DNA of 64,000 nt from Polycyclovorans sp. (GTDB taxonomy: Bacteria > Pseudomonadota > Gammaproteobacteria > Nevskiales > Nevskiaceae), in contig PAKU01000006.1 in assembly GCA_002706265.1 (NCBI GenBank), positions 62,001-126,000 on the forward strand. The letters are read 5' to 3'. The position numbers and the translations under genes are program-made. Within the stretch, counting starts at the first letter, position 1; the number at the start of each line of letters is the position of its first letter. Below, piece after piece: positions 1-64,000 of this stretch. Below the pieces are notes generated by a model. It was given only the letters and a program-made list of their open reading frames with translations. It had not been told where the DNA came from and did no database searches.

Positions 1-136
1 AGATCCAGGTCCGGTTGAGGCGTGGGAAGCGGACAACGTAAAATCATGAGTTCGCGTGCCGCCGTTTCGGGCGGCCACGACAGCATCCTCAGCCCGGGCA
101 TTCGCCTGGGCCACCAACCTGAAGGACAGCAACACT
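1..136. other. Left edge, no gene assigned
   Basis: This stretch lies upstream of hflK. All three forward frames close within the first 50 bases, so the tail of an upstream gene could end here, but I cannot identify it. In many Gammaproteobacteria hflX precedes hflK, so an hflX 3' end would fit; that is inference only. Confidence 0.3.
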
Positions 137-1297
137 ATGGCTTGGAATGAACCCGGCCCCAACAAGGACCCTTGGAATCAGGGCCCCAAGAAAGGCGGCG
201 GCGGGGGCAAGCCTCCCGATCTTGACGCACTGTTCAAGCGCTTCAAGCAGTCCTTGGGGGGCGGCAAGGGCAATGGCACCGGCTTGCCGTCGTCGGGCGG
301 GGGCGGCGGCATTTCCCGCGGGCTGGTGTTGTTGCTGGTCGGCGCGCTGGTCGTGCTCTGGGGCCTGTCCGGCTTCTATGTGGTCGATGAACAGCAGCGC
401 GGCGTGGTGTTGCGATTTGGTCAGCATATTCAGACCAATGAGCCGGGCCTGCGCTGGCATGTGCCGTGGCCGGTCGACACCGTGGAAGTGATCAACGTCA
501 CCGGCGTTCGCTCGGTGGCCGAGAACTCCACCATGCTGACCCAGGACGAAAACATCGTGGATGTGGAGTTGACGGTGCAGTACCGCCTCTCCGACGTCGA
601 AAAATTCCTCTTTGCGGTGGCCGAGCCGGATCGCGCACTGCGCCAGTCCACGCAATCGGCCGTGCGCGAGGTGGTGGGCACCTCGACGATGGATTTCATC
701 ATCACCGAAGGCCGGCAGGAGGTTGCGGAGCGCACCAAGCTGCTGTTGCAGCAGAAGCTCGACAGCTACGGCACGGGCCTGTTCATCACCGAGGTCAACC
801 TGCGTGCGGCACGGCCTCCGGCGCCGGTGCAGAGCGCGTTTGAAGACGCCATCAAGGCCAGAGAAGACCAGGTTCGTCTGGTCAATGAAGCCCAGGCCTA
901 TGCCAACGATCGCCTGCCGCGTGCCCGCGGTGCGTCAGCACGTCTGGTTGAAGAAGCGCGCGGTTACAGCGAACAGGCCGTGGCCCGCGCCGAAGGTGAT
1001 GCGTCGCGCTTCAGCGCGCTGCTGACCGAATACAGGCAGGCGCCGGCGATCACCCGTGAACGTCTGTATCTGGACGTGATGAGCGAGGTTTTCGGACGCA
1101 CGACCAAGGTCATCATCGACGTCGACTCCAACGCGCCGCTGATGGTCTTGCCGCTGGATCAGCTACGCGGCGGCATGGCCGGCGGCGATGCGCGTGGCGA
1201 TCGCAGCGCCTCGGGCGGCGGTGATCCCGCAGCCGCGCCCAGGGGCGGCGCCACGCCGCAAGATCCCAACCGCGCCTCGCGCGACCGGAGCCGTTGA
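137..1297 (+). CDS. hflK: HflK, SPFH/band 7 membrane protein, FtsH regulator
   Basis: HflK forms the HflKC complex in the inner membrane, which surrounds and modulates the FtsH protease. The 386-residue protein has a Gly/Pro/Asn-rich cytoplasmic N-terminus typical of HflK, one membrane segment at about residues 60-82, then an SPFH domain (DEQQRGVVLRFG, then the PGLRWHVPWP stretch) and an Ala/Glu/Arg-rich coiled coil. The ATG at 137 is preferred over an in-frame start 81 bases upstream because MAWNEPGPNKDPW is the usual HflK beginning. It is followed directly by hflC (two bases between stop and ATG). The C-terminus is a low-complexity Gly/Asp/Arg tail. Confidence 0.95.
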   Translation: MAWNEPGPNKDPWNQGPKKGGGGGKPPDLDALFKRFKQSLGGGKGNGTGLPSSGGGGGISRGLVLLLVGALVVLWGLSGFYVVDEQQRGVVLRFGQHIQTNEPGLRWHVPWPVDTVEVINVTGVRSVAENSTMLTQDENIVDVELTVQYRLSDVEKFLFAVAEPDRALRQSTQSAVREVVGTSTMDFIITEGRQEVAERTKLLLQQKLDSYGTGLFITEVNLRAARPPAPVQSAFEDAIKAREDQVRLVNEAQAYANDRLPRARGASARLVEEARGYSEQAVARAEGDASRFSALLTEYRQAPAITRERLYLDVMSEVFGRTTKVIIDVDSNAPLMVLPLDQLRGGMAGGDARGDRSASGGGDPAAAPRGGATPQDPNRASRDRSR

Positions 1298-1299
1298 TC

Positions 1300-2163
1300 A
1301 TGAAAAATCCTATTGTTTGGCTGGCCATTGCGCTGGTCCTGTTGCTGACCATCTCCAACGCCTTTTTCGTGGTGGACCAGCGTGAACGTGCCGTGCTGAT
1401 CCAGCTGGGCGAATTCAAGGGCGCCGACTATCCGCCCGGCCTGCACCTGAAGATTCCCTTCATTCAGGAAGTGCGCAAGTTCGATCGCCGCCTGCTGATT
1501 CTCGACAGCGGCACCGAGAGCTTCCTGACGTCCGAAAAGAAAAACGTGGACGTCGATTACTACATTCTGTGGCGTATTGCCGATACCCAGGCCTTCATTC
1601 GTGCCACGGGGGGGCAGCAATTGGTCGCCGCCGACCGGCTCTCGTCCATCGTCAACCGCGGCCTGCGTGACCAGTTCGGCTCGCTGACCATTCAGCAGGC
1701 GGTGTCAGATGAGCGCGACAGCATCACCAACACGGTGATCAAACAGGCCAGCAACAACCTGGTCGAGCTGGGCATCGAGTTGGCCGACGTGCGCGTCAAG
1801 CGCATCGATCTGCCGCGGGGGGTCAGTGAATCGGTGTTCGACCGCATGCGTGCCGAGCGTTTGCGGGTGGCCTCTGACCTGCGGGCCCGCGGTGCCGAAG
1901 AAGGTGAGCGCATTCGTGCGGATGTGGACCGCGAGGCACAGGTGTTGTTGGCCGAGGCCTATCGTGAAGCCGAAACGCTGCGCGGTGAGGGCGATGCCAA
2001 GGCGGCTCAAGTCTATGCCAAGGCGTTTGGTGCCGATCCGGCGTTCTACGAGTTCTACCGGTCGATCAACATCTATCGCGACAGTTTCAACAGTAAGGAT
2101 GACGTGCTGGTTCTGGAGCCCAAGGGCAAATTCTTCCAGCACTTCAATCCCTCCTCCCGATAG
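1300..2163 (+). CDS. hflC: HflC, SPFH/band 7 membrane protein, FtsH regulator
   Basis: HflC is the partner of HflK in the periplasm-facing HflKC complex that regulates FtsH. The 287-residue product begins with a membrane anchor (MKNPIVWLAIALVLLLTI) followed by FFVVDQRERAVLIQLGEF, the typical start of the SPFH domain, and ends with a Glu/Arg/Ala-rich helical region. The ATG at 1300 lies two bases after the hflK stop; a TTG six bases earlier is possible but less likely. The same operon continues with a DUF2065 gene, hisZ and purA, an arrangement common in Gammaproteobacteria. Confidence 0.95.
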   Translation: MKNPIVWLAIALVLLLTISNAFFVVDQRERAVLIQLGEFKGADYPPGLHLKIPFIQEVRKFDRRLLILDSGTESFLTSEKKNVDVDYYILWRIADTQAFIRATGGQQLVAADRLSSIVNRGLRDQFGSLTIQQAVSDERDSITNTVIKQASNNLVELGIELADVRVKRIDLPRGVSESVFDRMRAERLRVASDLRARGAEEGERIRADVDREAQVLLAEAYREAETLRGEGDAKAAQVYAKAFGADPAFYEFYRSINIYRDSFNSKDDVLVLEPKGKFFQHFNPSSR

Positions 2164-2181
2164 CGGCGGCGCGGCGGCGCG

Positions 2182-2367
2182 GTGGACTGGGCTGAGCTGA
2201 TGCGGGCGCTGGCGCTCGTGTTGATCATCGAGGGCGTGATGCCCTTCATCGCCCCGCACCGCTGGCGCGAGTTGCTGCTGCAAGTCGCTGGACTCAACGT
2301 GCGGACATTGAGAATCATGGGTTTCATGTTCATCACTGCGGGCGCGCTGGCGCTCAATTTCCTGTGA
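2182..2367 (+). CDS. DUF2065 small membrane protein (YjeT type)
   Basis: This 61-residue protein has two hydrophobic helices (about residues 5-20 and 40-60) and the conserved shape of DUF2065/YjeT proteins, which are usually encoded between hflC and hisZ or purA. Its function is unknown. The start is GTG at 2182, and its TGA overlaps the GTG of hisZ, so translation is probably coupled. Position and sequence together make the family call firm; no role can be read from the sequence. Confidence 0.85.
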   Translation: MDWAELMRALALVLIIEGVMPFIAPHRWRELLLQVAGLNVRTLRIMGFMFITAGALALNFL

Positions 2368-3347
2368 GCCAGGCCCGGTGGATGTTGCCGGAAGGCATGG
2401 CCGAAACCTTGGCGCCGTCGTCCTGGGCGCTTGAGGACCTGCGGCGCAAGCTGCTCGACCATTACCGTGTGGCCGGGTATGCCTTGATCCTGACGCCGCT
2501 GGTCGAGCATCTGGACAGCCTGTTGACCGGTTCGGCCGAAGACCTGGAACAACAGACATTCAAGTTGATCGACCCGGAGTCGGGTCGCCTGCTGGGCCTG
2601 CGTGCCGACATGACCCCACAGGCCGCGCGGGTGGCGGCGCGTCATTACGCCCATCAAGACATCGTCAAGCTCTGCTATCTGGGCACCGTATTGCGGGCCA
2701 CGGCGCCGGAGCCAGGCCAGTCGCGATCGCCACGCCAGGTGGGCTGCGAGATCTTCGGCGAGCCGGGCCTTGGCGCTGACATTGAAGCCATCAACCTGAT
2801 GCTGCAGAGCCTCGCGCTGGCCGGCGTCAGCTCGGTGGCACTCGACCTCGGCCATGTCGGCGTGTATCGCGGCGTGGTGCAGCATCTGGCCCTCAGCGCC
2901 GCCGATGAAGGCGAGTTGTTCCGGATGGTGCAGCGCAAGTCGGGTCCGGACATGCGGCAATGGATGTCGGCGTTGGGGCTGGAGGCTTCGGTCCGCCAAT
3001 TGCTGATCGATTTGCTGGACCTCAACGGCGGCCTGGACGTGCTCGACGCCGCCGCCTCACGGCTGGCCGCGGCCGGCGACACGGTGCAGCAGGCGCTGGC
3101 CCAGTTGCGTGCGGTCTGCGAGGCCATACAGGCGCAGCCGTCACCGCCCGATATCCATGTTGACCTCGCCGAACTGCGGGGTTACCGCTACAAGACCGGC
3201 CTGGTGTTCGCCGCATTCGTGGCGGATCACGGCCGCGAGATTGCCCGTGGCGGGCGTTACGATGGTGTTGGTGCAGCCTTTGGTGAGCACCGGCCGGCGA
3301 CCGGTTTTTCCGCAGACATCAACGAATTGCTGCGCCTGGGCCTCTAA
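2364..3347 (+). CDS. hisZ: ATP phosphoribosyltransferase regulatory subunit HisZ
   Basis: HisZ is a catalytically dead paralogue of histidyl-tRNA synthetase that assembles with short-form HisG to give the active, histidine-regulated first enzyme of histidine synthesis. The 327-residue protein has the class II synthetase core (LRADMTPQAARVAARH; near the C-terminus ARGGRYDGVG) but no anticodon-binding domain, as expected for HisZ rather than HisS. The GTG start overlaps the preceding stop (GTGA). Its partner, a short HisG, lies about 52 kb downstream in this window, so the two subunits are encoded apart. Confidence 0.93.
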   Translation: MSQARWMLPEGMAETLAPSSWALEDLRRKLLDHYRVAGYALILTPLVEHLDSLLTGSAEDLEQQTFKLIDPESGRLLGLRADMTPQAARVAARHYAHQDIVKLCYLGTVLRATAPEPGQSRSPRQVGCEIFGEPGLGADIEAINLMLQSLALAGVSSVALDLGHVGVYRGVVQHLALSAADEGELFRMVQRKSGPDMRQWMSALGLEASVRQLLIDLLDLNGGLDVLDAAASRLAAAGDTVQQALAQLRAVCEAIQAQPSPPDIHVDLAELRGYRYKTGLVFAAFVADHGREIARGGRYDGVGAAFGEHRPATGFSADINELLRLGL

Positions 3348-5613
<2,266 letters not shown>

Positions 5614-5614
<1 letters not shown>

Positions 5615-6240
5615 TGGCCGCGCGCTGGGTTGACCTGCACCCCGAAAACCCGCAGGCCCGTCTCATCGGGCAAGTGGTCGACGCGGTGCGGGGCGGGGCA
5701 GTCATCGCCTATCCCACCGAGTCCGGCTATTCCCTGGGCTGCCATCTGGATGACCGTGCGGCGGCCGATCGACTGCGCCGCATCCGCAACTTCGACAAAC
5801 ACCACCAGTTCACCCTGATGTGTCGTGACCTTTCGGAGATCGCCCGCTATGCAAGGGTCGACAATACCCAGTTCCGGCTGCTGAAAAGCGCAACGCCCGG
5901 GGCCTACACCTTCGTCTTGGACGCGAGCAAGGAATTGCCGAAGCGGATTGCCCACGAACGGCGCAAGACCATCGGCATTCGCGTGCCCACGCATCCGGTG
6001 GCGCGTGCGTTGCTGGACGCGCTCGATGAACCGTTGATTGCCTGCACGCTGCAATTTCCCGGTGAAGATCGGCCGGTGGACGACCCGGAAGACTGGCGCG
6101 AACAACTCATCCGCGAGGTCGACTGGGTGCTGACCAGCGGCCATTGCGGCGTGCTGCCCACGACCGTGGTGGATCTGACCGGCGCCGCGCCCGTGATTCT
6201 GCGCAAAGGCAGCGGTCCGCTGGAGGTTCTCGGGCTCTGA
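5614..6240 (+). CDS. yciO: YciO-type Sua5/YrdC/TsaC family protein
   Basis: The 208-residue protein is a single YrdC-like domain resembling E. coli YciO rather than TsaC: the start DLHPENPQARLIGQVVDAVR, then YPTESGYSLGC, FTLMCRDLSE and TTVVDLTG are all YciO features. TsaC/Sua5 proteins make threonylcarbamoyl-AMP for tRNA t6A37; YciO shares the fold but its physiological role is unsettled. The ATG overlaps the SDR stop. It is the last gene of the hflK operon; a GC-rich hairpin follows at 6241-6279. Confidence 0.85.
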
Positions 6241-6279
6241 GCCTCGGCCGGGCGGACGCGCTTCAGCGCGGGGCGAGGC
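6241..6279 (+). other. Compound hairpin after yciO
   Basis: Immediately after the yciO stop, GCCTCG (6241-6246) can pair with CGAGGC (6274-6279), enclosing a second hairpin CGCGC-TTCA-GCGCG (6257-6270). There is no T-run after it. It marks the 3' end of the hflK-yciO operon, probably as an RNA-stabilising or Rho-associated structure. Confidence 0.35.
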
Positions 6280-6329
6280 CGATCCTTCATCGAAGTCTAA
6301 TCAGGCGTGCGCGACGGTGACGATTTGGC

Positions 6330-6335
6330 TACAAT
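6330..6335 (+). promoter_or_regulatory. -10 box for the tRNA-His/tRNA-Lys unit
   Basis: A TACAAT hexamer lies 12 bases upstream of the mature tRNA-His and is followed by a GC-rich discriminator (CGCGCCC), the layout of growth-rate-controlled stable-RNA promoters. No good -35 box is obvious. Confidence 0.5.
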
Positions 6336-6347
6336 CGCGCCCTCGGT

Positions 6348-6424
6348 GGTGGCCGTAGCTCAGTTGGTAGAGTCCCAGATTGTGATTCTGGTTGTCGCGG
6401 GTTCGAGCCCCGTCGGTCACCCCA
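6348..6424 (+). tRNA. tRNA-His (GTG)
   Basis: The 77-base cloverleaf has the extra 5' G (6348) opposite C73 that is diagnostic of tRNA-His, a 7-bp acceptor stem starting GTGGCCG, anticodon GTG at 6382-6384 in a CAGA/TCTG stem, a GGTTCGAGCCC T-arm, and an encoded CCA at 6422-6424. Confidence 0.97.
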
Positions 6425-6448
6425 CTCCCTTTGTCGATTTAATGATGC

Positions 6449-6524
<76 letters not shown>

Positions 6525-6604
6525 TTGAATCAACGCGTTACGGAAGCTTGTTGGCGGGCTCCGTGATGCCTCCCAGACGCGTTCATGATGGGTTTCTGGC
6601 ATGC

Positions 6605-6628
6605 AACCACCGGCACGGTGGTTTTTTT
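6605..6628 (+). terminator. Rho-independent terminator after tRNA-Lys
   Basis: An 8-bp stem AACCACCG / CGGTGGTT with loop GCA runs straight into a run of T residues ending at 6628. It ends the tRNA transcript 81 bases after tRNA-Lys. Confidence 0.85.
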
Positions 6629-6671
6629 AGGTCTGCCAGTTCCGTTGCCCCGGTGATCGAGTGGCGACGGC

Positions 6672-6677
6672 TATACT
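6672..6677 (+). promoter_or_regulatory. Candidate -10 box of ppiD
   Basis: TATACT matches the sigma-70 -10 consensus at 5 of 6 positions and would start a transcript with a leader of about 48 bases before the ppiD ATG. The nearest -35-like hexamer (TTGCCC at 6645-6650) is too distant at 21 bases, so the assignment is tentative. Confidence 0.4.
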
Positions 6678-6731
6678 TCACGATTCGCCAACCGCCGCTG
6701 CAAGACGGCGCTGCCAAGGACGTTCCCTTAG

Positions 6732-8657
6732 ATGCTTCAGTCAATTCGTGACAGCCTTTCCGGCTGGGTCTTGTGGTTTGTCGTGGGCTTGATCGCGGTG
6801 CCGTTCGCGTTTGTCGGCATTGAATCGTTCCGGATGGGCAACAGTGATCCGGTGCTGGTTGAAGTGGGTGACACTGAGATCACCGAATCGCAGTTCCGGG
6901 CCGCGTTTGATCAACGATTCCGGCAGTTGCAGCAGATGATGGGCGACAGCTTCCGGCCCGACATGATCAACACCGCCGAGTTTCGCGCGGCGGTGCTGCA
7001 GGACATGAGCAATGAGGCCCTGCTGCTGCAATATGCGCGCGAGCAGGGTTATCGCGGCAGCGATGCCGAAGTGATGGAGTACCTGCGCGGCCTGCCGGCT
7101 TTTCAGCGCGACGGTCGCTTCTCGGCCGAGGCTTATCGGGACGTGCTGGCCGGTCAGGGCATCGATCCGGAGTACTTTGAATCCCAGCTGCGCAACGCCT
7201 TGGCCATCGACCAGATGCGCTCGGGCGTGCTCGAAAGTGCGGTGGTCCCCGACGCGCTGCTCGACAATCGCATTCGCCTGCAGCAGCAGCAGCGCTCGCT
7301 GAGCACTCTGGTGGTGCCCTCGGCGCCGTTCGTCGCGTCCATCGAGCCCACCGAAGCCGAAATCAACGCGCGTTACGAGCAGAACCAGGCGCAGTACCAG
7401 AAGCCCGAACGTGTGCGCCTGGACTACGTGATGCTTGATCCCGCGCAGTTGGCGGAGGTTCCCGATCCCGAGCCGTCGGTACTTGAGGCCTTGTACGAGG
7501 CCGAGAAGGCGCGTTTTGTCACCGGCGAAAAGCGCCGAGCGCGCCACATCCTGATTCCCCTGGATGCAGATAAAGATGCCGCGCGTGACAAGGCGGCTGA
7601 ATTGCGGGCGCGGATTTCTGCGGGCGCTGATTTTGCCGAGCTTGCCGCCGAATTCTCGTCCGATACCGGCTCCAAGGACCAGGGCGGTGACCTCGGCTGG
7701 ATCGAAAAGGGCCAGATGGCCGCCGACTTTGAAGCGGCATTGTTCGCACTGGACGAGGGCGAAGTGAGCGAGCCGGTCGTCACCGAATTTGGCGTGCACC
7801 TGATCCGTGCCGACGAGGTCAAGCCCGAACAGGTCTTGACCCTGGAAGACGAGGGTGTGCGCGAACAATTATTGACGCGTTATCGCGAGCGTGAGCGCGC
7901 GCTGCGCATGCAGGATCGGCAGGAGCAGCTCGACCAACTGACGTTCGAGAACGCCAATTCACTACAGCCGGTGGCCGAGGCGCTGGATCTTGAGGTGCAG
8001 CAGACCGACTGGTTCACCCGCGAGGGCGGCACCGGGCTACTGGCCGAGCGCGGCATTCTCAATGTCGCGTTCACGCCCGAGTTGATCGATGCCAATGAGA
8101 ACAGCCGCCCCATCGCCCTCTCGGATGGCCGGGTGGTCGTGGTGCGCAAGGCGGAATATGAGGCCCCCTCGTTGATGGCGCTGGACACGGTCGTCGATGA
8201 CATTCGCCAAGCCTTGAAGCAGGAGGGCGCGCGCGTTCAGGCACTGGCCCTGGCGGAACAGATCAAGGAAGAGGCGGCCGCCGCGCCCTCGTCAGAAAGC
8301 TTGGCGACGCTGGCAGAAAAGCACGGGCTGACCTACCGCGTCATCGGCCCGGTGGGGCGTGACAGCGCCAATGTCGACCCTGCCGTGCTTGCCCGGTTGT
8401 TCGCGCTGCCGAAGCCGGCGGAGGATGCCGCAGCGCCCACCTTGAGCGTCGTCATGCGCGACGATGGCGATGCGGCCGTGATCGCGTTCTCGGGGGTGCA
8501 GCAGGCCACGGTGAGCGAAGTCGATCGCGTCGCCGCCCGCGACCGCATCACGCAGATGCTCGCCGGTCGTGAGTTCGAGGCCTACCAGGCGATCATGCGC
8601 GACGCGGTGCCGGTGAAGCAGCGTCGCTCGCTGACGGACGACGAATCTGCTCCGTAG
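6732..8657 (+). CDS. ppiD: Peptidyl-prolyl isomerase/chaperone PpiD
   Basis: PpiD is an inner-membrane-anchored periplasmic chaperone that helps newly exported proteins leave the Sec translocon. The 641-residue protein has a short cytoplasmic N-terminus, one membrane anchor at about residues 12-31, a SurA-type N-terminal domain (GMGNSDP region onward), a parvulin domain at about 265-362 (ARHILIPLD, then DLGWIEKGQM, FGVHLIRADEV) and a long helical C-terminal domain, which is the full PpiD layout. An AAGGA lies about 11 bases before the ATG. It is a single-gene unit between a tRNA terminator and the symporter gene. Confidence 0.93.
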   Translation: MLQSIRDSLSGWVLWFVVGLIAVPFAFVGIESFRMGNSDPVLVEVGDTEITESQFRAAFDQRFRQLQQMMGDSFRPDMINTAEFRAAVLQDMSNEALLLQYAREQGYRGSDAEVMEYLRGLPAFQRDGRFSAEAYRDVLAGQGIDPEYFESQLRNALAIDQMRSGVLESAVVPDALLDNRIRLQQQQRSLSTLVVPSAPFVASIEPTEAEINARYEQNQAQYQKPERVRLDYVMLDPAQLAEVPDPEPSVLEALYEAEKARFVTGEKRRARHILIPLDADKDAARDKAAELRARISAGADFAELAAEFSSDTGSKDQGGDLGWIEKGQMAADFEAALFALDEGEVSEPVVTEFGVHLIRADEVKPEQVLTLEDEGVREQLLTRYRERERALRMQDRQEQLDQLTFENANSLQPVAEALDLEVQQTDWFTREGGTGLLAERGILNVAFTPELIDANENSRPIALSDGRVVVVRKAEYEAPSLMALDTVVDDIRQALKQEGARVQALALAEQIKEEAAAAPSSESLATLAEKHGLTYRVIGPVGRDSANVDPAVLARLFALPKPAEDAAAPTLSVVMRDDGDAAVIAFSGVQQATVSEVDRVAARDRITQMLAGREFEAYQAIMRDAVPVKQRRSLTDDESAP

Positions 8658-8772
8658 GCGCGAGCCTTGCCGGGCCCTGCCACCCGATCGCATGTGGACG
8701 GGCCTCGTGGCCCAATGTCCTGGTTGGTGACCGTTTGATGCCGTGGGTGCGCAACGGCGGCGGCGTGCCTGA

Positions 8773-8778
8773 TAGGCT
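8773..8778 (+). promoter_or_regulatory. Candidate -10 box just before the symporter ATG
   Basis: TAGGCT keeps the key T1, A2 and T6 of a -10 element and lies only 6 bases before the ATG, with no Shine-Dalgarno sequence in between. If used, transcription would start at or next to the A of the start codon. Confidence 0.3.
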
Positions 8779-8784
8779 CAGTCC

Positions 8785-10074
8785 ATGAAACTTCATTGGC
8801 AGATCCTGATCGCGCTGGTCGCGGCTTTCGCTGCGGGTTCGCTGCTCGGCGACGTTCCGCTGTTCATCCGCACGATGGACATGCTCGGCACCATGTTCCT
8901 CAACGCGCTGCGCATGCTGATCGTGCCGCTGATCGTGTCGGCCATGATCTGTGCGCTGCTGGGCATCGGCAATGGCGCCGGCCTGGCGCGTCTGGGCGGG
9001 CGCACGGTGGTCTATTTCCTCGCCACCACATTGATCTCGGTGACCACGGCGCTGGTGCTGGTCAACCTGGTGTCGCCCGGCATCATCGACGGCGTGCCCG
9101 CAGGTGAGCGGCTGGGTCTGTCCGCAGACACCGCGCGGGTCACCGAAAGCGTCGCCGACCGGGGCCAGGGGGACCTGCTGGACATTCTGGTGCGCATGAT
9201 CCCGGTCAATGTTTTTGAAGCAGCTGCCAAGGCCGACATGCTGGGGCTGATTTTCTTCTCGATCCTGTTCGGCTACTTTGCGGCGCGTCTGCCTGATGGG
9301 TTGATGCAGTCGCAGCAGCGCTTCTGGCAGGGCATTTACGAGGTCATGATCCGGTTGACCGGGCTGATCATGTGGTTCGCTCCGCTGGGCGTCTTTGCCC
9401 TGGTGAGCCAGACGGTGGCGCAGACCGGGCTTGACGCGCTGCTGCCTTTGGCGTTGTTTTTTGGCGTGGTCGTTGCCGCGCTGCTGATCCAGATGCTGGT
9501 CTGGCTGCCGCTGATCTTGCGCAGCTTCGGCCTGTCGCCGCTGCGCCATTTCAAGGCGGTGGGGCCGGCGCTGCTGACGGCGTTTTCGACCAGCAGCTCG
9601 GCAGCCACCTTGCCGGTTTCCTTGCAACGACTGCAGTCGGAGGCGGGTGTGTCGGCGAAGGTCTCAGGATTCGTGATGCCGCTGGGCACCACGGTCAATA
9701 TGAACGGCACGGCCCTGTATGAATGCGCCGCTGCACTGTTCATCGCCCAGGCTTATGGTCTGGAGCTGAGTATTCTCACGCAGTTCACCGTGGTGGCCTT
9801 GGCCTTGCTCACCTCGATCGGCGTCGCCGGCATCCCTTCGGCCAGCCTGGTGGCCATCGCCATCATCCTGACGGCGGTCGGGCTGCCGCTGGAGGGCGTA
9901 GGGCTGATTCTGGCCGTGGATCGCGTGCTCGACATGGCGCGCACGGCGGTGAACGTGTTCGGTGACACCGTCGGCGCCGTGCTGATGGCGCACCTGGAGG
10001 GCGAGCAGGTGCTGCCCGGTGCAACGGAGGCCCAGGCCGCCGTTGCACCCCCTGCATCAGACGCCTCGGGCTGA
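8785..10074 (+). CDS. Dicarboxylate/amino acid:cation symporter (DAACS family)
   Basis: This 429-residue inner-membrane protein belongs to the sodium- or proton-coupled dicarboxylate/glutamate symporters (GltP/DctA/GltT relatives). It shows the hallmark serine-rich hairpin loop ([12 protein letters not shown]), the NMNGTALYE motif of the substrate/cation site, and a late re-entrant [14 protein letters not shown] segment. Eight or so hydrophobic helices fit the fold. Whether it moves C4-dicarboxylates, glutamate/aspartate or another amino acid cannot be told from sequence. No ribosome site precedes the ATG. The stop lies inside a strong hairpin and fabI converges on it 25 bases away. Confidence 0.9.
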
Positions 10075-10081
10075 TGCAGGG
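10050..10081 (+). other. 11-bp hairpin overlapping the symporter stop codon
   Basis: CCCTGCATCAG (10050-10060) pairs perfectly with CTGATGCAGGG (10071-10081) around a 10-base loop; the TGA stop (10072-10074) is inside the 3' arm. There is no T-run on either strand. It sits at the end of two convergent genes and may work as a bidirectional U-less terminator or mRNA end-protector. Confidence 0.6.
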
Positions 10082-10099
10082 CGCCACGCGGCCGGTGGA

Positions 10100-10894
10100 T
10101 CAGCCTTCTTCCGGGAATTGCATGCCCATGATGCGGTAGCCGGCGTCGACGTAGATGATCTCGCCGGTGATGCCGGCGGCGAGGTCGGAGCAGAGGAAGG
10201 CGGCGGTGTTGCCGACATCTTCGATGGTGACGTTGCGTTTCAGCGGGCTGGCGGTCGCGGCGCTGGCCAGCATGTTGCGGAACCCGCTGATGCCCGCGGC
10301 CGCAAGAGTCTTGATCGGCCCGGCCGAAATGCCGTTGACGCGAATGCCCTCGCTCCCCAGGTCGGCGGCCATGAATCGCACATTGGCCTCAAGGCTGGCC
10401 TTGGCCGGCCCCATGACGTTGTACATGGGCACGGCCCGCACGGCGCCCAGATAGGTGAGGGTGAGCAGGGCCGCATTGCGCCCCTGCATCAGTGGCCGCG
10501 CCGCCTTGCCGAGCGCCGCAAACGAATAGGCCGAGATATCGTGCGAGATCGCAAAGCCTTCACGCGTCACCGCGTCAAGGTAACGCCCCTGCAACTGCTC
10601 GCGCGGCGCGAAGCCGATGGCATGGATGACGATATCGATCCCGCCCCACTGCTGCTCGACTTCCTGCATGACGTTGGCAATCTGTGCGTCATCGGTGACA
10701 TCCAGCGGCAGCACCAGCTTGCTGTCGTTGCAGCGGGCGGCGACGTCTTCCACCCGGCCTTTCAACCGATCACCCTGATAGGTGAACGCCAGCTCGGCAC
10801 CCTCCCGGGCAAAGGCTTCGGCAATGCCCACGGCGATGGATCGATCACTGGCCACACCGGTGATCAGGGCTTTTTTACCGTTGAGGAAACCCAT
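10100..10894 (-). CDS. fabI: Enoyl-[acyl-carrier-protein] reductase (NADH)
   Basis: FabI reduces trans-2-enoyl-ACP with NADH in the last step of each fatty acid elongation cycle. The 264-residue protein matches E. coli FabI along its length: GVASDRSIA near the N-terminus binds NADH, and catalytic Tyr158 and Lys165 lie in [10 protein letters not shown] (E. coli Tyr156/Lys163). The glycine equivalent to E. coli Gly93 (triclosan site) is kept at Gly94. An AAGGAG lies 7 bases before the ATG, confirming the start. It faces the symporter gene tail-to-tail and is downstream of the motor operon on the same strand. Confidence 0.96.
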
Positions 10895-10950
10895 ACGGCC
10901 TCTCCTTGGATTGGATTGTTGTGATGGCGCCGCCCGTCTGTTCGGCGCGG

Positions 10951-11988
10951 TTATAACAGGACGATGGGGTAGTTGCGCACCGGGAACGCCGGAACGGCCT
11001 TGGCCCCGAAATTGATCAACTGGATGCGGGTCATCAGTTGGCGATCCACTTCGGCATCGCCCAATTCGCTGCTGACCAGTTGCAGGTTACTGATGCTGCC
11101 ATCGGGATTGATGACGAAGCTGATCACGATCTTGCCGCGCAGGTCGGGATTGGTGCGAAGCGCGCGGTTGACGATGGCCGTGATGGCGCCCTTGTTGCGG
11201 TCAAACACCAGCTGGATCTCTTGCAGGCTGCGGCCTGACACCACGGCGTCCCCGCTTTCACCCGGGCGCGTCCGGTCTTCGCCAAAGCCCACCGGGCTTT
11301 CCAGCTGCGTGGTGTTGCGCGAGCCCAGGCCGGTGCCGGCGTTGGTGCGGCGCGTCTGGCCGGCGCCTGGCGAGGTGATGCCGCTGCTGCGGGTCTGGGC
11401 CGAATCGGCCACCCGGTTGGGGTCTGCCGCGGTGCCTGACCCCGCGCCGCTGCCGCCTCGCGAGCCCACCACGGTCGATGAGGTGAGGGGTTGCGAGGGG
11501 TCGATGCCGGTCAAGGTGCTGTCACGCAGGGGTGACAGTTGGTCGAATGCCGCTGCCGCCTCCTGGGCACGACGGCGGGCGTCTTCCTGGGCGCGGGCCT
11601 CGGCCTGGCGCTGGGCGATGGCCGGGTCCACGGTCGGCACCGGTTTCGGTGCGCGGGTGGGCTGCGGGGCCACCACTTCTTTCACCGGTTCCGGTTCGGG
11701 TGCCGGCTCGGCCTCGGGTTCGATCGGATCGGGCTCATCTTTTTCAGCGGGCGCGGCTTCTTCGGTCTTTTCGGCGACCGGCACGTCTTCGCGCTCGCTG
11801 ATCAGTTCGACATAGCGCTCTCCGGCCAGGGTGCCGCCGCCAGGCGTCAGCCCAACCAGGTTGATGAACGGCAGAATCAGCATGAAGGCCACGACCGGCA
11901 GGGCCAGGGCGAGCAGCAGACGCCGGAATTTGCGGTCCGCGTCTTCGGCCAGTTCCCAGCTTTGCCAGCGGATCACCTCAGCGCTCAT
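10951..11988 (-). CDS. AgmX/PglI C-terminal domain (TonB-like) transducer
   Basis: The 345-residue protein has a short cytoplasmic N-terminus, one membrane helix at about residues 23-46, a long Pro/Glu/Ala-rich linker (about 70-130), a Gly/Ser/Thr-rich stretch, and a C-terminal domain of about 85 residues ([14 protein letters not shown]) of the TonB-like AgmX/PglI type. It is last of a nine-gene minus-strand operon; its ATG overlaps the second ExbD stop by 4 bases. By analogy with TonB, TolA and Myxococcus AgmX (GltJ), it should carry force from the inner-membrane motor across the periplasm. Its outer-membrane partner is unknown. Confidence 0.8.
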
Positions 11989-12500
11989 TCCGACGCCCCC
12001 GGTGACTGGGTGATCACGGCCAGCGAGATGCGCGAGAAGTTGGCGTCGGTGCAGGTGGCCATCACCCGGCGAATCAGCTGAAACGGAATGTCCTTGTCGG
12101 CCATGATGTTGACTTCGCCGCGCGACACCTGACCGGGTTCGCCGCCTTCAACCGGCTGCAGCGGGGTGGTCAGCAGGGCGGTCTTCAGGGGCTCAATCAC
12201 GGCCCCCGCACTGTTGGCCGCTTCCTCCAGCCGCATGATGACGCGACCGTTCAACTGCAGGTCTTCGCGTGACAGCATCAGCAGGATGTGTTCAGACGGC
12301 TTTTCGGTGCTCACCGAGCTGGGCAGCGTCATGGCCTTGGCGTTGGGCAGCACTTCAATCTGAGCGCTGTTCACCATCAGGAAGAACACCAGAATGGTGA
12401 AGATGTCCATCAGCGACACCAGGTTCAATCCCGGTACTCGGCGCGTGTTGTGCGCCCGGCGCGCGACACGCTGCGAGCGTATCGAAGCACTGCGGATCAT
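11985..12500 (-). CDS. ExbD/TolR-type stator subunit with the conserved Asp
   Basis: This 171-residue protein has a basic N-terminus, one membrane helix (about residues 25-46) and a periplasmic domain, as in ExbD, TolR and AglQ/AglS. The helix keeps the proton-carrying aspartate (Asp32 in GLNLVSLMDIFTILVFF). The periplasmic part is longer than in E. coli ExbD and holds an insert near residues 90-120. It overlaps its neighbours by 4 bases on each side (ATGA). Together with the second ExbD and the TolQ homologue it should make one proton-driven motor. Confidence 0.88.
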   Translation of the reverse strand: MIRSASIRSQRVARRAHNTRRVPGLNLVSLMDIFTILVFFLMVNSAQIEVLPNAKAMTLPSSVSTEKPSEHILLMLSREDLQLNGRVIMRLEEAANSAGAVIEPLKTALLTTPLQPVEGGEPGQVSRGEVNIMADKDIPFQLIRRVMATCTDANFSRISLAVITQSPGASE

Positions 12501-12991
12501 GGCGCCTGCTCCAGGGGCGTGGCTTCACCGACCGAAATGCGCGGGAACATGTCGACGAGAATCCCGTCGCGTGCGGCAGGCAGGTAGTGCACCGCGTCCA
12601 TTGCAGCGATGACGGTCTGGTAAGGCACACCGGGTTCGATCATCAGGGTGATGCTGTCTTCACCGGGCGCTGCGTTCTTGATTTCGGCCAAGGCGGTGTT
12701 GACCGCGTCGAAGGGGAAGCGGTCGCCAATGCGGGGCCAGTTACGGACCGACCCTGACTTGTCTTGGAGCGTCAGGGTCTCTTCACGCACGAACAGCGTC
12801 AGACTGCGACGCTCCTCGTCCAGCGGCTGGGATTCCGAGTTGTCGGGCAGGTTGAGCTGCTTCACCGCCATCTGGGTGAAGACAGCGGTGATCAGCAGAA
12901 AGGGGACCAACACGACCATCAAATTCATGAAGGCCGTGATGTTGAGCTCTTCTGCGTCGACCCGACGGGCCTTTCGCAAGCGTCCAATCAT
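12497..12991 (-). CDS. ExbD/TolR-type stator subunit lacking the conserved Asp
   Basis: This 164-residue protein has the same layout as the neighbouring ExbD (basic N-terminus, helix at about residues 16-38, periplasmic domain). The position of the essential aspartate is Asn23 (LNITAFMNLMVVLVPFLL), so on its own it should not carry protons as E. coli ExbD Asp25 or TolR Asp23 do. It follows the TolQ gene directly (ATG one base before the TAA of that gene on this strand) and overlaps the next exbD by 4 bases. A two-ExbD set recalls AglQ and AglS of the Myxococcus gliding motor. Confidence 0.88.
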   Translation of the reverse strand: MIGRLRKARRVDAEELNITAFMNLMVVLVPFLLITAVFTQMAVKQLNLPDNSESQPLDEERRSLTLFVREETLTLQDKSGSVRNWPRIGDRFPFDAVNTALAEIKNAAPGEDSITLMIEPGVPYQTVIAAMDAVHYLPAARDGILVDMFPRISVGEATPLEQAP

Positions 12992-13624
12992 TTAGCTTTT
13001 GAACCCGAAACTGTTCAGGAATTTGATCGCGGCCATTTCGACGTTCTCGACCAGCTCATTGGCATTGGACTGCAGCACGGCGTGCAACAGCAGCAGCGGA
13101 ATGGCCACCATCAGGCCGAAGGCGGTGGTGTTCATGGCCACTGAAATCGACGCCGAGAGCAGGTCAGCCTTTTCAGCCGGGTTGACGTTGGCCACGGCGG
13201 TGAAGCCCTTGATCAGACCGATGATGGTGCCCAGCAGCCCCATCAGCGTCGCGATGTTGGCGAAGGTGGCGAGGTAGTGGGTGCGGCGTTCCAGCAGCGG
13301 CGTCACTTCCATCAGTGATTCTTCCATCGCCATTTCGACGTCGGCACGGCTGGACGCCGACTTGGAGCGGGCCAGGCCATAGCCCAGAACGCGGCCAATG
13401 GCGGTTTCAGAATGGGTGGCGACGCGCTCGGCGCCTTCGTAGTCGCCCTGGTTGAGCATGGGCAGCAACTGCTCCCACAGGCGGCGGTTCTCGCGGCGTG
13501 CGCGGCGCAGATACAGGAATCGCTCCAGTGCAATGGCCATGCCGATGACCATGATGATGAGGAGCGGGAACATGAAGGGCCCGCCCTGCTGGAAGAAGTT
13601 GATGATGGTGGCGAATACGTCCAT
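12992..13624 (-). CDS. MotA/TolQ/ExbB proton channel protein
   Basis: The 210-residue protein has three membrane helices (about residues 15-38, 115-140 and 160-185) with the family signature in the second (ANIATLMGLLGTIIGLIKGF) and MNTTAFGLMVAIPLLLLH in the third. It is the multimeric channel partner of the two ExbD proteins encoded next. I chose the ATG at 13624 (MDVFATIINFF) because it fits the family N-terminus; an in-frame ATG at 13657 would add 11 residues. Neither has a clear ribosome site. Confidence 0.9.
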   Translation of the reverse strand: MDVFATIINFFQQGGPFMFPLLIIMVIGMAIALERFLYLRRARRENRRLWEQLLPMLNQGDYEGAERVATHSETAIGRVLGYGLARSKSASSRADVEMAMEESLMEVTPLLERRTHYLATFANIATLMGLLGTIIGLIKGFTAVANVNPAEKADLLSASISVAMNTTAFGLMVAIPLLLLHAVLQSNANELVENVEMAAIKFLNSFGFKS

Positions 13625-13682
13625 GAAAATTGACTCTCGGGGCTGTTCTGGATGCATGACGGGCGGTCCGTCACGTTGGATT

Positions 13683-14084
13683 TCAAGGGGTGTTGAGGGG
13701 GACGTCGGGCGTGACCTGGTTACGTTCCGCCAAAGCGCCGGTCAGCGCGCGATGGTACTTGAGCTCTCGCAAAAAAACCGGGCGGTCGATGGGCAGCAGG
13801 CTGGCCTTCACGAGTCTGGCGGGGCGATCCATGTCGGCGGCGGCACTGCTGTCACGCCACGGCATGATGTACAGGCCGATCGGCGATTCGCGATCGCCGA
13901 TGATCACCGTCCCTGAACCTTCGCCTTCGGCAGCGGCGGGCGGGGCGGGCGGCGCCGGTTGCTCGGCCCCGACATTGGAGGTCTGCACCGCCGGGCCCTC
14001 GTCTTGGGCAGATGCCAGACCGGTGATGCCGATCAGCAGGGCGCCCAGCACCGCCGCACGCAGGGGTCGATGAATGTGCGTCAT
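13683..14084 (-). CDS. Small exported protein of the motor operon, unassigned
   Basis: This 133-residue protein starts with a signal peptide (cleavage likely after ASA near residue 26), then a Pro/Ala-rich spacer and a compact region with SGTVIIGDRESPIGLYIMPW. I do not recognise a family. Its ATG overlaps the stop of the TPR lipoprotein upstream (ATGA), and the TolQ homologue follows, so it is translated with the motor and probably acts in the periplasm with it. A role as a small periplasmic adaptor is inference. Confidence 0.7.
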   Translation of the reverse strand: MTHIHRPLRAAVLGALLIGITGLASAQDEGPAVQTSNVGAEQPAPPAPPAAAEGEGSGTVIIGDRESPIGLYIMPWRDSSAAADMDRPARLVKASLLPIDRPVFLRELKYHRALTGALAERNQVTPDVPLNTP

Positions 14085-14731
14085 GGGGTCGGCCCCTCGT
14101 TCTGGCCAGCGGTGTCGGGCGCGGCCTTGCGTTCCAGCTCGGCAATCCAGACCAGGACGCGAAGATCCTCGCTGCCGGTGAGCGCCAGATAGCGGCGGTA
14201 GTGGGTCAGCGCGCCCTCGACATCATTGAGCGGCTGGTCGAGCACCAGGCCAAGGTTGAGGTGCGCTTCGGCCAGCTGATCGTCCAGCGCCAGGGCCTTC
14301 AGATAGGCGTCGCGTGCGCCCGCCGGGTTGTTGAGCTGGCGTTCGGTGCGTCCCAGCTCATGCCAGGCCACGGCGTTCTTGGGATTGATCTGCACCGCCT
14401 GTTGCAGCGCCGCTCTGGCCTGCGGAAGACGCTTGGCGCGCAGATGCAGAATGCCCAGGTTGGTGGGCGGGCCGGAAACCTCTGGAGCCTCCTGCGTCAG
14501 TGCCTCGAAGGCGGCCTGGGCGTCATCGAACTGATTGCGCTTCATCAGATCGAGCGCTTCGAGATAGCGCGCTTCCACCGATTGACCGGCGTCGCCGATC
14601 ACGCTTTCTTTGGGCGCGTCCGGGTCGTCGCCTGCATCCGGGCGTGCGCCTGGAGCGGCGCAGCCGGCCAGCACCAGCGCCGACATCAGCGCCGCCAGTG
14701 CGGCCAGGTGGGGCTTACTGGAAGGGTTCAT
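14081..14731 (-). CDS. TPR outer-membrane lipoprotein
   Basis: The 216-residue protein begins with a lipoprotein signal ending in the lipobox LAGC (Cys24), followed by an Asp/Pro-rich spacer and at least three tetratricopeptide repeats (for example NPKNAVAWHELGRTERQLNNP and the next unit with DQLAEAHLNLGLVLDQ). The residue after the lipidated Cys is Ala, so outer-membrane sorting is expected. It overlaps both neighbours (17 bases with the large TPR gene upstream, 4 with the small exported protein downstream). It probably scaffolds the envelope complex driven by the motor. Confidence 0.85.
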   Translation of the reverse strand: MNPSSKPHLAALAALMSALVLAGCAAPGARPDAGDDPDAPKESVIGDAGQSVEARYLEALDLMKRNQFDDAQAAFEALTQEAPEVSGPPTNLGILHLRAKRLPQARAALQQAVQINPKNAVAWHELGRTERQLNNPAGARDAYLKALALDDQLAEAHLNLGLVLDQPLNDVEGALTHYRRYLALTGSEDLRVLVWIAELERKAAPDTAGQNEGPTP

Positions 14732-17552
14732 AGATCGAAATCCCCCGTTCGTTGCGGCCGTAGATGGCCGGCGCGATCTTCACCAGTTCGCGGTAGCTGT
14801 TGCGGATGGCATCGTCATAAATGCCCTGGGGAATGCGCTTGAGATTGGTTTCAAAGGTTTCGATGGCGCGCTCCTCGAACGGGAAGGCCTGCTCCTCCAG
14901 CAGCAATTCGTACTGTTCCAGCGCCAGCGCGTCCAGATTGCCGGGTCGCTCGGAGGCGTTCAACGCCGCTGCGAAGTTGAGATAGACCACGCCGAGCTGC
15001 TGCGTGGCCTCGGTGGTGACTTCGGTGAAGCCGAAGGCCGCGGCCTGGTTGAGCATGGCGACGGTTTCTTCCATGGCCTTGCGGCGTGCCGTCAATGACT
15101 CATTCAAGGGCAGGGTGATGCGCATGGCAGCGGTTTTCTGGGCCAGCGCCCGACCCAAAGCCAGCGATGACTCGGCGGCCAGCAGGCGCGTCGCGTCGGT
15201 ACGTTCGGCACCGGCGCTGGCGTCAGCCGCCACGATGTCCCTCAGCCAACGGCTGCGGCGCGCCGGGTCACTGCCGGCCATCTCGACCAGACGGCTGCGC
15301 GCCACCATTGCGCGATCGACCGGCCGGGGGTAGGCGGTGACATAGCGTTCATAGGCTTGGCCGGCGGCGGCGGGATCACGACCGGACGCGTCGAACAGCG
15401 TGGCCGCCAGCCAGGCCGACTCCTGCCGAATGTCGGGCGCTTCGCCGGTACGGTCGGCAACGCGGGCGTAGACCGTCGCCGCCTCGTAGGGCTTTTCGTC
15501 GCGCTGATAGGCGAGGGCGAGCATCTTGTCGGCGTCGGCGATGCGCGGGCTGTCGGGATGATTGCTGCGGTAGGCCTCAAGCACCTGGGCGGTTTGTGGC
15601 CAGTCTTCGAGTTCAAACAGGGTCGAGGCGCCATCGAAATCGGCCGTGGCGACGATGCTGGCGGTGGGTGCGATGGTTTTGACCCGCAGGAAGTGGAACA
15701 CCGCTTGTCGCAGCTCACCGCCTTCGCGGGCAATTTCGCCCTGTTTGTAGACGCTGGCCGCCAGCTTCTCGACCGTTTCCGGCCGTTCTTCAGCGCCCTT
15801 GGACATGAGGTTCAGCGATGCGACAAAGCCCTTCTCGGCCTCCGGGTACTGCTTGAGTGCGTAGTGGCTGTCGGCGGCGACCGCCCACGCACTGCCCATC
15901 AAGTTTTCGTCGGCCTTCCCCGGGTGGGTGATGACGCGCTGCGCAACCTCGATGGCCTGGTCGTAGCGCTGCAACTCGTACAGGTCTTCGGCCGCCCGGG
16001 TGGTGACCCGCAGCGCTTCGCCGTGGTTGGGAAAGGCATCGGCGAAGCGCAGCGCGCCGGTGATGGCGAGTTCCAGGGCGGCGGGCCGGGCGGCGGCAGG
16101 CTGCGTTTCGGCATGCCGCTGATAGGCCAGCACGGCGGCATGACCGGCTTCGGCCGAGCGTTCGTGCGCGGGGTAGTCGTAGGCGGTGCGTTCGTACTCG
16201 CGCGCGGCGTTGAGCGGCTCGCCGCCATTGAACAGCGATTCGCCCAGCAGGAAGTTCATCTCGGCGACCTTCTCGTCGCGGGGATAGACCTCGATGATGC
16301 GCCGGTAGTAGCCGGCCGCCGTCATGAAATCGGCCGTCTTGGCGCCCGGCTGGGTGGTGTCGTCGGCGGGACGCTGGCCACTGGCGTAAAAGTGCGCGGA
16401 CAGATCGCCCAGGTGCCCTCGAAGCGCGGTCAGCACCTCCGGGGTGGGGGCGCGACCGGCCCAGTAGGGCGCGTCGGGGTCGTAGGTTTCGGCGTAGCGC
16501 TGCTTCTCGCGGACCACGAGGTCACTGAATCCACCCGCCTCGTGCGCGGCAATGACGCGCTCCTGGAAGTCGGGTGCGAGCGGATGTTGACGATGACGCT
16601 CGATGAAGGCGGCGCTGGCATCGGCCGCGTCGGTGTAACGCTTCCGCTCCAGCAACTGGTCGCCAAGCGCGGCATAGAGCAACGGAAAGAATCGCGGATC
16701 TCCCTGGCGCGCGAAATATTCATTGGCCGCGTCACCGCCGCCGAGCTGGGTGAAGGCCAGCCCGATGACGCGTATTGAATCGCGGGTGTAGTCGACCTTG
16801 CGGCTGTCGAGGCCGGCCAGCGCCGTTTCGAGGTCATAGGCTTCGCCGGGCGGCAGTTCGCGTTCCAGAATTTCGATGAACACGTCCACGGCGGCGTCAT
16901 AGCGCGACTGGCGATACCGGGACCAGCCCAGCTTGTACTGGGCAACGTCGAAGAACGGGGTGGCATCGGCCAGCGCCATGACCTCGGCGTACTCGGCCTC
17001 GGCCTCGACGTAGCGGGATTCGAAAAACAGCAGCTCAGCACGCCGAAAACGGGCATCGCCCAGCAGGTCGCTCTCGGGGTGCCTGGCCGTCAGCTTGGCA
17101 AGTACCTCAATGGCCTGCGGCGTGTTGCCCAGATTCTGATGGGCGCGCGCCAACTGATAGTAGATGCGGTCGTTGTCAGGCGAGTCCGGATTTTCTTTCA
17201 GCAGCTTTTCGTACAGCGCAATCGATTCGGCCATGGTTTCGGCCGCCGCCTCGGTGGCGCCCTCGGCATCGGCCATGCGCACCTGAAGGTCGGCAAGGCG
17301 ACGCTCGGATTCCTCGCGCGTCAGCCGATCAGACTCCAGTTTCAGCAACTCGCGGTAGTTGTCGATGGCGCGCTGCGGGTCGCTGGCAATCGGCTCTGAC
17401 TTGATGATGGGCAATACATCGGGGTCGGGTGCGGTTTGACCCTTCATCACGTCACCCACGCTGGGCCCGGGATCGATGCCCCGGGTGGCGCAGCCCGTCA
17501 GCGCCAGGGCCGCAAGCAGCGCAGAGGTGTGGTTCAGCCAGCGGGTTGCCAT
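14715..17552 (-). CDS. Large TPR lipoprotein of the motor operon
   Basis: This 945-residue protein has a lipobox LTGC (Cys21) and then many tetratricopeptide-like helical repeats spread over most of its length (for example DNDRIYYQLARAHQNLGNTP and ARFRRAELLFFESRYVEAEA). Starting at 17552 places the signal peptide at the N-terminus and leaves 4 bases after the preceding stop; an ATG at 17570 is also possible. Large TPR proteins of this kind occur in clusters with TolQ/ExbD and AgmX-type proteins, where they are thought to build the periplasmic part of the machine. No enzyme motif is seen. Confidence 0.85.
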   Translation of the reverse strand: MATRWLNHTSALLAALALTGCATRGIDPGPSVGDVMKGQTAPDPDVLPIIKSEPIASDPQRAIDNYRELLKLESDRLTREESERRLADLQVRMADAEGATEAAAETMAESIALYEKLLKENPDSPDNDRIYYQLARAHQNLGNTPQAIEVLAKLTARHPESDLLGDARFRRAELLFFESRYVEAEAEYAEVMALADATPFFDVAQYKLGWSRYRQSRYDAAVDVFIEILERELPPGEAYDLETALAGLDSRKVDYTRDSIRVIGLAFTQLGGGDAANEYFARQGDPRFFPLLYAALGDQLLERKRYTDAADASAAFIERHRQHPLAPDFQERVIAAHEAGGFSDLVVREKQRYAETYDPDAPYWAGRAPTPEVLTALRGHLGDLSAHFYASGQRPADDTTQPGAKTADFMTAAGYYRRIIEVYPRDEKVAEMNFLLGESLFNGGEPLNAAREYERTAYDYPAHERSAEAGHAAVLAYQRHAETQPAAARPAALELAITGALRFADAFPNHGEALRVTTRAAEDLYELQRYDQAIEVAQRVITHPGKADENLMGSAWAVAADSHYALKQYPEAEKGFVASLNLMSKGAEERPETVEKLAASVYKQGEIAREGGELRQAVFHFLRVKTIAPTASIVATADFDGASTLFELEDWPQTAQVLEAYRSNHPDSPRIADADKMLALAYQRDEKPYEAATVYARVADRTGEAPDIRQESAWLAATLFDASGRDPAAAGQAYERYVTAYPRPVDRAMVARSRLVEMAGSDPARRSRWLRDIVAADASAGAERTDATRLLAAESSLALGRALAQKTAAMRITLPLNESLTARRKAMEETVAMLNQAAAFGFTEVTTEATQQLGVVYLNFAAALNASERPGNLDALALEQYELLLEEQAFPFEERAIETFETNLKRIPQGIYDDAIRNSYRELVKIAPAIYGRNERGISIYEPFQ

Positions 17553-17556
17553 GTGC

Positions 17557-19509
17557 TCAGCGCGCCTCATCGTTTGATTCGGCTGCCGGGGCCGGGCTCT
17601 TGCGTTTGCGGTCGTACAGGCGGGCCAGCGCGAAACGGGCCTCGACCAGGTATTTCTCAATGGTGAGCTGCTGCTCGGCGAGTGCGTTCTTGGCAATGTC
17701 GTTGAGCACCAGCGTCTGTTCGGCCACGGCAAGTTCGAGCTGTCGTTCCAGCACGGTGGCTTCTTCGCGAAGGCGCATGGCCTGTTCATAACTGCCGTTG
17801 AATTGCGCCGGAAGCGCGGCGGGCGTCAATTTGACGGTGGCGCCCTCGGCGAAATCTGGTGGCCGCTGATAGCGGCCGGGGGGCGCGAGGTCGGGGTCGG
17901 CCTTCAGGCGCAGCACAATCTTCGTCCTGGGGGGCTTGCGATCCAGCGTCGCAGCGGCGAACAGCAGCTCAGGGGCCACGGGTTCGCGGATGTTGCGGCG
18001 GTACAGTTCGAGTACGCCGTCAAGGCGATCTTTCCAGCCGGTAACGGTGCGGCTGAGCAGGCGCAGGTCGCGATAATGTTTCAAGCCTTCCTGAAAGCGG
18101 TGGGAGGCCAGCAGCGACTGCAGGTAATAGGTTTCAGGCACGTCGGGCAGGTCGCGCAATTCCCAATCACGACTGGACTCGTCATTGGCGTCGCGCAGCA
18201 CCAGGGTGTTGAGCATCACGCCACTTTCGATGGACTGCTGGGCGGCACGTTGGCGCTGGCGGTTGAGCTCCAGCAGGTCGATCGCCTTCTCGTAGTATTC
18301 GAGTGCCTGGGTGTGGGCGCCGATGCGGTCCAGCGTGTAGGGAATGGCCAGCGAGGCCTCTTGCACGGCCGGGTCCATGGGGTCGCGGCCCATGAGCTGG
18401 GTCCATGCGGCAAGCGCCCGCTGCAGCGACTCTTCTTCGTCTTCGCCCATTTTGGCGCGGGAATAGATGGCAAAGCCCGAGCGGCGAAAAACCCCGTCTT
18501 CGATGTAGCCGGGGCGCAGGACGCCGCCCAGGCTCATCATGGTGTTGTAGGGGTCGGTTTCGTCATCGAGGGTCGAGGTGCGAATCTGGCGATCGCCCCG
18601 CGGTTGCAGCTCGGCCCAACCCAGGCCCAGCAGCGCGCGGCTGGATGAAGGGCCCTCGGCGCGGATGCGTTGCAGCGTCGCCTTGGCGGTGCCGCCCTGT
18701 TCGTTCTGCAGGAAATTCCAGCCCAGCACCAGATTGGCGCGGTCTCGAATCGCATACTCCTCCTCGGTCCGGGCCGTCATGCGGCCAACGCGGTCGAGGG
18801 TGTCGCGGCCTTCCAGAGCGCGACCGTCGTTGATCAGCGCCAGCCCGAGGTTGTATTGCACGAAGGGATCGTGGCGCCCGCCGTCATCGACCTCGGACAG
18901 CGCCTTGAGCATCTCGATGGCGTCGCCGTACTGGCCCTTGGCCAGCAGGACCCGGGTGACCTGATACTTCCAGGCATTGAGCTCGTCTTCCGGAAGGCTG
19001 TCGCGCAGCGTGTTCAGGGTGCGCAGTGCCGAATCGTAGCGCCCGCGGCGGAAGTCCTGGTCGGCCACCAGCATCTGGGAACGGACGTACTGCATGCTGT
19101 CATTGCGGCCCACGCCGGCCAGCCGGTAAAGCTGTCGGGCCTCAAGGATCGAGAAGCCCAGATAGGCGTCGCCCATGAGCCACTGAAAGTCCCTGGGCAT
19201 GTCGTCGATCGGGGTGCGGCCTGCAGCGCCGTTCAGCTCGATTGCCGCGCTCAGGTAGCGCTTTTCGGCCATCAGGGCCTTGGCGGTCTGCACCCGTACG
19301 TCTTGATCGCTGCCGGCCTTGTAGAAGCCCGGCGAATTGGTGCTCTCGATCAGCACGGGGCCATCGCGTTCGGTCTGTACGGCGCGCTCCGAATCGCTGT
19401 ACGGCAGCTGGGGGGGCACGCCGGAAACGGTTTGCGCCAACGCAGGCGCGGCCCATGTGCAGACCAGCAGCGGTGCCAGCCACGGTGCAGTGGATCGGAA
19501 GTTCATCAT
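17557..19509 (-). CDS. Large periplasmic TPR protein of the motor operon
   Basis: The 650-residue protein has a cleavable signal peptide (WLAPLLVCTWAAPALAQ), scattered TPR-like repeats from about residue 70 to 420 (LGLGWAELQPRGDRQI is one), and a C-terminal coiled coil rich in Glu/Ala/Leu (about 575-640). No lipobox is present, so it should be soluble in the periplasm. The ATG at 19509 overlaps the upstream stop (ATGATG), which implies coupled translation. It is second in the operon. Confidence 0.83.
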   Translation of the reverse strand: MMNFRSTAPWLAPLLVCTWAAPALAQTVSGVPPQLPYSDSERAVQTERDGPVLIESTNSPGFYKAGSDQDVRVQTAKALMAEKRYLSAAIELNGAAGRTPIDDMPRDFQWLMGDAYLGFSILEARQLYRLAGVGRNDSMQYVRSQMLVADQDFRRGRYDSALRTLNTLRDSLPEDELNAWKYQVTRVLLAKGQYGDAIEMLKALSEVDDGGRHDPFVQYNLGLALINDGRALEGRDTLDRVGRMTARTEEEYAIRDRANLVLGWNFLQNEQGGTAKATLQRIRAEGPSSSRALLGLGWAELQPRGDRQIRTSTLDDETDPYNTMMSLGGVLRPGYIEDGVFRRSGFAIYSRAKMGEDEEESLQRALAAWTQLMGRDPMDPAVQEASLAIPYTLDRIGAHTQALEYYEKAIDLLELNRQRQRAAQQSIESGVMLNTLVLRDANDESSRDWELRDLPDVPETYYLQSLLASHRFQEGLKHYRDLRLLSRTVTGWKDRLDGVLELYRRNIREPVAPELLFAAATLDRKPPRTKIVLRLKADPDLAPPGRYQRPPDFAEGATVKLTPAALPAQFNGSYEQAMRLREEATVLERQLELAVAEQTLVLNDIAKNALAEQQLTIEKYLVEARFALARLYDRKRKSPAPAAESNDEAR

Positions 19510-20105
19510 GGTTGCTCGCGCAGGACCTGCGCATCGAGGCCGCGCCGGCTGCCGCCGGTGCGGATGAAGGCACTCCGCTCCGCCTGGCCGCCGGGCTTGG
19601 TCCACCGCGCCCTGAAAACGACCGAAGTGGTCTTGGGCAGCTTTTCAAACTCGACGGCGTGTTCCATCACCACAGGCTCGGCACCCTCCTTGGCGCTTGC
19701 GTATTGGCCGGTCATCCGCAGATGAACGCGATGTGGGCCCGGGTCAAGATTGGCGAGCAACAAGCGCTTCAAGCCTTCGCTGCGCTGCAGGGCGAGGGCT
19801 TGCGTCTCTTCGATCTTCACCGTGACGACCGGGCGCTCATCGATCTGCACCGAGGCTTCAGACACCAGCAGGTCATCAAGCTCAACCCCAAGGTAGACCG
19901 CGGTGCGGGTCAGGCGGGGGTAACGCACTTCGTCTTCGACGGCCTGCGCCGCGGCGTTGAAGCGCAGTGTTTCGAGGCGTAATTGTTCAGCCACCTGATC
20001 GCGCTTGAGCAGCTCGGGTTCGGTAGGCGCGGCGTGCTGGGCGAAGGCCGTGCACCAGCAAAGCAACGTCGGGGCAAGTAACGCCCATCGCGCGGGTCGA
20101 TTCAT
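19506..20105 (-). CDS. First gene of the motor operon, exported protein of unknown family
   Basis: This 199-residue protein starts with a signal peptide (MNRPARWALLAPTLLCWCTAFAQ). The mature part begins with a helical Glu/Leu-rich stretch and continues as a region of alternating hydrophobic residues (VQIDERPVVTVKIEE, HRVHLRMTGQYA) that suggests a beta-sandwich, perhaps with a PEGA-like carboxypeptidase-regulatory fold. I do not recognise the family. A GTG 24 bases upstream is an alternative start but would put charged residues before the signal. It leads the nine-gene operon; no clear promoter is visible upstream. Confidence 0.72.
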   Translation of the reverse strand: MNRPARWALLAPTLLCWCTAFAQHAAPTEPELLKRDQVAEQLRLETLRFNAAAQAVEDEVRYPRLTRTAVYLGVELDDLLVSEASVQIDERPVVTVKIEETQALALQRSEGLKRLLLANLDPGPHRVHLRMTGQYASAKEGAEPVVMEHAVEFEKLPKTTSVVFRARWTKPGGQAERSAFIRTGGSRRGLDAQVLREQP

Positions 20106-20362
20106 CGAGATCAGGGTTCGGGAAAACACGTAGGTGAGTCTAGCAAAGCGCCCTCAAGCGAGCGGCCCGCATTTCAGAGTGATTGCGCCATCCGTCACCC
20201 GTTTGGTCCCCACGATGCCGCCCGGCCTGGGCATTGGGCGGCGCGAACCGGACGGCGTCAACATCTTTCAGGCACGGTGGCGGCTCAGATGTCGTCACCC
20301 CAGGGGGTCGGTCGGGATTCCGGGGGGGGGCTGGTGGATTGTTGGCGTGATCCACGAGCCAC
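20106..20362. other. Intergenic region between motor operon and tRNA-Pro terminator
   Basis: No convincing gene is present. The stretch should contain the promoter of the motor operon (minus strand), but I see no strong -35/-10 pair. It includes a run of nine G residues at 20322-20330, a site prone to slippage or sequencing error. Confidence 0.4.
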
Positions 20363-20387
20363 AAAAAAGTCCGCCGGGCGGGCGGAC
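20363..20387 (-). terminator. Rho-independent terminator after tRNA-Pro
   Basis: Read on the minus strand, GTCCGCC and GGCGGAC form a perfect 7-bp stem with a 5-base loop followed by six T residues. It lies 25 bases after the tRNA-Pro 3' end and closes that transcript. Confidence 0.88.
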
Positions 20388-20408
20388 GGACGCCAATGAT
20401 GTGAATTG

Positions 20409-20488
<80 letters not shown>

Positions 20489-20505
20489 ACGGGGTGATGG
20501 TTGAT

Positions 20506-21060
20506 TTATCGGTCTCGGTATTGCGCTTCGACCCGCTCGTCCTGACCCTTGATGTCAACGCAGACGGTGGCGGTGGGGCGCGCCAGCAGGCGCGGAATGC
20601 CGATCGGGTCGCCGGTTTTTTCGCAGTAGCCGTATTCGCGATCTGCGATGCGTTTCAGGGCTTCATCGATCTTGCGCAACAACAGCGACTCGCGCTCGCG
20701 CAGGCGCAGGTCCAGCCAGTGTTCCTCTTCGGCCGTGGCGCGGTCTGCGGGGTCGGCGAAGACCTCGCGCTGGTGCAGGCGTTCTTTGGCGTCGACCTCG
20801 CGCGACAGTACCTCCTGGCGCATTTCGAGCAAACGAGCGCGGAAGAACGCGGTCTGCACTTCGTTCATGTACTCGTCTTCCGGCATCGCGCGGACCATGG
20901 CTTCGGTCAGCTCGCCCGCTGCGGCGGGCGCTGCCTTGGTGGCCGCCTTGCTGGCCGCAGCACCCGCTTTTGCGGCGGGCGCATTCTTGTTTGCCTTGGC
21001 CTTGGCCTTGGCCTCGGCGTCGGGAATGTCAGCTTCCTTCCGGGTCGCTCGGGAGGGCAT
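20506..21060 (-). CDS. dksA: DksA-family transcription factor, two-cysteine variant
   Basis: DksA binds RNA polymerase through its secondary channel and works with ppGpp to control stable-RNA and biosynthetic promoters. The 184-residue protein has an Ala/Lys-rich N-terminal extension of about 50 residues, the coiled-coil core (EYMNEVQTAFFRARLLEMRQ) and the C-terminal globular domain (YGYCEKTGDPIGIPRLLARPT). Only the first and third zinc-finger Cys remain: the usual CxxC pairs are C-E-K-T and C-V-D-I. The ATG at 21060 has an AGGAGA 8 bases upstream. A 30-bp inverted repeat lies 26 bases upstream of the start, a possible control element. Confidence 0.88.
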   Translation of the reverse strand: MPSRATRKEADIPDAEAKAKAKANKNAPAAKAGAAASKAATKAAPAAAGELTEAMVRAMPEDEYMNEVQTAFFRARLLEMRQEVLSREVDAKERLHQREVFADPADRATAEEEHWLDLRLRERESLLLRKIDEALKRIADREYGYCEKTGDPIGIPRLLARPTATVCVDIKGQDERVEAQYRDR

Positions 21061-21085
21061 CGGCCATCTCCTGTAGTGGTGGCAC

Positions 21086-21115
21086 ATGGTTCGCCGTGAT
21101 GTCACGGCGAACCAT
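21086..21115. repeat. 30-bp near-perfect palindrome upstream of dksA
   Basis: ATGGTTCGCCGTGA (21086-21099) and TCACGGCGAACCAT (21102-21115) are exact inverted repeats separated by TG. The element sits between the purD stop and the dksA ribosome site. With a 2-base centre and no T-run it looks more like a protein-binding operator or a 5'-leader hairpin of dksA than a terminator. Confidence 0.65.
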
Positions 21116-21269
21116 TATCTGCGAAGTGGTGGTGTATTGACGGTCAGCGCGATCGTGACGGTGGATGGCGTGCTGCCGAAATGGGCGGCGCCAGGCCCCA
21201 GCCTCGCGACCGAGCCGCGCATTCTGCCAGATTGCCCCGCGTGCGGCGACATGCCGGGCAACGACGACT

Positions 21270-21301
21270 CTGATCCCGGCCGGATGCCGCGCCGGGATCA
21301 G
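21270..21301 (-). other. 11-bp hairpin overlapping the purD stop codon
   Basis: CTGATCCCGGC (21270-21280) pairs perfectly with GCCGGGATCAG (21291-21301) around a 10-base loop. The purD TGA (21298-21300) lies in one arm. No T-run follows on the minus strand. Size, loop and position match the hairpin at the symporter stop codon. Confidence 0.6.
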
Positions 21302-22611
21302 CCCTTCAGCCTTGCGATTGCCCGCCAGCCGATGTCATTGCGGTGGTGCTCGCCGCGCCAGCGGATGGCCTTGACGCCTTCGTAGGCCTGCTGCTGGGCG
21401 TCGATGATGTCGTCGCCCAAGCCCACCACGCACAGCACCCGGCCGCCGCTGGTGAGGACCTCGCCGGCCTGGAGGCGAGTGCCGGCGTGGAACACCTTGA
21501 CGCCCGCCGGCACGTTGCCAAGGCCATTGATCGCGTCATCTTTCGCCGGTGAGGCCGGATAGTGCTCGGCCGCCATGACCACGCCCAGCGCGGCGCGCGG
21601 GTCCCACGACGGTTGGTGGCGCGCGAGCTGATGATCAACCGCCGCATCGAGCAGCGCCAGCAGGTCGCTGCGCAGGCGGCTGAGCAGCGGCTGGGTTTCG
21701 GGATCGCCGAGGCGGGCGTTGAACTCGATGACCTTGGCGCCGCCGTCGGGGTCGATCATCAGCCCCGCGTACAGAAAGCCGGTGAACGGCGTGCCCTCGG
21801 CCACCATGCCGGCCAGGGTGGGTTCGATGATGGTGCGGCAGATGCGGGCGTGGATGGCCTCGGTGACCACCGGTGCCGGTGAATAGGCGCCCATGCCGCC
21901 GGTGTTGGGGCCGGCATCACCGTCGAAGACGCGTTTGTGATCCTGACTGGTGGCCAGCGGCACGTAGTCGGTGCCGTCGGCAACGACGATGAAGCTGGCT
22001 TCTTCGCCGTCCAGAAAATCTTCAATGACCACTCTTGCGCCGGCCTCGCCGAGCAGGCTGCCGCCCAGCATGTCCTCGACGGCGGCTTCGGCCTCGGCCA
22101 GGGTCATGGCCACCACGACGCCTTTGCCCGCCGCCAGACCATCGGCCTTGATGACGATGGGCGCACCGCGCGCCCGCAGATGCACCAGCGCCGGCGCAAT
22201 CTCGGTGAACACCGCGTACTGCGCGGTGGGAATACCGTGCCGGGCCAGAAAATCCTTGGTGAACGATTTGCTCGACTCGAGCTGGGCGGCCGCCCGGGTC
22301 GGCCCGAACACGCGCAGCTTGGAGGCGCGAAAGGCGTCCACCAGGCCCTTGGCCAGCGGCCCTTCAGGCCCGACGACGGTGAGATGCACCCGTTCGCGCT
22401 GTGCCAGCGCCACCAGTTGGTGCACATCATCGGCGGCGATGTCGACGTTCTCGCAGCCGGGCTCGGCGGCGGTGCCCGCATTGCCGGGCGCGACCAGCAC
22501 GCGCGACACCTCGGGCGACTGCGCCAGCTTCCAGGCCAGTGCGTGCTCGCGGCCGCCATTGCCCACCACCATGACGGTGTGGCCGGGGGTGGAGTGAATG
22601 CGATCGTTCAT
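21298..22611 (-). CDS. purD: Phosphoribosylamine-glycine ligase
   Basis: PurD joins phosphoribosylamine and glycine with ATP, the second step of purine synthesis. The 437-residue protein has the N-terminal [16 protein letters not shown] motif, the ATP-grasp region ([17 protein letters not shown]) and the conserved GDPETQ. The start at 22611 adds 13 residues before the usual family start; an ATG at 22572 would give the standard length, so the exact start is unsure. purH is not adjacent. The gene ends in a strong hairpin. Confidence 0.95.
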
Positions 22612-22645
22612 GGGCGGTTACAGGTCAGGGTTGCAGGGAGGAAAT

Positions 22646-23293
22646 TCAGGTGAGCCACAGCAGCGACAGCATCAACGCGCCGGTGTAGTAGACCGGCGCC
22701 ACGCTGACGGCCCAGAGACGGCTGAACAGGCCGGTGTGCGCAGTGCTGCGATAGAGCCACAACGCGGCCACGCACAAGGCCATTTCAGCGGGAATCGGGT
22801 AGAGCGCGAAGCCCGCCAGCGTGTCGACATTGCGCGGCGATCAGAGCCGCAGCGGCCCGGCCATCCACTCGGCGGCAGTAAAGACCAGGCCGCCCAGCAG
22901 CGCCGCAACCAGGTAGCGCGCCGATCGACCTTGATCGGCCATCAGCGTCACCGGGAACAGAATCATGACCCACAGGCCCACGAAATACAGCGGTACCGCG
23001 CCGCCGATCCGGTCAATGCCGTGGTCGTGAAAGTGTAGGGTTTCGGTGACCGACACCCGTACCCAGTCGGGCAGGACCGTCAGCGCCGAAACCCCCAGCA
23101 TGAACAGCCATCGGCCGACCCAATCGTGCTCGCCGCGCAGCATGGCGTACAGCGGCAGCAGCAGGTTGTAGGCGATGGCCAGCACCATCGCCCAGCGCCC
23201 GAACTGTGCGGCGGGGGTGGCCAAAACCACGCCGGTCGCCAGCAGACCGAAACCGGCGTGGAACAGCAGCACCTCCCGAACGGAACGGTTCAT
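22646..23293 (-). pseudogene. Membrane protein gene interrupted by an in-frame TGA
   Basis: The frame opens with an ATG overlapping the upstream hydrolase stop (ATGA) and codes a multi-helix membrane protein (about six hydrophobic segments). At codon 151 a TGA (22841-22843) follows GPLRL, yet the same frame continues for 64 more codons with clear coding character and two more membrane helices (MALCVAALWLY; VYYTGALMLSLLWL) before a second TGA. A TGG-to-TGA change would explain it, since Trp fits the context. Either the gene is broken, the last two helices are dispensable, or there is a base error. I do not recognise the family. Confidence 0.7.
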
Positions 23294-23691
23294 TGCGGCA
23301 GGGCGGGCAGGGCGTCGAAAAGGGGAGTCAGGGCAGCCCAGACGCCGTCGGGGCCCTCCATCTGCGGGTCGTGGCCGATCCCGGGCAGGCGCACGGTGTC
23401 GGGCCGCGGCACCAACTCACGGCAACGCGCCACCCTGTGGGCACCCGACACCGGGTCTTCGGGACCATTGATCAGCCGCAGCGGGCAGCGGGCGTTCTGC
23501 AACGCGCCCATCCAGCGGCCGCGATGCTGGATGCGGTCATCGATGTAGCGGATCAGTCGATGCAGCTGCCGATGGCCGTGATGCAGGGTCAGCAACGACC
23601 AGAAGGCATCCAGCGCAGCGGGTGAAGCTTGCGTGGCAGGGCCGAACACCCGCGAAAAGCCGCGATTGAAAGTGCGCTGGATAAGGCTCAT
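23290..23691 (-). pseudogene. N-terminally truncated alpha/beta hydrolase
   Basis: The 133-residue product matches only the second half of an alpha/beta hydrolase of about 290 residues: cap-domain sequence (FWSLLTLHHGHRQLHRLIRY), then LRLINGPEDPVSGAH with the catalytic Asp, and LPGIGHDPQMEGP with the catalytic His. The first half, with the oxyanion loop and the nucleophile GxSxG, is absent. Its ATG overlaps the stop of the upstream lipase gene (ATGA), so a deletion probably joined this remnant to that gene. It cannot be an active hydrolase without the serine. Confidence 0.7.
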
Positions 23692-24623
23692 TTCAGGCAG
23701 GCGGCCACAAACTGCGCCAGGTGGCGCACCGCCTGCGTCGCCTCGGGGACCTTGCCGGCAAACACCTGCCAGTCGTGCCACAGGCCGGGCCAGCTCTCCA
23801 GGGTGGCGTCCACCTCGGCCGCTTGGGCGCGCGCCAGCAGCGCAGCGCTGTCATCGGCCAGCACTTCGGCATCGGTGGACTGGATGAACAGCGGCGGCAG
23901 ACCGCTCAGGTCGGCCCGCACCGGCGACACGCGCGGGTCGTGGTGGGGCAGATCACCCGCGTAATGGCCGGCCGCCTGGCGCATGACCGGCAGCGACAGC
24001 ACCACGTCACGGTCGGCCTCGCGGATGTAGCTGTCGGCCTCGCAGTGCAGGTCCACCCAGGGCGAAATCAGAAAGGCGCCGCTGGGCATGGGCAGCTTGG
24101 CGTCGCGAATGGCCAGCAGCAGGGCCATCACCAGGCCGCCACCGGCGGAATCGCCGCCCAGCACGAGGCGCGAGGGAGGCCGTTCGTCGAGCAGAGCGCG
24201 GTAGGCAGCCAGCGCGTCGTCGATGGCGGCCGGGCAGGGGTGCTCTGGCGCCAGCCGATAGTCGAGTACGCAGACCTTCACCCGCGCTTCGCGGGCGATC
24301 TGGGCGTTGAGCGCGCGGTAGGTGGGCGGCTGACCGACCACATAGGCGCCGCCGTGCAGGTACAGCAGTGCACCTTCGGAATCGCCGGCTTTCGGGATCA
24401 CCCACTCTCCCGGCACGCCGCCCACGCGTGCCGGCTCGATGCGCACACCCCCCGGCGGCGGCAGCCCCATGAGGCGGGTCAACTGCCCGAGCTTTTCGCG
24501 GCGCACCGGCAGCGGCATGTCCGGCGACGAGAAGATGGGCCCGAGGCTCAGGCGCACGACTTTGCGAAACAAGGCGGCGCGCAACGACATCGGGCGCGGC
24601 CACGGCGAGGTCTGGGCGGTCAC
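23688..24623 (-). CDS. Alpha/beta hydrolase, hormone-sensitive lipase family
   Basis: This 311-residue enzyme is a carboxylesterase/lipase of the HSL (family IV) group: oxyanion motif HGGAYVVG, nucleophile motif GDSAGG, acid residue in the stretch QSTDAEVLADDS and catalytic His in LWHDWQVF. It is cytoplasmic, with no signal peptide. The substrate is unknown; short-chain esters are typical. It leads a minus-strand run into a truncated hydrolase and a broken membrane gene, and may be the only intact gene of that locus. Confidence 0.9.
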   Translation of the reverse strand: MTAQTSPWPRPMSLRAALFRKVVRLSLGPIFSSPDMPLPVRREKLGQLTRLMGLPPPGGVRIEPARVGGVPGEWVIPKAGDSEGALLYLHGGAYVVGQPPTYRALNAQIAREARVKVCVLDYRLAPEHPCPAAIDDALAAYRALLDERPPSRLVLGGDSAGGGLVMALLLAIRDAKLPMPSGAFLISPWVDLHCEADSYIREADRDVVLSLPVMRQAAGHYAGDLPHHDPRVSPVRADLSGLPPLFIQSTDAEVLADDSAALLARAQAAEVDATLESWPGLWHDWQVFAGKVPEATQAVRHLAQFVAACLK

Positions 24624-25071
24624 GTGGAAGAGGCTCGTGGATCAGTCGGGCCGACAGGATACGCAACCCCCGCGCCCACGACAGCGCGCGCTGATCAGCA
24701 GGATGGCGGTCGGCTGGGTATGCTCAGCCCCTTTCAAGACTCTGGCCCCACGTAATGAAAAGGGTCCGCTTCATGTGGGTCACCGCCACACGGGCCCTGG
24801 CGTTCAGTGGCGCCCCGCGCAGGCGCTCGGCCAAGCTGGAGCTCGACCCCTTCGTGACCGACGAGACCTTGATAAGGCCTGTTTGCGATGATGGCCCACG
24901 AAGAGCGACGCATTCGTCAGGATCCGGCGGCCCGAGGCACCGAGATCATGAAGCGCGTGTTCGGCGCACGGTCAGGAAACTGAAGGCATTCTTAACGGCG
25001 TGCCCCTTGAGGTACACGCTGCCACCCGTTAACGAGGTGGTGTAAAAACCAAAAATGACCATTTTTATCCC
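24624..25071. other. Intergenic region with no convincing gene
   Basis: This 448-base gap separates two divergent genes. Short reading frames exist (for example 24755-25045 and 24888-24983, plus strand), but they lack a ribosome site and family resemblance. The short one (AARGTEIMKRVFGA) faintly recalls the N-terminus of carboxymuconolactone decarboxylase-like proteins and could be a gene remnant. The 3' end is AT-richer and holds an inverted repeat next to the next gene. Confidence 0.4.
25051..25066. repeat. AT-rich inverted repeat before the SH3-domain gene
   Basis: AAAAATG and CATTTTT are exact inverted repeats separated by two bases and end 5 bases before the ATG at 25072, where a ribosome site would be. 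It may be an operator or a leader hairpin affecting initiation. Confidence 0.45.
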
Positions 25072-25665
25072 ATGCCCATGATGATTCGTTTTGCCGCCGT
25101 CGCCGCGTTGTCGCTGTCGGTTGTGTTTGCCGCCGCTGCCGAAGATCTTTTTGTTTCTGACGTGATCAACCTGTCGATCCGTGAGCGACCGGCCAACGAT
25201 GCCGGCGTGATCGGGCAGGTCTCCAGCGGCGAATCGGTGGAGGTGCTGGAGTCGCTGGGGCCGCAGAGCTTCACCCGCATTCGCGACGCCAATGGCCGCG
25301 AAGGGTGGGTGACCTCGCGCTACCTGACCCCAGAGCCCGCGGCGCGCGTTCAACTGGAGAAAGCCGAGGCTGCACTGGCGCAGTCCAACCGGGCCTTGAG
25401 CGCCTTGCAGGTCGAGTTCGATGCCGCGCAGGCGCGCCTGGTCGATGCGGCGTCGGCCCTGGAACTGGCGGACGAAAACGAGCAGTTGAAAAGCGTCATC
25501 ACCGAACTTCAGGACAGCGAGCAGCGCTTGCGGGAGAAGGGCAAGGCCGATCGCGAACGGCGCGCCCTGATGCTGACCGGTGCGGGCCTGGTGGGCGGCG
25601 GCGTCGTGCTGGGGCTGCTGTTGCCCGCGCTGGGCCGCAGAAAGCAGCGCTACGGCGGACTTTGA
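25072..25665 (+). CDS. TIGR04211-type SH3 domain protein (YgiM-like)
   Basis: The 197-residue protein has a signal peptide (residues 1-24), a bacterial SH3 domain (VINLSIRERPAND to GREGWVTSRYL, about 25-85), a coiled coil (about 90-165) and a C-terminal membrane helix (LTGAGLVGGGVVLGLLLPAL) followed by a basic tail. This is the YgiM/TIGR04211 layout: a periplasmic SH3 domain held on the inner membrane. The function is not established. The first of three close Met codons is used; starts at the third or fourth residue are also possible. Confidence 0.85.
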   Translation: MPMMIRFAAVAALSLSVVFAAAAEDLFVSDVINLSIRERPANDAGVIGQVSSGESVEVLESLGPQSFTRIRDANGREGWVTSRYLTPEPAARVQLEKAEAALAQSNRALSALQVEFDAAQARLVDAASALELADENEQLKSVITELQDSEQRLREKGKADRERRALMLTGAGLVGGGVVLGLLLPALGRRKQRYGGL

Positions 25666-25755
25666 CCGCCGTGATTGCAGACGCATTCTGCGGCGGGCCC
25701 CGGCTGCGGGCTTAACATGGCGGTCCGTTTTCATTGAATCGCCCAAGCCAACGCC

Positions 25756-27564
25756 ATGTCGATTGTGTATTCGATTCGCCCAGCCGACCCCCGTGGCCAC
25801 TGGTTCAGCGTTGAACTGACCTTTGACGCGGCCGCCGGCGCCACCTTGAGCCTGCCCAGCTGGCTGCGCGGCAGTTATCGCATCCGCGATTTCGCCAAGC
25901 ATGTGAGCGATGTCGCGGTGACCGATGCCGACGGCGCCGCGGTGCCGTGGCGGCGCATCGACAAGCGCCGCCTGGTAATCGACGGCCGTGGCGCGCCGGT
26001 GACGGTTGCCTATCGCGTGTATGCCTTCGATCCGTCGGTGCGCAAGGCCTTTCTCGGCACCGATCGTGGGTTTTTCAACCCCAGTTCGCTGTGCTACCGC
26101 GTGGATGCTGCGGCGCAGATGCCGGTCGAACTGCGCCTGATCGCCCCGGATGATGCGGACTGCGCCGACTGGAAGGTCGCCACGTCCTTGCAGCCGCTGG
26201 CCATTGATGCCCGCGGCTTCGGGCGCTACCGAGCCGACGATTACGAAGACCTGATCGATCAGCCGGTGGAAATGGGGCGCTTCGAGCGCGTTGACTTCGA
26301 GGTCAACGGCATGCCGCACGCGCTGGTGCTGTCCGGGCATGGCAGCGTCGACACCGACCGGGTCGTGTCCGACCTGAAGCGCATCTGCGCGGTCGAGCAT
26401 GCCCTGTTCGACAACGCGACGCCGCTGGACCGCTACCTGTTCCTGACCCAGGTCACCGCCGGCGGATACGGCGGTCTGGAGCATCGCAATTCCACCGCCC
26501 TGGTCTGCTCGCGCGATGATCTGCCCCGCCCCGGGGCGTCTGGCCTTGACGAGGGCTATCGCAACTTTCTGGGCCTGTGCGCGCACGAGTACTTTCACCT
26601 GTGGAACGTCAAGCGGCTGGTGCCGCAGGCTTTTGCCGAAAGTGATCTGGGCGAAGAGGCCTACACCCGCGATCTTTGGCACTACGAGGGCGTCACCAGC
26701 TATTACGACGACCTGTTCCTGCTGCGTGCCGGCGTGGTGGAGGCGGCCGATTACCTGGACCTGATCGCCCGACAGGCCACGCGCGTCTGGCGCACGCCGG
26801 GGCGGCATCGTCACAGCCTGGCCGAGTCGAGTTTCGAGGCCTGGACCAAGTTCTATCAATCCGACGAATCGACACCCAACCTTACCGTCAGCTACTACGG
26901 CAAGGGCGCGGTCATGGCCTTGGGGGTGGACCTGCGTCTGCGGGTGCTCGGCACCCACCTCGATGAGGCAATGAAGCGGTTGTGGCAGCAGTTCGGCGCG
27001 GCGCAGCAGCCGGTGCCCGAAGGCGGGTTGGCGCAGGTGATCATGGCCCTGGCCCACGAATGCGGCGGCGAGCAGGGGGCCACGGCCCTGCGCAACTACT
27101 TTGACCGTGCCCTGCACGGCACCGAAGACCTGCCCTTGGCGCAAGACCTGGCGGTGTTCGGGGTCGAGGCCGAGTTGCGCGTCAGCCACGGCGCCACAGA
27201 CCGCGGCGGCCGCAAAACGGGCCGGCCCGAGCCCAATTTCATCGGCGTGCGCGGCAAGCCGGTCGACGGTGGCTTCCAGGTCACCGGTGTGGTGGCGGAC
27301 GGCCCGGCCGAGCGCGCCGACCTTGCCGTGGGTGATCGCCTGATCGCGATCGACGGCTGGCAGATCAAGCCGGCCAAGCTGGCCGCGCAATGGGCGGCCC
27401 TGGCGCCGGGCGAGCCGGTGACGGTGCATCGATTCCGCGATGAAAAGCTGATCAGCTCGGTCCTCACGACCCAGGCGCCCGTGGCCGACACCTGGACGTT
27501 CTCGCTGGTCAGCGACCCCGCGCCGGACGTGGCGGCCCGGCGCAAGGCCTGGCTGGGCGTCTGA
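25756..27564 (+). CDS. M61-family metallopeptidase with PDZ domain
   Basis: The 602-residue protein is an M61 (glycyl aminopeptidase) peptidase: an N-terminal beta domain, a catalytic domain with zinc motif HEYFHLWNVKR at about residue 277, the downstream Glu expected in WHYEGVTSYYDD, and a C-terminal PDZ domain (about 480-560; VVADGPAERADLAVGDRLIAI). There is no signal peptide, so it is probably cytoplasmic. plsY starts 2 bases after its stop, pointing to one transcript with plsY, birA and coaX. Confidence 0.93.
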   Translation: MSIVYSIRPADPRGHWFSVELTFDAAAGATLSLPSWLRGSYRIRDFAKHVSDVAVTDADGAAVPWRRIDKRRLVIDGRGAPVTVAYRVYAFDPSVRKAFLGTDRGFFNPSSLCYRVDAAAQMPVELRLIAPDDADCADWKVATSLQPLAIDARGFGRYRADDYEDLIDQPVEMGRFERVDFEVNGMPHALVLSGHGSVDTDRVVSDLKRICAVEHALFDNATPLDRYLFLTQVTAGGYGGLEHRNSTALVCSRDDLPRPGASGLDEGYRNFLGLCAHEYFHLWNVKRLVPQAFAESDLGEEAYTRDLWHYEGVTSYYDDLFLLRAGVVEAADYLDLIARQATRVWRTPGRHRHSLAESSFEAWTKFYQSDESTPNLTVSYYGKGAVMALGVDLRLRVLGTHLDEAMKRLWQQFGAAQQPVPEGGLAQVIMALAHECGGEQGATALRNYFDRALHGTEDLPLAQDLAVFGVEAELRVSHGATDRGGRKTGRPEPNFIGVRGKPVDGGFQVTGVVADGPAERADLAVGDRLIAIDGWQIKPAKLAAQWAALAPGEPVTVHRFRDEKLISSVLTTQAPVADTWTFSLVSDPAPDVAARRKAWLGV

Positions 27565-27566
27565 CC

Positions 27567-28229
27567 GTGCTGGTACTTTCCGGAACCTGGGCGGTCGTCA
27601 TCACGGCGCTGCTGGCCTATGCCCTGGGCCTGGTGATGGGCGGCATGGTGATGACCGCCCTTAAAGGGGGCGCCGACCTGCGCGATACCGGCAGCGGCAA
27701 TGTGGGCGCCACCAACGCACTGCGCACGCGCGGCAAGGGCTTTGCGGCCGGGGTGCTGCTGATCGACGTTGCCAAAGGCGTCATTGCCGTCTGGGCGCTA
27801 CCGCGCCTGATGACCGACGATGCCACCCTGCAGAGTCTGCTGGCCTACGTGGCCGGCGCCGCCGTCACCGTCGGGCACTGCTACCCGGTCCTCTACGGAT
27901 TCAGGGGCGGCAAGGGCGTGGCGACTCTGGCGGGCGTCTTCGCGGTGCTGTTGCCGGCCGCCCTGCCGCTGGTCCTCGGCGGCTTTGCGCTGGTGGTGAT
28001 TCTGAGCGGCTACGTGAGCCTGGCGACGCTGACCGCCTGCGTGCTGGCCATGCTGCACGTTGCCTGCTTCGACGCCGCCGGTCTCGGCTCGACGCGCGGC
28101 GCCTTCGTCGCCGCCATGGTGGTGCTGGTGGTCTGGAAGCACCGCAGCAACCTCCGCAATCTTGTGGCCGGCCGCGAGTCCCGATTCGAGAACGCGCGGC
28201 TTGTTCACCGATTGTTCCGCCGCCCATGA
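27567..28229 (+). CDS. plsY: Acyl-phosphate:glycerol-3-phosphate acyltransferase PlsY
   Basis: PlsY moves an acyl group from acyl-phosphate to glycerol-3-phosphate in the inner membrane, starting phospholipid synthesis. The 220-residue multi-helix protein has the three family motifs: DTGSGNVGATNALR, GHCYPVLYGFRGGKGVAT and the late KHRSNLRNL. It is slightly longer than usual (about 200) through a C-terminal tail. It starts with GTG, two bases after the M61 stop, and its end overlaps the birA ATG by 4 bases. Confidence 0.95.
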   Translation: MLVLSGTWAVVITALLAYALGLVMGGMVMTALKGGADLRDTGSGNVGATNALRTRGKGFAAGVLLIDVAKGVIAVWALPRLMTDDATLQSLLAYVAGAAVTVGHCYPVLYGFRGGKGVATLAGVFAVLLPAALPLVLGGFALVVILSGYVSLATLTACVLAMLHVACFDAAGLGSTRGAFVAAMVVLVVWKHRSNLRNLVAGRESRFENARLVHRLFRRP

Positions 28230-29188
28230 GCAGCTCGGCGCCGGGTGACGACCTGTTGTGGCTGATGCACCAGTTGGCTGACGGCGACTGGCATTCGGGC
28301 GAAGCGCTGGCCAGCGAGGCCGGCATCAGCCGCGCGGCGCTCTCCAAACGCGTCGGACAGCTGTCGCGCTTCGGCGTGCAGGTGGCGTCGCGCAGCGGCC
28401 TGGGCTACCAGCTCCTCACGCCGTTCGAGCCCCTGTCGCTGGACGCCCTGAAACTGCCCGATGGCCTGCGGGGCAGCGTCGTGCGCGTCACCGAATCCAC
28501 CAACGCCGACCTGTTGGCGGCCGATGCGGCGCACGATCCACAGATTCGTTTTGCCGAGTTTCAAACCGCCGGACGCGGGCGTCGCGGCCGGGTCTGGCAG
28601 GCGCCCTACGGCCAACAGTTGATGATGTCGCTGGCCTGGTCGTTTGCCTCGTGGCCCGACGATCTGGGCTGTCTGCCGCTGGCGGTGGGCTGTCGCCTCG
28701 CCGACACCCTGCACCGGCTCGGTGCGACCACCGTCCAGGTGAAATGGCCCAATGACCTGGTGGTGGACGGGTGCAAGCTGGGCGGCATCTTGCTGGAACA
28801 CCGCGGCGAAATCGGTGGCGCCTGCCGGGTGATCATCGGGCTGGGCTTGAACCTGCAACGCTTCACCGACGATCACGTACCCGACCAGCCGTGGATCAGT
28901 CTGGATCAGTTGCTGCCGGTGCCGGTTGCACGTAACGCCGTGGCTGCGGCCATCAGCCAGGCGTTGTTCGCCCTGCTCAGCGATTATCCGAGCGCGGGAT
29001 TTGCCGCCTGTCGGGACAGTTGGCAACGTCTGGACGCCAGTTACGGACGGTTTGTGCGCATCATCGGCGTCGGCCCGGTGATCGAGGGCCTTGCCCAGGG
29101 CGTCGATGCGCGCGGCGCGCTGCAGGTGCAGGCGGCCGACGGGCTGCACAGCGTGTTCAGCGGCGAGGTGTCGATGCGATGGGCATGA
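28226..29188 (+). CDS. birA: Biotin-protein ligase / biotin operon repressor BirA
   Basis: BirA makes biotinyl-AMP and attaches biotin to acetyl-CoA carboxylase; with its DNA-binding domain it can also repress biotin genes. The 320-residue protein has a winged helix (about residues 8-65), the ligase domain with GRGRRGRVWQAPYGQQL, KWPNDLVVDGCKLGGIL, and a C-terminal SH3-like domain. The N-terminal domain marks the bifunctional class. Start and stop overlap plsY and coaX by 4 bases each, an arrangement common in Gammaproteobacteria. Confidence 0.95.
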   Translation: MSSSAPGDDLLWLMHQLADGDWHSGEALASEAGISRAALSKRVGQLSRFGVQVASRSGLGYQLLTPFEPLSLDALKLPDGLRGSVVRVTESTNADLLAADAAHDPQIRFAEFQTAGRGRRGRVWQAPYGQQLMMSLAWSFASWPDDLGCLPLAVGCRLADTLHRLGATTVQVKWPNDLVVDGCKLGGILLEHRGEIGGACRVIIGLGLNLQRFTDDHVPDQPWISLDQLLPVPVARNAVAAAISQALFALLSDYPSAGFAACRDSWQRLDASYGRFVRIIGVGPVIEGLAQGVDARGALQVQAADGLHSVFSGEVSMRWA

Positions 29189-29925
29189 CCGCCCCCGACC
29201 TGCTGATCGACATCGGCAATTCCCGCGTCAAATGGGCGCTGACCCCGCTACGGCAGACGGGCGCGCTGGCCGAACACGAGGCGGCCGCGCACCAGGCGGA
29301 TCCCGCCGGCATCGTCGCGCTGCTGCCCGAATGCCGGCCGGCGCGCATTGCGGTGTCGCAGGTGCTTGGCGCAGAGCTCGGCGCACGGCTGGGCTTGGCC
29401 CTTCAGTCGCGCTACGGCATCGCGCCGGTTCTGGCGCGCGTGCGGCCAGACCATTGCGGGCTGCGGATCGCGTATGCCGATCCCGCCCGCCTCGGCGTCG
29501 ATCGCTGGCTGGCCATGCTGGCCGCGCGGCGGCTGTCTTCTGCGCAGCCAGTCATCGTCGCCATGGCCGGCACGGCGCTGACGCTCGATGTCGTCGACGC
29601 CCACGGTCGGCACCTGGGCGGGTTCATCGCGCCCGGTTTGCACACCGCCCGGCACGCCATGCTGGCCTCCACCCGGTTTGATCACCAGTCGGGGCAAGAA
29701 GACCCTGCCGGCCTGGGCACGACCACCGAAGCCTGTGTGGCCAGCGGCGCGCGACTGGCCTGCCTGGGCGCCCTCGACCGAGGCGCCGCCCTGGCGCCCG
29801 CCAATGCCCAAAAATGGATTGGCGGCGGAGACGCCGCCACCCTCGCGCGCGATTTGCCCGACTGGCGCGTCGTGCCCAACCCGGTTTTGAGCGGGCTCAT
29901 GGCAATGTTGGAAGCGACTGACTAA
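29185..29925 (+). CDS. coaX: Type III pantothenate kinase
   Basis: CoaX phosphorylates pantothenate, the first step of coenzyme A synthesis, and differs from CoaA in fold and feedback behaviour. The 246-residue protein has the phosphate-binding LLIDIGNSRVKWAL at the N-terminus, DRWLAMLAAR, VAMAGTALTLDVVDA and GGFIAPGL, all CoaX signatures. The ATG at 29185 overlaps the birA stop (ATGA) and is preferred; an ATG 6 bases earlier adds two residues. It is the last gene before tRNA-Thr. Confidence 0.94.
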   Translation: MTAPDLLIDIGNSRVKWALTPLRQTGALAEHEAAAHQADPAGIVALLPECRPARIAVSQVLGAELGARLGLALQSRYGIAPVLARVRPDHCGLRIAYADPARLGVDRWLAMLAARRLSSAQPVIVAMAGTALTLDVVDAHGRHLGGFIAPGLHTARHAMLASTRFDHQSGQEDPAGLGTTTEACVASGARLACLGALDRGAALAPANAQKWIGGGDAATLARDLPDWRVVPNPVLSGLMAMLEATD

Positions 29926-29947
29926 ACTGCGCCCCGCAACGCGTCAT

Positions 29948-30022
29948 GCCGGATTAGCACAGTGGCAGTGCAGCGGTTTTGTAAACCGAAGGTCGGGGGT
30001 TCAAATCCCTCATCCGGCACCA
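29948..30022 (+). tRNA. tRNA-Thr (TGT)
   Basis: The 75-base cloverleaf has acceptor GCCGGAT/ATCCGGC, D-arm TAGCACAGTGGCAGTGC, anticodon loop TTTGTAA giving anticodon TGT, T-arm GGTTCAAATCC and an encoded CCA (30020-30022). The outermost anticodon-stem pair is a G-A mismatch. It begins 22 bases after coaX. Confidence 0.94.
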
Positions 30023-30176
30023 ATACAATCAAGCGAGCCACGCGTTTGCCGCGCCCAGGAAGTGCTTTGACCGTGATCCCCCCGGGAAGCCTGCGAACGA
30101 CAAAGTCTGAGCCCTTCTCAACGTCGTTGCGCGCGTTGCATCACATCTCCGGGAACTCGAAAAACGGCCCTGCGGC

Positions 30177-30191
30177 AAAGCGCGACGCTTT
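30177..30191 (-). terminator. Weak hairpin after tRNA-Arg
   Basis: AAAGCG and CGCTTT form a 6-bp stem with loop CGA, ending in a short T stretch on the minus strand, 11 bases beyond the tRNA-Arg 3' end. It is the best visible stop for that transcript but weak. Confidence 0.3.
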
Positions 30192-30202
30192 TGGTTGCGG
30201 AG

Positions 30203-30279
30203 TGGTGCGCCCGAAGGGAATCGAACCCCTAACCCCGGACTTAGAAGGTCCGTGCTCTATCCAGTTGAGCTACAGGCGC
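30203..30279 (-). tRNA. tRNA-Arg (TCT)
   Basis: The 77-base minus-strand cloverleaf has acceptor GCGCCTG paired with CGGGCGC (one G-T pair), anticodon TCT (plus positions 30243-30245) in a CGGAC/GTCCG stem, T-arm GGTTCGATTCC and encoded CCA. It reads the rare AGA codon of this GC-rich genome. It converges on tRNA-Thr. Confidence 0.96.
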
Positions 30280-30495
30280 GTTGTTGAAACGATGACCGAC
30301 CTCGGTGCCGCGGTTTTGCCGAGGTCCTCGGCTTGATGATGCGGTTGTTGCGTCACGCTGCTGGGCATCGCGTGTTCGGTCATCGACGACGCGGCGGCCA
30401 ACTTGCCGTTCAGCGTGACCGACGGTCTTGATGCGGCTGTCTGTCGCATCGCGAGGAGTTTAAGGTGTTTCAGGGTCGGGTTGGCGGGCTGTTGT

Positions 30496-31524
30496 TCAAT
30501 GCGCGGGTGACAGCGGTGCCGTCACTGCGCGGGGGGCGTCCGTTTTGTCGGGCGGGTTTTCGGGGTACACCAGCAAGGCCAGCTCGGTGCGGCTGTAGAC
30601 GTCGAGCTTGCGGTAGATGCGGTAGAGGTGATTGGCGACGGTAGACGGCGCGATACCGATTTTACGGGCTGCCTGTTTGAACGACAGCCCTTGCGAGACT
30701 GCCAGTACGATCTCGCGCTCGCGGGTGGTCAGACGGTCCAGTGGGCCGGCCGGCCACAGGTGCAGCACCCACAGGTCGCCCATCGACTCGCAGCGCACGC
30801 ACAGGGCGTCGTTGATCATTTGTTGGGTGCCGGGGGGCGGCAGATCGAAGGGCAGTGTCTGCGGGTCGCGGCGGCCGGGAAAATGCCGATCAAGAAAATC
30901 CAGGAAGCGGGGTTGGGATTCGTGGAAGCGGCCTTGCGCATCCACCACCGCTGCTGCGCCTGACGGCAGCTTCTCGTGGATTTTGGCGAGGTGCAGGAAG
31001 AACAGGTGCGAGGCGGCGTTGACCAGGTGGAACGGCAGCCGGCGTTGTCGGGCCAGGTCGGTTTCGGTCCAGACGCGGGCCGGGTCGCGCCGGTACAGCG
31101 TGATCAGCGAGTACAGGCCGCTGCGCGGGTCCAGGTGTGCGGTGGCCAGCACCCGGGTGATGCCGTGCGGCGCAAAGGTCCGCTGATAAAACGCGGACTT
31201 GAAAAGGGCTTCGTCGGGCATGACGCGCTGCAGGTCCACAGGTTCGTCGAGCTGGCGCAGCATGACCGGCAGTATCGGGTTGATGCTGCGGGTCTCTTCG
31301 AGCAGATGCGGGAAGTCTTGCGGCAGGCCACCGGTCACGGTCACGCTGTGAAAGCGCGCGTCGGACAGCAGGCCCGTGCCCCACAGGGCGAAGTCGTGAT
31401 CGACGACGCTGCGCAACTCATTGAGGGCCCAGGCGCGGTACTTTTCCGGCGCCACCGACAGCGCCCATCGATACAGGCGGGCAACGTAACGGTCGACGGG
31501 GTCTACAGGGTCACTCTGCGGCAC
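30496..31524 (-). CDS. LuxR-family transcriptional regulator
   Basis: The 342-residue protein has a C-terminal LuxR/FixJ helix-turn-helix (about residues 262-320; LTTREREIVLAVSQGLSFKQ and VANHLYRIYRKLDVYSRTEL). The N-terminal 250 residues resemble a GAF-like sensor but hold no receiver domain or autoinducer-binding motif I can name. Its ligand is unknown. It stands alone; neighbours are tRNA-Arg and the GspE-like ATPase, both on the same strand. The 3' end includes an imperfect GTGAC/GTCAC hairpin just inside the stop. Confidence 0.88.
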   Translation of the reverse strand: MPQSDPVDPVDRYVARLYRWALSVAPEKYRAWALNELRSVVDHDFALWGTGLLSDARFHSVTVTGGLPQDFPHLLEETRSINPILPVMLRQLDEPVDLQRVMPDEALFKSAFYQRTFAPHGITRVLATAHLDPRSGLYSLITLYRRDPARVWTETDLARQRRLPFHLVNAASHLFFLHLAKIHEKLPSGAAAVVDAQGRFHESQPRFLDFLDRHFPGRRDPQTLPFDLPPPGTQQMINDALCVRCESMGDLWVLHLWPAGPLDRLTTREREIVLAVSQGLSFKQAARKIGIAPSTVANHLYRIYRKLDVYSRTELALLVYPENPPDKTDAPRAVTAPLSPAH

Positions 31525-31650
31525 GGCTGCGTCTCGTTGGCTGGAGGAGGGTGGGCCCTAAGGCGATTCTGAGCATACGGGGTTGTCAAGCCGGCAACCG
31601 GCCCTTTCCGGCGGTTCGATGGTGCCGCAGGCAGGGGCCGGCTGCCGTGG

Positions 31651-31679
31651 CCGTGACGCCAGCGCGCCCGGCGTCACGG
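31651..31679 (-). other. 10-bp hairpin overlapping the gspE-like stop codon
   Basis: CCGTGACGCC (31651-31660) and GGCGTCACGG (31670-31679) form a perfect 10-bp stem with a 9-base loop; the stop codon (31674-31676) is inside one arm. No T-run follows. It is the third such structure in the window. Confidence 0.6.
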
Positions 31680-33467
31680 TTGTGGCGGCACGACGCCCAG
31701 GGCCTCTTCGACGCTGGTGTCACCGCGCAGCACGCGCGTCGCGGCGGCGCAGCGCAGCGACGTCATGCCCTCGGCCAGGGCGGCCGCACGCAGACTGACG
31801 TCATCCACATCGGCGCGAATCGCGGCCTGCAAGGACGCCGACATGCGCATCATTTCGTAGACGCCGACCCGGCCGAGATAGCCGGTATGGCGGCAGTGTT
31901 CGCAGCCTGCGGGGGTGTGGGTGGTGGTGGGGCAGGGCAGGTGGCTTTCGGGCCCCACCAGGGCCAGCCACTGCTCGGGGCGGGCCGGAGTGGTGGTCTT
32001 GCAGTGCGTGCACAGGCGGCGCACCAGCCGCTGGGCGACCACGCCGACCAGCGTCGCCCGCAGCAGGTACGGTGCCACGCCGAGGTCGATGAGGCGGGTG
32101 ATGGCGCCCACCGCATCGTTGGTGTGCAGGGTCGAGAACACCAGGTGCCCCGTCAGCGCGGCCTGGGTGGCGACCTCGGCGGTTTCCAGATCACGAATCT
32201 CGCCGATCATGATGATGTCCGGGTCTTGGCGCAGCAGGGCGCGCACGCCGTCGGCGAACCCCAGCCCGATGGCGGTCATGACCTGCATCTGGTTGAAGGC
32301 CGGCTCGACCAGTTCGATGGGGTCCTCGATGGTGCAGACATTGACCTCGGGCCGTGCGCAGTGTTTCAGGGTGGCGTAGAGCGTCGTGGTCTTGCCCGAA
32401 CCGGTGGGGCCGGTGACCAGGATGATGCCGTGCGGTTGCGCTGCCATCGACCGCCACAGCGCGGCCTCCGCATCGTCGAGTCCCAATGAATGAAAGTCGC
32501 GCTTGAGCACGTCGGGGTCGAAGATGCGCATGACCAGTTTTTCGCCAAACGCGGTGGGCAGTGCCGAGCAGCGCAACTCGATCTCGGTACCGCCCGGCGC
32601 CCGGGTCTTGATGCGGCCGTCCTGCGGGCGACGCTTCTCGGCAAGGTCCATGCGCGCCAGCATTTTCAGGCGGCTGGTGACCGGCGGCATGACTGCGGCG
32701 GGGATCTGGTAAACGTCGTTGAGGGCGCCGTCGATGCGGAAGCGCACGCGGCCATGTTCGCGACGTGGTTCCAGGTGAATGTCGCTGGCGCGACTCTCGA
32801 AGGCGTATTGCAGCAGCCAGTCGACGATGGCGACGATGGGCTGGGCTTCGGCATCGAGCTGCCCGCTGCGCGACAGTTCGACCAGTTGTTCGAGATTCTG
32901 CAGGCTGCCGGGCACGGCGCTGCCGCCGCGCATAGCCTCGGCGCCCTTGACCGATCGCGCCAGGGCATAAAACTCCGCCAGATAGCGCTCGATGTCCTGC
33001 GGGTTGGCGAGCACCCGTTCGATGGGCCGGCCAATGGCTGCGCTCAAGTCATCCTGCCATTCGGTCCAGTAAGGCTCTGCGGTGGCGATGATCACCTTGT
33101 CGTGACTGACCGACAGCGGCAGGATGCCGGCGCGGCTGGCATAGGCAAATGGCACCAGGGAGGTGATTGCCCGAGCATCGAGGCCCAGTGGGTCGATCTT
33201 TTGATAGCGCAGGCCGCTCTCGGCGGCGAGCCATTGGGTGAGGCGGTCGGCGGTCCAGACCGTGCCGGGGTGGGCAAGGTCAGGCAGCGCCTGATCGGCG
33301 ATCAGGACAATCGGGTGACGTTGCGAGCTGACCTGCGACTGGCGCACCCAGCAGTCCTTGGCGCTGGCGGCGTCCAGCCGCTGTGCGGCGACCAGGGCAT
33401 CCAGCAGCGCGCGCAGGTGCAGGCGACCGCGGGGGAGTGCAACTCGACGGGGTGAGGCTGCGTTCAT
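31674..33467 (-). CDS. GspE/PilB-type secretion ATPase
   Basis: This 597-residue protein is a hexameric ATPase of the type II secretion/type IV pilus class. It has the N-terminal GspE/PilB domain, N2 domain, Walker A (GPTGSGKTTTLYATL), Asp box and Walker B (DPDIIMIGEIRDLETAE), the His box (TGHLVFSTLHTNDA), and a CxxC zinc finger with C-T-H-C and C-E-H-C about 40 residues apart, as in GspE. No other secretion or pilin gene is nearby, so it is either a solitary paralogue or the motor of a system encoded elsewhere. Confidence 0.9.
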   Translation of the reverse strand: MNAASPRRVALPRGRLHLRALLDALVAAQRLDAASAKDCWVRQSQVSSQRHPIVLIADQALPDLAHPGTVWTADRLTQWLAAESGLRYQKIDPLGLDARAITSLVPFAYASRAGILPLSVSHDKVIIATAEPYWTEWQDDLSAAIGRPIERVLANPQDIERYLAEFYALARSVKGAEAMRGGSAVPGSLQNLEQLVELSRSGQLDAEAQPIVAIVDWLLQYAFESRASDIHLEPRREHGRVRFRIDGALNDVYQIPAAVMPPVTSRLKMLARMDLAEKRRPQDGRIKTRAPGGTEIELRCSALPTAFGEKLVMRIFDPDVLKRDFHSLGLDDAEAALWRSMAAQPHGIILVTGPTGSGKTTTLYATLKHCARPEVNVCTIEDPIELVEPAFNQMQVMTAIGLGFADGVRALLRQDPDIIMIGEIRDLETAEVATQAALTGHLVFSTLHTNDAVGAITRLIDLGVAPYLLRATLVGVVAQRLVRRLCTHCKTTTPARPEQWLALVGPESHLPCPTTTHTPAGCEHCRHTGYLGRVGVYEMMRMSASLQAAIRADVDDVSLRAAALAEGMTSLRCAAATRVLRGDTSVEEALGVVPPQP

Positions 33468-33688
33468 CCGGCAACGCTAACGCAAGCGGCGGGTGGAGGC
33501 GCGGCTCGGGTCCGGTCCGCAAGGGACCGAGGTGGCGCAGGTCGTGTTTCGGGTCAGGGCTCGGCCATGCGCACAAGTACCAGCGCGCTCGCCCCCGATC
33601 GGTGAAAATGCGGCACGCATGATCAACGCAAGACGCGCTGCGGCAGCCCCGAGGGGCTGGCAGCGTGAATCTGGGTTCAGGAGGATGG

Positions 33689-34207
33689 GTGACACAACGA
33701 CCGAAGCTGATGTGGGTGGCGCTGGTGGCCGCGCTGTGCGGGCTTTCAGGCTGTGCCGCCACCGGTGGCTTGTTTTCGGGTTGGGGCGCGCCGGATGAGG
33801 TCGAGGTGCGCGAGGTCCGCCGCGCGCTGGCCTGCGGCAGCATCACCGAGACGGTGCTGCTGACGCTGTTCGATGGCCCGACTGCCTACGCGCAATGGGA
33901 GGCCCAGCGCGGTGCGCAACTCTACGGCGATGCGGTGCTGCCGGCCGGCCAATACCTGCTGGTCGAAATGGGCCGCCGGGGCTTTGCGGGCTATGGCATG
34001 GCCGTCAGCCGCGTGGCGCGACGCAAGGGAGACACCTTGATTCTGCGCGCCACCTTCATCGAGCCGCGCGCCGGCGCCGAGCCCAGTGGCGAGGCGGTGA
34101 GCCCCTGCTCCCTGATCAGGTTGCCCGACATGGCAATCGACAGGGTCGAGCTGGTCGACGAACAGGGTGACCGTCGTGCCACCCTCAAACTGGTGCCGAA
34201 GACATGA
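33689..34207 (+). CDS. PrcB-like lipoprotein
   Basis: The 172-residue product has a lipoprotein signal ending in LSGC, then about 150 residues whose second half (YLLVEMGRRGFAGYGMAVSRV, followed by a Pro/Gly loop and SPCSLIRLP) resembles the PrcB C-terminal domain found in protease-associated and protease-inhibitor-like proteins. I chose GTG at 33689 because AGGAGG (33679-33684) precedes it and the signal peptide follows; GTG at 33665 is the alternative. The stop overlaps the next gene (ATGA), so the two are co-translated. Confidence 0.75.
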   Translation: MTQRPKLMWVALVAALCGLSGCAATGGLFSGWGAPDEVEVREVRRALACGSITETVLLTLFDGPTAYAQWEAQRGAQLYGDAVLPAGQYLLVEMGRRGFAGYGMAVSRVARRKGDTLILRATFIEPRAGAEPSGEAVSPCSLIRLPDMAIDRVELVDEQGDRRATLKLVPKT

Positions 34208-34662
34208 GCCGTATTTACACGTGGGTCTGCTGTTTCGTGGCGCTGATGCCCGGCTGGGCGGCCGCGCAACCGGTGGTGGGCGCTGCCACCCCCATCGAGG
34301 CGGTTCAGCGCTTTCATGAGGCCCTGAAATCCAGCGATCCCGAGACGGCGATTCTGCAGTTGGCACCCGATCTGGTGGTGTTCGAAACCGGCTTTGCCGA
34401 AGCCCATCCGCGCGCCTACGCCGACAATAATCTGGCGCTCGATCTGGCGTTTGCCGTGGTCACTGACCGGCGGATCGTTGAACAGGTGGAGCGGGTCGAA
34501 GACAAGATCGCCTGGGGGCTGACACGCTCCGAACTGACCAGCAAACCCGGCACCGATCCCATTGCCCTTCGGCAGACCGAAACCATGATCCTGCGCCAGT
34601 ACGCCGATGGGTGGAAGATTGCCCACATTCACTGGTCAGCGCATCCTTTTGAACGCGACTGA
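34204..34662 (+). CDS. Exported NTF2-like (DUF4440/SnoaL-type) protein
   Basis: This 152-residue protein has a signal peptide (cleavage after WAAAQ, near residue 22) and an NTF2-like alpha+beta domain (PIEAVQRFHEALKSSDPETA at the start and ILRQYADGWKIAHIHWS at the end). Such domains often bind small ligands or act in the periplasm without catalysis. It overlaps the PrcB-like gene by 4 bases, and the acyltransferase follows 36 bases later. Confidence 0.8.
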   Translation: MSRIYTWVCCFVALMPGWAAAQPVVGAATPIEAVQRFHEALKSSDPETAILQLAPDLVVFETGFAEAHPRAYADNNLALDLAFAVVTDRRIVEQVERVEDKIAWGLTRSELTSKPGTDPIALRQTETMILRQYADGWKIAHIHWSAHPFERD

Positions 34663-34698
34663 CCAGCCACCGCGCAACGATCTGAAGGACACTGACCC

Positions 34699-35625
34699 AT
34701 GTTGAAAGGACTGCCCGCGCCGATACACGGCGCGATCATGGCGCTGCTGCTGCTCGTCAACACCCTGTTCTGGGTGGCTCCGCTGTACGTGCTGATTGTG
34801 GTCAAGTTGCTGACGCCCAGCGGCACCGCGCCAAGGCGCGCCCTGGACCGCGCCATCGCCTGGCTCGCGCAGTCGTGGTCCATGTGCAACATTATGTTTT
34901 CGAAGGTGTTGATGGCCGTAGAGGTCGAGGTCAACATCGAGCCCCAGCTCAATCCCAAGGGCCAGTACCTCGTCTGCTGCAACCACCAGACCTGGAACGA
35001 CATCTTCATGCTGATGTACGCCTTCGGCCGTCGGGCGCCGTTTTTCAAGTTCTTTTTGAAGCAGGAACTGATCTGGGTGCCGCTCCTGGGGCTGGCGTGG
35101 TGGGGGCTCGACTATCCCTTTATGAAGCGCCATTCACGCCAGGATCTGGCGAAGAATCCGGCACTGCGTGGCAGCGATATCGAAACCACCAAACGCGCCT
35201 GCGCCCGCTATAAGGGACAGCCGGTGATGATCCTCAATTTTCTTGAAGGCACCCGCTTCACCGCCGAGAAGCACCGGCGCCAGAAATCGCCCTACACCCA
35301 TCTGCTCAAGCCCAAGGCCGGGGGCTTTGCCTTTGCCTTGTCGGCCATGGGGCGAAACCTGGACTCTCTGCTGGATGTCACCATTGCCTATCCGGGCGGT
35401 GCGCAGGGCTTCTGGCCGTTCCTGTGCGGCCAGGTCAAGCAGGTGCGGATCGACGTGCGCGAACTGCGTATCCCCGATGAGTGGTTCGAGGGCGACTACG
35501 AGGGCAGCCAGCCATTTCGCGCAGGCTTTCAGCGTTGGCTGGCCGACCTTTGGCACGAAAAAGACGCGCGCATGGCCCACATGCTCAGCGCTGAGGGGAC
35601 GTCGGCGACCGCCAAGCCTGATTGA
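34699..35625 (+). CDS. YihG-type 1-acylglycerol-3-phosphate acyltransferase
   Basis: The 308-residue protein is a PlsC-like (LPLAT) acyltransferase with an N-terminal membrane segment (about residues 12-38), the HxxxxD catalytic motif (NHQTWNDI) and the substrate-binding FLEGTRFT motif. The length and the FPFMKRHSR-like stretch after the motif fit E. coli YihG/YihG-like rather than PlsC. It probably remodels phosphatidic acid acyl chains at the inner membrane. Its 3' end overlaps the convergent MFS gene by 41 bases. Confidence 0.87.
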   Translation: MLKGLPAPIHGAIMALLLLVNTLFWVAPLYVLIVVKLLTPSGTAPRRALDRAIAWLAQSWSMCNIMFSKVLMAVEVEVNIEPQLNPKGQYLVCCNHQTWNDIFMLMYAFGRRAPFFKFFLKQELIWVPLLGLAWWGLDYPFMKRHSRQDLAKNPALRGSDIETTKRACARYKGQPVMILNFLEGTRFTAEKHRRQKSPYTHLLKPKAGGFAFALSAMGRNLDSLLDVTIAYPGGAQGFWPFLCGQVKQVRIDVRELRIPDEWFEGDYEGSQPFRAGFQRWLADLWHEKDARMAHMLSAEGTSATAKPD

Positions 35626-36829
35626 CCCGCTCCAGCGGGCTGCCACGGTCCAGCGCCGCCACCAATGCCAGGCAACCGGCCGCCGAAGCGGCCATGCCCA
35701 CGACCAGCAGCACCGCGTAGCCCAAGTGGTCACCGATCAGGCCGCCGGCGAAGACGGCCGTGCCCATCACCAGCACGATGATGCAGGCCAGCAGGGTGTA
35801 GTCGGTGCCGCCGTGTTCGGGGTCCGAGGCATCCATCATCAAGGTGAACAGGGCCACCGTGGCCATGGCGCCGCACAGGCTTTCGACCACGCTGCCCGTC
35901 CACAGCATCGCCAGCGGCGCGACCCCCAGCGACGCCAGAAGGTAGGGCGCGATGCTGAGCGCCTGCAACATGCCGCACAGATACAGCGCCGTGCGGCGTT
36001 GCAGCGACCAGACCAGCAGACCGCCCAGCGCCGCGCCCGCCAGCGCCATCACCGAGCCCACCGTGCCTTTGACGAGGGCGATGTCGGTGTTGCTCAGGCC
36101 CAGGTCCACCATCATCGGTCCAATGTGCGCCGAGGCCATGGTGTCGCCAAACTTGTAGGCGGCAATTAGGCCGATGAAGCCCGCCATGCCGGGGCGACGC
36201 AGGCGTGACCACCAACCCAGCATCAACTGCTTGAACGCCGGGGTGACCACTTCCGGGGCGCGGGCCGCGACCGGCGCGGGCTCGTGCATGAAGAACACCG
36301 GAATCACCGTCAGTGCCAGCAGCGCCGCCATGCCGGTGAGCATCACCGCCCAGCCTGCCACGGCGTACAGCCACAGCAGCAGTCCCCCGCCGAGGATCAT
36401 GCCGATGCGGTAGCCACCCACCTGAATGCCGTTGCCCAGACCACGCTGCGGCGCCGTGAGCAGCCTGACCGCCAGGCCATCGGTGGCAATGTCTTGGGTT
36501 GCGGCCACGCAATTGAACAGGAACAGCGCGATGAACAGCGCCGTGAAGTGGCCATCCAGCGGCAGTGCGGTCAGCCCCAGCGCCAGCACCACGCCGGCAA
36601 TCTGCAGGGGCAGCAGCCAGCCGCGCCGGGTGCCGCGGTGGTCGACCCAGGGGGCCCATAGGAACTTCGTGGCCCAGGGGATGAACAGCAGGCTCACGGC
36701 GCTGATGGCCGTCAAGGAATATCCCTGCTCGCGCATCAGCACCGGCAGCGCCTGGGTGAAAAAGCCGTAGGGCAAGCCCTGCGCCAGATACAGCGCCGCC
36801 AGCAGCAGGAACAACCGGTGCTTGCTCAC
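35585..36829 (-). CDS. MFS transporter, AmpG-like
   Basis: The 414-residue product has about 12 membrane helices. The first helix (FLLLAALYLAQGLPYGFFTQALP) and ATKFLWAPWVDHRGTRRGWLLP match the AmpG/acetyl-CoA transporter branch of the major facilitator superfamily, in which AmpG imports muropeptides for cell-wall recycling. It lacks the two extra C-terminal helices of E. coli AmpG, so the substrate is not certain. GTG at 36829 is the best start, 7 bases after the upstream DUF502 stop. Confidence 0.8.
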   Translation of the reverse strand: MSKHRLFLLLAALYLAQGLPYGFFTQALPVLMREQGYSLTAISAVSLLFIPWATKFLWAPWVDHRGTRRGWLLPLQIAGVVLALGLTALPLDGHFTALFIALFLFNCVAATQDIATDGLAVRLLTAPQRGLGNGIQVGGYRIGMILGGGLLLWLYAVAGWAVMLTGMAALLALTVIPVFFMHEPAPVAARAPEVVTPAFKQLMLGWWSRLRRPGMAGFIGLIAAYKFGDTMASAHIGPMMVDLGLSNTDIALVKGTVGSVMALAGAALGGLLVWSLQRRTALYLCGMLQALSIAPYLLASLGVAPLAMLWTGSVVESLCGAMATVALFTLMMDASDPEHGGTDYTLLACIIVLVMGTAVFAGGLIGDHLGYAVLLVVGMAASAAGCLALVAALDRGSPLERVNQAWRSPTSPQR

Positions 36830-36836
36830 CGGGTCA

Positions 36837-37550
36837 TCATGCTTCGCCCGGTGGCGGTTGTGCCGTTGTGGGCGGCGGCGGCGGCGGCGCGGGCGGGGGT
36901 GGCGGGGCAGTGGGCGCGGCGCCCTCGCCGGTGCGCGACAGGCCTGCGGTGATGACGAAGCGCATCGCTTCTTCAAAACCCAGGTCCAGTGGCGTCAACA
37001 GGGCGCGGGGTAACAGCAGGGTGTAGCCGCCGATCTGATAGCTCATGGGCAGGTACACGGCCACTTCATCCTGTTCGCCCGCCATCGGGCTGCCGGCCAG
37101 ATCCTCGACCGTGACAAAGCCCACCAGCCGGATTGGCATGTTCGGCAGTTGCACCGTGACCACCTGGCTGAAGCGACGATTGGAGTCGCCGGACATCAGA
37201 CCGGTGAGGTCGCGCACGGCACCGTAGACCGTCTTGACCAGCGGAATGCGGTTCATCGCCGCCTCGATCCAGGCCAGCACCTGACGGAACACCACACCGC
37301 GGACCCCGATGCCGACCAGGAAGATCAACAGAACGGCGAGAATCAGGCCCATGCCCGGAAGGTAAAGCGGCCCCGGCAGCACCGCGTTCAACAGGCCGCC
37401 AAGCAGCGATTCGGCGGCCCCGATCAGCCACATCACGACGGCGGCAGTGATCATGATCGGCAGCACCGCCAGCAAGCCGGCCAGAAAGGTGCTGCTGAGC
37501 CGTCGCAGGCGCACTTTGGTGCGTCGGTCAAAAACGGGTTGCGAACTCAT
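36837..37550 (-). CDS. DUF502 membrane protein
   Basis: The 237-residue protein has two N-terminal membrane helices (about residues 20-45 and 65-90) and a conserved DUF502 core (IPLVKTVYGAVRDL, FVTVEDL, VYLPMSYQIGGYTLLLP). The C-terminus is a proline-rich tail. DUF502 proteins are widespread and of unknown function. Its ATG overlaps the upstream FAH-family stop (ATGA), and the MFS gene follows within 8 bases, so these three form an operon. Confidence 0.85.
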   Translation of the reverse strand: MSSQPVFDRRTKVRLRRLSSTFLAGLLAVLPIMITAAVVMWLIGAAESLLGGLLNAVLPGPLYLPGMGLILAVLLIFLVGIGVRGVVFRQVLAWIEAAMNRIPLVKTVYGAVRDLTGLMSGDSNRRFSQVVTVQLPNMPIRLVGFVTVEDLAGSPMAGEQDEVAVYLPMSYQIGGYTLLLPRALLTPLDLGFEEAMRFVITAGLSRTGEGAAPTAPPPPPAPPPPPPTTAQPPPGEA

Positions 37551-38173
37551 GAACAGGTCCAGGCATAGGCGCCCAAGGTGGGACTGGCCAGCGTGATGCG
37601 ATCGCCGGGGGAGAGGGGGCCGACGCCTTCGGGGGTGCCGGTGAACAACACGTCGCCGGGCATCAAGGCCCAGAGCTGCGAGATCAGGTGAATTTGCCGT
37701 GCCACCGAATGGCACATGTCGCGGGTGTGGCCGTGCTGCCGCAATTCACCGTTCACGTGGCAGGTGAAGCTCAGCGCCTGCAGGTCCTGCGCGAGGTAGG
37801 GCTTGAAATCGCCCAGCGGCGCACTGCAGTCGAAAGCCTTGGCCCGCTCCCAAGGCTCGCCGCGGCGCTTGAGTTGCGATTGCAGGTCCCGCAGCGTCAG
37901 GTCCAGCCCCAGCGTCAAACCTGCGACACAGTCGAGGGCCTCGTCTTCGGCAATGTCTCGGCCGCCGCCGGTCAGCATCACCACCAGTTCGGCTTCGTGG
38001 TGAACGCTGCCCAGGCCGCGCGGCAGCACGATGGACTCACCTTCCGCGACCAGCGCCGAAGCGGGTTTCATGAAGATAACGCAGTCATCGTCGATCGCTT
38101 CACCGGGCTGCGCAAGCTCCGCCACATGCGCCGCGTAGTTCTTGCCGATGCAGAAGATGCGATGAGGGTTCAT
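37547..38173 (-). CDS. Fumarylacetoacetate hydrolase (FAH) family protein
   Basis: This 208-residue protein is a compact FAH-family hydrolase/decarboxylase similar to YcgM: IGKNYAAHVAEL, then IFMKPASALV, VHHEAELVVML with the metal-binding His-Glu-x-Glu, and GDVLFTGTPEGVGPL. Members act on 2-oxo acids such as acylpyruvates or oxaloacetate with Mg2+. Start ATG at 38173 puts the metal motif in the normal place. It begins a minus-strand operon with DUF502 and the MFS gene, downstream of the pckA terminator. Confidence 0.9.
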   Translation of the reverse strand: MNPHRIFCIGKNYAAHVAELAQPGEAIDDDCVIFMKPASALVAEGESIVLPRGLGSVHHEAELVVMLTGGGRDIAEDEALDCVAGLTLGLDLTLRDLQSQLKRRGEPWERAKAFDCSAPLGDFKPYLAQDLQALSFTCHVNGELRQHGHTRDMCHSVARQIHLISQLWALMPGDVLFTGTPEGVGPLSPGDRITLASPTLGAYAWTCS

Positions 38174-38229
38174 GGCGGCGCGGGGCCCCGGTAGCGTCAG
38201 GTGTCCGTAGTGTGCCAGTCGCCGGGCAC

Positions 38230-38252
38230 AAAAAACCCGGCATTGAGCCGGG
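38230..38252 (-). terminator. Rho-independent terminator of pckA
   Basis: On the minus strand GCCCGGC... forms a CCCGGC/GCCGGG 6-bp stem with a 5-base loop followed by six T residues, 22 bases after the pckA stop. It separates pckA from the FAH operon. Confidence 0.9.
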
Positions 38253-38273
38253 CTTGAGACAAACTGCAGGTTC

Positions 38274-39926
38274 TCAGATGCGGGCTTCGATCCCGAAGCG
38301 GGCAAAGTCCTTCTTGTTGAAATTGTCGCGGAACATGTCGCGCAGCTTGGTCGCCGTGGCGTCGTAGGCGCCCTTGTCGGCCCAGGTGTTGCGCGGGTTG
38401 AGGATGGCGCTGTCAACCCCCGGGCAGCTTTTCGGCATTTTCAGGTTGAGAATGGGCTGGGTCTCGGTCTCGACCGCGTCCAGCTCGCCGTTCAGGGCCG
38501 AGTTGAGCAGGGCACGCGTCACCTTCAGGCTCATGCGCTTGCCGGTGCCGTAGGGGCCGCCGCTCCAGCCGGTGTTGAGCAAGATGCAGCGCACATTGTG
38601 CTGCTGCATCTTTTTCGCCAGCAACTCGGCGTAAACGTTGGGCTTGTGGGCCATGAACGGACCGCCAAAACAGGCCGAGAAGGTGGGTTGCGGCTCGGTG
38701 ACGCCCACCTCGGTACCGGCGACCCGAGCCGTGAAGCCCGAAACGAAGTGATACATCACGTCTTTCGGCTCAAGAATACTGATCGGCGGCAGCACGCCAA
38801 ACGCGTCGGCGGTGAGCAGCACGATGGTTTCGGGATGCGGACCACGCCCGTTGGGCATGGTGTTGGGCACGACCTCAAGCGGGTAGCTGAAGCGGGTGTT
38901 CTCGGCGATGGCGCCGTCGTTGAGGTCAAGCTCGTCGGGGTGGCACTCTTCCATCTTCTTGCCGGGCAGCGGCGGCACGTTTTCGATGATGGTTCCGGGC
39001 TTCGACAACGCTTCGGCAATGACCGGTTCGGCGGCCTTGTCGAGGTTGATGAGCTTGGCGTAGCAACCGCCTTCGAGGTTGCACAGGCCGTTGTCCGACC
39101 AGATGGTTTCGTCGTCTCCGATCAGCCGGCGCGAGGCATCGGCCGAAAGGGTGGTCTTGCCGGTGCCGGACAGGCCGAACAGGATGGCCCCGTCGCCCTT
39201 CTCGCCGACATTGGCCGAGCAGTGCATGCTCAGGCGACCCTGCTTGGGCAGCAGATAGTTGCCAACCGTGAAAATGGTTTTCTTGTTGACGCCGCAATAG
39301 TCGGCGCGACCGGCCACCAGGCAGATGCGGTTCCGGGTGTCGATGATCACCGCCGCTTCTGAGCGGCTGCCGTCGCGCTCGGGCTCGCAGACGAAACTCG
39401 GCACGTTGAGCATGGTCCAGCGGCGGGCGTCCACGTCTTTGACGCCGGGCAGATCTTTCGGAAACATGTTGTCGCAGAAAAACGCGTGGGTCGCGTATTC
39501 GCCGACAAAGCGGTAGGGCACCGCGAAGTCGGGATCGGAGCCCATGAACAGGTCCTTCACATACAAGGTGGCCTGCCTGGCGTTGAGGTGCGCCACCACG
39601 CGTTTGATCAGACCCTCGTATTTCTCGGGGTCATAGCCGCCCAGGTCGGCCTTGAACCAGATCTCATCGGCCACCTCGGGCCATTTGACGGCGAAGGTGT
39701 CCTTGGTGCGCCGGCCCGTGCAGTCCGGGTCGGTGTAGAACACCAGCGGACCGTCGACACCGAGTCGGGTCGGGAAGGCTTTCCGTTCGTCCGAGGGACC
39801 ACCGCGGCGGACCCGGCCCCGGTCGTTGGCGACGGCTTCATGAAACAATTCGGGCTTGCTGAGGTTGACCTTGTAACTGACGGTCTTGAGTCCAAAAAGT
39901 TGTTCGAGGTCAGCCTGTAAGCTCAT
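38274..39926 (-). CDS. pckA: Phosphoenolpyruvate carboxykinase (ATP)
   Basis: PckA converts oxaloacetate plus ATP to phosphoenolpyruvate and CO2, the entry to gluconeogenesis. The 550-residue protein is of the ATP-dependent class: kinase motif GLSGTGKTTLSAD, the metal/oxaloacetate stretch LIGDDETIWSD, and TSGWSGGPYGTGKR-like NTGWSGGPYGTGKRM. The ATG at 39926 has AAGGA 7 bases upstream, preferred over a TTG 66 bases earlier. It is a monocistronic unit with its own terminator. Confidence 0.96.
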   Translation of the reverse strand: MSLQADLEQLFGLKTVSYKVNLSKPELFHEAVANDRGRVRRGGPSDERKAFPTRLGVDGPLVFYTDPDCTGRRTKDTFAVKWPEVADEIWFKADLGGYDPEKYEGLIKRVVAHLNARQATLYVKDLFMGSDPDFAVPYRFVGEYATHAFFCDNMFPKDLPGVKDVDARRWTMLNVPSFVCEPERDGSRSEAAVIIDTRNRICLVAGRADYCGVNKKTIFTVGNYLLPKQGRLSMHCSANVGEKGDGAILFGLSGTGKTTLSADASRRLIGDDETIWSDNGLCNLEGGCYAKLINLDKAAEPVIAEALSKPGTIIENVPPLPGKKMEECHPDELDLNDGAIAENTRFSYPLEVVPNTMPNGRGPHPETIVLLTADAFGVLPPISILEPKDVMYHFVSGFTARVAGTEVGVTEPQPTFSACFGGPFMAHKPNVYAELLAKKMQQHNVRCILLNTGWSGGPYGTGKRMSLKVTRALLNSALNGELDAVETETQPILNLKMPKSCPGVDSAILNPRNTWADKGAYDATATKLRDMFRDNFNKKDFARFGIEARI

Positions 39927-40026
39927 TCGTGATCCTTGAGTCGCCGGGTGCGGAGAGCCGCGCATGTTAAGTAGCGCGGTGTCGCACCGCAAGCCGGACG
40001 GCCCCCGGAAGCGTTCCCGCGGCTCT

Positions 40027-40032
40027 TATACT
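40027..40032 (+). promoter_or_regulatory. Candidate -10 box of the small exported-protein gene
   Basis: TATACT lies 28 bases before the ATG at 40061, giving a leader of about 22 bases that contains a GGAG ribosome site near 40051. No clear -35 is visible. Confidence 0.4.
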
Positions 40033-40060
40033 GGCGGCTCGAACATGCTGGAGCAACGCC

Positions 40061-40402
40061 ATGATGTCTTGGGTGAAAGTGCTGGCGGGCTTGACCTGCT
40101 GGGGTGTGAGCCTGGTGTCGGGCGCCCAGCCCAATCGCTCGCCGGAGGCCTATGGCGATCCGGACAAAGGGCAGTTTGGCGACCCCGCCCAAGGGTATTT
40201 TGGCGATGCCAGCCGCGGCGAGTTCCGGCGGTACAACTTCAGTCGGGTGCAGGAGGGCTCGGTGCCGATGCTCGAAGGCACGCCGGTCGAGCGTTTTCAG
40301 GAAGTGCCGGTGCCCCCGGCACGTTCGGCGACCGCTCCGGCCCCACGGCGGGACCCGCCGGCGGGCGCGCCCTATCTGACGCTGGACCGCCCACTGGACT
40401 GA
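40061..40402 (+). CDS. Small exported protein, unassigned
   Basis: The 113-residue product has a signal peptide (about residues 1-22, ending VSGAQ) and a mature part with a short repeated pattern of Gly-Asp-Pro/Ala units (AYGDPDKGQFGDPAQGYFGD) followed by a Pro/Ala-rich tail. I do not recognise a family. A -10 box, ribosome site and signal peptide support it as a real gene. It stands alone between divergent pckA and convergent pilJ. Confidence 0.6.
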   Translation: MMSWVKVLAGLTCWGVSLVSGAQPNRSPEAYGDPDKGQFGDPAQGYFGDASRGEFRRYNFSRVQEGSVPMLEGTPVERFQEVPVPPARSATAPAPRRDPPAGAPYLTLDRPLD

Positions 40403-40428
40403 GTCGACTGAAGCCGACCGGGCCTGAC

Positions 40429-42438
40429 TCAGCTGCCTTCGGGCAGCTTGAAGCCGGCGACCGACTGACGCAGTTGCGCCGACAGAGACGAGAGCTCGGC
40501 CACGGCTCGGGCGGTTTCGGCAGAGGCGCGTGAGGTCTGCGTCGAAATCTCACGGACCGCCTGCATGCGTTGCGCAGCATCGGTGGTGCTTGCCGACTGG
40601 CGGCGGGCATCCCCGGCGATTCCGGCGATCAGCTCGGCCATGGTCTGCGAGCTGAGCTGCACCCGGCTCAGGGCGCCACCGGCTTCTTCAGCACTGCGCG
40701 CGCCGTTGACCACGTTGTGCGTCGACCGCTCCATCGACACGATGGCTTCGTTGGTGTCGGCCTGAATGGTCTTGACCAGCGTTTCGACCTGGCGGGTGGC
40801 GGTGGAGGCGCGTTCGGCGAGGCGTTGTACCTCTTCGGCCACCACCGCAAATCCACGCCCCTGTTCGCCCGCCATCGCGGCCTGAATGGCCGCATTCAGG
40901 GCCAGGGTTCCTGTCTGTTCTGAGATGTCGTTGATCAGCTCGATGATGTTGCCGATTTCCTGTGACGATTCGCCAAGGCGCTTGATGCGCTTGGACGTGT
41001 CCTGAATCTGCTCGCGCAACGCCGCCATCACATTGATGGTGCCGCGCGCCGTTTCGGCCCCACCCCGGGCAACATCCACCGACTCCTCGGCCTGATCGGC
41101 CACCGACTCGGCGCGTTCGGCCACGCCCGACAGCGTGGCGGCGGTTTCGGTCATCTGCAGGGTCAGCGAGGCGATGTCGCTGGCCTGACGCTCGGAGCCT
41201 GCGGACATGTCCTGGGCCAGCTGCTGGGTGGCGGTCGCACCAGCGGCGACCCGCTCCGAGGTCTGGTTGATGGTACCCACCAGCGCGCGCATGTTCTCCA
41301 CGGTGTAGTTGAGCGAGTCGGCGATGGCCCCGGTGAAATCTTCGGTCACGGTCACGTCGACGGTCAGATCGCCGTCGGCGAGGTTGGTGATTTCATCCAG
41401 CAGGCCGAGGATCGCCTGCTGTCGCTGGGCATCGTTGGTTTCGGCGGCGACCAGGCGCTTGGTCATGCCGCGGGTCGCAATCAGGCCGTAGGCCACCAGC
41501 AGTGCGATGGCCAGTGCCACGGCGATGGCGCTGATCACCGGATAAAACGCCAGCTGTGCCTCGCGCTGCTCCAATTGACCGGCAAGCACGCCCGCAGTGC
41601 GGGTGACGCCGGGAACGGCCTTGGGCAGGTCAGCGGCCAGTGCCTGTAGCATGACGGCGGCGTCGACCCGCGGGCGCAGGCCATCGACCGTGGTGGTCAG
41701 TGCCACCAGGTCGGGCGCCACCAACTCGGCCAGCGCGCGCGTGGCCGGCTCGCCCAGCATTTGCGCATGACGGGACTGGATGTCGTTCACCAGCGCGACC
41801 ATCTGCTCGTAGCGCTCGCGCGTGGCCTGGCCTTCACTGAACAGGCGCGACGCCGCGCCGGCGAGTCGATCGAGGCCCACCAATTGCTGCGCCACCAACA
41901 GGCTGGCAACCGCATTGGCCCGTTGACCCACCAGGCGCTGCGCCAGCTCAAGGTGCATCGCATAAAGACCCTCAGGACCGCGCACCATCTCGGCCAGCCC
42001 GCGTGCTTCGGTGAGGCCGGTGTCGAACTCGGGCCTCAGGCCGATGATGCGATCCGAAGGGGCCTGCAGTTGGCCCCAGGCGGCCCGCAGGGCCGCCGCG
42101 TCGTCCTGCATCGACGATGGCATCGCAGGCAGATCATTGATCTCGTTGCCCTGGATCAGACCCAGGGTCTGCTCGTCCACCGCAGCGGTGAGCGTACCAA
42201 TCACCTGCAGGTCGGGCGCCACGCCGCGACTGATCTCGCCGCTGGCACGGGCAATGCGCGCAGCGCTCTCCGGGATGCTGCGCACGGTTTCCAGCCACAG
42301 TCGGCCCCGGTTTTGGGCGGCTTGGGTGAAGAGGGCGATCAGCAGGGCCAAAACCAGCAACCCGATGGCGCCGATGAGCAGTACAGAGTCTTGTCGTCGC
42401 AGCATCGCGCCGATGTCCTGCCCGGTGGTGTCTGCCAT
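40429..42438 (-). CDS. pilJ: Methyl-accepting chemotaxis protein, PilJ-like
   Basis: PilJ is the transmembrane receptor of the Pil-Chp pathway that controls type IV pilus motion and surface responses. The 669-residue protein has a cytoplasmic N-terminus, membrane helix (about 18-38), a large periplasmic region with PilJ-type helices (about 40-300), a second helix (about 303-325), HAMP and a signalling domain with the hairpin tip [29 protein letters not shown]-like sequence (about 515-545). It follows pilH by 51 bases on the same strand. The coding end forms a TTCG-loop hairpin. Other pil-chp genes (pilG, pilI, chpA) are absent here. Confidence 0.85.
40431..40448 (-). other. TTCG tetraloop hairpin at the pilJ stop
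   Basis: AGCTGCC (40431-40437) pairs with GGCAGCT (40442-40448) around the four-base loop TTCG; the pilJ stop codon (40429-40431) touches one arm. An outer CTGAGTC/GACTCAG pair lies just beyond it. No T-run is present. Confidence 0.5.
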
Positions 42439-42489
42439 TCCCTTGTCCCCGATTCAGTGTGGTGCCGCGTGTGGCGAATGCCGTGCTGC

Positions 42490-42858
42490 TCAGCGCTCGC
42501 CCAGAACCTGCTCGATCATCTTGACCAAGTCGGCGTCCTTGAACGGCTTGACCAGATACGCCTTGGCACCCTGGCGCAGCGCCCATACCCGATCGGTTTC
42601 CTGATTCTTGGCGCTGACCACGATCACCGGAATCTGTGCTGTTGCCGGGTCGCGGGACAGGGTGCGGGTGGCCTGAAAGCCGTTGACGCCCGGCATGACC
42701 ACGTCCATCAACACCGCGTCGGGCTGTTCTTCGCGAATGCGCTGCAGTGCGTCTGCGGCGTCGCCGGCGATGCTGACCTCGTGCCGGGCTTTTTCGAGAA
42801 TGCGTTTCAGATTTGCCGCATCGGTGGGTGAGTCATCCACCACCATGATCTTCGCCAT
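42490..42858 (-). CDS. pilH: PilH-like response regulator
   Basis: This 122-residue protein is a single receiver domain: acidic residues in IMVVDDSPTD, the phospho-acceptor Asp in AVLMDVVMPGVNGFQATR, Thr/Ser switch in VIVVSAKN and Lys in YLVKPF. The wording after the acceptor Asp (GVNGFQATRTL, then QETDRVWALRQGA) is typical of PilH, which tunes the Pil-Chp pathway. ATG at 42858 gives the standard receiver length. It is followed by pilJ. Confidence 0.87.
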   Translation of the reverse strand: MAKIMVVDDSPTDAANLKRILEKARHEVSIAGDAADALQRIREEQPDAVLMDVVMPGVNGFQATRTLSRDPATAQIPVIVVSAKNQETDRVWALRQGAKAYLVKPFKDADLVKMIEQVLGER

Positions 42859-42979
42859 TCTTTGGAGTCCCTGTCGGCCTGAGTGGTTGACCCCGAAGCG
42901 CCGTTCGGGGTTGCGGGCGGCCCCGCGCAAGCGCCTGTTTCGACTTGACTATACCGGACAAAATGGCCGTTGCGGCGGC

Positions 42980-44269
42980 TTAATCGGAGCATTGGTGACG
43001 CGCCACGCCCAGGTGCCAGCAGGCCGCCACGCGATGGTCGAAAGACAGGCCAGCCAGCGGCGTATTGCGGCCGCGGCTCAGCAGCCGGGCCGGGTCCAGC
43101 GTCCATGGCGCGTCGGGCTGGATCAGCGCCAGATCCGCAGGTTGACCGGCCTCGATGCGTGGCAGGCTCAGCCCCAGACGCCGGGCCGGGGCACAGGTGA
43201 GCCGATGCACGGCCGTCAGCGCCGGCACCTGGTCTTCGGTCATCCATTTCAGTGTCAATGGCCACAGCAGTTCCAGCCCGGAGGCGCCGGCCGCGGTGAG
43301 CGGGAATGGATCACGCTTGGCATCGGCTTCGTGGGGCTGGTGATCGGAGCAGATGGCCTCGATCACCCCGGTCCTCACCGCGTCGCGCAGCGCCAGACGG
43401 TCCGCCTCGCTGCGCAGCGGCGGCATCAGATGCGCGGCCGGGTCGAAGCCGGCCAGCGCGGCATCGGTCAGGAACAGTTGGTGCGCGGCCACATCGGCAC
43501 TGATCGGCAGATCGCGGGCCTGAGCGTTGGCAACCAGTTCGGCGCCGCGTGCCGTGGACAGCCGGCCGAAGTGCAGGCGCGCGCCGGTGTCTTCCACCAG
43601 CGAGATCCAGAAGCGCATGGCCGCCACCTCGGCCGCCACCGGAATCGGCGACAGCCCCAGCCGGGTTGCGGTGGCGCCCTCATGGGCACAGCCGCCGTTG
43701 GCAAGCCGCGCGTCCAGAGGCTGGATGTGCACGGTCATGCCCAGCCCGCGGGCGTATTCCAGCGCGCGCCGTGCCAGCAGCGGGTCATCCAGCGGCGCCG
43801 AGGCCTGCGAAAGCCCCACGCAGCCGGCCGCCTTGAGGGCGCTCATCTCGGCCAGCGCCTGCCCGGCCAGACCCTGGGTGAGCGCGCCCAGCGGCATGAC
43901 CCAGGGGCTGCGGGCGGCTTTGGAAATACGCAGCACGCGCACCACCATCGCGGGTGTGTCGAGCACCGGATGGGTGTCGGGCGGCAGTGCGAAACGGGTG
44001 ATGCCGCCGGCAAAGGCGGCGCGGGTTTCACTGGCGAAGTCGGCCTTGGCCGTGTGGCCCGGCTCGCGGAAGCGGGCGGCCAGATCGACCGCGCCGGGCA
44101 CCAGCCACTGGCCGCTGGCGTCCACATGATGGTCCACCGTGCCCTCGGGCGCGGTACCGGGCGTCAGCACGGCGGCGATCTTTGTGCCGTCGATCAGCAC
44201 GTGGCGAGTGCCGTCCAGCGCTTGGGCGGGATCAAGCACGCGGGCGTTGGCAATGAGCGTGCGACTCAT
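42980..44269 (-). CDS. pyrX: Dihydroorotase-like protein without catalytic metal ligands (PyrX/PyrC')
   Basis: The 429-residue protein has the amidohydrolase fold of class I dihydroorotase, but the first metal motif DxHxHxR is D62-L-A-A-R-F-R: both histidines are replaced (Ala64, Arg66). Other active-site histidines are also altered or lost (HIQPLDARL region). Such inactive paralogues (PyrC' or PyrX) are known in Pseudomonas and relatives, where they are needed to assemble active aspartate carbamoyltransferase. The gene directly follows pyrB (4-base overlap), as in those species. A true dihydroorotase must be encoded elsewhere. Confidence 0.9.
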
Positions 44270-45222
44270 GGGCGTGCCCCGAGAATGCGGTCCATGACCG
44301 CCATGCGGACCGCGATGCCGTTGTTGACCTGCTCAAGAATCACCGAGCGCGCGCCATAGGCCATGTCGCCCTCGATCTCGACGCCGCGGTTGATCGGGCC
44401 GGGGTGCATGACGATGGCGTGCTCGGGCAGTCGTGCGGCGCGCTGGTGGGTGAGGCCGTAGTCGCGGTGAAATTCACCGAGGCTGGGCAGAAACGCCCCC
44501 AGCATGCGTTCCTTCTGCAGCCGCAGCAGCATCACCACATCGACGTCGCTCAGGGCGGCGTCAACGTCGTGGAACACCTGCACGCCCAGCGCGTCGATGC
44601 CCGCAGGAATGAGGGTCGGCGGCGCGGCCACGCGAATCTCTGCCGCCCCCAGGGTGCGCAGTCCATGGATGGCCGAACGCGCCACCCGCGAGTGCAGGAT
44701 GTCGCCCACCAGGCAGAACTTCAGCCCCGCGATGCGGCCCATGCGCTGGCGCACCGTGAGCAGGTCCAGCAAGCCCTGGGTGGGGTGGGCGTGACGGCCG
44801 TCACCGGCATTGAGAATCGCCACGCCGGGCGCGGCATGCGCGGCAAAGAAGTGCGCGGCACCCGAGGCGTCGTGGCGAATCACGAACATGTCGGCCTGCA
44901 TCGCCTCCAGCGTTTTCAGCGTGTCGAACAGGGTCTCACCCTTGGACGTCGACGAGGCTGCGACCTGCAGGTTGAGCACGTCGGCCGACAGCCGTTTGGC
45001 GGCCAGCTCGAAGGTGGTGCGGGTGCGCGTCGAGGCCTCGAAGAACAGATTGATGACCGTGCGGCCCAGCAGGCTGCTGTGCTTCTTGTCGCCCTGACGA
45101 CCGGCGTCCAGATAGTGATCGGCGTGATCGAGCAGATCGGTCAAGGTCGCGGCGGGCAGTCCTTCGAGGGTCAGCAGGTGTTGCAGGTGACCTTCGGCAT
45201 CGAGTTGAGAGACAGCGATCAT
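44266..45222 (-). CDS. pyrB: Aspartate carbamoyltransferase catalytic subunit
   Basis: PyrB makes carbamoyl-aspartate, the committed step of pyrimidine synthesis. The 318-residue protein has the carbamoyl-phosphate motif [13 protein letters not shown], the HPTQGLLDL region and the aspartate-binding LRLQKERM stretch. The ATG at 45222 gives the normal N-terminus; ruvX ends 8 bases upstream. pyrX follows with a 4-base overlap. No pyrI-like regulatory chain or pyrR is in the window. Confidence 0.95.
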
Positions 45223-45230
45223 GGCGCGGA

Positions 45231-45692
45231 TTATGCGCGAGGCGGGGCCGATGCGGAATCGCAGAAGGGCCGCAGCCGGCCTGCTGCGGCCTCCAGAAAC
45301 CATTGCTCAAGAATGATTCTGGCGGCCTCGGCATCGCGGTCGGTCTTGCGCACGCGTCGGCTCATCTGCCCGCTGGCGCGGGCTCGGCGCAAATGATCGT
45401 CGGCGCTGCGCGAGCTGTAGCGTTCGTCGCACAGGTACACGGCCACGCCGTAGCGGTGCTGCAACTGCAGCGCGAACGAGGCGGCCAGCGCGGTGGCGGC
45501 CTGCGTTTGCCCGTCTTCGGTGAGCGGCCAGCCGATCACCACGGCGTCGGGCGCCCAGTCGCGCCACAACCGGTCGAGGCGGGCGATGTCATCCGGATGC
45601 AGCGTGGGCAGGGCGCGGGCGTTGCCGGTCAGCGCCTCGCCAACGGCCACGCCGATGCGCTTGTGGCCCACATCAAAGGCGAGAACGGCCAT
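45231..45692 (-). CDS. ruvX: RuvX/YqgF family pre-16S rRNA nuclease
   Basis: The 153-residue protein has the RNase H-like YqgF fold: [15 protein letters not shown] at the N-terminus, [12 protein letters not shown], and [10 protein letters not shown] in the second catalytic stretch. YqgF trims the 5' end of pre-16S rRNA; the name RuvX reflects resemblance to Holliday junction resolvases. It lies between yqgE and pyrB, a common order. A gap of 117 bases without a gene separates it from yqgE. Confidence 0.93.
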
Positions 45693-45809
45693 CAGCTGAC
45701 CGGCAGGGCGGCAGGCGCCTGGCGCAGCTGGGGGGTGACCACGGCGTGCCCCGGTGGCGCGGCGGCTTCGGGCGTTTCGTCATCGGTCCGGGGCACGCGC
45801 GTCGACTCC

Positions 45810-46364
45810 CTAAGCGTGACCGGCGTTCTGGGTGAGCTGCGTGACGTCGACCCCCAGCAACCGGGTTGCGGCCTGCCAGCGGTCGTGGGCGGGGGTGTCG
45901 AACAGAATCTGCCGGTCCACCGGGGTGTTGAGCCAGGCATTGGCCAGCACTTCTTGTTCCAGTTGCCCCTCGTCCCAGCCGGCGAACCCTAGGGCGACGA
46001 AGTAATGCTTGGGGCCGTCTTCGGTGCCCAGGGCGCGCAGCACGTCGCGCGAGGTGGTGATGTGCAGGCCGCCCGGCAGGTCCAGTGTCGATTCCCAGCC
46101 GCCCGGCGCGTCGTGAATCACGAAGCCGCGCTCGGGTTGTACCGGGCCGCCCCAGAACACCGGCGCGTCTTCGTCCAGCGCGGCGCCGTCGAGGTCCATC
46201 TGGCGCAGCACGTCCACCAGCTTGAGGTCCATCGGCCGGTTGATGACCAGGCCAATGGCGCCGTGATCGTTGTGTTCGCACAGCAGCGAGACGGTGCGCG
46301 AAAAATGTTCATCCTGCATCGCCGGCATGGCGATCAGGAACTGGTTTTTGAAGAAGTCACTCAT
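45810..46364 (-). CDS. yqgE: YqgE/AlgH family protein
   Basis: The 184-residue protein starts FFKNQFLIAMPAMQDEHFSRTV and has the YqgE hallmarks GAIGLVINRP and VFWGGPVQPERGFVIHD, ending in the usual NAGHA. YqgE/AlgH proteins are conserved with ruvX but their role is unknown; the AlgH name comes from alginate regulation in Pseudomonas. The ATG at 46364 lies close to the stop of the upstream Gx-type gene (8-base overlap). Confidence 0.93.
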   Translation of the reverse strand: MSDFFKNQFLIAMPAMQDEHFSRTVSLLCEHNDHGAIGLVINRPMDLKLVDVLRQMDLDGAALDEDAPVFWGGPVQPERGFVIHDAPGGWESTLDLPGGLHITTSRDVLRALGTEDGPKHYFVALGFAGWDEGQLEQEVLANAWLNTPVDRQILFDTPAHDRWQAATRLLGVDVTQLTQNAGHA

Positions 46365-46908
46365 GGGTCGAAGTGTATCCGTCCGCCGTCGTGGCCGGCA
46401 GGCGTTGCAGCAGGCGTTGCGCCAGCCAGCCGGTGGCCAGGCCCAGGGCCAGTGCCATGGCCAGTAGCAGCGGCAGCAGATGCAGCAGCCCAGGGTGGGG
46501 CACGAACACCCGCCAGGCCAGCAGAAACTGGCCACTGACGTGGGCCACGGCCGACAGCGCAGAGGCGCCGACCACCGTCAGCGGCAGCCTTGGCAGCGCG
46601 CGGTTCCAGCCGGTGGCCAGGGCCAGGGTGCCGAGGCTGAGGCTGGCGCCGGCGGCGGCCAGCCAGAAGCCCGGGGCCATGAAGCTGCCGACCAGCAGGC
46701 TGCCCACCAGCACCCGCAGGCCGGTCACCCACACGGCGCTGCGCAATCCCCAGCGCGCCCAGACGATGAGGGTGATCACGTTGGCGAGACCAGGCTTGAT
46801 GCCGGGCACCGGCGACGGAATGCCGGCTTCAACCAGGTGCACCAGCACCGCGATCGCCGCAAAGCCGGCGATCTGCGCGTCCGACAGCGATGGCCGCCCG
46901 GGGCTCAA
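46357..46908 (-). CDS. Gx transporter / heptaprenyl diphosphate synthase component I family protein
   Basis: This 183-residue membrane protein has about five helices and the family hallmark PSPVPGIKPGLANVITL near the N-terminus. The family (PF07456 type) was named after a subunit of heptaprenyl diphosphate synthase but in most bacteria is a small membrane transporter-like protein, often found beside NusG-II and ApbE genes. The best start is TTG at 46908, overlapping the upstream stop (TTGA). It overlaps yqgE by 8 bases. Confidence 0.83.
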   Translation of the reverse strand: MSPGRPSLSDAQIAGFAAIAVLVHLVEAGIPSPVPGIKPGLANVITLIVWARWGLRSAVWVTGLRVLVGSLLVGSFMAPGFWLAAAGASLSLGTLALATGWNRALPRLPLTVVGASALSAVAHVSGQFLLAWRVFVPHPGLLHLLPLLLAMALALGLATGWLAQRLLQRLPATTADGYTSTHE

Positions 46909-47267
46909 TGATTCACCGCATCCACCGCGCCGGCCCCGCTTCCACGCAGGCTCACCGACACGCGGTTCGGCAGGCAGGCGCTGCTGTCGCCGGCGGTGTT
47001 GAGCCAGCCGCGATGGATGCACACGCGGTTGCGGCAGGGGCTTTCGACGAAGCGCAGCCGGCCCGGCTCGACCCGCAGCACGCTGATCCCCTGATGGCCC
47101 TCGATGTGGTGTTCTCCGGGGTGGCTGAGATCGAGTGTGGCCACCAGTTCGCCGCCCACGCGGATCTCGGCCTCGGTGGCGGGGCCGCCCGGCGTCCAGA
47201 AGGCGGCAAAGCTCAGGCCGACAACGCCGAACAGCACCATCACCAGCAGCCGGTCGGCAAGGCTCAC
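46905..47267 (-). CDS. NusG domain II-containing exported protein
   Basis: The 120-residue protein has an N-terminal membrane/signal helix (about residues 5-24) and a domain of the NusG-II type with the conserved cysteines (SPCRNRVCIHRGWL, then SSACLPNRV). This is not the transcription factor NusG; these proteins are periplasmic and occur with ApbE and Gx transporter genes, suggesting a part in an extracytoplasmic redox process. It overlaps apbE and the Gx gene by 4 bases each. Confidence 0.87.
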   Translation of the reverse strand: MSLADRLLVMVLFGVVGLSFAAFWTPGGPATEAEIRVGGELVATLDLSHPGEHHIEGHQGISVLRVEPGRLRFVESPCRNRVCIHRGWLNTAGDSSACLPNRVSVSLRGSGAGAVDAVNH

Positions 47268-48334
47268 GGCAGCACGGTGACCGCAACCCCGGTCGACGCC
47301 TGAAAGCGATCGGCGAAGGCTTGCGTGGCCTGCACGCGGCCGTCGGCACCCATGACCATGGCCTGATCGATGCCCATTGCCCGGGCGGTGTCGCGCCAGC
47401 CGTCCGGTCCGGCCACGAACAAGGCGGTGCTCGCCGCATCGGCCAGCACCGGGTCGGAGGTGATCACCGTTGCCGAGGTCAGGCCGCGGGCCGGCCGCCC
47501 GCTGCGCGGGTCGATCAGGTGGTGGTAGCGCTGGCCTTCGAACTCGAAGTAACGCTCGTAGTCGCCGCTGGTGAAAATGGTTTCGTCGCCCCGGGTGGTG
47601 ACGATGCCCATCAACGGCTGCTCGGCGCGCGGCGGGCGGGGGTGGCGCACGCCGATGCGCCAGGGCCCGTCGCCCTTGCGGCCGCGGGCGACCACGTCGC
47701 CGCCCATGTTGACCAGGTAATGCTCAAAGCCTGCCGCGCGCAGCGATGCGCCGATCTTGCCTGCGGCGTCGCCCTTGGCGATGCCGCCAAAGTTGAGTTG
47801 CACGCCGGGTGCGGGACCATAGTGCGCGGCGTCCAGTGCGGGGGCCGCGGCAATGGCCGCCAGTGTTGCGGCAATGGCCTCGTCATCCGGGGGTTGCGTG
47901 CCGAATGCCTCCTGACGGTTCCAGCCCCAGAGGTCCACCAGCCCGCCGACGCGCACGTCGAACAGGCCCCGGCTGGCGGTGGACAACGCGGCGGCGCGGG
48001 CGAACAGGGGGTGCAGTTCGGCATCGATGCGGGCGGCCTCGCCCTTGGCCAGCGCCTGGTTGACGGCGCTCAAGCCGCCGTCGGTGATGACGCTCCAGCG
48101 CTGCTGGTAGGCCGCGATCATGGGGCGGATGTCATGCATCGCGGCATCGAACTGGTCCTCTGTCTGCCCCGATTCGAGATAGACGCTGACATTGATGAGC
48201 GTGCCCAGACCGAGGAATTCTTCGATGACCACCTGGTCGTGTTCCGGCTGCCGCTGCGCCAGCCAGACGAACAGCAGCGCCAGGGCCACGCCCCAGGCGG
48301 CCCGCTTGAAGAACTGCTTCAGGCGCTCATCCAT
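47264..48334 (-). CDS. apbE: FAD:protein FMN transferase ApbE
   Basis: ApbE moves FMN from FAD to a threonine of exported redox proteins such as RnfG, NqrB/C and other flavinylated domains. The 356-residue protein has a signal anchor (about residues 13-30), the substrate region FDVRVGGLVDLWGW, the NFGGIAKGDAAGKI loop, NMGGDVVARG, and SATVITSDPVLADAASTALF with metal ligands. Its ATG overlaps the gshB stop (ATGA). No flavinylation target with the usual Ser/Thr-rich motif is visible in the window. Confidence 0.93.
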   Translation of the reverse strand: MDERLKQFFKRAAWGVALALLFVWLAQRQPEHDQVVIEEFLGLGTLINVSVYLESGQTEDQFDAAMHDIRPMIAAYQQRWSVITDGGLSAVNQALAKGEAARIDAELHPLFARAAALSTASRGLFDVRVGGLVDLWGWNRQEAFGTQPPDDEAIAATLAAIAAAPALDAAHYGPAPGVQLNFGGIAKGDAAGKIGASLRAAGFEHYLVNMGGDVVARGRKGDGPWRIGVRHPRPPRAEQPLMGIVTTRGDETIFTSGDYERYFEFEGQRYHHLIDPRSGRPARGLTSATVITSDPVLADAASTALFVAGPDGWRDTARAMGIDQAMVMGADGRVQATQAFADRFQASTGVAVTVLP

Positions 48335-49284
48335 CAGCGTGCGACCAGGCGGGCGGTGATGGCCTGCATCAGTTGCCCGCCAATGTCGAGCGCATAGGCG
48401 GCGTCGAGTTCGCGGGCGCAGGTCGGGGAGGTGACGTTGATCTCGGTCAGGCAATCGCCGATCACGTCGAGGCCCACGAAAAGCAGGCCGCGGCGTTGCA
48501 GTTCGGGGCCGACCTGATTGGCAATCCAGCGGTCGCGCTCGGTCAGCGGTTGCGGGCGGCCGCTGCCGCCGGCGGCGAGATTGCCGCGCGTTTCGCCCTG
48601 CATCGGCACCCGCGCCAGACAGTAGGGAACGGGCGCTCCATCGACCATGAGAATGCGTTTGTCGCCGTCCTTGATGGCGGGCAGGTAGCGCTGCGCCATG
48701 ATCAGATGCCGCCCGGCGGTGAGGGCTTCGATCACGGCGCCCAGATTCAGGCCATCACGGCCCACGCGAAAGATGCCGCTGCCGCCCATGCCGTCCAGCG
48801 GTTTGAAGATGACGTCACCGTGCTCGGCGTGAAAGGCGCGCAAGGTCGCGGGGTCGCTGGCGATCAGCGTGGGCGCGCAGCACTGCGGAAAGCGGCTGAT
48901 GAAGAACTTCTCGTTGCAGTCCCGCAGGCTCTGTGGCCGGTTGACGACCAGACAGCCCTGCGTCTCGGCCAGCTCCAGGGTGTAGGTGGCGTTGACGAAG
49001 GCCATGTCGAACGGTGGGTCCTTGCGCATCAGCAACGCGTCGAGTTGGCCCAGCGGTGCAACGCTGGCATCGCCCAGGGTGAACCAGTCGTGCGTGTCGT
49101 CACGCACGTTCAGCGCGCGTCCACGCCCCAGCGCCACGCCGTCACGCACCCACAGATCGTTCATCTCAAAATAGCGGATCGCGTAGCCGTGACGCTGCGC
49201 GGCGAGCAGCAGCGCGAGGGTGGTGTCTTTGTAGGGCTTGATGGCCCCGATGGGGTCCATCACGACGCCGAGCGTTCGCGACAT
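48334..49284 (-). CDS. gshB: Glutathione synthetase
   Basis: GshB adds glycine to gamma-glutamylcysteine with ATP to make glutathione. The 316-residue ATP-grasp enzyme starts LGVVMDPIGAIKPYKDTTLALLLAAQ, with MRKDPPFDMAF, FKPLDGMGGSGIFR (ATP binding) and EINVTSPTC near the end, all family features. The ATG at 49284 is the family start; a longer in-frame start 69 bases upstream is unlikely. It leads the minus-strand run to pyrX. Confidence 0.96.
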   Translation of the reverse strand: MSRTLGVVMDPIGAIKPYKDTTLALLLAAQRHGYAIRYFEMNDLWVRDGVALGRGRALNVRDDTHDWFTLGDASVAPLGQLDALLMRKDPPFDMAFVNATYTLELAETQGCLVVNRPQSLRDCNEKFFISRFPQCCAPTLIASDPATLRAFHAEHGDVIFKPLDGMGGSGIFRVGRDGLNLGAVIEALTAGRHLIMAQRYLPAIKDGDKRILMVDGAPVPYCLARVPMQGETRGNLAAGGSGRPQPLTERDRWIANQVGPELQRRGLLFVGLDVIGDCLTEINVTSPTCARELDAAYALDIGGQLMQAITARLVAR

Positions 49285-49380
49285 GGGCAATCTGTCCTGA
49301 GGTGTACGGCCGAGGGATTTGGCCGAGCGCAACTTTACGCGATGCCCGTTCACAGGCAGGGGCGCCGACGGTGTGCGTGC

Positions 49381-50529
49381 TCAGGGCTGGACGGTCCGTA
49401 AACCCATGGCCGCCGCCATATCGGTGTCGAGTTCGCGCGGGGGCCGGGCGCCCTGGGTGAGGCCGAAAGGCCCGGCGTAGTCCCACAGCGCCCAGCCGAT
49501 GCCGCGGGCCTGCATCAACCCGGTGACATCGTTCAGCCACGCCCGCCGATGCGCCGGCGCGGCGTTGGCGCGGTACACGCCGAACTCGCCGCACCAGATC
49601 GGCACGCCGTGGCGCCTTGCCCATTCGCTGGCGCGATCGAGCGTACGGGCGAGGCGCGCGCGGTTCCAGCGTTCGTCACCGTAGTGCGCGAGGTGGGGTT
49701 GTACGTCGGGTGCCGCGCGCTGCAACGGCGCGGCCACCGCCTCGGGTGAAGACGGGTAGGGGAATCCCGAAAACGACACCCACATGGGCCAGCCCCAGTA
49801 CGCGCCCTGATGGGTGAAGTTCTTAGGCTCGTAGAAGTGAAAGGTGTAGATCAGGTTGCGCGCGGCCAGCGGCGCAAAGGCCACCAGATCGTCAACGTCG
49901 GCATAGCCGCCGGGGGACACGATCACCGTGTGTTGGGGCGCGATCTGCCGCAGGGTGGCGACGATCTCGGTCATCAACTGCCGGACCGCCGCCGGGTCGT
50001 CATGCTCAGGCTCGTTGAGCGCCTCGAAGGCCACGGCGGAGACCGGCCAGCGCGACAGCGGCTGCGCCACGCGGGCCCAGGCCTGCATCAGCTGTTTGCG
50101 GGCGGCGGGGTCGGCAAACAGCGCGTGCTTGTAGGCCGCTTGTGGCTGCAGGGCCAGCACCACGGCCAGCCCGGCGGCGCGGGCGGCATCCAAACCTGCC
50201 ATCAGCTCATCGAGCGCAGTGGCGCTGGCCATCAGCCACTCGGGATCGACGCCAATGCGCACGTGGCCGAGGCCCAGTTGCCCGATCAGGCGCAGATCGT
50301 CAGGGCCAATGGCCGACTGCGCGGCGACCGCTTCAAACGCGGCGCGGTGCGTGAACCAGTGACTCAGGTTCACGCCGCGCTGCAGGGCGTCGAGCAGCGC
50401 AGGCGCAGGCGCCGTTGCGCTGCGTGATGCCCCGCAGCCACTGGCCATGACCGCGAGCACGACGCTCAGCAACAGGCGCCCCAGGCGCCGCGCGCGCGGC
50501 CGGCGTGGCGTGGCGGCGCGGTGGGTCAT
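49381..50529 (-). CDS. Glycoside hydrolase family 5-like lipoprotein
   Basis: The 382-residue protein has a basic N-terminus, a signal segment ending in the lipobox MASGC, and a GH5 barrel: RGVNLSHWF, VAFEALNEPEHDD with the acid/base Glu, and VPIWCGEFGVYR with the nucleophile Glu. Cellulase-type glucan hydrolysis is the family theme; the true polysaccharide is unknown and could be self-made exopolysaccharide. ATG at 50529 is preferred to a GTG six bases earlier. It is alone, on the strand shared with gshB. Confidence 0.88.
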   Translation of the reverse strand: MTHRAATPRRPRARRLGRLLLSVVLAVMASGCGASRSATAPAPALLDALQRGVNLSHWFTHRAAFEAVAAQSAIGPDDLRLIGQLGLGHVRIGVDPEWLMASATALDELMAGLDAARAAGLAVVLALQPQAAYKHALFADPAARKQLMQAWARVAQPLSRWPVSAVAFEALNEPEHDDPAAVRQLMTEIVATLRQIAPQHTVIVSPGGYADVDDLVAFAPLAARNLIYTFHFYEPKNFTHQGAYWGWPMWVSFSGFPYPSSPEAVAAPLQRAAPDVQPHLAHYGDERWNRARLARTLDRASEWARRHGVPIWCGEFGVYRANAAPAHRRAWLNDVTGLMQARGIGWALWDYAGPFGLTQGARPPRELDTDMAAAMGLRTVQP

Positions 50530-50541
50530 CAACACGTCGCC

Positions 50542-50685
50542 TCAGGCCCCGGTGCCCAGCAGCCCGATGATGCCGAGCAGAATCAGATAACCCGCGACGA
50601 TGTAGTTGAGCAGCCGGGGTTTGACCAAGATCAGGATGCCGGCAATCAGCGACACCAGCGGGGCAAGGCTGAGGGTGATGTTCAT
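50542..50685 (-). CDS. DUF3096 small membrane protein
   Basis: This 47-residue protein has two hydrophobic helices joined by the turn KPRLLNYIVAGYLILLG, the DUF3096 signature. A GGAAT lies just before the ATG at 50685. The stop is 12 bases before the GH5 gene start, so they may be co-transcribed. No role is known. Confidence 0.82.
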   Translation of the reverse strand: MNITLSLAPLVSLIAGILILVKPRLLNYIVAGYLILLGIIGLLGTGA

Positions 50686-50834
50686 ATCGATTCCAGGTGG
50701 ATGACGAACCTGCGGCAGAGGCCAAAGGGCTGCCGCGGATCGTGTCACAGGGCCGCCGGCGCGGTCGATGACCCGGCGCGGCATCGCGGCGGTCGGCCGC
50801 GCCCCGGGGCCGCGAATACGGTAGCGTTGCGGGC

Positions 50835-51611
50835 ATGGACAGTCCCCGACTCGCGGTCCTCATCGATGCCGACAACGCCAGGGCCGATTTGATCGAGCCG
50901 CTGCTGGCCGAGGTGGCCAAATATGGCGTGGCCAGCGTCAAGCGCATTTACGGGGACTGGACTCAGCCCAATCTCGGCAGCTGGAAGCAGAAGCTGGTCG
51001 CCCATGCCATCCAGCCCATGCAGCAGTTCGGCTACACCACCGGCAAAAATGCCACCGACAGCGCGCTGATCATCGATGCCATGGACCTGCTGTACACCGG
51101 CAACTTCGATGGCTTCTGCCTGGTGTCGTCCGACAGCGACTTCACCCGCCTGGCCACGCGCCTGCGGGAGTCGGGCAAAACCGTGTACGGCTTTGGCGAG
51201 CGCAAGACACCGCGGTCGCTGATCGCTGCCTGCGACAAGTTCGTCTACGTCGACATTCTGCGGCCCGAACCCGCCGCCAAGCCCACGCCCGCCAAAAAGA
51301 CCAAGGCCAAGGCCGGCGAGCCTGCAACGCCCAAGGCCGAAGCCGCCGCAGCGCCCAAGCTGGCCAAGGCCGACCCGCAATTGAAGGCCATGTTCGACGC
51401 CGCGCTGGAAGCCTCGGTAGACGATGACGGCTGGGCCCACCTGGGCGCCATCGGCCAATACATCAACAAGCAGCAGCCCGATTTCGACGCCCGCAACTAT
51501 GGCCAGAAGCGGCTCAGCGATCTGGTGGCGGCCACCACCGGCTACGAACTGCAGACGCGTAAAGGGGCTGACGGCAAGTCGGGCGCGCACTACATGCGCA
51601 AGGCGCGTTGA
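50835..51611 (+). CDS. NYN ribonuclease-like domain with OST-HTH/LOTUS domain
   Basis: The 258-residue protein joins an N-terminal NYN (PIN-like) domain (about residues 1-140) with acidic residues LIDADNAR, ATDSALIIDAMDLL and VSSDSDFT that would bind a catalytic metal, an Ala/Lys/Pro-rich linker (about 148-175), and a C-terminal OST-HTH domain (about 178-258; WAHLGAIGQYINKQQPDFDA). Such proteins are thought to be RNA-binding nucleases or adaptors. A weak -10-like TAGCGT lies 7 bases before the ATG, with no ribosome site. Confidence 0.88.
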   Translation: MDSPRLAVLIDADNARADLIEPLLAEVAKYGVASVKRIYGDWTQPNLGSWKQKLVAHAIQPMQQFGYTTGKNATDSALIIDAMDLLYTGNFDGFCLVSSDSDFTRLATRLRESGKTVYGFGERKTPRSLIAACDKFVYVDILRPEPAAKPTPAKKTKAKAGEPATPKAEAAAAPKLAKADPQLKAMFDAALEASVDDDGWAHLGAIGQYINKQQPDFDARNYGQKRLSDLVAATTGYELQTRKGADGKSGAHYMRKAR

Positions 51612-51629
51612 GGGTTTGTGCGAGCTGGC

Positions 51630-52769
51630 TTAAGGCGCAATCGCCACCGCTGCGGCGATGTCGCTGTCTTCGGCGCTCAGCAATTCGATCAAGGTGCCGC
51701 GCCGGTCGATGACCGCAACACTGGGCACTTGGCGAACGCCGAAGGCACGAAAGATTGAGCCATCGGGGTCTAGCGCCAAAGGCACTTGGGTTCCGGTGGC
51801 TTCGCGATAATCATGCACGTCTTGCGCTGACGCCCAAAGCGGATTGGACAGTGCCACCCAATCAACCTCGCCGGTCTCGGCGAGCTTTTCGACCGCTTCG
51901 CGATAGCGCTTGCACTGCGCCGAGATGGCCGGTCGTGTTTCAGCGAGATAGGACTCGCACCAAGGAGAGAAGAACAACACGGCGCGGGGGCGCGGGGCGT
52001 CTGCGCCGCCGAGTGGCATCTTGTCGCCCGACATTAATGTGACGGTGAAATCACCCACCAGATCCCCTTCCGCGATGACGGGTGCGGTGGCGGGCTGATC
52101 GGCCTGGGCGATGGCGGGCTCGTCGCCGTCGCGGCTTAGCACCTGCTCAATGGCGCGATCCAGCTCGGGGCCATCTTTGTGGCCGACGTAGGCGATCAGT
52201 CCGTTGCGGTCGATCAGCACGTGCTGCGGGGTCACGCGTAAGTCCAACACTGCGGCCAGCGTGCCATCATCAATCGCGACCGGCATACTCAGTTTTAGCG
52301 CCTCGCGGTACTTGCGAACCTGGTCTTCGGTGTCGGTGAAACCGGTGTTGATGGCCACCACTTGCATCTCGTCGCCCTTGGCTTGATAAATCGTCTCGAA
52401 GCCCGGCATTTGCTCGCGGCATGGCCCGCACCATGTGGCCCAGAATTTCAGATAGACGGGCATTCTTCCATGCAGGCTCGCCAGATCAATCTTGTCGCCG
52501 TCGAGGGTCGTCAACACGGCGGTTGGCCCCGGCGTTCCGATGAGCTGCGCCGCCACTGCTTGTGCGCGGCGCTCGCCTTCGGCCGCGTAGGGGTCATCGG
52601 TTTCAGTGGCTTCGGTGGGCGACGCCTCGGCCGATTCAGCGCCAGCGGTCGCCGCGTCTTCTTGCAGATCGGTGTTCTGTGGCTGATTGCAGCCCGCCAT
52701 CAATCCCGCGCCTGTCAGCAGGACGAACAGTAGTCGGTGCTTCGAAGTGCCGCGGGTGGAGGTCGGCAT
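51630..52769 (-). CDS. Lipoprotein with two thioredoxin-like domains (TlpA type)
   Basis: The 379-residue protein has a lipobox MAGC, an acidic low-complexity spacer, then a TlpA-like thioredoxin domain (about residues 65-215) with active site WCGPC and Pro-containing loop, and a second thioredoxin-like domain (about 240-379) in which the site reads W-C-E-S-Y, with the resolving Cys missing and another Cys about 14 residues on. It probably works on disulfides in the periplasm, with the second domain altered or structural. It converges with the NYN gene. Confidence 0.85.
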   Translation of the reverse strand: MPTSTRGTSKHRLLFVLLTGAGLMAGCNQPQNTDLQEDAATAGAESAEASPTEATETDDPYAAEGERRAQAVAAQLIGTPGPTAVLTTLDGDKIDLASLHGRMPVYLKFWATWCGPCREQMPGFETIYQAKGDEMQVVAINTGFTDTEDQVRKYREALKLSMPVAIDDGTLAAVLDLRVTPQHVLIDRNGLIAYVGHKDGPELDRAIEQVLSRDGDEPAIAQADQPATAPVIAEGDLVGDFTVTLMSGDKMPLGGADAPRPRAVLFFSPWCESYLAETRPAISAQCKRYREAVEKLAETGEVDWVALSNPLWASAQDVHDYREATGTQVPLALDPDGSIFRAFGVRQVPSVAVIDRRGTLIELLSAEDSDIAAAVAIAP

Positions 52770-52889
52770 ATCAGTGATCTGAGTGTGGGTTGGGGTGGCC
52801 GGAGTGTAGTGCCGCCATTGTCGGGTGCTGCGCCGTTCGACAACCTCAGTCCCGTCCATGGTGAGGCCGTTGTGTCACGGGCGAGCCGC

Positions 52890-52895
52890 TAGACT
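52890..52895 (+). promoter_or_regulatory. Candidate -10 box just before the GST gene
   Basis: TAGACT lies 6 bases before the ATG at 52902, with TTGTGT (52870-52875) upstream as a possible -35 at a short 14-base spacing. No ribosome site fits between, so a leaderless transcript is possible. Confidence 0.35.
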
Positions 52896-52901
52896 GGACT
52901 C

Positions 52902-53543
52902 ATGATCATTCTTCACAGCTTTTGGTTGTCTCTGGCGACCTACCGTGTGCGCATCGCCTTGACGGTAAAAGGCGTTGCCTTTGAAGAGCGCACGCACGAC
53001 CTCACGCAAGGTCAACAGCACGCTGCGGCGTTTCGAGCGTTGAACCCGGCCGGCGCGGTGCCGGCGCTTGAGGGCGCAACGCCTGAGCCACTGACTCAAA
53101 GCCTGGCCATTATCGAATGGCTGGAAGAAACCTATCCGGCGCCGCCGTTGATGCCGACCGATGCCGCCGGCCGCGCCAAGGTGCGCACCCTGTTTTTGCT
53201 GACGGCCGCCGACACGCACCCGATCGTCGTGCCGCGCGTGCGGGCGCAGCTGGCCCAGCGTTTTGGTGCCGATGAAGCGGCCTGTGCTGACTGGGCCGGG
53301 CACTGGTTTCGCGAAGGCTTGGCGGCCTACGAAGCCCTGCTGCCCGAAGGCGCCACACGTTGTCACGGCGAGATGTTGAGCATCGCCGACCTGGCCTTGG
53401 CCAGTCATTTGATTGGCGCGGCGCGATTCAATGTGTCGCTGGATGGCTTCCCGCGCGTGGGGGCCGTGGGCAAAGCCTTGATGGCCTTGCCCGAAATCGC
53501 GGCCGCGCACCCCGATCGCCAGATTGACGCGCCGGCACGATAG
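52902..53543 (+). CDS. Glutathione S-transferase, maleylacetoacetate isomerase-like (zeta class)
   Basis: The 213-residue protein has an N-terminal thioredoxin-like glutathione domain (LHSFWLSLATYRVRIAL, then NPAGAVPALE and QSLAIIEWLEETYP) and a helical C-terminal domain. The start and the SIADLALASHL motif resemble zeta-class GST/MaiA, which isomerises maleylacetoacetate or maleylpyruvate in aromatic degradation, but the usual SSCS/SSAS active-site motif reads LSLAT. No homogentisate or gentisate genes are near, so the substrate is open. Confidence 0.8.
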   Translation: MIILHSFWLSLATYRVRIALTVKGVAFEERTHDLTQGQQHAAAFRALNPAGAVPALEGATPEPLTQSLAIIEWLEETYPAPPLMPTDAAGRAKVRTLFLLTAADTHPIVVPRVRAQLAQRFGADEAACADWAGHWFREGLAAYEALLPEGATRCHGEMLSIADLALASHLIGAARFNVSLDGFPRVGAVGKALMALPEIAAAHPDRQIDAPAR

Positions 53544-53582
53544 CGTCGCCGCTCCCACTTCCCACCCACACTGAGAGTCGTT

Positions 53583-54374
53583 ATGGACATGCAACTCAAC
53601 AACCGTCTCGGACTGGTGTCGGGCAGCACGGCGGGGATCGGTTACGCCATTGCTGAAGCCTTGGCGGCCGAAGGTGCCAAGGTCATCGTCAATGGTCGTA
53701 CGCAGACGGCGGTCGATGCCGCGATTGCTTCGATCAAGAAGGCCACCGGTCACGACGCGCTGGGCTTTGCGGGTGATCTGAGCAAGTCGGAGGTGGCCGA
53801 AGCGCTGGTGCGCACGCACGCCGACATCGAGATTCTGGTGAACAACCTGGGCATCTTTGAGCCCAAGCCGTTCGGCGAAATCGAAGACGCAGACTGGATG
53901 CGTTTCTTCGACGTCAACGTGCTCAGCGGCGTTCGCCTGACGCGCTTGTGCCTGCCGGCGATGAAGCAGGCCAACTGGGGCCGCGTCATCTTCATTTCCA
54001 GTGAAAGCGCCGTGCAGATTCCGGCCGAAATGATTCATTAAGGCATGACCAAAACCGCGCAGCTGGCCGTGTCGCGAGGCCTGGCCGAAGACCTTTCCGG
54101 CACGGGCATTACCGTCAACTGCATCTTGCCCGGGCCGACCAAGTCACGCGGCGTGGGTGACTTTGTGGAAACGCTGGCGAAAAGCGAGGGCATGTCGTTC
54201 GAGGCCTACGAGCAAGCGTTCTTCGAAAAAGTACGGCCCACGTCGCTGATCAAACGCTTCGCAAGGCCGGCCGAGGTGGCGTCGTTGGCGGTGTACGTGG
54301 CCAGCCCGCTCGCGTCGGCGACCACCGGCGCGGCCTTGCGTGTGGATGGCGGTGTGCTCAAGAGCGCGTTCTAA
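53583..54374 (+). pseudogene. SDR oxidoreductase gene with TAA at the catalytic Tyr codon
   Basis: The frame codes a short-chain dehydrogenase of 263 codons: glycine motif SGSTAGIG, NNLG, catalytic Ser140 in ISSESAV, and C-terminal LRVDGGVLKSAF. At codon 153 a TAA (54039-54041) stands exactly where the catalytic Tyr of YxxxK belongs; the same frame goes on with GMTK, keeping Lys157, and stays open to the normal end. A single TAT/TAC-to-TAA change explains it. Without readthrough the product ends before the active site and cofactor-binding C-terminus. A base error cannot be excluded. An internal ATG at 54045 could start a 109-residue fragment with no known use. Confidence 0.85.
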
Positions 54375-54388
54375 AGGAGTTATCTGCA

Positions 54389-54802
54389 ATGGATCAGGCA
54401 AACCAAATCGAAGGCGGCTGTCAGTGCGGTGCGGTTCGTTACGTCGTGACCGGCGATCCGGTCGTGGCGGCCATTTGCCACTGCAGCATGTGTCGTCGCG
54501 CCAGCGCCGCCCCGTCTGTGGCGTGGGCGATGTACCCGGAAGGCCAGGTCCGCTTCAGCAAGGCGCCACTCAAAATCTACGCGTCGTCGCCCGAAGCACA
54601 GCGCGGATTCTGCGAGGTCTGTGGCACGCAGATTTCGTTCACCGCCAGCTTCTTGCCGGGACTGATCGACATCACCATCGGCAGCCTTGACGACCCCGAA
54701 GCAGTACCGCCGGTGCTGCACAGCTGGCATTCCAAACATCTTTCGTGGGCCGAATACGCCGACACCTTGCCGCGCCACCCGAAGCTGCCGCCCTTCGAGT
54801 AA
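54389..54802 (+). CDS. GFA family (glutathione-dependent formaldehyde-activating enzyme-like) protein
   Basis: This 137-residue zinc protein has the GFA/CENP-V cysteine pattern: GGCQCGAVRY, CHCSMCRR and FCEVCGTQI. GFA was named for help in forming S-hydroxymethylglutathione, though most members have unknown substrates. An AAAGGAG site lies about 10 bases before the ATG. It follows the broken SDR gene by 14 bases and may share its transcript. Confidence 0.9.
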   Translation: MDQANQIEGGCQCGAVRYVVTGDPVVAAICHCSMCRRASAAPSVAWAMYPEGQVRFSKAPLKIYASSPEAQRGFCEVCGTQISFTASFLPGLIDITIGSLDDPEAVPPVLHSWHSKHLSWAEYADTLPRHPKLPPFE

Positions 54803-54857
54803 CCGGCCGACACGCCTCTCGGTCGATGCGCCGAGATCAATCCCTTCGGAGGTTCAA

Positions 54858-55241
54858 GTGGTTCACGACCTGGAAGCGAACAAGCAACACGCCATCGCGT
54901 TCTATCGCATGGCCTATACCGGCGATCCTGCCAACGCCGTGGAGCGGTATGTCGGCGAACACTACCTTCAGCACAACCCACTGGTGGGCAACGGCAAGCA
55001 GTCCTTCATTGACTACTTCACCGAAATGGCCGAGCAGTTTCCGGAAAAATCGATCGAATTCGTTCGGGTCATTGCCGAGGGCGACCTGGTTGCGCTTCAC
55101 ACCCATCAGACGTGGCCTGAGGGCAAGGAGTACGTGACCATGGATTTCTTCCGTTTCGATGACAACGGAAAGATTGTTGAGCATTGGGATTCGATCCAGC
55201 CGATCCCGGAGCAAACGAAAAATGGCAACCCGATGTATTGA
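54858..55241 (+). CDS. NTF2-like / SnoaL-type small protein
   Basis: The 127-residue protein is a predicted-SnoaL-like aldol condensation-catalysing family member: AFYRMAYTGDP, HYLQHNPLVGNGKQSFIDYF and the end MDFFRFDDNGKIVEHWDSIQPIP. The start is GTG at 54858, fixed by a GGAGG at 54848-54852 with 5-base spacing; the longer frame upstream overlaps the GFA gene and lacks family similarity. Its substrate is unknown. It is the last gene of the accessory run 52.9-55.2 kb. Confidence 0.83.
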   Translation: MVHDLEANKQHAIAFYRMAYTGDPANAVERYVGEHYLQHNPLVGNGKQSFIDYFTEMAEQFPEKSIEFVRVIAEGDLVALHTHQTWPEGKEYVTMDFFRFDDNGKIVEHWDSIQPIPEQTKNGNPMY

Positions 55242-55308
55242 ACGCGCCCAATCAACCACTTAGCTGATCCGCTGCGCGGCTTTAGGTCAGCCGGCGGGTC
55301 CGCCCCGC

Positions 55309-55314
55309 TACAAT
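55309..55314 (+). promoter_or_regulatory. -10 box directly upstream of hisG
   Basis: TACAAT is followed by seven bases (GCGCGCC) and then the hisG ATG. The same hexamer and GC-rich discriminator precede tRNA-His. Transcription would start at or within a base or two of the start codon, so the hisG mRNA may be leaderless; no Shine-Dalgarno is present. Confidence 0.55.
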
Positions 55315-55321
55315 GCGCGCC

Positions 55322-55951
55322 ATGATCACGCTTGCACTTTCCAAGGGCCGAATCCTTGAAGACACCCTGCCCATGCTCAAGTCCATGGGCATCGAGCCCG
55401 CCGGTGACATTGGCCGTTTGCTGCGGGTGCCGACCACCGAGCCCGACCTGCAGTTGGTCATCATCCGGCCTGCCGACGTGCCCACTTATGTGGCCTACGG
55501 CGCCGCCGACCTGGGCGTGACCGGCAAGGATGTGCTGATGGAGCACGGCGGCGAAGGCCTCTACGAGCCGCTGGATCTGAAGATTGCCGGCTGCCGCCTG
55601 TCAGTGGCGCAGGTGAAGGATTCGCCGGCGCTGCCGCCGCAGCACCGGCTGCGGGTGGCCACCAAGTACCCGGCCATCACCCGGGCGCATTTTGCGCAGC
55701 GCGACATGCAGGTGGAGATGATCAAGCTCTACGGCTCCATGGAGCTCGCGCCGCTGGTGGGCCTGGCCGACGTGATCGTCGATCTGGTCGACACCGGCAA
55801 CACCCTCAGGGCCAATGGCCTGGTCGAGACCGAAATCATCACCCACATCACCGCGCGCATGGTCGTCAACAAGGCGGCGATGAAAACCAAGCACGCGGCC
55901 ATCAAGGGCTGGTTGGCGCGCTTTGCGGAGGCGGTGGAGGCGCGGGCATGA
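55322..55951 (+). CDS. hisG: ATP phosphoribosyltransferase catalytic subunit, short form
   Basis: HisG joins ATP and PRPP in the first step of histidine synthesis. At 209 residues it is the short form without the C-terminal regulatory domain, so it needs HisZ, which is encoded at 2364-3347. Family motifs include [27 protein letters not shown] and the PRPP loop [17 protein letters not shown] at 55322 is the family start. hisD overlaps its stop by 4 bases (ATGA). Confidence 0.95.
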
Positions 55952-57249
55952 CGGCCCTAAAGCCCCAGCGGCTCGACAGCCGCGACGCGGCCTTCACCCT
56001 GCAATTGGACGCACTGCTGGACCGCGCGCCCGAGATCAGTGCCGACATCACCCAGGTCGTTGACGACCTGATTGCCCAGGTGCGCGCCGACGGCGACGCC
56101 GCGGTGGTGGCCCTGACCAATCGCTTCGACCGCCGCTCGGTGCAACAGGCCAGCGAACTGGTGCTGGAAGCCGCCGCGCTCGAAACCGCCTGGAAGGGCC
56201 TGCCCGCCGACCTGCGCGATGCCCTGAGCGCCGCCGCCGCGCGCATCACCGCCTATGCCGAACACCAGAAGATCGCCGCCTTCGAGTTCACCGACGCCCA
56301 CGGCAACCGGCTGGGCCAGCGCGTCACGCCCATGGACCGCGTGGGGCTGTACGTGCCCGGCGGCAAGGCCGCGTACCCGTCATCGGTGTTGATGAACGCC
56401 CTTCCCGCCAAGGTGGCCGGGGTGGGCGAAGTGGTCATGGTCGTGCCGGCGCCGGGCGGGGACCTCAACCCGGTGGTGCTGGGGGCCGCGCATCTGGCGG
56501 GCATCGACCGGGTCATCACCATCGGCGGCGCGCAGGCGGTGGCGGCGCTGGCTTATGGCACGCAGACCATTGCCGCGGTCGACAAGATTGTCGGCCCCGG
56601 CAATGCCTATGTGGCGGCGGCCAAGCGCCGCGTCTTCGGCCGGGTGGGCATCGACTCGATTGCCGGGCCCTCCGAGATCGTCATCATCAGCGACGGCAAC
56701 ACCGATCCGCGCTGGCTGGCGATGGACCTGTTCAGCCAGGCCGAGCACGACGAGCTGGCGCAGTCGATTCTGATCAGCCCGGACGCGGCCTGTCTGGATG
56801 CCGTGGAGGCCGCCATGAACACGCGACTCAGCGCGCTGGGCCGGCAAGACATCGTGCGCGCCTCGGTCGGCCATCGTGGCGCGCTGATTCTGGCCAGGGA
56901 CTTTGACGATGCCGCCGCCATCAGCAACCGCATCGCCCCCGAGCACCTTGAGCTGGCCGTGGACGACCCGCGCGCGCTGATGGAACAGATCCGCCACGCC
57001 GGCGCGATCTTTCTGGGGCGCCACACGCCGGAAGCATTTGGCGACTACTGCGCCGGCCCCAACCATGTGCTGCCGACCTCGCGCGCCGCGCGCTTCTCCA
57101 ATCCGCTGGGCGTGTACGAATTCCAGAAACGCACCAGCCTCATCGAGTGCACGCCTGAAGGCGCAAAGGTGCTCGCGCCCATCGCAGCCCGCATTGCCGA
57201 CGCCGAAGGGCTGGCCGCGCACGCGGCCAGCGCGCGGGACCGGAGCTAG
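55948..57249 (+). CDS. hisD: Histidinol dehydrogenase
   Basis: HisD oxidises histidinol to histidine in two NAD-dependent steps with zinc. The 433-residue protein has [19 protein letters not shown], the [12 protein letters not shown] stretch, [17 protein letters not shown] with zinc ligands and the catalytic [12 protein letters not shown]. Its start overlaps hisG. The other his genes are not in the window; the operon ends here, six bases before the next gene. Confidence 0.96.
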
Positions 57250-57255
57250 CCCCAC

Positions 57256-58785
57256 ATGCTCGGCACCTCGGCCACCGTTTTTGGCGGTATCGGATTGTTC
57301 CTGCTGGGGATGATCCTCATGACCGACGGCCTCAAGGCCGTGGCCGGCGACGCGCTGAGAGGTTTTTTGGCGCGTTTCACCGGCAATCGCTGGTCAGCGG
57401 TTGCCTCCGGCGCCGGGCTCACGGCCTTGGTGCAAAGTTCCAGCGCGACCACCCTGGCGACCATCGGCTTTGTCTCGGCGGGCCTGCTCAGTTTCAACAA
57501 TGCGATCGGCGTCATCATCGGCGCGAATCTCGGCACCACCAGCACCGGCTGGATTGTCGCGCTGCTGGGCCTCAAGCTCTCGGTGAGCACGCTGGCGCTG
57601 CCATTGATTGGCATCGGCGCTTTGGCGCGGCTGCTCGGGCGTGACCGGCTGGCGCAGGCCGGGACGGCGCTGGCTGGTTTTGGCGTGATTTTTGTCGGAA
57701 TCGACGTGCTGCAAACCGGCATGGCCGATCTCTCGACCCACATTGACCTCAGCCGCTACACCGTCGAGGGCTTTTCGGGCCGCTTGATGATGGTGGGCGT
57801 GGGTGTGGTGATGACGGTGGTGATGCAATCGTCCAGTGCGGCGGTGGCCACCACGCTCACCGCGCTGGCGACCGGCACGGTCAGCTTTGAGCAAGCCGCG
57901 GCGCTGGTGATCGGCCAGAACGTCGGCACGACCGTCACGGCTGCACTCGCTGCCATCGGCGCGCAAAGGCTGGCCCAGCGCACCGCGCTGGTTCACGTGA
58001 TTTTCAATCTCGGGACCGGCACCGTGGCGCTGCTGTTGCTGCCGGTGTTTCTGGCCACAGTCGACCTGATGACGGAAACCTGGATCGGCGACGACGCCGC
58101 GCTGTCGATTGCGGCCTTCCACACCGCGTTCAACCTGCTGGGGGCCGCCATCTTCGTGCCCCTGATTCCCAGGCTGGCGCGCGCGGCCGAATGGATCGTT
58201 TCCGAACCGAAAAATAGCCTGGAACGTCACTTGGATCCGAGTTTGGCCACGGTTCCGGCGCTCGCCCTGGACGCAGGTCGTCGCGCCCTCGATGAAATCG
58301 TGATCGAACTGGTTCAGGCCTTGCGCGCGCGACTGTCTACCGGCCATGGCCGGTCCCTGGTGGCCATTCACGAGGCGCTGGAAAAGGTCACGCGTTTTAT
58401 CGGCCAGTTGCCGAACGTCGAAACCCAGCGACTGCCGGACTGGTCGCTGCTGTTGCAGCAGCTCGACGATGCCCGGCGCCTGGCCCGGCGGATGAACGAC
58501 GACGTGGCCATGGGCAACCTTCTGGACAGCACCCTGCTGGCACCGCAGCGGGCCGCCTTGCGGGCGGTATTGGACCAATACCCTGCGCACTCCGTCTCGG
58601 CCGCACTGCAAGGTGTGCACACCCGAGAGACCATCCTGGCGCAGACCGCCGAGGGGCAACGAAGCGTCGATGAGTCGATGCGGGCGCTCTCGGGGCAACG
58701 TCTGCTGGAAGACATGGCCGAGTCATTGAGTCGCCTGCGGCACCTGCAACAACCGGAGCACATCACGAATGCCCAAGGCCAGTGA
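57256..58785 (+). CDS. Na/Pi cotransporter family protein
   Basis: The 509-residue protein has two repeated Na/Pi cotransporter (NptA/PF02690) units, each with the QSSSATT-type motif (VQSSSATTLATIGFV and MQSSSAAVATTLTAL), about eight membrane helices, and a C-terminal PhoU-like helical domain (about 330-500). It should carry phosphate or serve as a related anion carrier at the inner membrane. It lies between hisD and the polyphosphate:AMP phosphotransferase gene, whose start it overlaps by 17 bases, suggesting linked phosphate use. Confidence 0.9.
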   Translation: MLGTSATVFGGIGLFLLGMILMTDGLKAVAGDALRGFLARFTGNRWSAVASGAGLTALVQSSSATTLATIGFVSAGLLSFNNAIGVIIGANLGTTSTGWIVALLGLKLSVSTLALPLIGIGALARLLGRDRLAQAGTALAGFGVIFVGIDVLQTGMADLSTHIDLSRYTVEGFSGRLMMVGVGVVMTVVMQSSSAAVATTLTALATGTVSFEQAAALVIGQNVGTTVTAALAAIGAQRLAQRTALVHVIFNLGTGTVALLLLPVFLATVDLMTETWIGDDAALSIAAFHTAFNLLGAAIFVPLIPRLARAAEWIVSEPKNSLERHLDPSLATVPALALDAGRRALDEIVIELVQALRARLSTGHGRSLVAIHEALEKVTRFIGQLPNVETQRLPDWSLLLQQLDDARRLARRMNDDVAMGNLLDSTLLAPQRAALRAVLDQYPAHSVSAALQGVHTRETILAQTAEGQRSVDESMRALSGQRLLEDMAESLSRLRHLQQPEHITNAQGQ

Positions 58786-60136
58786 GGAACAGCGGCTCGA
58801 CCTGATCAACGCGCAGCAGCGCCTGCGCGCAGAGGGACGCTCGGCCGTGGTGGTGGTGACCGGAGTGGATGGCAGTGGGCGACACCGCCTCGTCAATGCC
58901 CTGACGCACGGCCTCGACACCCGCGGCGTGAAGGTCCACGCCTGGAGCCGCGAGGATGCGCCCGGCTCCGATCGGCCGCCGTTGTGGAAGTACTGGCAGG
59001 GACTGCCCGCCCAGGGGCAGGTGGCGGTGTACCTCGACGGTTGGTATGCCGAGCCGCTGGATAGGGCGCTGCGCGGGGCGTCGCCCGAGTTGTCCGCCAT
59101 CCGGCAGCTTGAGGCACAGCTGATCGGTCACGGTTCGGTGCTGGTGAAGCTCTGGGTTGAAAGGCCCTTGGCCGAGGCGCGGCGTGATCTGCGCAAGCGG
59201 CTCAAGCGTGAGGCGCGAGACCCGACTCTGAGCGAGCAGCGCGTGTTGGCTGCCGAGGATGGCGCGCAGGATCAACTCGATGCCCTGCGCGCGCACAGCG
59301 AAGGCTGGACCATGCTGAGTGGCAAGGCGCCCGAGGTGGCCGCCGATCAGGCGCGTGAGGCGCTGATCGCCGCGATGTCAGCACCGACTCCGCCGGTCCC
59401 GGTCCCGGGCCACCATCGCAATCGAGGCGCGCAGGCACTGGCAGCGCTCGACATGAGTGCCGCGCTCAGCAAGAAGGCTTCCAACAAGCAGTTGCCCGAA
59501 GCCCAGGCTGAGCTTGCACGGCGGATCTGGGCGGCAAGGGCGCGCGGTCAATCCACCGTGGTGGTGCTTGAAGGCGCTGATGCCGCTGGCAAGGGGGGCG
59601 TGATCCGCCGCCTCACCGACCCGCTGGATGCGCGGCTCTTCCAGGTCGTGCCGGTTGCCGCGCCCAGCGACGAAGAGCGCGCCCGGCCGTACCTGTGGCG
59701 CTTCTGGCGTCATCTCCCCAAGGCGGGCCAGGTGCTGATCTTCGACCGAAGCTGGTATGGCCGGGTCCTCGTCGAGCGGGTTGAAGCATTTTGTCGGCGG
59801 GATGAATGGCAGCGGGCATTTGACGAGATCAATGACTTTGAGGCGCAACTGACCGATCACGGTGCGGTGGTGCGCAAGTTCTGGTTGCACATCAGTCCCG
59901 AGGAACAGCTCAAGCGCTTCGAAGACCGCGCCGAGACCCCCCACAAGCGGCACAAACTCACCGACGAAGACTGGCGCAACCGCGAAAAATGGGACGACTA
60001 CCGCGTCGCCGTGGAAGACGCCGTGGCCCGCACCCACAGTGCCAAGGCACCGTGGACCCTGGTGCCCGCCAACTGTAAGCGTCATGCCCGGCTTGCCGTC
60101 ATACAAACGCTGATCGACGCGCTGGCCCCGGACTGA
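58769..60136 (+). CDS. pap: Polyphosphate:AMP phosphotransferase (class II PPK2)
   Basis: This 455-residue protein has two PPK2 domains in tandem, the layout of class II enzymes that phosphorylate AMP with polyphosphate. The second domain keeps Walker A GADAAGKGG, Asp-rich FDRSWYGRVLVERV and the lid region; the first has a degenerate Walker A (GVDGSGRH at residues 32-39, Lys replaced by Arg) and is likely structural. Overlap with the Na/Pi gene upstream implies co-regulation with phosphate transport. It ends four bases before rlmJ. Confidence 0.92.
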   Translation: MPKASEEQRLDLINAQQRLRAEGRSAVVVVTGVDGSGRHRLVNALTHGLDTRGVKVHAWSREDAPGSDRPPLWKYWQGLPAQGQVAVYLDGWYAEPLDRALRGASPELSAIRQLEAQLIGHGSVLVKLWVERPLAEARRDLRKRLKREARDPTLSEQRVLAAEDGAQDQLDALRAHSEGWTMLSGKAPEVAADQAREALIAAMSAPTPPVPVPGHHRNRGAQALAALDMSAALSKKASNKQLPEAQAELARRIWAARARGQSTVVVLEGADAAGKGGVIRRLTDPLDARLFQVVPVAAPSDEERARPYLWRFWRHLPKAGQVLIFDRSWYGRVLVERVEAFCRRDEWQRAFDEINDFEAQLTDHGAVVRKFWLHISPEEQLKRFEDRAETPHKRHKLTDEDWRNREKWDDYRVAVEDAVARTHSAKAPWTLVPANCKRHARLAVIQTLIDALAPD

Positions 60137-60140
60137 GGCC

Positions 60141-60953
60141 ATGCACTACCAGCATCGCTATCACGCAGGAAACTTTGCCGACGTGTTCAAGCACGTGCTG
60201 CTGATTGGCCTGCTGGACGCGCTCAATGCCAAGCCCGCGCCGTGGGCCTTTCTCGACACCCACGCCGGCGCCGGTCGTTACCGCTGGGATGACGAAGCCC
60301 TGGCCCGAACCGGCGAAGTGGAGGGCGGCGCCCGCCGCATGCTGGCGGCCGAGGGCCTCACCGGCTGGCTGGCGCGCTACGCCAGCCGGGTTCGCGATGA
60401 CCCCTTCATGCTGCCCGGTTCACCCGCCATCGCCGACACCATGCGGCGCCAGGATGACCGGCTGATGCTGTGCGAAAACGCCCCCGCCGTGGTTGAGACG
60501 CTCAGGGCCGAGATGCGCGGCCCCGGCATTGCCGTGCATCAGCGCGACGGCTACGGCGCCTGGGCCCTGCTGCCGCCCGCCGAGAAGCGGGGACTGGTGC
60601 TGGTGGACCCGGCCTTTGAAGCACGCGATGAGCTGGACCAGATGCTGACCTTTGCCAGACAGGCCGTCGGCCGCTTCGCGCACGGCATCTATGCGTTCTG
60701 GTATCCGGTGAAAAGTCAGCATTCGGTCGATCGCTTCGCCCGGCGGCTGGCGCAGCAGGTGGGGCGCGACGTGCTGGACGCGCGCCTGCACATCGAGGCC
60801 CCGCGTGACGGCCGCATGTGCGGCTGCGGCCTGGCCATTCTCAATCCGCCGTGGGCCTTCGCCCAAGCACTGCCCGACGCGCTGCGGGCGCTGCAGGCCG
60901 TGCTGGCACAGGACCGCGGCGCCGCCCATCACATCGAGCACCACACCCCATGA
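60141..60953 (+). CDS. rlmJ: 23S rRNA (adenine-2030-N6)-methyltransferase RlmJ
   Basis: RlmJ methylates A2030 of 23S rRNA using S-adenosylmethionine. The 270-residue protein matches the family: YQHRYHAGNFADVFKH at the start, FLDTHAGAGRYRWDD, the catalytic DPAFE (from VLVDPAFEAR), FWYPVK, and CGCGLAILNPP near the end. It starts four bases after the PPK2 stop and overlaps the NUDIX gene by 4 bases. Confidence 0.94.
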   Translation: MHYQHRYHAGNFADVFKHVLLIGLLDALNAKPAPWAFLDTHAGAGRYRWDDEALARTGEVEGGARRMLAAEGLTGWLARYASRVRDDPFMLPGSPAIADTMRRQDDRLMLCENAPAVVETLRAEMRGPGIAVHQRDGYGAWALLPPAEKRGLVLVDPAFEARDELDQMLTFARQAVGRFAHGIYAFWYPVKSQHSVDRFARRLAQQVGRDVLDARLHIEAPRDGRMCGCGLAILNPPWAFAQALPDALRALQAVLAQDRGAAHHIEHHTP

Positions 60954-61486
60954 CCCGCATTCCGAGTGAACCACCCCGTCTGCTGCACGACGGCGAGTTT
61001 TTGCGCCTTGTACGGCACGGCCATTGGGAATATGTCCAGCGGCGCGCGGCCAACGGCGCAGCGGCGATCATCGCGGTCACCGATGCGCGGGAACTCATTC
61101 TGGTCGAGCAGTACCGCATTCCCGTGGCGGCCAACACCATCGAACTGCCGGCAGGCGTGATTGGCGACGATCCCGCCTTCGCCAGCGAGAGCGTCGAGGC
61201 CTCGGCGCGCCGCGAACTGCTGGAAGAAACCGGCTTCCAGTGCCGTGATGCGCGGGTCGTGCTGTGCGGCCCCACCGCGCCCGGCCTGAGCGCCGAAATG
61301 AGCCATCTGGTGCTGGCCACGGGGCTGACCCGCGTACACGCGGGCGGCGGCGTCGATGACGAAAACATCACCGTGCACCGGGTGCCGCTCGACCATCTGG
61401 GCGCGTGGCTCCAGGCCGCACAAGCACGCGGCTGCCGGGTCGAGCCCAAGGTGTATGCGGCGCCGTTTTTCATCGCCCAGGGGTGA
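60950..61486 (+). CDS. NUDIX hydrolase, ADP-ribose pyrophosphatase-like
   Basis: The 178-residue protein has a NUDIX fold with ELPAGVIGDDP leading into the catalytic helix RRELLEETGF. The first Glu of the box is displaced by two extra residues between Gly and Glu. The overall layout, with ILVEQYRIPV before the box, resembles ADP-ribose/ADP-sugar pyrophosphatases (NudF/NUDT5 type). Start ATG overlaps the rlmJ stop (ATGA). Its own stop ends the operon before the riboswitch. Confidence 0.87.
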   Translation: MTRIPSEPPRLLHDGEFLRLVRHGHWEYVQRRAANGAAAIIAVTDARELILVEQYRIPVAANTIELPAGVIGDDPAFASESVEASARRELLEETGFQCRDARVVLCGPTAPGLSAEMSHLVLATGLTRVHAGGGVDDENITVHRVPLDHLGAWLQAAQARGCRVEPKVYAAPFFIAQG

Positions 61487-61523
61487 GCGCCGCCGTCTCT
61501 GCGGTGGTTTGCTATCGTGACGC

Positions 61524-63558
<2,035 letters not shown>

Positions 63559-63592
63559 TCCCTTTCATTCTCATCCGTCAGACCCAAACAAT

Positions 63593-63952
63593 ATGAATCC
63601 CGAACTCCCCGACATTCGCCTCGATGTCACCCAATTGCACCGCGAAGAAGCCTTCACCGACCGACGCATCGGCGTATTGCGTCGTTTGGTGCCGGTCACC
63701 GTGGACGGCGCCGACGACCCGTCGCGGCCGACGATCTATGAAGGTCAGGCGTCGTTGATGACGCAGGGCGGTCAGTTGCCGCTGCATTTCGGCATTGAGG
63801 CCGATAGCCTCGAAGCCGCGTTGGCGGCTTTTCCGGCTGCGGCCAACAAGGCCTTGCAAGAGATGGTGGAAGAGATGGAGCGCATGCGTCGCGATCAGGC
63901 CAGTTCCATCGTGGTGCCGGGGCAGGGCGGCGGCGGGCGGATTCAGCTCTAG
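63593..63952 (+). CDS. Small cytoplasmic protein after thiC, unassigned
   Basis: This 119-residue protein starts 34 bases after thiC. It has an N-terminal beta-rich part (DIRLDVTQLHREEAFTDRRI, then RRLVPVTVDG) and a C-terminal helix (AANKALQEMVEEMERMRRD) ending in a Gly-rich tail. It resembles conserved hypothetical proteins but I cannot name a family. No signal peptide or membrane segment is seen. Co-transcription with thiC is likely from the spacing. Confidence 0.75.
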   Translation: MNPELPDIRLDVTQLHREEAFTDRRIGVLRRLVPVTVDGADDPSRPTIYEGQASLMTQGGQLPLHFGIEADSLEAALAAFPAAANKALQEMVEEMERMRRDQASSIVVPGQGGGGRIQL

Positions 63953-64000
63953 CCCGATGAGTGCGCGCGCTCTGGCGGGGGTTTGCGGCTGAGCGTTTTC

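Follow-up and report, generated by a model that had tools for sequence, protein, structure and literature searches.

An Agl-Glt-type operon of nine genes in Polycyclovorans with asparagine at the proton-site position of its AglQ-like motor subunit

A nine-gene operon of Polycyclovorans sp. almost certainly belongs to the Agl-Glt core complex, and it probably encodes a proton-driven, trans-envelope force machine of the Agl-Glt type. Luciano et al. (2011, PMC3169522) described the core complex (gltC, gltD, gltE, and gltG with aglR, aglQ, and aglS) from Gammaproteobacteria, Geobacter, and a single betaproteobacterium, and Wartel et al. (2013, PMC3858216) later put it forward as a basal transport machine. 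The system itself is therefore already known, and the view of it as under-described, taken in a preliminary description of this DNA, does not hold. What is new is a nine-gene definition, a probable myxobacterial homologue of the first gene, and, above all, a motor variant in which asparagine stands in place of aspartate in the AglQ-like subunit.

We analyzed a stretch of 64,000 nucleotides, referred to here as the window. By open reading frame (ORF) calls, nine intact minus-strand genes, A to I, form a tight operon that runs from position 20105 down to 10951. Five of the eight junctions overlap (by 4, 17, 4, 4, and 4 bases), F and G abut, and gaps of 4 and 58 bases separate B from C and E from F, in keeping with the mostly overlapping minus-strand genes first reported. 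The operon lies between a tRNA-Pro gene (20412 to 20488) and fabI (10100 to 10894). Because its GC content (0.64 to 0.66) matches that of the window as a whole and I is followed by a codirectional fabI in ten related loci, the operon looks resident and mainly vertically inherited within the order; horizontal acquisition was considered and set aside on these same two grounds. A search for a sigma-70-type promoter found none, terminator-like sites were at chance level, and a plasmid search found nothing. Elsewhere in the window, an 827-amino-acid minus-strand ORF (24946 to 27429) with no NCBIfam match overlaps a 602-amino-acid plus-strand ORF, and one of the two is probably spurious.

The motor is encoded by F, G, and H, all on the minus strand. 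F (12992 to 13624; 210 amino acids) is an AglR-like proton-channel subunit of the MotA/TolQ/ExbB type (Pfam MotA_ExbB, 5.6e-27). G (12497 to 12991; 164 amino acids) is an AglQ-like and H (11985 to 12500; 171 amino acids) an AglS-like ExbD subunit (Pfam ExbD, 1e-14 and 7e-16, respectively), so the one TolQ homologue and two ExbD homologues recognized earlier are borne out. In profile comparisons, F matched AglR at 4e-51 and a second myxobacterial motor at 3e-47, with other TolQ/ExbB proteins at 1e-25 or worse. The F tree placed the gammaproteobacterial F proteins, AglR, and the second motor on one side of a branch and TolQ and ExbB on the other (support, 96/93). The same split was recovered after the longest branches were removed (96/89), with long branches remaining among the outgroups. 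F thus lies outside both the TonB and the Tol clades, and, together with the clear GltD/NfsD homology of C, this result upholds the proposal that the set belongs with Agl-Glt rather than with TonB-ExbBD or Tol-Pal. PADLOC returned a weak ZorA similarity of F (4e-4) and no other match, and a Zorya defense system (ZorA, ZorB, and effector genes) was rejected on this evidence.

For comparison, we reached myxobacterial genomes by a scan with MglA, the query sequence of which was confirmed against the PDB. Gene identities were taken from order, length, and profile hits in draft genomes, not from M. xanthus DK1622 itself. The clusters read were gltD-gltE-gltF-gltG, the nfs cluster, aglRQS, the second motor, and a cluster directly after mglB-mglA; the aglRQS products (245, 162, and about 190 amino acids) agreed in length with Table 1 of PMC3169522. 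Against these references, the kinship of C was clear. C (14715 to 17552, minus strand; 945 amino acids) is a tetratricopeptide repeat (TPR) lipoprotein with lipobox LTGC and alanine at +2, and it aligned over about 860 columns in hhalign with GltD (5e-42), NfsD (4e-45), and the mgl-linked homologue (3e-58). With a C profile, GltD-like proteins were the best matches in all three Myxococcaceae-type genomes searched (Myxococcus sp. CA023, Hyalangium versicolor, and a Corallococcus). D (14081 to 14731, minus strand; 216 amino acids), also a TPR lipoprotein (lipobox LAGC, +2 Ala), is a GltE/NfsE homologue: its NCBIfam GltE match (8e-10) was TPR driven, and its hhalign matches to NfsE (1e-18) and GltE (7e-14) were above TPR controls. 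B (17557 to 19509, minus strand) is a 650-amino-acid exported TPR protein. Its match to NfsC (8e-8 in hhalign) was no stronger than its matches to TPR controls, the same was true of the mgl-linked counterpart, and a B profile run against whole myxobacterial genomes found no convincing GltC. Because the profile match is no better than that to other TPR proteins, we assigned B as the GltC/NfsC equivalent by position, that is, by synteny and TPR content. Pfam found TPRs in B, C, and D, which confirms the three TPR proteins, two of them lipoproteins, of the preliminary description.

The two exported proteins that had been described as lacking a family, A and E, again gave no family above the cutoff. 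The signal-peptide-like N termini of A, B, and E were judged by eye. A (19506 to 20105, minus strand; 199 amino acids) has a signal peptide followed by a helix and beta-rich part, and it precedes B at this position in most homologous operons as well. It aligned with the protein encoded directly after mglA at 96.3% hhalign probability (E value, 2e-9; 121 columns), and a homologue of A thus probably stands directly after mglA in Myxococcus and Hyalangium. E (13683 to 14084, minus strand; 133 amino acids) lies at the place of Myxococcus gltF and is conserved at its own place in most loci. Its match to a 79-amino-acid mgl-linked protein reached 76% (2e-5); that to GltF was weaker (31%, 5e-4) and was not counted as homology. 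Single-sequence structure predictions had mean pLDDT values of 46.7 for A and 43.6 for E, too poor for a fold search with those models.

The last gene, I (10951 to 11988, minus strand), encodes a GltG/NfsG-like transducer with one transmembrane helix, a Pro/Glu-rich linker, and a TonB-like C-terminal domain. It had been described as an AgmX/PglI-type TonB-like protein. The PglI-type transducer part of that reading stands (AgmX/PglI C-terminal domain, 2.7e-14), but the Myxococcus equivalent is GltG (NCBIfam, 6.4e-11), with AgmX/GltJ much lower at 2e-4; hhalign gave 9e-18 for NfsG and 3e-13 for GltG, and GltJ has been described as a myxobacterial add-on (PMC3169522). The I helix has a conserved basic stretch before it and no His/SHLS motif, by which TolA, TonB, and the vWA transducers attach to their motors (PMC12204202), and docking of I on its motor should therefore differ. 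These features bear on whether the operon is a divergent TonB-ExbBD system that energizes an outer membrane transporter in trans for uptake. The TonB-like domain of I (TIGR01352, 8e-6) would fit such a role, and receptors need not be linked. We nevertheless regard uptake as improbable: F falls outside the ExbB clade, I lacks the His/SHLS motif, the genome has several separate ExbB-ExbD loci, and neither the three TPR proteins nor the two small exported ones fit into a Ton system. The genome has one further ExbB/ExbD/ExbD-like locus (L186:7017-8538, contig C21), and the channel subunit encoded there sits on a very long branch of the tree.

All nine genes occur in the order A-B-C-D-E-F-G-H-I in 42 gammaproteobacterial loci, which we found with the window proteins as queries, first in related genomes and then in genomes sampled evenly from the class. 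Since the same order recurs in so many loci, it is not due to chance. Five further loci have eight of the nine genes, with one fused, missed, or cut off. B-like proteins were encoded by 33 of the 41 relatives and, across the class, by 60 of the 274 genomes. Among the flanks examined (25 of 63 flank families), neither a TonB-dependent receptor nor pal recurred, and the flanking genes of distant genomes had nothing obvious in common that would hint at a cargo. Some genomes carry extra copies without a motor: L213 and L216 have A to E, and three close relatives have second B-C-D-E sets without motor or transducer (L054:6320-14575, L055:3341-8883, and L056:8940-14752). In L054, a large membrane protein of 862 amino acids is encoded directly after E of the second set. 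These copies mirror the situation in Myxococcus, where Glt and Nfs use one motor (PMC3858216).

The breadth of this distribution, with retention beside fabI in related genomes, is what one would expect of a chromosomal core gene set, and C and D are predicted outer membrane lipoproteins. Both observations would suit a Tol-Pal-like envelope integrity machine that draws an outer membrane lipoprotein to the wall, for instance during division. Such a role is unlikely, as a bona fide TolQR pair is encoded elsewhere in the genome (TIGR02796, 3e-78) and the operon encodes no Pal, TolB, or OmpA-type wall-binding domain. Within its nine genes, searched with Pfam for domains, there is no TonB-dependent receptor either, as had been noted at the outset. 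Other loci of this genome provide the Ton and Tol functions. The window system shares a motor superfamily and a transducer layout with Tol-Pal and TonB-ExbBD but differs from them in its separate clade, its two unlike ExbD proteins, its added TPR proteins, the absence of Pal, TolB, and a receptor, and its transducer without the His/SHLS motif.

The closest likeness is to the core complex of Luciano et al., which also combines equivalents of gltC, gltD, gltE, gltG, aglR, aglQ, and aglS in a single operon (PMC3169522). That complex comprised seven genes plus one without a myxobacterial homologue, whereas the operon defined here has nine in conserved order, and a probable homologue of A is encoded beside mglA in Myxococcus and Hyalangium. 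In the Agl-Nfs spore coat machine, the order NfsC-NfsD-NfsE-NfsF-NfsG corresponds to B-C-D-E-I, with clear homology of NfsD to C, NfsE to D, and NfsG to I; however, Agl-Nfs relies on AglRQS, a motor borrowed from another locus, and includes NfsA, NfsB, and NfsH, which are absent from the window operon (PMC3858216). A motorless cluster in the gammaproteobacterial order A-B-C-D-E-I lies right after mglB-mglA in Myxococcus sp. CA023 (L161:115-7792), and D to I were seen at the same place in Hyalangium (L165:7011-18081). This cluster ties a copy of the core complex to polarity GTPase genes.

With homologues of GltD, GltE, GltG, and AglRQS all present, the operon could in principle encode a gliding motility machine that, like the Myxococcus one, propels the cell across surfaces, and the preliminary description had listed surface motion among the candidate jobs. 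That job finds no support, because TolQR and ExbB/ExbD motors are encoded separately in this genome, no MglA was recognizable (in a draft that is 95% complete), and weak GTPase matches were present in only 2 of 24 relatives. Moreover, according to Luciano et al., Group A Glt proteins occur only in Myxococcales and Bdellovibrionales, and a core working by itself would be unlikely to drive motility (PMC3169522). None of these proteins (GltA, B, F, H, I, J, and K) was recognized within the operon, where E is weakly like GltF. Presence in most family members and in many other families argues instead for a general role, and we consider gliding very improbable.

The motor residues set this operon apart from Myxococcus AglRQS, which it otherwise resembles in that F groups with AglR and has two ExbD-like partners. 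Because NITAFMNLM of G aligns with NLTAFIDLM of AglQ, Asn23 of G (codon AAT, 12923 to 12925, minus strand) occupies the position of the proton-site Asp28 of AglQ. The D28N exchange in AglQ paralyzes the Myxococcus motor. The conserved proton-site aspartate of H, Asp32 (codon GAC, 12405 to 12407, minus strand), is kept, so that the window motor has the aspartate in one of its two ExbD-like subunits. At the G position, 39 of 48 gammaproteobacterial loci have Asn and 9 have Asp; at the H position, all 48 have Asp, as does AglS. (L204 was excluded from these counts as a chance match to the TolQR of its own genome.) F has Val162 in place of the Glu in the matching helix motif of Myxococcus AglR and Thr166 in place of its Cys, while Thr133 and Thr167 are kept. 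The combination of G Asn, F162 Val, and F166 Thr was present in 36 loci, and Asp, Glu, and Cys were combined in AglQ/AglR and seven gammaproteobacterial loci. The exceptions were L057 (Asn/Glu/Cys), L049 (Asp/Val/Cys), L191 (Asp/Val/Asn), L048 (Asn/Ile/Thr), and L223 (Asn/Val/Ser). A literature search, with most subscription papers outside its coverage, returned no report of Asn for Asp in an AglQ-like subunit.

On the tree, the Asp-type gammaproteobacterial sequences branch close to the base, and most Asn-type sequences fall in one derived group; a single clade of all Asn rows was not rejected (p-AU, 0.08). The state of G changed only three times, which leaves too few independent pairs for a G-F correlation test. 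The coupling of G and F residues therefore reflects few events, and Asn in G is best seen as a deep, well-kept lineage trait and not as repeated coevolution. In other genera of the same family (L043 to L047, L226, and L227), the AglQ-like transmembrane helix, NIVSMIDVFAVLVFFLL, is quite different; it keeps Asp and resembles the H helix, and gene conversion or an older form is suggested.

The residue pattern suggests that the axle is asymmetric and has a single proton site. Because only H has a protonatable Asp and G has Asn, the axle may well be a G-H heterodimer, a reading to which we give an even chance. G could instead stand outside the proton path, as a structural or regulatory subunit beside an H-H homodimeric axle without asymmetry in the proton path. 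The invariance of H Asp32 and the loss of the G Asp in 39 of 48 loci would both fit this arrangement, which we think somewhat unlikely. Against it, G is retained in motor-bearing loci, and in most loci G Asn accompanies two changes in the F pore, as expected if G sits in that pore, although few evolutionary events lie behind either signal. Returning to the heterodimer, we tentatively propose, at a little under even confidence, that most gammaproteobacterial Agl-type motors are natural one-aspartate motors. In these, an obligate AglQ-AglS-type heterodimer would have its proton carried by the AglS-like partner, the AglR-like pore would be remodeled to match (Glu to Val and Cys to Thr), and the change that paralyzes Myxococcus would be the normal state.

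From the observed gene content, its conservation, the kinship with AglR, GltD, GltE, and GltG, and the residue pattern, we drew a mechanism by analogy with published Agl-Glt and Agl-Nfs work. In Myxococcus, AglR binds GltG and NfsG in two-hybrid assays, and the Agl-Nfs machine drives a movement of spore surface glycan that the uncoupler CCCP stops (PMC3858216, PMC3169522). By this analogy, F would form a pentameric proton channel in the inner membrane around a dimeric axle of G and H, and proton flow would turn or shift the axle. I, anchored beside the motor, would transmit the force through the wall, and the periplasmic TPR protein B, together with the lipoproteins C and D at the outer membrane and the small exported proteins A and E, would couple it to an outer membrane or surface cargo, which would be pulled or carried along the envelope. 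Moving surface or outer membrane material is a possible job, one that we put just below an even prospect.

As an envelope motor, the core complex is widespread, and the nine-gene definition and the mgl-linked counterpart provide better handles for finding its function. The Asn-type motor bears on the question of whether AglQ and AglS heterodimerize, since a lineage in which one partner lacks the proton site makes that question directly testable, and it also tests whether a motor of this kind can run with one proton site.
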